IMG/VR virus record: IMGVR_UViG_3300020470_003684
Span: 1 to 23,946 of that record
Direction: 5' to 3' (one strand)
DNA: 23,946 bases
Source of the DNA: a virus
Shown here: piece after piece, positions 1-23,946 of the stretch
How the letters are laid out: every line of letters begins with the position of its first letter
How positions within the stretch are numbered: the first letter of the stretch is position 1
Notes under the pieces: model-generated
What the model was told of the DNA's origin: nothing
Databases searched by the model: none
Seen by the model: the letters and a program-made list of their open reading frames with translations, nothing else
Made by a program: the position numbers and the translations under genes

Positions 1-381
1 GTTTCAACTCCAAAACCGAAACCAATTCAGAAACCTAAAGAGGAAGTGAATTATACTTCGAATGAAGCACTTAATAAAGTTCTGAATGAAACCGTTGGTG
101 GAGTTCCACAAGGAGAAAGTGGTGGATATGAAACTATGGGTGGTGGAATCTATGATAGTAGTAAGATAAATGATATACTCGTTAGGGAATCGGGATATGG
201 TAATCCAGAAACTCTAAAAGAAAAGAAACGAGAAATAGCAGCAGTTGATTCTATAAAGAAGGCTGGTGTAAATGTTGATCAAGTTCCTGACCATGTTCAA
301 AACGCATTAACAAAAGATTATTCTAAAGTAATGAAAGCAATTGAACAGAAAAAAGGTGGTGGAACGAACTATCGTCCATAA
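1..381 (+). CDS. C-terminal part of an unrecognised phage protein (5' end outside window)
   Basis: The frame is open from the first base, so this is the 3' end of a longer gene. A GTG at 46 could be read as a start, but it has no convincing ribosome binding site and the codons before it continue the same protein. The visible 126 residues begin with a Pro/Lys-rich linker (STPKPKPIQKPK), then a segment with NYTSNEALNKVLNET, a Gly-rich stretch, the phrase ILVRESGYG, and a charged, probably helical C-terminus. No enzyme motif or membrane segment is visible. The gene lies 10 bases before the fibre gene and upstream of the gp25 and gp6 genes, so a tail or baseplate role is likely from context only. 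I do not recognise the family with confidence. Confidence 0.75.
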   Translation, partial: VSTPKPKPIQKPKEEVNYTSNEALNKVLNETVGGVPQGESGGYETMGGGIYDSSKINDILVRESGYGNPETLKEKKREIAAVDSIKKAGVNVDQVPDHVQNALTKDYSKVMKAIEQKKGGGTNYRP

Positions 382-391
382 GAGGTAAATA

Positions 392-1819
392 ATGGCGTTA
401 GATAAACAATTTCTAAAATATAAACTTGAAAAAATTAGAAATGATGACATTTACAAGGATTTAGATTCGGAGGCTAAAAAAAGAGAGCGTAAGAAAAACT
501 CTACATTAGCACAAAAAGAAGCTGATGCAATTCATTCTTATTTAACTGGAATGGATCCAATAAAAAGTCTTAGTAATAAATCTTTTTTGGAGCCAGAGTC
601 GATGCCGGGAAATTTGTCATTGACTGATAAAGGTCAATTAAATGTGGCACAAGTTGAACCGCCACAGACAAAATTGACTAAGTTAATGAGACTACTAAAA
701 AAACATAAAACTTTTGGTGGGGCAAATAAAGATCGTGGACAGAAATTAAAACTTCTAAAAAAGATTTTTGATAATTTGAATATTGTTTTCAAATTTAAAA
801 AGATTTCTATTGATAAAAATTTAGAAGTAAAAAGTGATGTTAATGTAGGTAACAATGTTATTATCGATGGGAATAATAATATAAAGAAAAATTTAATTGT
901 CATTGGTGATGGTGAGATACATAGTAATCTTCTTGTCAAAAAAAATGTAACTATAAATCGTAATTTATTAGTTAATAAAGATACGACAATAGATGAAAAT
1001 CTTCTTGTTAAATTGGATGGTACGATAGATGAAAATTTGATGGTCAAGAAGAATACACAAATTGGTGGAAATTTAACTGTACTTAAAAATACTTTGGTTA
1101 AAGGTAATGTTCAAGTTGAAAAGAATGAGAAGATTAAAGAAAGTCTTGTTGTTGATAAGAAACTAACAATTGGTAAGAATTCTGATTTAAAGGGTAATTT
1201 GTTTGTTAGAAAAAATGCAAATACAACTGGAATCCATAATATTGGATTGGGTTTAAATGTAATGGGACCAACAATACTCGGTGGTGGTGTAATAATAGCA
1301 CCAATTCCAATTCCACCGATACCTGGAATTCCAAATTTTCCTAAAACAAATGCTGATTTGAGAGTTAAGGGTGATGTAATTGGAGAACAAGATTTACACA
1401 TCGAGGAAAATTCGGTGGTTGAGGGTAATTCTGTGGTGGAAGGTACTTTAGAAGTACAAGGAGAAACCACATTATCTGATCAAGTAGTGATTGAAGAAGA
1501 TTTAGAAGTAACTGGAGATATAAAATTAAAGAGTAGTCAAATAGATTCAAATGGATATACTTATCTACCAAATGGTGTAATACTTCAATGGGGAACAGAT
1601 ACAAGAAATTCAGATGAGGCTTATGTAATTGAATTTTCAACTGCATTTCCAAATTCAGTTTTCTCAGTTACGGTAAATAGACAAGCTACAAATGATGATG
1701 GAATGAATAAAACTTGGGCAGTAACAGCAACTTCACCTACAACAACGGGATTTACTATTGATAGAGATGATGATATTAGTGGTGACCAAACAATAAATTA
1801 TTTAGCAGTAGGGAATTAA
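392..1819 (+). CDS. Repeat-rich tail-fibre-like protein with gp53-like C-terminal domain
   Basis: 475 residues, starting at an ATG preceded by AGAGG. Residues 1-140 are charged and probably helical, perhaps the attachment end. From about residue 143 an exact 12-residue repeat runs for about ten units, of the form N-L-x-V-x-K-x-x-x-I-x-x (for example NLLVKKNVTINR and NLLVNKDTTIDE). It is interrupted by a Pro-rich stretch (IPIPPIPGIP) and then resumes. Such short hydrophobic-alternating repeats usually form a beta-helix or trimeric beta-prism, common in phage fibres. The last 90 or so residues begin GYTYLPNGVILQWGT and end INYLAVGN. This is the pattern of the gp53-like tail-fibre C-terminal domain, which forms fibre tips. 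The likely role is receptor binding or a baseplate-attached fibre. The gene ends 10 bases before the gp25 gene, suggesting co-expression. Fibre-like is a strong call; the exact position in the virion is inferred. Confidence 0.8.
   Translation: MALDKQFLKYKLEKIRNDDIYKDLDSEAKKRERKKNSTLAQKEADAIHSYLTGMDPIKSLSNKSFLEPESMPGNLSLTDKGQLNVAQVEPPQTKLTKLMRLLKKHKTFGGANKDRGQKLKLLKKIFDNLNIVFKFKKISIDKNLEVKSDVNVGNNVIIDGNNNIKKNLIVIGDGEIHSNLLVKKNVTINRNLLVNKDTTIDENLLVKLDGTIDENLMVKKNTQIGGNLTVLKNTLVKGNVQVEKNEKIKESLVVDKKLTIGKNSDLKGNLFVRKNANTTGIHNIGLGLNVMGPTILGGGVIIAPIPIPPIPGIPNFPKTNADLRVKGDVIGEQDLHIEENSVVEGNSVVEGTLEVQGETTLSDQVVIEEDLEVTGDIKLKSSQIDSNGYTYLPNGVILQWGTDTRNSDEAYVIEFSTAFPNSVFSVTVNRQATNDDGMNKTWAVTATSPTTTGFTIDRDDDISGDQTINYLAVGN
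818..1213 (+). repeat. 36-bp-period (12-residue) coding repeat array
   Basis: Units begin at 818, 854, 890, 926, 962, 998, 1034, 1070, 1106, 1142 and 1178, each 36 bases apart and in frame. Nearly every unit starts with Asn-Leu-x-Val or a close variant. The DNA has diverged more than the protein pattern, so selection appears to keep the fold rather than the bases. The same period reappears more loosely around 1360-1530. Confidence 0.85.
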
Positions 1820-1829
1820 GGAGAACATA

Positions 1830-2369
1830 ATGGGAACAAGAGAAAAGGATTTAAATCCTAATATTTATATAGGATTACAATTGCCCTTGAATTATCAGGA
1901 TCCATATTCTAATCCTGCACTTGATCCAAATGATCCAGCCCGTTCAAGTGATGTTGCACAAAGAGGTACAGAGGGTTTTTTTCCACAGACAAAAACTTTG
2001 AGGGAACAAGTTTCACATAATCTTAAAATGTTATTACAAACTATTCCTGGTGAGAGAGTACATTTGAGTGAATTTGGTTCAAGACTACACGAGTTGTTAT
2101 TTGAACCAATGACTGATGGGTATAAGGATGTTATAGATGAGGAGATTAGATCAGTTGTTGCTCGTTGGATGCCCTATGTAATAATTGATGATATAGAGAT
2201 ATTATATTCAGATAATAATTCTAATAAAGTTAATGTTTCACTTACTATCAGTTTAACAACTGATGCAACACCACAAACCGTTGAGGCTGATTTTTCTCAA
2301 TGGTCAGATTATGTACCTGCAGAAGTTGGTGTGAATACAGGAGGTGGTGAACCTCTTACGGAGAATTAA
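1830..2369 (+). CDS. Baseplate wedge protein, gp25/GpW family
   Basis: 179 residues, starting at an ATG with GGAG six bases upstream. Residues 55-160 carry the gp25-like (GPW_gp25) pattern: a helix LREQVSHNLKMLL, the conserved PGER at 73-76, FGSRLHELLFEP at 82-93, then IDEEIRSVVARWMPY and the strand IIDDIEI. In T4 and P2 this protein sits at the inner ring of the baseplate, where it joins the wedge to the hub and the first sheath ring. T4 gp25 is about 132 residues; the excess here is mainly a roughly 50-residue N-terminal extension rich in Asn, Pro and Asp. It is followed by the gp6-like gene, the usual order in contractile tails. The family call is secure. Confidence 0.93.
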   Translation: MGTREKDLNPNIYIGLQLPLNYQDPYSNPALDPNDPARSSDVAQRGTEGFFPQTKTLREQVSHNLKMLLQTIPGERVHLSEFGSRLHELLFEPMTDGYKDVIDEEIRSVVARWMPYVIIDDIEILYSDNNSNKVNVSLTISLTTDATPQTVEADFSQWSDYVPAEVGVNTGGGEPLTEN

Positions 2370-2407
2370 GATTTTATATCTGAATAATAAAATAATGGAG
2401 AAGTTAA

Positions 2408-4336
2408 ATGGCAACAGGTATTAGTAAAGAAGTAAAATATTTAAATAAGGATTTTGCTTCTTTTAGAGACAATTTAATAGATTTTGCTCAAACTTATTTT
2501 CCAAATACATATAACGATTTTAATGAAGCATCACCTGGTATGATGTTTATAGAAATGGCATCTTATGTTGGTGATGTTTTATCTTATTATATAGATGAAC
2601 AATTTAAAGAAAGTTTGTTAGCATTTGCAGAAGAAAAGAAAACAATATATGAAATAGCACAAGGGTATGGATATAAACCAAGACAATCATCTGCATCTTC
2701 AGTCGTACTTGATGTATTTCAAACTGTGCCAGCTGATCCTAATAATGTTATAGATGAAAAAAGACAACCAAATGAACAATATTGTCTTACAATACCAGCT
2801 GGAATGCAGGCTACATCAGTAAATGGAACTGTTTTTAGGACAACAACTGATGTAGTATTTAGTGATTCCAGTTCATTAAGTCCAAGACAGGAAGATATAT
2901 TTGAAGTAGATGATGAAAGTAGAATTACAAAATGGTTGTTAAAAAAACAAGTAAGGGCAGTTAGTGGTAATGTTATTACAGAACAAATAACTTGTGGTGC
3001 AGCAGAAAAGTATAAAAGGATTGTACTCGAAAGAACTCCAATTTTAGAAATAATTTCTGTTACGGATAGTGAGAATAACAAATGGTATGAAGTTCCTTTT
3101 TTAGCACAAGATACGGTATTTGCAGATTTTCAAAATACTGAAAAAAATTCTCCTGATTTGGTAGAGGGTAGAAATTTTGCACCATTCTTATTAAAACTTA
3201 TAAAGACACCAAGAAGATTTACAACTTATATTAGACCTGATGGTAAGATGGAATTAAGATTTGGTTCTGGAGTATCTTCGAATTCTGATGAGGAAATTAT
3301 TCCAAATCCAACTAATGTAGGTTCAAATTTACCAGGAACTCCAACTTATCTTGACACATCTTTTGATCCAACAAATTTTTTAAATACTGCAACATATGGT
3401 GAGTCACCAAGAAATACTACATTAACTATAAAATATGCATTTGGTGGGGGTGTTAATGATAACACTACTGCCAATAGTATAACTAATGTTACAAATACTA
3501 ATGGATTTGATTTTGATGATTCGTATAATTTAGATAGTAATTTACAAACCATTACAAAGAGTTCTTTGGGAGTGAATAATCCCGAACCAGCAATTGGTGG
3601 TAGTGGTGAAGAAACACTTGAAAATATTAGAGTAAATGCAGCAGCTTATTTTCAAGCACAAAGTAGAGCAGTAACTAAAGATGATTATATAACTCGTGTA
3701 TATTCATTACCTGCAAAATATGGTAATATAGCAAAGGTATATATGATACAAGATGAACAAGTTGCAGCAGCAGGACAGAATGAATCGGACCCAACATTCC
3801 AACCTAATCCATTGGCACTAAATATGTATTGTTTGGGATATGACCAAAATAAACAATTAATTAGATTAAATAATGCAGTTAAGGAAAATATAAAATTATA
3901 TTTGAATCAATATAGACTAATGACAGACGCTGTACAGATTAAAGATGCTTGGATATGTAATGTTGGTATTGATTTTGCAATTTTTACTAAGAGAGGGTTT
4001 AACAAAAATGAAGTACTATTAAATTGTGTTACTCGACTTAAACAATATTTTAATGTGGAAAGGTGGCAAATAAATCAACCTATAATTCTCGTTGATGTTG
4101 CAGCAGAATTATTAAATATAGAAGGAGTTGCTAGTGTTGTTAAACCACAAGAGGGTAGAGATGAATTAATTGTTGTTACTAATAAATGGGGAGCTTCTAA
4201 GGGATATTCTAATAACATATATGATATTAGAGCAGCAACTTTTAATGGAGTTGTATATCCACCTGTAGATCCTACAATATTTGAAATTAAAACACCGAAT
4301 AGTGATATTCGTGGTAGAGTCTTGGGAGATATTTAA
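2408..4336 (+). CDS. Baseplate wedge protein, gp6-like (J-like)
   Basis: 642 residues, close to the roughly 660 of T4 gp6. The start has GGAG upstream (2397-2400). The N-terminus carries the recognisable gp6 pattern: KYLNKDFASFRDNLIDFA, then FNEASPGMMFIEMASYVGD and LSYYIDEQ. The middle contains a beta-rich region and ETLENIRVNAAAYFQAQSRA followed by VTKDDYITRV, typical of baseplate J-like proteins, where this segment starts the core domain. In contractile tails two copies of this protein per wedge form the iris that opens on sheath contraction. The stop overlaps the next start by one base (TAATG at 4334-4338), so translation is probably coupled. The family call is secure. Confidence 0.93.
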   Translation: MATGISKEVKYLNKDFASFRDNLIDFAQTYFPNTYNDFNEASPGMMFIEMASYVGDVLSYYIDEQFKESLLAFAEEKKTIYEIAQGYGYKPRQSSASSVVLDVFQTVPADPNNVIDEKRQPNEQYCLTIPAGMQATSVNGTVFRTTTDVVFSDSSSLSPRQEDIFEVDDESRITKWLLKKQVRAVSGNVITEQITCGAAEKYKRIVLERTPILEIISVTDSENNKWYEVPFLAQDTVFADFQNTEKNSPDLVEGRNFAPFLLKLIKTPRRFTTYIRPDGKMELRFGSGVSSNSDEEIIPNPTNVGSNLPGTPTYLDTSFDPTNFLNTATYGESPRNTTLTIKYAFGGGVNDNTTANSITNVTNTNGFDFDDSYNLDSNLQTITKSSLGVNNPEPAIGGSGEETLENIRVNAAAYFQAQSRAVTKDDYITRVYSLPAKYGNIAKVYMIQDEQVAAAGQNESDPTFQPNPLALNMYCLGYDQNKQLIRLNNAVKENIKLYLNQYRLMTDAVQIKDAWICNVGIDFAIFTKRGFNKNEVLLNCVTRLKQYFNVERWQINQPIILVDVAAELLNIEGVASVVKPQEGRDELIVVTNKWGASKGYSNNIYDIRAATFNGVVYPPVDPTIFEIKTPNSDIRGRVLGDI

Positions 4337-5457
4337 TGCATTATTTCGAATACGCAACAAAAGATACAACATTATATGAAGAAAGTCATAGTTTAAATAC
4401 TGGACTTGATGAGATTCTTGAAATTAGAAAAGATATGAATAATGATGGTTCTGTGATATATGTTTCTCGTGCACTTATAAAATTTGATTTAACTTATATT
4501 TCTGATTCAATAAATTCTGGATTAATTACATCAGGATCAAGGGAAAAATTTTATTTAAATTTATATGATGCAAATTCAGAAGATTTGAATGTATCACAAA
4601 GTTTATATGCATATCCAGTTAGTCAATCTTGGCATATGGGTTCTGGATACAAAGGTGCAAATCCTGGAATTGAAGATGGTGCAAGTTGGAGAAATAAAGA
4701 TAATTCTACATTAAGAACTCAATGGAATGACATTACAGGTTCTGGTGGAACTTGGTATAGTGGTAGTGGATACGAGGGTTCTCAATCATTTGATCACAAT
4801 CCAACTGATTTGAGAATGGATGTTACAGATATTATATGGAAATGGCATCACGGAACAATTCCAAATGAAGGATTTATGATAAAGAGAAGCGGTAGTATTG
4901 GAAATACAAATTCAAATGTTGAAGAGGGTAATACAACACGATATGGTCATTTTAAATTTTTTAGTCGTGAAACACATACGATTTATCAACCAAAACTTGA
5001 AGTTGTGTGGGATGATTCGAAATGGAATACGGGCTCATTATCGGCACTCTCATCTGCCAATTTAGAAGATATGGTTCTTTATATGAGAGGATTACGACCT
5101 GAATATAGGGAAAACTCAAAAGTAAAATTTAGATTGGTTGGTAGAGAAAGATATCCAGAAAAATCATATTCTTCAACAGATCAATATCAAACTGGATATC
5201 TAACAGTTAAAACTTTACCAAGTGGTAGTACTTATTATGAAATCAAGGATGCTTATACCGAAGAAATTGTTGTTCCATTTGGAACTGGTTCAATAGTAAG
5301 TTGTGATTCAACAGGGAACTATTTTAATTTTTGGATGAAAGGATTACAGGCAGAAAGATTTTATAGAATAAATTATAAGGTTGTTAGTGGTAGTGGAACT
5401 GCCGATGAAACTATACAATATTTTGATGAAAAACATTCATTTAAAGTAGTGAGATAA
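4336..5457 (+). CDS. Beta-sandwich structural protein, DNRLRE-like
   Basis: 373 residues. The start codon overlaps the gp6-like stop. Residues 1-235 resemble the DNRLRE class of extracellular beta-sandwich domains. They open with an ATKDTTLYEES strand and an N-T-G turn, followed by SRALIKFDL (44-52), a W-containing middle, MDVTDIIWKWHHG near 161 and a Gly-Phe-Met strand. A second beta-rich domain covers about 240-373 and ends in HSFKVVR. There is no signal peptide or membrane segment, as expected for a virion protein. Its place between the gp6-like and gp7/gpI-like genes suggests a wedge accessory or adapter protein. Function is inferred from position; the domain resemblance is by eye and moderate. 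I see no catalytic residues. Confidence 0.65.
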   Translation: MHYFEYATKDTTLYEESHSLNTGLDEILEIRKDMNNDGSVIYVSRALIKFDLTYISDSINSGLITSGSREKFYLNLYDANSEDLNVSQSLYAYPVSQSWHMGSGYKGANPGIEDGASWRNKDNSTLRTQWNDITGSGGTWYSGSGYEGSQSFDHNPTDLRMDVTDIIWKWHHGTIPNEGFMIKRSGSIGNTNSNVEEGNTTRYGHFKFFSRETHTIYQPKLEVVWDDSKWNTGSLSALSSANLEDMVLYMRGLRPEYRENSKVKFRLVGRERYPEKSYSSTDQYQTGYLTVKTLPSGSTYYEIKDAYTEEIVVPFGTGSIVSCDSTGNYFNFWMKGLQAERFYRINYKVVSGSGTADETIQYFDEKHSFKVVR

Positions 5458-5460
5458 AAA

Positions 5461-5769
5461 ATGCCATATTCAAAGGAAGAATTAAAAAACAATTTATTTT
5501 ACCAAGAATTAATAAGAGAAGATGAACAAAAGTATATGAGAATGATACTTCATTTAACCGATAGTGGGGATAAAGAAGAAGGGGTATTGCGAGATATAAA
5601 TAGTGGAAATATTCTCATATTTGAAAAAATTATTCCAGGACAAGGTACAGATGGTACAGTTTATTCGGTAGGTGATTTACATACTATTGAATATGATGAT
5701 GGTTATTTTGATTACCTTGAAAGTGAAGAACTTAATAATATCATAGATAGAGAATTTACGGAATTCTAA
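5461..5769 (+). CDS. Small acidic protein of unknown function in the baseplate operon
   Basis: 102 residues, acidic, with no Cys, signal peptide or membrane segment. The N-terminal third (SKEELKNNLFYQELIREDEQ) is probably helical. The rest looks like a small beta domain with IFEKIIPGQGTDGTVYSVGD, ending in an acidic helix. The stop overlaps the giant gene's start (TAATG at 5767-5771), so the two products are probably made in a coupled ratio. That position fits a chaperone, adapter or small wedge subunit for the giant protein, but nothing in the sequence proves it. I do not recognise the family. Confidence 0.7.
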   Translation: MPYSKEELKNNLFYQELIREDEQKYMRMILHLTDSGDKEEGVLRDINSGNILIFEKIIPGQGTDGTVYSVGDLHTIEYDDGYFDYLESEELNNIIDREFTEF

Positions 5770-8700
5770 TGGCCAAAAAACAATTTACACTTGATCCAAG
5801 AACTGATAAATTATCAAGATTATCTGAACAACATTTACCGTTCGTACAATTAAACGAATCGTTGAATGAAGGTGATCCTGTTGCACCATTTGGTACATTA
5901 ACAACAGATATAATTGAATATTGTTTATATGACTTAAATGATAACTATCTTGCATCTGCACAAATTCGATCTCCATTACCAGAAAAATTAAATCCAGGTA
6001 AACACATAAAAGACCTCGGTTATGAACGAGGAACTTATAAAATAGTATATAATTTTTTACGAGAGATAGGTGGGTCTGATAAACTTCTTTTAATTAAACA
6101 ATCAGATAGGAGTATTTGGGAAGGTCAATATTTTATAGAAACGGATGGTGATATATTTGCTGGTACTCCAGAATCACCTATAGTTGAAAATGGAGAACGA
6201 ATACAACTTAGTGTTGAGGACGATAAATATTTTTTACAAGATATATCTGGTGATAGAACAGAGGTAAGATTAAGACCAAATCCAGCAGTAAATGATCCAG
6301 ATGCAAATGAAAGGTTTAGATTATTAGGATATACTTGTTTATGTCAAGCAGATGTTGCTGGTGAATCACCATTATCATTTGATGATACAGGGAAAAAAGT
6401 TACAGTTAATTGGGTATTGAATGAAGGACAAGAAGTATCTCTTAATGAATTGATGAAGGGTGGGACTCTTATTATAAGAGATGCATTTGTTATAGATTAC
6501 GCTGAAAATCCAGAAGTTATAACCAATATGATTCCTGTCCAAGAAACTACTTCTGTATTGGCATCTGAAAATATTGTAAAGAATGGACATTTTGATTCGG
6601 GAGAGGGTGTATTACAAGAAAATAATAGTGTACCAGCATTTGAAGTTGTTGAGTTTCCAAATCCAGGAAATAGTAAATGGTGTTTAGAACTTAGTCCTGA
6701 AGCTGGAAATGGTGGAACAAACGATGTAAAATATGAAATGACATTTGATGTTATTCCTGGTGAAACTTATGTATTGAGTTGTTGGGTACACCACGATGAG
6801 AATTGGAATGGTCGTACAGATGCACACTTTTCAGCAAAAGCATTTGTTGATACATTAACTGGTCCAACTATAGTTGGTATGGGAACTATCTTAGATACGA
6901 AAGTTGTGGATGGTAAAACTTGGGAATATCAATATAGTCGTATATCTGTACCTGCTACTGCTACTGGAAAATTAACTTGGTATCTTGGAGCAGGTGTAGA
7001 ACATATACAAGAAGAAGAATTAGATCCAGCAGAAATAGCTCAAATACCACCACTTGTTGGTAGTAAATATTATACGAATTTACAATGTGAACCTGGTTCA
7101 CCAACATCTTTACCGACACCATATATGACAGAAGAAAGACCTGAAGAGATTGAAGTTCAATCATCTGGTCAAGCAACATTCATAGATGATAAAACAATAT
7201 CTGCAAATTTTACTGGAGATGAAGATGGTTTTATAGATTTGATGACATCTGATGGTGGAGATAGAGAAGCAGGTAAAATAACGATTAAAGATGGAATAGT
7301 TGTAGATGAAAATTTTGATATACAAATAGATAGAACAATTATAGATGACATACCAGTTGATAACCCCGATGCATCAGTTGTTAGGGACGGTGGTGAACCA
7401 ACAGAATTTAATAAGAGTCCATTTCATAATTCAGAATTAACGGATTCTACTGATTTAAATATAACCTTACAGGCAAATGACATTTATAGATTGAATAAAG
7501 TCAATCCTGATGGTACAGAAGAAGAAATTGGTCGTTATGATTTACCAGTAGATGTTTCTGTTGTGGACGAGATTCCAATTGAATCTTCAATGGCACCAGA
7601 AATTGAGATTGAAGAAAAGAATCTCCATAGAAGTACATTTCATGGTGAAATTGATAATGATTCAAATGAATTGATAGCAACTATACATTCAAATGACATT
7701 TACAGATTATATAGAATAGGTTCTGATGGTACGGAAGAATTGGTAGGTGAATATAATATTCCCGAAGAAGTAAAAGAAGTTGATGATTTAGAATTAAGTA
7801 ATCCTAATGCAGCAGAAATACGAGATAAGCGTGATGCAGGTGAGTGGTATGCTACACAAAGTCCTTATCACAATACAACACAAAATAAAATTATATTACA
7901 AGTTGATGATGAATATACTTTATATAGATTAACTCCTGGTGGGGAAGAAATTGAAATTGGTAGTCATACAAAATGGAAAGAATCGAAGGAGTGGTCTTTA
8001 GATACTCTTGAACCAGGTGATAGATTGAGAATTGTTACGACCAACAAAGGTGGTCGTAATGGTTTTATTGCAAAGGTATATTATAATAATCAAATATATA
8101 GAACTGGTGATACAAGTGAGAGATTTCAAGCAGATGATGACCAAGAAACCTCAATCACATCAGACGGTATTTGGGATGCAACAGCGTTTCAATATATACG
8201 AAGAGCTGCATGGTGGGCATTTTGGAGAGATGATGAAAATGTTTGGTGGGATATGACAGATGTATTTGGTGCAGAAGCATTTCTTCCAACTAAAAGTTAT
8301 GGATTTCCCAAGAAGAATAAATTTTGGAAAGATGCTGTATCGAATAAAGAGTTAGAAGATTGTCAAGTAATATGGACAGGTCCTAACTTTAGAAGAGTAA
8401 GATGGGAATGGGAGCCAGCAAGTGGTATTTATACTAAAATATGGAAACATGCAGATCCATCACTAAATGTTCGTTCAGTACATCCAGAGGATTGGAGTTC
8501 TGGATTAAGTCATTATAATTGGGGAACTTCCGCTGACTTTGACCATTGGAGAACTGGTTGGTTAGGACATCAAGCCAAGTGGGTACAAGGTGAAGGACAA
8601 GGTGGCGGCCCTGCAATGAAATTTGTAGACCAAAATTCAAAATTTCAAAATCCAAATCATCCAGGATATAATGGTAGATTTTTTGATGAAGATGGTAATA

Positions 8701-11700
8701 GACTATCAGATTATACATCAGGTTATGCGTATGGTAATAAAAGTGGATTTGGTAATTCGGGACATCCAACTACATTGATACATCGTTGGCAAGGTATTGA
8801 CCAACGACCACCATTTAGTTTTGAATCACAGGGAATTAAAGTTGGTGATAAATTAAAAATTTCTTGGTGGCAAAAATCTGATACGATTGGTAAAGGTGCA
8901 AGAGTTCATATAAGATATTGGGTAAAGGGTGCAGATGTAAATGCACCATTTTGGTCAAGTGCAACCACAAGAGGAAACACAGATAAATTTATTCCAGTAT
9001 CAAAGGAAGGTGAATGGGAAAAGGCAGAATATATCTTTGAGGTACAAGAGGATTGGGATCTTGCAAGAATGGGTTCGTCAATATATGGTTCTCGAAATAT
9101 TGGGCCACTTTTTAGAGTAGAAGGACATTATGGTCCCGAAGGGATTTTATGGGTAAGTGAACCAAAAATAACATTAGTTTCAGATGTTGATAATCCAGAA
9201 GTAGAGAATACTTTTATTATTGATGATTTCCAACCTACTGATAAATTGAAACTTTATACTACAAATTTAGGTACAGAACCAAGAGGTTTTCTTGCTAAAA
9301 TAAATTATAAGGGAAAAGAATATAGAACTGGTGATAAAGATAAAGAATATTATTTTGATGATTATGCAAATAGAAGTTTAACAGTAGATTTACCTGGTAC
9401 TTGGGAAATAATAGAATCAGAAAATAAAAATTGGGTAGACCTCGGTGAAGTTACTGAACAATATATGGATCCAGAACTTAAAGATTCCAAATGGATATGG
9501 AGTTCGGAAGATGTTAATGATGTAGTGTGGCAGTGGCTACCCAACAACAATATTCAAGATGGTATTTGGAATTATCCAGATCCAATTTTATATGAAGATG
9601 CGGTATCTGTACCTGGATGGACTGATGGGTTTAATCCTTTTCATTGGGGTGGAAGAGTCGATAAACAAAATGAATTATTTTGGCATAGTGGTTGGGTAGG
9701 ACATCACGCTAAATGGGTACGAGATGAGGGACAATTCGGTACTTGTATGAAGTTTATCGATATGAACTCTCAGTTCCTATCACCAAACCATGAAGATTAT
9801 GATGGTCTTTATAAAACAGGAAATAATACTGGAACAGAAGGTACATTGGCTCACAGAGAACAGGCCATAAGAGCACTTTTACCAAATAAATTATCATCAC
9901 AGGGTATAGTGGAAGGTAGTTTTATAAGAATTTCTTGGTGGCAAAAAACTAATATAGAAGGTAAAGGTGCAAAAATTGGTATCCTACATCAAAACAAAGA
10001 TGGTACAATTGGATGGGGAGAGAATAATGAATTTTATAGAATGATTCCTTGTACTTCTGTTGATGAATGGGAACAAGTAAATTATACTGGTATTGTAGAT
10101 GAAAATTGGGATTTAGATAAAGACTCTACTGTTGTTGTAAAGGGTAATTTTGGACCTGAAGGTATCTTGTGGGTAGAGGATGTTAAAGTTGAAATTGTGT
10201 CTGGAGTTGGTGGAGACTCAGAACAAGTTAATACCTATACTGCGTACAACTTCACTACAGACCATAAACTTAAACTTTATACTACAAATCTTGGAACACA
10301 ACCAGCTGGATTTATATCTAAAATAGATTATAGGGGAGCCGTATATAAAACTGGAGATCCAGGAGTAGACTTTTATACAAATCCAATAACTGATGAAACT
10401 ATAACTGTAAATTTACCTGGAGTTTGGAAAGTTCCTGGTTCAAATTGGAAAACACTTGGGAAGTCTGAGGATATAAATCCCGATTTAGTTGTGGATCCAA
10501 TTTTATCTGATTCTGTATGGATTGGAAATGTAGATGATGTAGAAGGTCAGCAACTTTGGGAATGGAATCCACTCGGTGATGTTGGTGATTATATATGGAA
10601 TTATCCAGATCCATCATTAAGAACTGATGCAATATGGCCTGAATTTTGGTCGAATGGATTTTTTAATTTTGATTTTGATGATACTAATGATAATTATTGG
10701 CATACTGGTTGGGTAGGTCATCATGGTAAATGGGTAGATGGTGATGGTCGTGATGGTGAAGCTTGTATGAAGTTTATTGATCAAAATTCACAATTTGATT
10801 CACCTAACAATCAATATTATACAGGAGATTATAAAACGGGTAATTCTTCTGCAGACAATCAAACTCTTCAACACAGACCAATGACTCTTTTACAAAAATT
10901 ACCACACACTATGGCAGCACAAGGAGTTTTACCCAATAATCAACTTACTATATCTTGGAGACATAAATCTGATGTTATAGGTAAAGGTGCAAGAATTGGT
11001 ATTCGTTATTATGATAAAGAAGGAAATATTGGATTTGGTGAAGTAGGAGAGAATCCATATACTAATATAGAAAATGTTCCAAATGATAGGGAGTGGTTGA
11101 AATATGTAGCAACAACTACTGATGATTGGGAAGATGCTAGTTTTTCCGCTATTGTAACTGAAGAATTTGATTTAACAAAACCAGTTTGGTTAGTAGTTTA
11201 TGGTCATTATGGACCAGAAGGAATTTTGTGGGTAGAAAGTCCACAGATTCAAATAACTGATGATAAACAAAAAATATCTGTAATACCTGTTTTTGGTGAT
11301 TTTGTAGCCGAAGTTGATGAAGTTTTAGATAAAAATACTTTGACTATTAAGGAAGGTTATGATATAGTATCGGAAACTTTAAATCATGTTGCTACAAATA
11401 ATGCAAATATTAGGTCTTGGAGTGTATTTAATAATTTTAATGTGGAATATACTTCATCTATATTTACATCTGAACCAGTATATGGATCACTAAGGGGAGA
11501 AATTGATTTTGTAGATGGTGATGATATTACTCTTGTTAAGACATTTGATGAATTGGCTCTTGAAGCTAATCATGATTTAGAAAATTATCCATTGTCTGAT
11601 TTACAAAATGATTTTACATTTGATAAATGGTTTATACAATATCCAACTGATAGTACTGAAAATTTAAGTAAATTGGTGAGGTTAGGACCTGATAACTATA

Positions 11701-14700
11701 AAGTTATAGTAAATTTTAAACCTGATATTGTAAATTATCCAGACTATCCACATGCAATATCTTATAAATTATATGAACCATTACCTGATGGTTTTGAACA
11801 AGGTTCTTTTGTTAATGTTGTTAGGGAAATGATTCCACCAATTGAAGAAATTATTGAGATAGTTCCTTTTATAGATGAATGGGTTAGTGAAACAGTATTA
11901 AGAACTCCAGAATTTAATAGTGTAAATAGTCCAATAGGAAATAAAACTACTGAGTGGAAAGATTATGAAAAGTTAGCATCTTCTAATACAGCATTAAAAG
12001 AAGAACTGGAAAATAAATTAATTAGTGGTAGTTTAAGTGCAGATATTAATGTTGATTATAGTGATTATTCTAACTTTGTACATTTTAGTTCAATAGAAAA
12101 AAGACTTAAAAATTTTAAACACAAATTAGAGTTAATAGAAGAATATACAGATAGAAGTGCATCTTTGGCAGGATTAGGAAGTGGTTCTACGGGAGTAGTT
12201 CCAATTGTAGCAAATCCAAATAATGGTTCTTATTTACAAGTATCTGGATCATCAACGGGCAATCCAGCATTTACTCCGATAAGTGGTTCATTATCACAAA
12301 TTCAATCTTGGGAAAGAAAACGCCGTGAAACTATCAATACATTTGATAAGTATGAAAGATATCTATGGAACGATAGTTCATCATATTCCACCCCATCATA
12401 TGGTAATATTTATTCAAATGCATGGCCAAAGAGAGGTGGTAGTGGAACATATTTAGATCCATATGTTTTAGCAAGAACAACACAATCTCTTGCCACGAGT
12501 TGGTACGATGAACAAATAGCATCTGCCTCAAAGTATGATAGTGAAAATAGAAATTTATTGAGAGGTCATTTACCAACTTTTGTTCAAGATGATTCAAACA
12601 ATGAAACATTTTTAACTTTTGTGGATATGATGGGACATCACTTTGATAATATATGGATATTTGTAAAATCAATAACAGATGTACACGACAAGAGAGATAA
12701 AGTATCTGAGGGTATGTCGAGGGATTTATTAAAACCAGTTGCACAATCACTTGGTTGGCATTTAGAAGATGGTGCTGATACAATTTCTTTACCACGATAT
12801 ATACTCGGAATGGAACAGACGGGTTCGGAAGATCCGTGGAAATATTCAGATATGTCAGCTAGAGATATATCAAGAGAAATTTGGAGTCGTATTGTAAACA
12901 ATATGCCTTATTTCTTAAAAACAAAAGGAACTGTAAGGTCAGTTAGAGGATTAATAAGTTGTTATGGTATTCCATCAAGTATTTTGAGAGTGATGGAATA
13001 TGGAGGACCAAGATTACCAGAATTACCACAGGCATATCAAAAGATTAGAAGATTTACAAAGGCATTAGATTTTTATGGTTCAACAAACAATACATATGTC
13101 CAAACAAATAGTTGGTTTCCAGTAACATCAGGAAGTGCAACCAACAGAGTTCCTGATACCGTAGAGTTTAGATTTAAAGCCGCAAGTGGTTCAGATCAAG
13201 TATTGGTAAGACGAGGTGATGATTGGGCAATTACATTATTAGATAATGGTTCTTCGGATAGATATGGTAGAGTATCATTTAAGTTGAGTGGTAGTCATGG
13301 ATATAATGAGGTTTCATCATCTGAATTACCTGTTTTTGATGGAGAATTTTGGTCTGTAATGTTAACGAGAGAATTATCAGGATCTAGGGCAGATGGAATA
13401 CAATATTTAACAAGTGATTTTTCTGGGTCAGATGTAATTTATAGTTTACACACAAAACAATATGATGCAGGTAGAAGTAGAATTGTATATGAGTCAAGTG
13501 ATACATTGATGATAAGTGGTTCACAATCAGTTGTATCTGCTTCTTATAATTTAGCATATTCTGGAAGTGGTACAACAATTACATTAGGTGGTCCTGAAGG
13601 TACTTATTTTGGTGAATCGTTTAGTGGTTCTATGATGGAGTATAGAAATTGGAGTACACCATTGAATACTGGTTCATTTGATAATCATGTGGCCGCTCCA
13701 ATAGCATTTGATGGAAATACACCATCGGCCTCTTATTTAGATTTAGTTACTCGATATTCATTTGATGATGATAAAGATTTAAGTGTATCTGCAAATCAAT
13801 GGTTTCAAGATGCTACAGGGGATCAATCATTTACAGCATCTGCAAGTCCAAGTGGATATACAACCGCACTTAGAAATAGTAGAGATACTCATTTTTCATC
13901 AGTAGTAGATGAAGCAAAAATGAAAACCCCAAATTTGGGTCCAAGTGTAAAGGCATCTAATAAATTGAGAATTGAAAATGATGAATTATTGGACAAAGCA
14001 CAACAAGATAATCCAGTATTGAGATTTAAGGAAAGTGCAACTGTACCAGCCTATGATAAGGCACCTATAGATAGTAATAAACTTGGTGTATATTTTTCAC
14101 CATCTAAAGGTATAGATGAGGATATTATAAGTTCAATGCCTAATCTTGATTTTGACCAATATATTGGTGATCCTCGTGACCAATATAACGAACAATATAC
14201 GGGATTAGTTGAGGCTAGAAATTTATATTGGCAAAAATATTCAGGACCTAATAACTTTTGGGATTATTTGAGATTGTTAAAATATTATGATAATTCATTG
14301 TATAAACAAATAAAGTCATTATTACCAGCTCGTGCAAATGCAAATGTTGGTATTATAATTGAACCTACAATTCTTGAACGAGATAAAGTTATTATTGGTA
14401 AAAAACCAGATTTTGAACCAAGACATTGGGAAAGTGGAATAGATATATATTATGTATCTGAAAGTGCAAGATATACACCTTTAGAAAGTGAGATAAATTA
14501 TAGTCATCCATTCAACCCAAGTTCATTAACAGATAAGAGTGGTTCTTATATTTCACAATCTGCAGAATATACACCTTTGGAAAGTAATTTAAATTATAGT
14601 CATCCATTTAGGGTTAATTTCCGTACACAAGAAAGTGGTTCTGCTATATCAGCTTCATCTGAGTATGTTCCACTTGAAAGTAATTTAAATTATAGCCACC

Positions 14701-15560
14701 CATTTAGAGTTAATTTTCACACTCAAGAAAGTGGTTCTTATCTTTCAGCATCATCTGAATATATACCATTGGATTCTGATATAAATTATGGTCATCCGTT
14801 TAGAGTTAATTATCATACACAAGAAACTGGTTCATTTATATCAGCATCATCTGAATATATACCATTAGATAGTTTGATGAGTTATACGGATCCATTTAGA
14901 GTAAATTCTCATACAAGAGAAAGTGGTTCTTACTTTTCAGCATCTGCTGTATATCAAGATATAGCCGCAAAATTTAATTTATATAATCCGTACCAATTAA
15001 ATAATACAATACAACAAAGTGGTTCTATGGTATCAATGTCGGCTGATTTTAGTTCAATAAAGGCACCAAGTGATACATTAGCAGCAAATGCCGCAGGAAC
15101 TGGTTCATTTGTGATGAAACATATTTTAGAAAGACCATCACTATTCAATATTGGAAGTAGAGATGAAAGTGGATGGTATGGAAGTGAATATTATAATGCG
15201 ACAATCCAACTTGGAAGTCAAAAATCAATTTTTGAAGAGGTGGTAATGCCAAGAATTGATACAAATGTAACTTCTGAATATAATCGTGAAGTTGAGTATT
15301 TTTATTCATCTTCTGTAAGTGCTTCATTGGGGATTTATTATTCTTCAAGTTTTGTACATACTGATTTAGATAATAAATGGGATGAGGCATTAGGAACTGA
15401 TAGATTATTTTATCTTGGTTGCACAAATAATGATAATACTACAGTTGCAGATGAAGGTCGTAGATATAAAGATTCATCTCCAGTAGTAGAGGTGACAATT
15501 ACATCACCAACACGATTGGTAACTACTGATTCACCATCTACACCATTGGATGTTCAATAA
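5769..15560 (+). CDS. Giant multidomain baseplate/tail protein with a gp7/gpI-like core
   Basis: 3263 residues in one frame. Visible order: N-terminal domain (1-255); a CBM-like beta-sandwich (262-455: NGHFDSGEGV, then PGETYVLSCWV); three 72-74-residue repeats (526-733); three 340-400-residue modules (741-1831); a segment with ISYKLYEPLP; a gpI/gp7-like region (about 2260-2415) with FVDMMGHHFDNIWIFVKS and FLKTKGTVRSVRGLISCYGI; a LamG-like domain (about 2428-2670: FTKALDFYG, then VPDTVEFRFKA); a helical region with YDNSLYKQIKSLLPARA (about 2838); 32-residue repeats (2899-3090); and a Ser/Thr-rich C-terminus. In P2 and T4 the gpI/gp7 protein follows J/gp6, so the order supports a wedge role. 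T4 gp7 is about 1030 residues, so most of this gene is additional modules, probably displayed outward for surface or glycan binding. The giant length appears intact: no stops or frame changes occur. Confidence 0.85.
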   Translation: MAKKQFTLDPRTDKLSRLSEQHLPFVQLNESLNEGDPVAPFGTLTTDIIEYCLYDLNDNYLASAQIRSPLPEKLNPGKHIKDLGYERGTYKIVYNFLREIGGSDKLLLIKQSDRSIWEGQYFIETDGDIFAGTPESPIVENGERIQLSVEDDKYFLQDISGDRTEVRLRPNPAVNDPDANERFRLLGYTCLCQADVAGESPLSFDDTGKKVTVNWVLNEGQEVSLNELMKGGTLIIRDAFVIDYAENPEVITNMIPVQETTSVLASENIVKNGHFDSGEGVLQENNSVPAFEVVEFPNPGNSKWCLELSPEAGNGGTNDVKYEMTFDVIPGETYVLSCWVHHDENWNGRTDAHFSAKAFVDTLTGPTIVGMGTILDTKVVDGKTWEYQYSRISVPATATGKLTWYLGAGVEHIQEEELDPAEIAQIPPLVGSKYYTNLQCEPGSPTSLPTPYMTEERPEEIEVQSSGQATFIDDKTISANFTGDEDGFIDLMTSDGGDREAGKITIKDGIVVDENFDIQIDRTIIDDIPVDNPDASVVRDGGEPTEFNKSPFHNSELTDSTDLNITLQANDIYRLNKVNPDGTEEEIGRYDLPVDVSVVDEIPIESSMAPEIEIEEKNLHRSTFHGEIDNDSNELIATIHSNDIYRLYRIGSDGTEELVGEYNIPEEVKEVDDLELSNPNAAEIRDKRDAGEWYATQSPYHNTTQNKIILQVDDEYTLYRLTPGGEEIEIGSHTKWKESKEWSLDTLEPGDRLRIVTTNKGGRNGFIAKVYYNNQIYRTGDTSERFQADDDQETSITSDGIWDATAFQYIRRAAWWAFWRDDENVWWDMTDVFGAEAFLPTKSYGFPKKNKFWKDAVSNKELEDCQVIWTGPNFRRVRWEWEPASGIYTKIWKHADPSLNVRSVHPEDWSSGLSHYNWGTSADFDHWRTGWLGHQAKWVQGEGQGGGPAMKFVDQNSKFQNPNHPGYNGRFFDEDGNRLSDYTSGYAYGNKSGFGNSGHPTTLIHRWQGIDQRPPFSFESQGIKVGDKLKISWWQKSDTIGKGARVHIRYWVKGADVNAPFWSSATTRGNTDKFIPVSKEGEWEKAEYIFEVQEDWDLARMGSSIYGSRNIGPLFRVEGHYGPEGILWVSEPKITLVSDVDNPEVENTFIIDDFQPTDKLKLYTTNLGTEPRGFLAKINYKGKEYRTGDKDKEYYFDDYANRSLTVDLPGTWEIIESENKNWVDLGEVTEQYMDPELKDSKWIWSSEDVNDVVWQWLPNNNIQDGIWNYPDPILYEDAVSVPGWTDGFNPFHWGGRVDKQNELFWHSGWVGHHAKWVRDEGQFGTCMKFIDMNSQFLSPNHEDYDGLYKTGNNTGTEGTLAHREQAIRALLPNKLSSQGIVEGSFIRISWWQKTNIEGKGAKIGILHQNKDGTIGWGENNEFYRMIPCTSVDEWEQVNYTGIVDENWDLDKDSTVVVKGNFGPEGILWVEDVKVEIVSGVGGDSEQVNTYTAYNFTTDHKLKLYTTNLGTQPAGFISKIDYRGAVYKTGDPGVDFYTNPITDETITVNLPGVWKVPGSNWKTLGKSEDINPDLVVDPILSDSVWIGNVDDVEGQQLWEWNPLGDVGDYIWNYPDPSLRTDAIWPEFWSNGFFNFDFDDTNDNYWHTGWVGHHGKWVDGDGRDGEACMKFIDQNSQFDSPNNQYYTGDYKTGNSSADNQTLQHRPMTLLQKLPHTMAAQGVLPNNQLTISWRHKSDVIGKGARIGIRYYDKEGNIGFGEVGENPYTNIENVPNDREWLKYVATTTDDWEDASFSAIVTEEFDLTKPVWLVVYGHYGPEGILWVESPQIQITDDKQKISVIPVFGDFVAEVDEVLDKNTLTIKEGYDIVSETLNHVATNNANIRSWSVFNNFNVEYTSSIFTSEPVYGSLRGEIDFVDGDDITLVKTFDELALEANHDLENYPLSDLQNDFTFDKWFIQYPTDSTENLSKLVRLGPDNYKVIVNFKPDIVNYPDYPHAISYKLYEPLPDGFEQGSFVNVVREMIPPIEEIIEIVPFIDEWVSETVLRTPEFNSVNSPIGNKTTEWKDYEKLASSNTALKEELENKLISGSLSADINVDYSDYSNFVHFSSIEKRLKNFKHKLELIEEYTDRSASLAGLGSGSTGVVPIVANPNNGSYLQVSGSSTGNPAFTPISGSLSQIQSWERKRRETINTFDKYERYLWNDSSSYSTPSYGNIYSNAWPKRGGSGTYLDPYVLARTTQSLATSWYDEQIASASKYDSENRNLLRGHLPTFVQDDSNNETFLTFVDMMGHHFDNIWIFVKSITDVHDKRDKVSEGMSRDLLKPVAQSLGWHLEDGADTISLPRYILGMEQTGSEDPWKYSDMSARDISREIWSRIVNNMPYFLKTKGTVRSVRGLISCYGIPSSILRVMEYGGPRLPELPQAYQKIRRFTKALDFYGSTNNTYVQTNSWFPVTSGSATNRVPDTVEFRFKAASGSDQVLVRRGDDWAITLLDNGSSDRYGRVSFKLSGSHGYNEVSSSELPVFDGEFWSVMLTRELSGSRADGIQYLTSDFSGSDVIYSLHTKQYDAGRSRIVYESSDTLMISGSQSVVSASYNLAYSGSGTTITLGGPEGTYFGESFSGSMMEYRNWSTPLNTGSFDNHVAAPIAFDGNTPSASYLDLVTRYSFDDDKDLSVSANQWFQDATGDQSFTASASPSGYTTALRNSRDTHFSSVVDEAKMKTPNLGPSVKASNKLRIENDELLDKAQQDNPVLRFKESATVPAYDKAPIDSNKLGVYFSPSKGIDEDIISSMPNLDFDQYIGDPRDQYNEQYTGLVEARNLYWQKYSGPNNFWDYLRLLKYYDNSLYKQIKSLLPARANANVGIIIEPTILERDKVIIGKKPDFEPRHWESGIDIYYVSESARYTPLESEINYSHPFNPSSLTDKSGSYISQSAEYTPLESNLNYSHPFRVNFRTQESGSAISASSEYVPLESNLNYSHPFRVNFHTQESGSYLSASSEYIPLDSDINYGHPFRVNYHTQETGSFISASSEYIPLDSLMSYTDPFRVNSHTRESGSYFSASAVYQDIAAKFNLYNPYQLNNTIQQSGSMVSMSADFSSIKAPSDTLAANAAGTGSFVMKHILERPSLFNIGSRDESGWYGSEYYNATIQLGSQKSIFEEVVMPRIDTNVTSEYNREVEYFYSSSVSASLGIYYSSSFVHTDLDNKWDEALGTDRLFYLGCTNNDNTTVADEGRRYKDSSPVVEVTITSPTRLVTTDSPSTPLDVQ
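7344..7968 (+). repeat. Three tandem 72-74-residue repeats inside the giant tail gene
   Basis: Units begin at 7344, 7566 and 7782. Each starts with Asp-Asp/Glu-(Ile/Leu), has a Ser-Pro/Thr-(Phe/Tyr)-His segment, and ends with YRL or NDIYRL, a polar turn DGTEE, and (L/I)VGEY or EIGRY. The repeats are diverged at the DNA level. They probably form three small beta domains acting as a spacer or binding array. The function is unknown. Confidence 0.8.
7989..11259 (+). repeat. Three tandem 340-400-residue modules inside the giant tail gene
   Basis: Modules start at about 7989, 9207 and 10230. Each begins with a strand pair D(K/R)L(K/R)(L/I)xTTN(L/K)G followed by GF(I/L)(A/S)K and a Y(R/K)TGD motif. 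It continues with a W-rich segment with (H/R)xGW(L/V)GHxxKWV and (M)KF(I/V)DxNS(Q/K)F, and an IS W(W/R) strand ending in GPEGILWV. The second and third are closest to each other. The first is longer, with an insertion around 8160-8330. Many conserved Trp, Tyr and His residues suggest carbohydrate binding, but I cannot assign a family. Confidence 0.82.
14463..15038 (+). repeat. Exact 96-bp-period (32-residue) repeat array near the giant protein's C-terminus
   Basis: Units start at 14463, 14559, 14655, 14751 and 14847, with a sixth, degenerate unit from 14943. The pattern is S-(A/S)-x-Y-(T/I/V)-P-L-(E/D)-S, then NY(S/G)HPFRVN, then (H/R)TQESGS and an (I/L)S strand. Spacing is exactly 96 bases with no insertions. 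The period suggests a repeating beta structure, such as a fibrous stalk. Confidence 0.88.
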
Positions 15561-15589
15561 CAAGAAATGATAGAAAACAAAAAAAGATT

Positions 15590-15600
15590 ATATTTATAAG
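15590..15600. promoter_or_regulatory. Recurrent intergenic ATATTTAT element (1 of 4)
   Basis: ATATTTATAAG lies in the 112-base gap before the modular-protein cluster, 83 bases upstream of its first start codon. The complementary strand reads TATAAATA, the T4-type late promoter core, but that would point away from the downstream gene. The gap holds no coding sequence and no clear terminator hairpin. Confidence 0.5.
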
Positions 15601-15672
15601 TGAAGAATAACAAGTTTTAGTATTTGAATCTTATAAAAAAATAATCCGATTTATTACATAGGAGAAAAACAA

Positions 15673-16584
15673 ATGGGATATTTAAACAATACAAGCCGAG
15701 TCTTGGACGCCATTTTGACAAAAAAAGGTCGTGAGATTTTGTCAAGTGGGGGAGACTTTGAAGTTACTAAGTTTGCACTTGGTGATGACGAAATAGATTA
15801 CGCTTTATGGGACACGACACACACAAAAGGAACAGATTATTATGGTGCAGTGATTGATAATTTACCAGCACTTGAACCATTTAACGATCCTTCCGAGATT
15901 ATGAAGTATAAACTTGTATCTCGTACAGATGGTGTTCGTGCAATGGCGAAATTAATAGAAAATCCAGGTACACAGACTGCATTAAATAATTTAAAATGGT
16001 ATGAAGATGATGTTTCAGGAGATGGTGGAACACGAGTTCAAATGGGACAAACATCATACTATGTTGGTGTTGGAACACAATTTGGTGTCGGTCATGTTAA
16101 TAATGGAGACCTTACAGTTGATTACAATGGTGGAGATGAATCTATCTTTGCAGAAGGATATAAGGGTGAAGAATATACTATAACCGTGTTAGATACTACG
16201 GTTGCAGTATTGGCACCTTTGTATAGGTCAGTAGATGGTAGAGATTATCCAGTAATTGCTATGGGTGGTGGTGGAATGAGAACCAGTGATAGACAAAAAT
16301 GGGTCCCATTCGTAAAATCTGTACAACACCTTTCACAAACAATAAAGGGATGTAAAATTGATAGTGGTGGAGTTTTCAGACATCGCAGAGGTAATAGATT
16401 TGCACCAGCTTTAAATGGAGCATTGGCACTTTATCCAAAGAAAATTTCATCTGCATCATCACCAGCAAAAACTTCTTTAATTATTTCTGGTGAATCATCA
16501 GGAGCAGTTTTAGAGTTTGATGTAACTATTACACATAGAGCTACAGGTACAAGACCAGCTGACGACGCTACATCTGCATCATAA
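15673..16584 (+). CDS. Modular structural-type protein, founder member of a local paralogous family
   Basis: 303 residues; ATG with AGGAG upstream (15660-15664). The N-terminal domain (1 to about 85) is shared with the next three genes: MGYLNNTSRVLDAILTKKGRE, then F-x-(V/I)-TKFALGDDEIDYALWD and a segment ending in EIMKYKLV. The middle (about 90-250) is unique, Gly-rich and beta-like. The C-terminal domain (about 245-286) has KTSLIISGESSGAVLEFDV, shared with the genes at 16603 and 18646. The N-terminal pattern resembles hypothetical structural proteins I associate with marine myoviruses, but I cannot name a function. There is no signal peptide, membrane segment or catalytic motif. It is the first gene after the giant tail gene and probably starts a transcription unit, given the upstream gap. 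A tail, baseplate or capsid decoration role is inferred from context. Confidence 0.75.
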   Translation: MGYLNNTSRVLDAILTKKGREILSSGGDFEVTKFALGDDEIDYALWDTTHTKGTDYYGAVIDNLPALEPFNDPSEIMKYKLVSRTDGVRAMAKLIENPGTQTALNNLKWYEDDVSGDGGTRVQMGQTSYYVGVGTQFGVGHVNNGDLTVDYNGGDESIFAEGYKGEEYTITVLDTTVAVLAPLYRSVDGRDYPVIAMGGGGMRTSDRQKWVPFVKSVQHLSQTIKGCKIDSGGVFRHRRGNRFAPALNGALALYPKKISSASSPAKTSLIISGESSGAVLEFDVTITHRATGTRPADDATSAS

Positions 16585-16602
16585 TAGATAAAGGGAGTCC
16601 TC

Positions 16603-17295
16603 ATGGGATTTATTAACAATACAGCGTATATTTTAAATGCAGTGTTGACCAAGAAAGGTAGGGAATATCTTGCAAAAAGTAGTGGGAATTTTAATATAAC
16701 TAAATTCGCATTGGCTGACGATGAGATAGATTATACCTTATGGGATACAGCACATCCAAAAGGAACGGATTATTATGGGGCCGTCTTAGAGTCCACTCCT
16801 ATGTTAGAACCTTGTGTTGATCCAGAAGTGGTGATGAAATACAAGTTAATTGACCTTCCAATTGGAACAAAGGCTTTGCCTTATATTGAAAATATAACAC
16901 AAATTATTGGTGATAATAAATTAAAATCTATAATAAATGATGATGGTTGGGTTTTAACAGATGCAGCATTAAATCCAACAACTGTTGGAGCAGATAGTGC
17001 ATTTACTAATGAAGATTATAGTTATTTGGTATTAAATAATAATGTAATTGATATTAGAGTTGGGGCAATAAACCCAACAACAGCACCTACCTTTAATGAT
17101 TTACCAGAAACAGGAGCAGTTTATGGTGAGGAAACGGGTAGAACAAGTAAAAAAGTATTGGGTAGAGTTGTTACTATTAGAGCAAGACAAATGACATCTA
17201 ACAGAGAAACATCTATCGTTGTGACTGGCCAGATGTCAGGAGCAATTTATGTTCTTAGGGTACAAGTTGGGTATGATGACCAAAGGACAACATAG
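16603..17295 (+). CDS. Modular structural-type protein, second family member
   Basis: 230 residues; ATG with GGGAG upstream. It is closely related to the preceding gene over the N-terminal domain: MGFINNTAYILNAVLTKKGRE, then NITKFALADDEIDYTLWD and KGTDYYGAVLE. It has a shorter middle region and a matching C-terminal domain (about 180-222) with KKVLGRVVTIRARQM and TSIVVTGQMSGAIYVLRV. This gives the simplest complete N-middle-C architecture in the cluster and is the best reference for judging the incomplete copies downstream. The stop is two bases before the next ATG. Tandem duplication followed by divergence is the straightforward reading. Function is not recognised; a virion accessory role is inferred from neighbours. 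Confidence 0.75.
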   Translation: MGFINNTAYILNAVLTKKGREYLAKSSGNFNITKFALADDEIDYTLWDTAHPKGTDYYGAVLESTPMLEPCVDPEVVMKYKLIDLPIGTKALPYIENITQIIGDNKLKSIINDDGWVLTDAALNPTTVGADSAFTNEDYSYLVLNNNVIDIRVGAINPTTAPTFNDLPETGAVYGEETGRTSKKVLGRVVTIRARQMTSNRETSIVVTGQMSGAIYVLRVQVGYDDQRTT

Positions 17296-17297
17296 TC

Positions 17298-17726
17298 ATG
17301 GGATACATAGATAAGACTACTCTAACACTTGACGCAATACTTACTAATAAAGGGAGAGATTATTTAAGAAAAGCAGTATTTGGTGAAAATAAAAATGGTG
17401 AGCATGTAATTACTAAATTTGCATTATCAGATGATGAAGTTGATTATGGATTATGGGATACAACACCAAGTGGTTCAAATTTTGCAAAACCACTCGGACA
17501 AGTCATTGACAATATGCCAGTAATAGAACCGATTGTTACTGATAATGAGATTATGACATATTTTTTGTTTAAAGATGGTATAGAGTTCACAACTGAACCT
17601 GAAGTGGCAGATAATAATCCACCATATTCAAATTTTTCAATGAAGGTTAGACCAGAAAAGAAAGAAAAGAAGGGAAAGAAAGGGAAGTCACCATTTAGTT
17701 TATTTAAGAAGGGATATCAATTCTAA
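17298..17726 (+). CDS. N-domain-only family member with a basic C-terminal tail
   Basis: 142 residues. AGGA at 17284-17287, inside the end of the previous gene, can serve the ATG at 17298. Residues 1-95 are the family N-terminal domain (ILTNKGRDYL, then VITKFALSDDEVDYGLWD and NEIMTYFLF), with a short insertion near residue 30. After it comes NNPPYSNFSMKV, which resembles the first strand of a PKD domain, and then a strongly basic tail (EKKEKKGKKGK) ending in KKGYQF. The shared C-terminal domain is absent, so this is shorter than the two genes before it. It may be a free-standing N-domain protein or the remnant of a longer one. The stop overlaps the next start (TAATG at 17724-17728). Confidence 0.7.
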   Translation: MGYIDKTTLTLDAILTNKGRDYLRKAVFGENKNGEHVITKFALSDDEVDYGLWDTTPSGSNFAKPLGQVIDNMPVIEPIVTDNEIMTYFLFKDGIEFTTEPEVADNNPPYSNFSMKVRPEKKEKKGKKGKSPFSLFKKGYQF

Positions 17727-18286
17727 TGGGATATTTAAATAAAACTATACAAAGTGTAACTGCACATTTTACCAAAAGGGGTAGAGAAATTTTAGCAAAT
17801 GCTTTATCAGGGGATACAAGCGGTGATTATATAATTACACAATTTGCATTAGGTGATGATGAAATAGATTATGGTTTATGGGATGAAACCCAACCAGAAA
17901 ATTTACAAGGAAGAATTTTAGAGAATATGCCTGTAATTGAATCATTTGTGAATCAAAAAGAAATTATGAATTCTTTTATAATGGTTGAAACACCACCGAT
18001 TCCATATGGTTCATCAATTTCCAATGTACAAACTGCATTAGAATTTGATGGAGTTGATCAAATTATTGAGATTATTCCTAATACAGAAAATCATGGGGAA
18101 TCTGAAGAATATGAATTTTTTCTTGAACACGATAATATAGTTGAGATGACCAATCCATATACTGTACCGACATCAAATTTTAGTATGTCAATAGGAGAGG
18201 GAGATGCACCTATTACAGATTTTATTATGAGTATTATAACAGGTGGGGGAACACCACCAGTTGCTAATTTTAGTATGAATTTATAA
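17726..18286 (+). CDS. N-domain family member ending in repeated PKD-strand-like segments
   Basis: 186 residues, start overlapping the previous stop. Residues 1-90 are the family N-terminal domain (HFTKRGREIL, then IITQFALGDDEIDYGLWD and KEIMNSFIM). From about 148 to the end are three short similar segments: SNFSMSI, TDFIMSI and ANFSMNL. They are about 15-16 residues apart, with APIT and TPPV before the last two. PPVANFS is the usual opening strand of a PKD domain. The protein stops right there, and the next gene begins with the rest of a PKD domain in another frame. The C-terminal family domain is missing. This looks like the front part of a once longer N-PKD-C protein, or a set of parts made separately. 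Confidence 0.7.
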   Translation: MGYLNKTIQSVTAHFTKRGREILANALSGDTSGDYIITQFALGDDEIDYGLWDETQPENLQGRILENMPVIESFVNQKEIMNSFIMVETPPIPYGSSISNVQTALEFDGVDQIIEIIPNTENHGESEEYEFFLEHDNIVEMTNPYTVPTSNFSMSIGEGDAPITDFIMSIITGGGTPPVANFSMNL

Positions 18287-18296
18287 GGAGTTTATA

Positions 18297-18635
18297 ATGG
18301 CAATTTCAGGAAATATACCACTAACAGTAGAATTTACAAATACTTCTACAGGTGATAATTTAACATATTTGTGGGATTTTGGTGATGGAAATACAAGTAC
18401 TCAACAAAACCCAAGTCATGAATATGTAGTTGCTGGAAACTATACTGTGACATTGACAACCACTAACAATTATGGTAGTGATGTTAAAACAGATACCGTT
18501 TCTGCAACATCAGCAGCAGATAAACAAGGTGATGGAAAATTTGATTCACCAAAGGATCTAATAAGTGATATTGAAGGTATGGATGTGAAATCAGATGGTA
18601 AAGAAGGTGATGGCGTCTTGAGTTTGGTAAAATAG
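18297..18635 (+). CDS. PKD (Ig-like) domain protein lacking the first strand
   Basis: 112 residues; ATG with AGGAG (18286-18290) seven bases upstream. Residues 3-70 are a textbook PKD domain from its second strand on: SGNIPLTVEFTNTS, YLWDFGDGNTS (24-34), NPSHEYVVAGNYTVTLT and NNYGSDV. The first strand, normally PxANFS, is absent here but present at the end of the gene immediately upstream. The remainder is an acidic Gly/Asp/Lys linker ending in GVLSLVK. PKD domains are extracellular Ig-like folds for protein or carbohydrate interactions and occur on phage surfaces. The clean ribosome binding site suggests it is translated. It may fold only together with the upstream product, or may be a broken part of a fused gene. 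Confidence 0.75.
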   Translation: MAISGNIPLTVEFTNTSTGDNLTYLWDFGDGNTSTQQNPSHEYVVAGNYTVTLTTTNNYGSDVKTDTVSATSAADKQGDGKFDSPKDLISDIEGMDVKSDGKEGDGVLSLVK

Positions 18636-18645
18636 GATATAGTTG

Positions 18646-19005
18646 ATGAAATTAGTAAAACAAATACCAAAGGATGGTGTGGGTAAAGAAAAAACTATAT
18701 ACGGACAAGGTGTTAGATTAAAGGCAAAAGATTTATCAACTACAAGATCAACTACATTAAAAATAACAGGTATGTCAAGTGGTGCAGTACAATATGTTGA
18801 TATTATTGTAAGAAATGGTAAACCTACAAAATTTAATAAACCATCAAAAACACCAGATGCTGGACCTTATAACTATAAAAGTCCAATAGGTGATGTTAGT
18901 AAAAAATCTGATAAAAATATTAAATCAAGTAAATCAGATAAATCTGGAAAACTTGATAAAAATGACAAATCAGGTAAAACTGATAAAATGGTTTCAAAAA
19001 AGTAA
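18646..19005 (+). CDS. C-domain-only family member with Lys/Ser/Asp-rich tail
   Basis: 119 residues from the ATG at 18646. A TTG at 18643 is in frame, but AGGA (18634-18637) is better spaced for the ATG. Residues 10-56 match the C-terminal domain of the genes at 15673 and 16603: KTIYGQGVRLKAKDL, then TTLKITGMSSGAVQYVDIIV. Compare VLGRVVTIRARQM and TGQMSGAIYVLRVQV in the second member. The N-terminal domain is absent. The tail (about 85-119) is a low-complexity run of Lys, Ser and Asp with SDKSGKLDKNDKSGK, probably disordered. With the two genes before it, this completes the N, PKD and C parts of one family architecture across three reading frames. Confidence 0.7.
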   Translation: MKLVKQIPKDGVGKEKTIYGQGVRLKAKDLSTTRSTTLKITGMSSGAVQYVDIIVRNGKPTKFNKPSKTPDAGPYNYKSPIGDVSKKSDKNIKSSKSDKSGKLDKNDKSGKTDKMVSKK

Positions 19006-19022
19006 AGTAAATGAATAATAAC

Positions 19023-19033
19023 ATATTTATATG
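19023..19033. promoter_or_regulatory. Recurrent intergenic ATATTTAT element (2 of 4)
   Basis: ATATTTATATG lies in the 46-base gap before the structural gene at 19052, 29 bases upstream of its start and just before AAGGAG (19038-19043). The complement contains TATAAATA. It probably marks the start of a new transcription unit for the three-gene family that follows. Confidence 0.5.
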
Positions 19034-19051
19034 TAACAAGGAGATAAAACA

Positions 19052-20116
19052 ATGGCAAGCAATTTCTTCACAGATATAACTGAAGAAGATAAACGAACTA
19101 ATGTACTAAGTACTATCTCATCACCTGTATGGTCAGATGGAGAGGCAACTTTAAGTTCCTTTTATACTGGTTCTACTCAGAGTGGAAGTAGTGGTGACTA
19201 TTATTATGATATATATAATAAAGTAGGAAGTGATAGTACAAGAGCAGTTCAGTTCTCAGTAGCCTATGGACATATAGAAGGTAGTGGTTCTAAAACTACT
19301 AATGCTGGAAATAATCCATCAAAGGCAGTTTATCGACAATTCAGAAATATTTGTATAAAAAACGCATCGAGTGAAACTCGATTTAATTTTAACGCAAATG
19401 GTGACGGAACAACTTATAATGCAAAAGATGTTTTCGTAATTAACATAAACAGAGCACGATACAGAGAAAAGTTAGATCCAGGTAACTGGGAACTTTGGAT
19501 TAGTGGTAGTCATGGAAACCTGATAAAGCTAATTGATGATAGTGGTGCAACTTCTGATTCATCAGTAAAGTCATCACAGAGAGTATTCAATGTTGTTTCT
19601 GGATCAATCCAAAATGGTACTTCTGATATCAAAACTACAGCTGTAGCACAATCAGCAACCAATGGTTCATTTGGGTATGTATATCCAGAACTTGGTGTTA
19701 TTGTGTTAAATGCACAACAAGTTTCTGCATCTGCAGCAAGTGGTGTAACAGGAACTACCAGTGGTATTAATTTAACTCGTTCAAGTGCAACTAATGATAA
19801 TACTTCGTATGAATTAGTAAATGCTATAGTGGGTGGTGGTAAGTTCCAAGCTCGTAGAGAAGAACAGATTAAATCATCTCATTATTTTTGTAGAGTAAAA
19901 TCTGACCAGTACAATTATAGTCAGAATCCAACCTATTATACGGGATCAAACGCAGAATTGAAAAATTCTACTTTTGTTCAAGATCCAAAATCGTATATAA
20001 CTACGGTTGGACTTTATAATAATAAGAATGAATTATTGGCTGTGGCTAAACTAAGTCAACCATTATTAAAGTCTAAAGATAGAGAAGCTGTAATTAAAGT
20101 TCGATTAGACTTTTAG
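19052..20116 (+). CDS. Phage structural protein, first of three related genes
   Basis: 354 residues; ATG with AAGGAG upstream. The protein is beta-rich, Ser/Gly/Thr-rich and lacks Cys-rich or membrane segments apart from single Cys residues. Landmarks: DITEEDKRTNVLSTISSPVWSD at the N-terminus, FYTGSTQSG, the strongly conserved RARYREKLDPGNWEL (about 135-150), LIKLIDDSGAT, a YPELGVIVLN strand, RREEQIKSSHYFCR, NPTYYTGSNAEL, and the C-terminal TTVGLYNNKNELLAVAKLSQP with a final VRLDF. The gene at 20133 is a full-length paralogue. I associate this C-terminal signature with conserved virion structural proteins of marine T4-like phages, but an exact role (tail, neck or baseplate) is not visible. 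Confidence 0.78.
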   Translation: MASNFFTDITEEDKRTNVLSTISSPVWSDGEATLSSFYTGSTQSGSSGDYYYDIYNKVGSDSTRAVQFSVAYGHIEGSGSKTTNAGNNPSKAVYRQFRNICIKNASSETRFNFNANGDGTTYNAKDVFVININRARYREKLDPGNWELWISGSHGNLIKLIDDSGATSDSSVKSSQRVFNVVSGSIQNGTSDIKTTAVAQSATNGSFGYVYPELGVIVLNAQQVSASAASGVTGTTSGINLTRSSATNDNTSYELVNAIVGGGKFQARREEQIKSSHYFCRVKSDQYNYSQNPTYYTGSNAELKNSTFVQDPKSYITTVGLYNNKNELLAVAKLSQPLLKSKDREAVIKVRLDF

Positions 20117-20132
20117 GAAAAGGAGAACCTAA

Positions 20133-21173
20133 ATGTCGTTTAAAGTTTTTGCAGACGAGGACAAGTTAGAAAATGTAGTTAGTACCATAGCCGAACGCAT
20201 GTGGTCTGATGATACAAGTACCTTAACTACATTTTATACTGGATCTACACAAGAATCTAATAGTGGTAAATACTACTATGATGTCCGTAAGGATGATGAC
20301 CAAACAAAAGATGTGCAGTTTGCTGTAACTTATGGTCATGTTAATGGTTCTGGTTCAGAAGGTTCAACGGCTACAGGGGCTACAAATCCAACTAAGGCTA
20401 TCTATTCACAATTAAGACAAGTTTTATTACCAGCACAAGTTAATAGATTTAATTTTCATGGAGATTCAGGAACTAATTACTATAGCGATGATGTTTTTGC
20501 CATTGTTTGTAACAGAGCTCGTTATAGAGAAAAAATGGATCCTGGTAATTGGGAATTACATTTAACAAGTGGAAGTAATACTGTAAAATTAATTGACGAT
20601 AGTGGAGCTACAGCAGATCCAACAATTGGTGCATCTAAACGAGAGTTTAATGTAGTTAGTGGTTCGATAGATAATGGTGTATACGAAACTGCAGCAGCCG
20701 CAGCAGCATCAACCACATCTGGTTCATATGGTTTATTTTATCCAGAAATGGGTATGATTGTTTTAAATCCAAGTGCAGTAGCATCTGGATCTGGACATAA
20801 CATTGGAGTACGAGGTGTTGTTGAACCACTTGGAACGAGTACGAGTACTAATGATTATAATCACAAAAAAATACACAATTCAATAAAGGCAGGTTCTTAT
20901 TTTTCTGCTAGAAGAGAAGAAGCAAAAAGAAGTTCATTTTATTTTTGTAGAATTCCTAATAATCAGTTTAATCATAGTCAAAATCCGTCTTATTTTACTG
21001 GTTCAAATGCAGAATTAGTAAATAATGATTTTGTTCGTGAACCACTAGCTTATATATCAACCGTAGGTTTGTACAACGATAAAAATGAATTATTGGCAGT
21101 TGCAAAAATGTCAATTCCATTTAAGAAAGATCCAAATACGGAAGCACTTATCAAAGTTAGACTTGATTATTAG
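20133..21173 (+). CDS. Phage structural protein, second of three related genes
   Basis: 346 residues; ATG with AAAGGAG upstream, 16 bases after the previous stop. It aligns end to end with the preceding protein: EDKLENVVSTIAERMWSDDTSTLTTFYTGSTQ in outline, RARYREKMDPGNWEL, VKLIDDSGAT, YPEMGMIVLN, RREEAKRSSFYFCR, NPSYFTGSNAEL, and a final STVGLYNDKNELLAVAKMS with VRLDY. An Ala-rich stretch (ETAAAAAAS) replaces part of the middle. The high similarity of motif regions, with a variable middle, fits tandem duplication. The two products may form a heteromer or occupy different virion sites; this is inference. No enzymatic motif is seen. Confidence 0.78.
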   Translation: MSFKVFADEDKLENVVSTIAERMWSDDTSTLTTFYTGSTQESNSGKYYYDVRKDDDQTKDVQFAVTYGHVNGSGSEGSTATGATNPTKAIYSQLRQVLLPAQVNRFNFHGDSGTNYYSDDVFAIVCNRARYREKMDPGNWELHLTSGSNTVKLIDDSGATADPTIGASKREFNVVSGSIDNGVYETAAAAAASTTSGSYGLFYPEMGMIVLNPSAVASGSGHNIGVRGVVEPLGTSTSTNDYNHKKIHNSIKAGSYFSARREEAKRSSFYFCRIPNNQFNHSQNPSYFTGSNAELVNNDFVREPLAYISTVGLYNDKNELLAVAKMSIPFKKDPNTEALIKVRLDY

Positions 21174-21184
21174 AGGAGATTCCA

Positions 21185-22360
21185 ATGTATAAGGATATAT
21201 CTCCCGATGATAAATCAATAACACCTTTTAAAACCTATAAAAAATTCACTTTTACTAACGCTGATAGTGGTAGTGGAGTGTATGGTTTAGAAGGTATAAG
21301 TGGAAGTTTTCATAACTTTATTCCACCAAGTGGTTCTACAAGAGGAGCATCAGCTTCCCAAAGTTATGGTGCATACAATGAACAATCACAGAGTCAAGGA
21401 AAACATTGGAATACCTGGTATAGTGATGGAACTTTTTTCAAAGTACCACTATATTATGAAATTAGAAATTTGTATTACCGATATGACCAACCTAATAATC
21501 CAAAGGCAAACAATACAAGATATCCTATTTATGCTGGTGGTAACTGGAGTAGAAAGTGGCCACACGGTAGAGAAGAGGCTGATTGGGGTAATATAAATCC
21601 TCGTAAACTTGAGGGTAAAGTAAATGTCATAACAATTCCACAACAATATTTTGGTGAGGAGATAAAACCAGGTTCAATTAGAATATTAGATGATAGTTGG
21701 TCTGAGACAATAGATTTAAGAGATGACGGACACGGACAACTTTATGATTATAAATATTCATCAAGTTTTGCAGCAGGAACACCATCAGGAACACCATTAT
21801 CTGGAAGTGTTATAGGTAATGTATTTTATGAACACGGAATTATAACAATTACTGATACTGGTTCTGCATATATATCTTGTAGTCTTGGTGATGGTACATT
21901 ACCAAGTGGACAATATGCTGGTAGTGATGGATTTGAAATAGAATTTCAAGCAACAAAAACTTCTTATGAGTATGAATATCTATGTAATGTAGAAGAATAT
22001 CAACTTACAGGTACTACAAATCCAAGTGTAGTTGTCGGTAGAAGTGGTAGTGTTATTATACCAGAAGGTGCAAAATATATTTATGATGGATATATAAATG
22101 ATTTTACTGGAGGGAAACCAAATTATCAGAGTACATTTGATTTAGTATTGCCACCAGCCAGTGGTTCGTCTTACAAAACAAAATATGTGTCAGGAAAAGA
22201 ATATCAAAATTTCACAACTCATTCTGAGTTTGGTACATATGTTACTAATATAGGTCTTTATAATGATGAAAGAGAGTTATTGGCAATAGCAAAATTATCT
22301 AAACCTATAAAAAACGATAAAGATTTACCACTTTCATTTTTAGTACGATTTGACTCGTAA
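21185..22360 (+). CDS. Phage structural protein, third and most diverged family member
   Basis: 391 residues; ATG with GAGGAG upstream. The N-terminal half differs from its two neighbours (KDISPDDKSITPFKTYKKF, GVYGLEGISGSFHNF, and a Trp/Tyr-rich stretch with WNTWYSDGTFFK and YAGGNWSRKWPHGRE). From about residue 140 it follows the same plan: IKPGSIRILDDS matches the DPGNWEL-LIDDSG region, NVFYEHGIITI matches YPELGVIVLN, and the end FGTYVTNIGLYNDERELLAIAKLSKP with VRFDS matches the shared C-terminus. It closes the transcription unit that began before 19052 and is followed by a 60-base AT-rich gap. It is probably a virion structural protein; the exact location is unknown. Confidence 0.75.
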   Translation: MYKDISPDDKSITPFKTYKKFTFTNADSGSGVYGLEGISGSFHNFIPPSGSTRGASASQSYGAYNEQSQSQGKHWNTWYSDGTFFKVPLYYEIRNLYYRYDQPNNPKANNTRYPIYAGGNWSRKWPHGREEADWGNINPRKLEGKVNVITIPQQYFGEEIKPGSIRILDDSWSETIDLRDDGHGQLYDYKYSSSFAAGTPSGTPLSGSVIGNVFYEHGIITITDTGSAYISCSLGDGTLPSGQYAGSDGFEIEFQATKTSYEYEYLCNVEEYQLTGTTNPSVVVGRSGSVIIPEGAKYIYDGYINDFTGGKPNYQSTFDLVLPPASGSSYKTKYVSGKEYQNFTTHSEFGTYVTNIGLYNDERELLAIAKLSKPIKNDKDLPLSFLVRFDS

Positions 22361-22370
22361 TTCTGCTATA

Positions 22371-22399
22371 TATATTATATTTATTAGTGTAATAATATA
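22371..22399. other. Weak AT-only inverted repeat in the gap before the MscS-like gene
   Basis: TATATTAT at 22371-22378 pairs with ATAATATA at 22392-22399 across a 13-base loop. All eight pairs are A-T and no T-run follows, so it is a poor terminator. It overlaps the ATATTTAT element and may simply reflect base composition. Confidence 0.3.
22377..22387. promoter_or_regulatory. Recurrent intergenic ATATTTAT element (3 of 4)
   Basis: ATATTTATTAG lies 44 bases upstream of the GTG start of the MscS-like gene. Its complement reads AATAAATA, one base from the T4 late core. It shares the following G with copies 1 and 2. Confidence 0.45.
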
Positions 22400-22420
22400 A
22401 CTTAAAATAGGAGAATACTC

Positions 22421-22768
22421 GTGGACAACCAAGCACAAGGTCTTGTCGAGAGTTTGATAGGACAATATGGTTGGTTATTTCTTGTGGGTGTAATCACACT
22501 CATTTTTCAAAATACCATAAAAGAAGCCGTAGACGGCATAATGGTTTTTTTAGGTAATGATTACAACGAAGATGATGTCGTTGAAGTAGATGGAGCACCT
22601 GGTCGTATAGTGAGAGTAGGGATGTGGAAAACTGTGTTCTTTATTTATCATGTATTAGATGGTAGAGTCGTAGGTGGTTCTAAATTAGTCGTAGCAAATT
22701 CTAAGTTGAAAGACCTAAAAATCGAGAAACCATTACCAAATCTTGATTTATCTAAATATGGAAAATAG
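22421..22768 (+). CDS. Minimal MscS-like membrane protein (one helix plus beta-domain)
   Basis: 115 residues; start is GTG, with AGGAG (22409-22413) seven bases before it and no better start nearby. Residues about 17-44 are a hydrophobic helix (WLFLVGVITLIFQNTIKEAV, then GIMVFLG). Residues 45-103 follow the MscS beta-domain: DYNEDDVVEVDG, APGRIVRVGMWKT, and a Gly-x-Val strand ending in VANSKLKDL. From memory of E. coli MscS, the segment from Gln30 to Thr71 aligns without gaps to the end of pore helix TM3 and the beta-domain, including G-x-x-G-x-(I/V)-x-x-V. In MscS this region forms the pore and the side-portal vestibule. The usual TM1 and TM2 sensor helices and the C-terminal alpha-beta domain are absent (MscS is 286 residues). 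It may form a small oligomeric pore or join host MscS rings; both are inference. Confidence 0.75.
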   Translation: MDNQAQGLVESLIGQYGWLFLVGVITLIFQNTIKEAVDGIMVFLGNDYNEDDVVEVDGAPGRIVRVGMWKTVFFIYHVLDGRVVGGSKLVVANSKLKDLKIEKPLPNLDLSKYGK

Positions 22769-22777
22769 ACAAATCTG

Positions 22778-22788
22778 ATATTTATAGT
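22778..22788. promoter_or_regulatory. Recurrent intergenic ATATTTAT element (4 of 4)
   Basis: ATATTTATAGT lies 39 bases upstream of the start of the secreted-protein gene, in a 48-base gap. The complement contains TATAAATA. CTGGAG just before the ATG is the likely ribosome binding site. Confidence 0.45.
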
Positions 22789-22816
22789 TGTAGAGCAACG
22801 CTAACTGGAGATAAAA

Positions 22817-23946
22817 ATGAGAAAATTATTAATTGGGATACTCTTGTCAACATCTTTGTTTGGCCAAGATTTCATATTAAACTTTTTTAAATATTCTACA
22901 GCATACGCTAGTTTTAGTTTAAACGCACCAAGACACCAAGATGACAGATTTGCTATCATTGGTGGTCTTAGTACAGGACAATTAGAAGTAGGTAGAACTG
23001 ATAGAGAATTAAAACCAGATTTTCAAAAGTCATTTGGATTGAGAAAAATTGGTAGATTCAATTATGAACCAAAACGGGGTGTCAAGAACGCTGGAAATGG
23101 TGGAACTTGGTATGATGGTTCTGAACAAAATGCTAACGAGAGTGCTACATTTGGACCTGTACAAGGTTGGGAGTATTTGATTAAAAGGTCGGAAGGTCGT
23201 CAATGGGGTAACGAATATCTTAACCAAGAATATTGGGTAAGATATACTGGTGATTGGTTAATGGCTAAAATTGGTTGGACAGAGTTAGGATTGGAAGATA
23301 TTGAATATGGTCAAGGTGAGTTAAGATTTAAATGGACACCACCTATTGTAGATGATAAATTAAATTTAAGTATTGGTGTGAAACACAGACAACATCCTGT
23401 ATATGGATTTGATGCTATGATATTAGATACTACTTGGTATAAAGGACAATGGTGGAATTTTGCTGAAGATGCTTTTGGTATTGATGATAACGCTTGGTTT
23501 ACAGAAGATTATCATTTGAATGGTGACCAAGATATTCAATTATATGAAATAGATCCTGAAACTGGTGAACTTAGAGAAATCGAAGGTGGAGGACCTTTTT
23601 GGAATGATGATGGTAGATTTGTCGGAGTTGATTGGTTATGGAGAGATGAGAATGGAAAAATATTCGCCTATACAGATAGAGAGTATTTCTTATATCACTT
23701 TCCAGGAATGTTAGAAAATTATATTGATGGTGTTAAAAAAGATATAGGATATCAAAGAGAAACTTCAATAGTGTTGGGAGCTGATTTTTATCATTATGAT
23801 GAATATTGGTGGTTACACGCTTGGGGTAACTGGTTACCTTACCACTTTGGACACGATACATATTCATATCACAACGGAGCACATTATCAAACCCATTTGG
23901 AAGAAGGTGGTGAACCTCATAAATTTATGTTTATGGATCCGATGTG
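22817..23946 (+). CDS. Secreted, probably outer-membrane protein (3' end outside window)
   Basis: The frame is open from the ATG at 22817 through the window end, giving at least 376 residues; TGGAG precedes the start. Residues 1-17 are a clear signal peptide: MRKLLIGILLSTSLFGQ, with probable cleavage before DF. The ending FGQ is typical of Bacteroidota and related groups. The mature part is rich in Trp, Tyr, Gly and Asp with alternating strands such as YWVRYTGDWLMAKIGW, ELRFKWTPP and LNLSIGVKHRQ, which suggests an outer-membrane beta-barrel or a periplasmic beta-rich protein. His/Tyr/Trp-rich segments occur near the end (DFYHYDEYWWLHAWGNW). It is not a virion-like protein. It may coat or modify the host surface, for example against superinfection, but this is inference. 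It has the same codon style as its neighbours. The family is not recognised. Confidence 0.7.
   Translation, partial: MRKLLIGILLSTSLFGQDFILNFFKYSTAYASFSLNAPRHQDDRFAIIGGLSTGQLEVGRTDRELKPDFQKSFGLRKIGRFNYEPKRGVKNAGNGGTWYDGSEQNANESATFGPVQGWEYLIKRSEGRQWGNEYLNQEYWVRYTGDWLMAKIGWTELGLEDIEYGQGELRFKWTPPIVDDKLNLSIGVKHRQHPVYGFDAMILDTTWYKGQWWNFAEDAFGIDDNAWFTEDYHLNGDQDIQLYEIDPETGELREIEGGGPFWNDDGRFVGVDWLWRDENGKIFAYTDREYFLYHFPGMLENYIDGVKKDIGYQRETSIVLGADFYHYDEYWWLHAWGNWLPYHFGHDTYSYHNGAHYQTHLEEGGEPHKFMFMDPM

Follow-up and report, generated by a model that had tools for sequence, protein, structure and literature searches.

Short phage proteins resembling the pore helix and beta-domain core of MscS channels

The mechanosensitive channel MscS of Escherichia coli is a homoheptamer of 286-residue subunits. 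The MscS superfamily is defined by homology to approximately 87 residues of this protein, comprising its pore helix and upper vestibule (PMC4560390). Trypanosoma cruzi MscS (TcMscS, 165 residues), which is devoid of the MscS cage, is gated by tension in E. coli spheroplasts (PMC8282336). As regards viruses, MscS homologues of 261 residues are encoded by giant viruses (PMC6163359), and MscL genes are present in coastal tailed phages (Caudoviricetes), where an osmotic role was proposed for them (PMC13288924).

The DNA analysed here, referred to as the window, is a stretch of 23,946 nucleotides of viral origin (IMG/VR record IMGVR_UViG_3300020470_003684). In an original prediction, made from its sequence, one open reading frame (ORF) was proposed to encode a protein that keeps only the pore helix and beta-domain of MscS. 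We know of no described member of the MscS superfamily made of this core alone and, to our knowledge, no known MscS relative is smaller than the phage protein. A literature search, with subscription papers outside its reach, returned no report of a core-only phage MscS.

The ORF occupies positions 22421-22768 (plus strand, like all its features given below), starts with GTG, ends with TAG and codes for 115 amino acids; its length, start codon and coordinates had been predicted exactly. It had also been credited with its own start signals and an upstream element, and both are present. A ribosome-binding site, AGGAG, can be read at 22409-22413, shortly 5' of the GTG codon, and occurs in close relatives as well. 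Further upstream lies a promoter-like element, ATATTTAT (22377-22384), common to intergenic positions 15590, 19023 and 22778; at all four positions it takes the form ATATTTAT(A). ATATTTAT is found in four of the five longer intergenic gaps of the window, a count reached in none of 5000 simulations. For TATATTTAT with one mismatch the whole-window count is not above chance, and only exact ATATTTAT in gaps is exceptional. Among relatives, ATATTTAT precedes the MscS-core gene in 35 of 103 cases. Its recurrence in the long gaps is consistent with a phage promoter, which it likely represents. No Rfam or tRNA features were detected in the window.

The gene was thought to lie at the end of a virion-structure region, and it is indeed preceded by a myovirus baseplate and fibre module. 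Baseplate wedge genes are located upstream at 1830-2369 and 2408-4336. Their nearest cultured relatives belong to Microcystis phage Mel-JY01 (48% identity) and Flavobacterium Immutovirus (40%), the former being matched also by several fibre genes of the window. On the other side, at 22817-23946 (plus strand), follows a gene with a signal-peptide-like start, which is cut by the window end and has no PHROG or Pfam match; in most window-type relatives it adjoins the gene for the MscS core. Tandem paralogous tail genes form two sets, at 15673-18286 and 19052-22360. Four tandem tail paralogues have a common N-terminal MGY/MGF...TKKGRE segment, three fibre-like ones have a common C-terminal segment, and their tandem occurrence suggests duplication for receptor variation. 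The region 18297-18635 resembles, by eye, a PKD domain.

Profile comparison with MscS families had been put forward as a check, and its outcome agrees with the prediction. Pfam MS_channel_2nd matches the window protein with E 8.6e-4 and 19.8 bits over profile positions 1-43 of 68, which is 0.4 bit below the curated cut-off of 20.2 bits. Across the first alignment, E<=1 is reached by 32 of 33 members (best 5.3e-6) and, in a wider set, E 0.1 or better by 40 of 65, while the curated cut-off is passed in six of 30 phage records; podovirus-type members mostly have no match. Since the profile match begins at TM3b, TM3a is assigned from the fold only. When PDB sequences were searched with the family profile, no MscS was retrieved at E<1. 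Alignments made with hhalign to single MscS sequences of E. coli and Pelagibacter are weak (E 0.007 and 0.03, respectively) and were used for register only. Residues 26-71 align without gaps to residues 108-153 of E. coli MscS, a register that would place L27 at the gate residue L109, Q30 at Q112, T32 at S114, G39 at G121, G58 at G140 and G61 at G143; before residue 25 it is uncertain by one residue. At the S114 site, threonine is one of the superfamily consensus residues (PMC4560390).

A sister subfamily occurs at L019:6697-7035 and L190-L197, on contigs of up to 175 kb. I/V-PN is kept at the site of MscS P166-N167 in its eight loci, and in one record profile positions 1-59 of 68 are matched above the cut-off. 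In the main subfamily the asparagine (N93) is invariant and the proline is mostly replaced by Q or A. The sister subfamily bridges the phage family to MscS. Contig L019 contains both MscS-core subfamilies about 350 bases apart, and in L019/L190 the sister-subfamily copy accompanies the main form. Matches to NifZ (best 0.009) fall below the cut-off and were read as barrel resemblance. A PADLOC search (anti-defence) gave no match for the MscS-core protein.

Single-chain AlphaFold2 models were built from alignments of 33 and 65 sequences (mean pLDDT 75 and 80, pTM 0.52 and 0.60, respectively). They predict a helix (residues 2-28), a kink between residues 28 and 30, a second helix (30-45), four strands forming a small beta-barrel (53-56, 59-66, 70-79 and 82-92) and a short helix. 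The first 35-40 rows of PDB fold matches consist entirely of MscS-superfamily chains, with top E values of 1.2e-4 and 1.7e-4 for the two models. Structural alignment gave Z 8.9 over 105 residues (rmsd 5.0) for MscS and Z 8.1 over 90 residues (rmsd 4.2) for TcMscS; these values are moderate, with the tool cautioning that Z under 8 may reflect common arrangement, and the MscS fold was accepted because of element order, the kink and the consistent match list, rather than Z alone.

Residues 12-29 (22454-22507) form, according to model and hydropathy, a hydrophobic membrane-spanning helix equivalent to TM3a. The Ala/Gly packing of TM3a is not seen: Y16, W18, F20 and F29 are bulky, and by column reading small residues tend to occur only at 14, 17, 22 and 23, in the part where the register may be shifted by one. 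Past the kink, residues 30-46 (22508-22558) are predicted from model and register to form an amphipathic helix equivalent to TM3b (hydrophobic moment 1.48, shuffle p 0.03). The Sm-like beta-domain, or upper vestibule, comprises residues 47-92 (22559-22696), as delimited by the modelled strands and by invariant columns, among them D47, D51, D52, R62, R65 and K88. N93, the counterpart of N167 in the PN motif, a short helix and the EKPL domain end make up residues 93-105 (22697-22735). The N-terminus is acidic and positive charges follow the helix. The ORF starts about 12 residues before TM3a and ends after the beta-domain, at the point where the cage of MscS would begin; it encodes neither TM1 nor TM2 nor an alpha/beta cage, and no other MscS part is adjacent. 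The phage protein is little more than the approximately 87-residue core that defines the superfamily. Profile matches, AlphaFold2 fold and PDB matches all indicate homology to this core, and the TM3 kink is accompanied by a hydrophobic residue at the L109 site; both homology and predicted fold as an MscS core are well supported. In its structural part the original prediction was correct: the pore helix and beta-domain are kept, without sensor helices or cage.

IMG/VR contains 94 stretches that encode relatives of the window protein, 80 of which were retrieved; three divergent queries brought the total to 186 loci representing 107 distinct DNA versions. Family members are 110-145 residues long, at least 44% identical to the window member, and carried by many uncultured phages. 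The same short form, which had been suggested as something to look for in related phage genomes, is present in many related contigs. Lack of any MscS hit, a wrong fold and absence from related phages had been named as findings that would speak against the prediction; each was looked for and none was encountered. Values of dN/dS against close relatives are about 0.05-0.2, and the family evolves under purifying selection. In an alignment of 65 members, ten positions never vary (G45, D47, D51, D52, R62, R65, K88, N93, L96 and L105), and L27 is 85% conserved. The helix is less conserved, with mean column entropy of 1.57 bits in its pore half versus 1.06 bits in the beta-domain.

Six family members, used as tblastn queries, found no match among 50,697 records of cultured phages, and profile search found no MscS-core gene in the genomes of Mel-JY01 and Flavobacterium Immutovirus. 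A weak profile match in Mel-JY01 (E 0.006) turned out on inspection to be a protein of another kind. The one match in GTDB genomes (L082) lies in a Pelagibacter MAG, on a contig whose 70% identity to the phage proteins led us to regard it as phage DNA. Cellular origin was considered and rejected, nearly all remaining matches in related genomes being full-size channels. Channels of 237-912 residues matching PF00924 are present in 54 of 61 SAR11-type genomes, and clear PF00924 matches in the 61 lie in frames of this size, save for the phage-like contig and one fragment. In 30 larger phage records PF00924 matches are short ORFs with two exceptions: G024 has a weak match in a frame of 292 residues, and G016 has one in a broken frame.

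The MscS-core gene occurs in at least six neighbour sets, including myovirus-type, podovirus-type and integrase-bearing contigs. Its usual place is among late structural genes, sometimes near endolysins, and most of the larger neighbours share its direction in 89 of 102 loci. Three positions are seen in podovirus-type contigs: one separates terminase from portal, another follows the connector genes and the third comes after a metallophosphoesterase. The search for a gene that always accompanies it was negative (a 73-residue membrane protein occurs in 12 and a Popeye protein in nine of 31 records), so the protein is likely to be a self-sufficient unit. Given its varied neighbours and the lack of a constant partner, the gene behaves like a late-region gene that moves on its own.

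Several neighbours deserve description in their own right. The 73-residue protein (L028:6564-6779 and relatives) has two hydrophobic segments and belongs to no Pfam or PHROG family; about 20 loci have its gene next to that of the MscS core, in one orientation or the other. This conserved two-helix protein is possibly holin-like. The Popeye-domain protein (L007:9494-10147; also records G002, G004-G006, G008-G011 and G014), whose gene adjoins or lies near the MscS-core gene in several phages, combines a three-helix POPDC part (PF04831, E 1.4e-13) with a cyclic-nucleotide-binding domain (E 2e-14) similar to its counterparts in Pycsar effectors. It may counter defence signalling as a sensor of cyclic nucleotides or a sponge for them. 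In podovirus-type contigs, a metallophosphoesterase (PHROG 221) is commonly encoded just 5' of the MscS-core gene (L134:6313-7092 and 29 others). Runs of genes with type IV pilin- or pseudopilin-like N-termini, recognized by eye and with no Pfam match, were noticed at L039:3757-4422 and in L018, L046 and L054.

As to function, we tentatively prefer, at somewhat less than an even chance, a minimal ring channel in the host inner membrane that acts as a late osmolyte valve. The protein would be synthesized late in infection and would probably reside in this membrane with its N-terminus outside and its C-terminus inside, the latter placement being suggested by the charge distribution. It would self-assemble through its beta-domain into an MscS-like ring, as MscS does. 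The helices of this ring would most likely line a small pore through which ions and osmolytes leak, relieving turgor before or around lysis independently of other phage proteins. A channel is favoured by the leucine L27 at the gate site, the kink and the amphipathic TM3b, all of which are kept, and the cage-less TcMscS provides a precedent. Against it speak the absence of the TM1/TM2 tension paddle in a protein with a single spanning helix, the bulky TM3a residues, the conservation of the spanning helix, lower than that of the beta-domain, and the podovirus-type members, most of which miss the Pfam model. An alternative is a non-conducting beta-domain ring, in which the helix would be only a membrane anchor and the conserved, charged beta-domain would bind a partner or block entry of other phages (superinfection exclusion, host envelope-protein control). 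Such a ring would suit the charged invariant residues of the best-conserved part and the variable, bulky helix. Further, in window-type phages a run of envelope-type genes (signal-peptide-like, lipoprotein-like, thioredoxin, Popeye) begins with the MscS-core gene and can be likened to late "moron" blocks of other phages. Retention of the gate-position leucine and the kink, together with the lack of a constant phage partner, makes us regard this explanation as doubtful.

A holin-like or lysis-timing pore acting with a phage endolysin is unlikely in our estimation. The late-region position agrees with it, four loci (L096, L098, L100 and L140) have a GH24 lysozyme or PHROG 465 peptidase as endolysin within a few genes, and small membrane proteins often follow directly 3', one with weak similarity to Rz-spanin (E 2e-4). 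However, the endolysin is more than 10 kb away in contigs L064 and L127, most records have no such link, more classical holin-like small hydrophobic genes sit alongside, and the MscS core is unusually conserved for a holin. A general link to lysis was not adopted, since no T4-lysozyme-type endolysin was found in the 30 larger records. Also envisaged in the original prediction was co-assembly with the MscS of the host. A dominant-negative phage subunit, jamming or re-gating the host rings that it joins, could be imagined from a core that is the same as in host channels and is truncated at a domain border. We consider it very unlikely: identity to MscS in structure alignments is about 13-20%, residues of MscS inter-subunit packing are lost, the pore helix being bulky rather than Ala/Gly-packed, and the family is far more similar to itself than to MscS, as expected for self-assembly. 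Protection of the cell during DNA entry, another proposed role, is opposed by the late genome position, unless the product is a virion protein or acts on later phages. Finally, the resemblance to MscS might be fortuitous, the protein being a small, unrelated membrane protein whose barrel is SH3/Sm-like. The window member falls just under the Pfam cut-off, hhalign to single MscS sequences is weak, and the fold lists contain, further down, Tudor-type and other small barrels. Nevertheless, the alignment takes in helix, kink and barrel at once and in their proper order, more than 30 MscS-family chains head the match list and the sister subfamily carries the PN motif, which renders chance resemblance highly improbable.

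Returning to the preferred minimal channel, a broader proposal is that this core-only phage branch of MscS works as a pore on its own, as a late turgor valve or lysis-timing pore, having spread between unrelated phages of uncultured bacteria as one movable gene; we regard it as possible but rather improbable when taken as a whole. With more than 100 versions, the core-only family allows the sufficiency of TM3 and beta-domain for making, gating or anchoring a pore to be tested. Its existence suggests, moreover, that phages without cultured representatives commonly control the turgor or membrane permeability of their hosts late in infection.

Among known systems, phage MscL is likewise a phage-encoded mechanosensitive channel, but it belongs to an unrelated channel family. 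MscS-like proteins of giant viruses (Aureococcus anophagefferens virus, 261 residues; Sylvanvirus, 651 residues) are virus-encoded and appear among the fold matches; they differ in being longer, in having more transmembrane helices where described and in their eukaryotic hosts. A similar predicted fold is displayed by the short viral BFVD models A0A1B1IQW5 (138 residues), A0A516MLU7 (129 residues) and A0A516LVN0 (104 residues), with Foldseek E values of 9e-10 to 4e-6 and 19-33% identity to the phage protein. Judging from these models, they are possibly family members or sister groups, and others of this kind would thus already have been sequenced, nameless in the tables used. With E. coli MscS the phage protein shares the TM3a-kink-TM3b-beta-domain order, the ungapped register and the leucine at gate position 109. 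Unlike E. coli MscS, it has no TM1, TM2 or alpha/beta cage, its main subfamily has A/Q-N in place of PN, its TM3b is charged, and about four extra residues (GGSK) precede the last strand. TcMscS, too, can be aligned to MscS only in TM3 and the beta-domain and has no MscS-type cage (PMC8282336), and its structures 9bgq and 9bgu align to the phage model with Z 8.1. In contrast to the phage protein, TcMscS is eukaryotic, keeps TM2, and hence two spanning helices, as well as a C-terminal bundle, and is tension-gated (PMC8282336).
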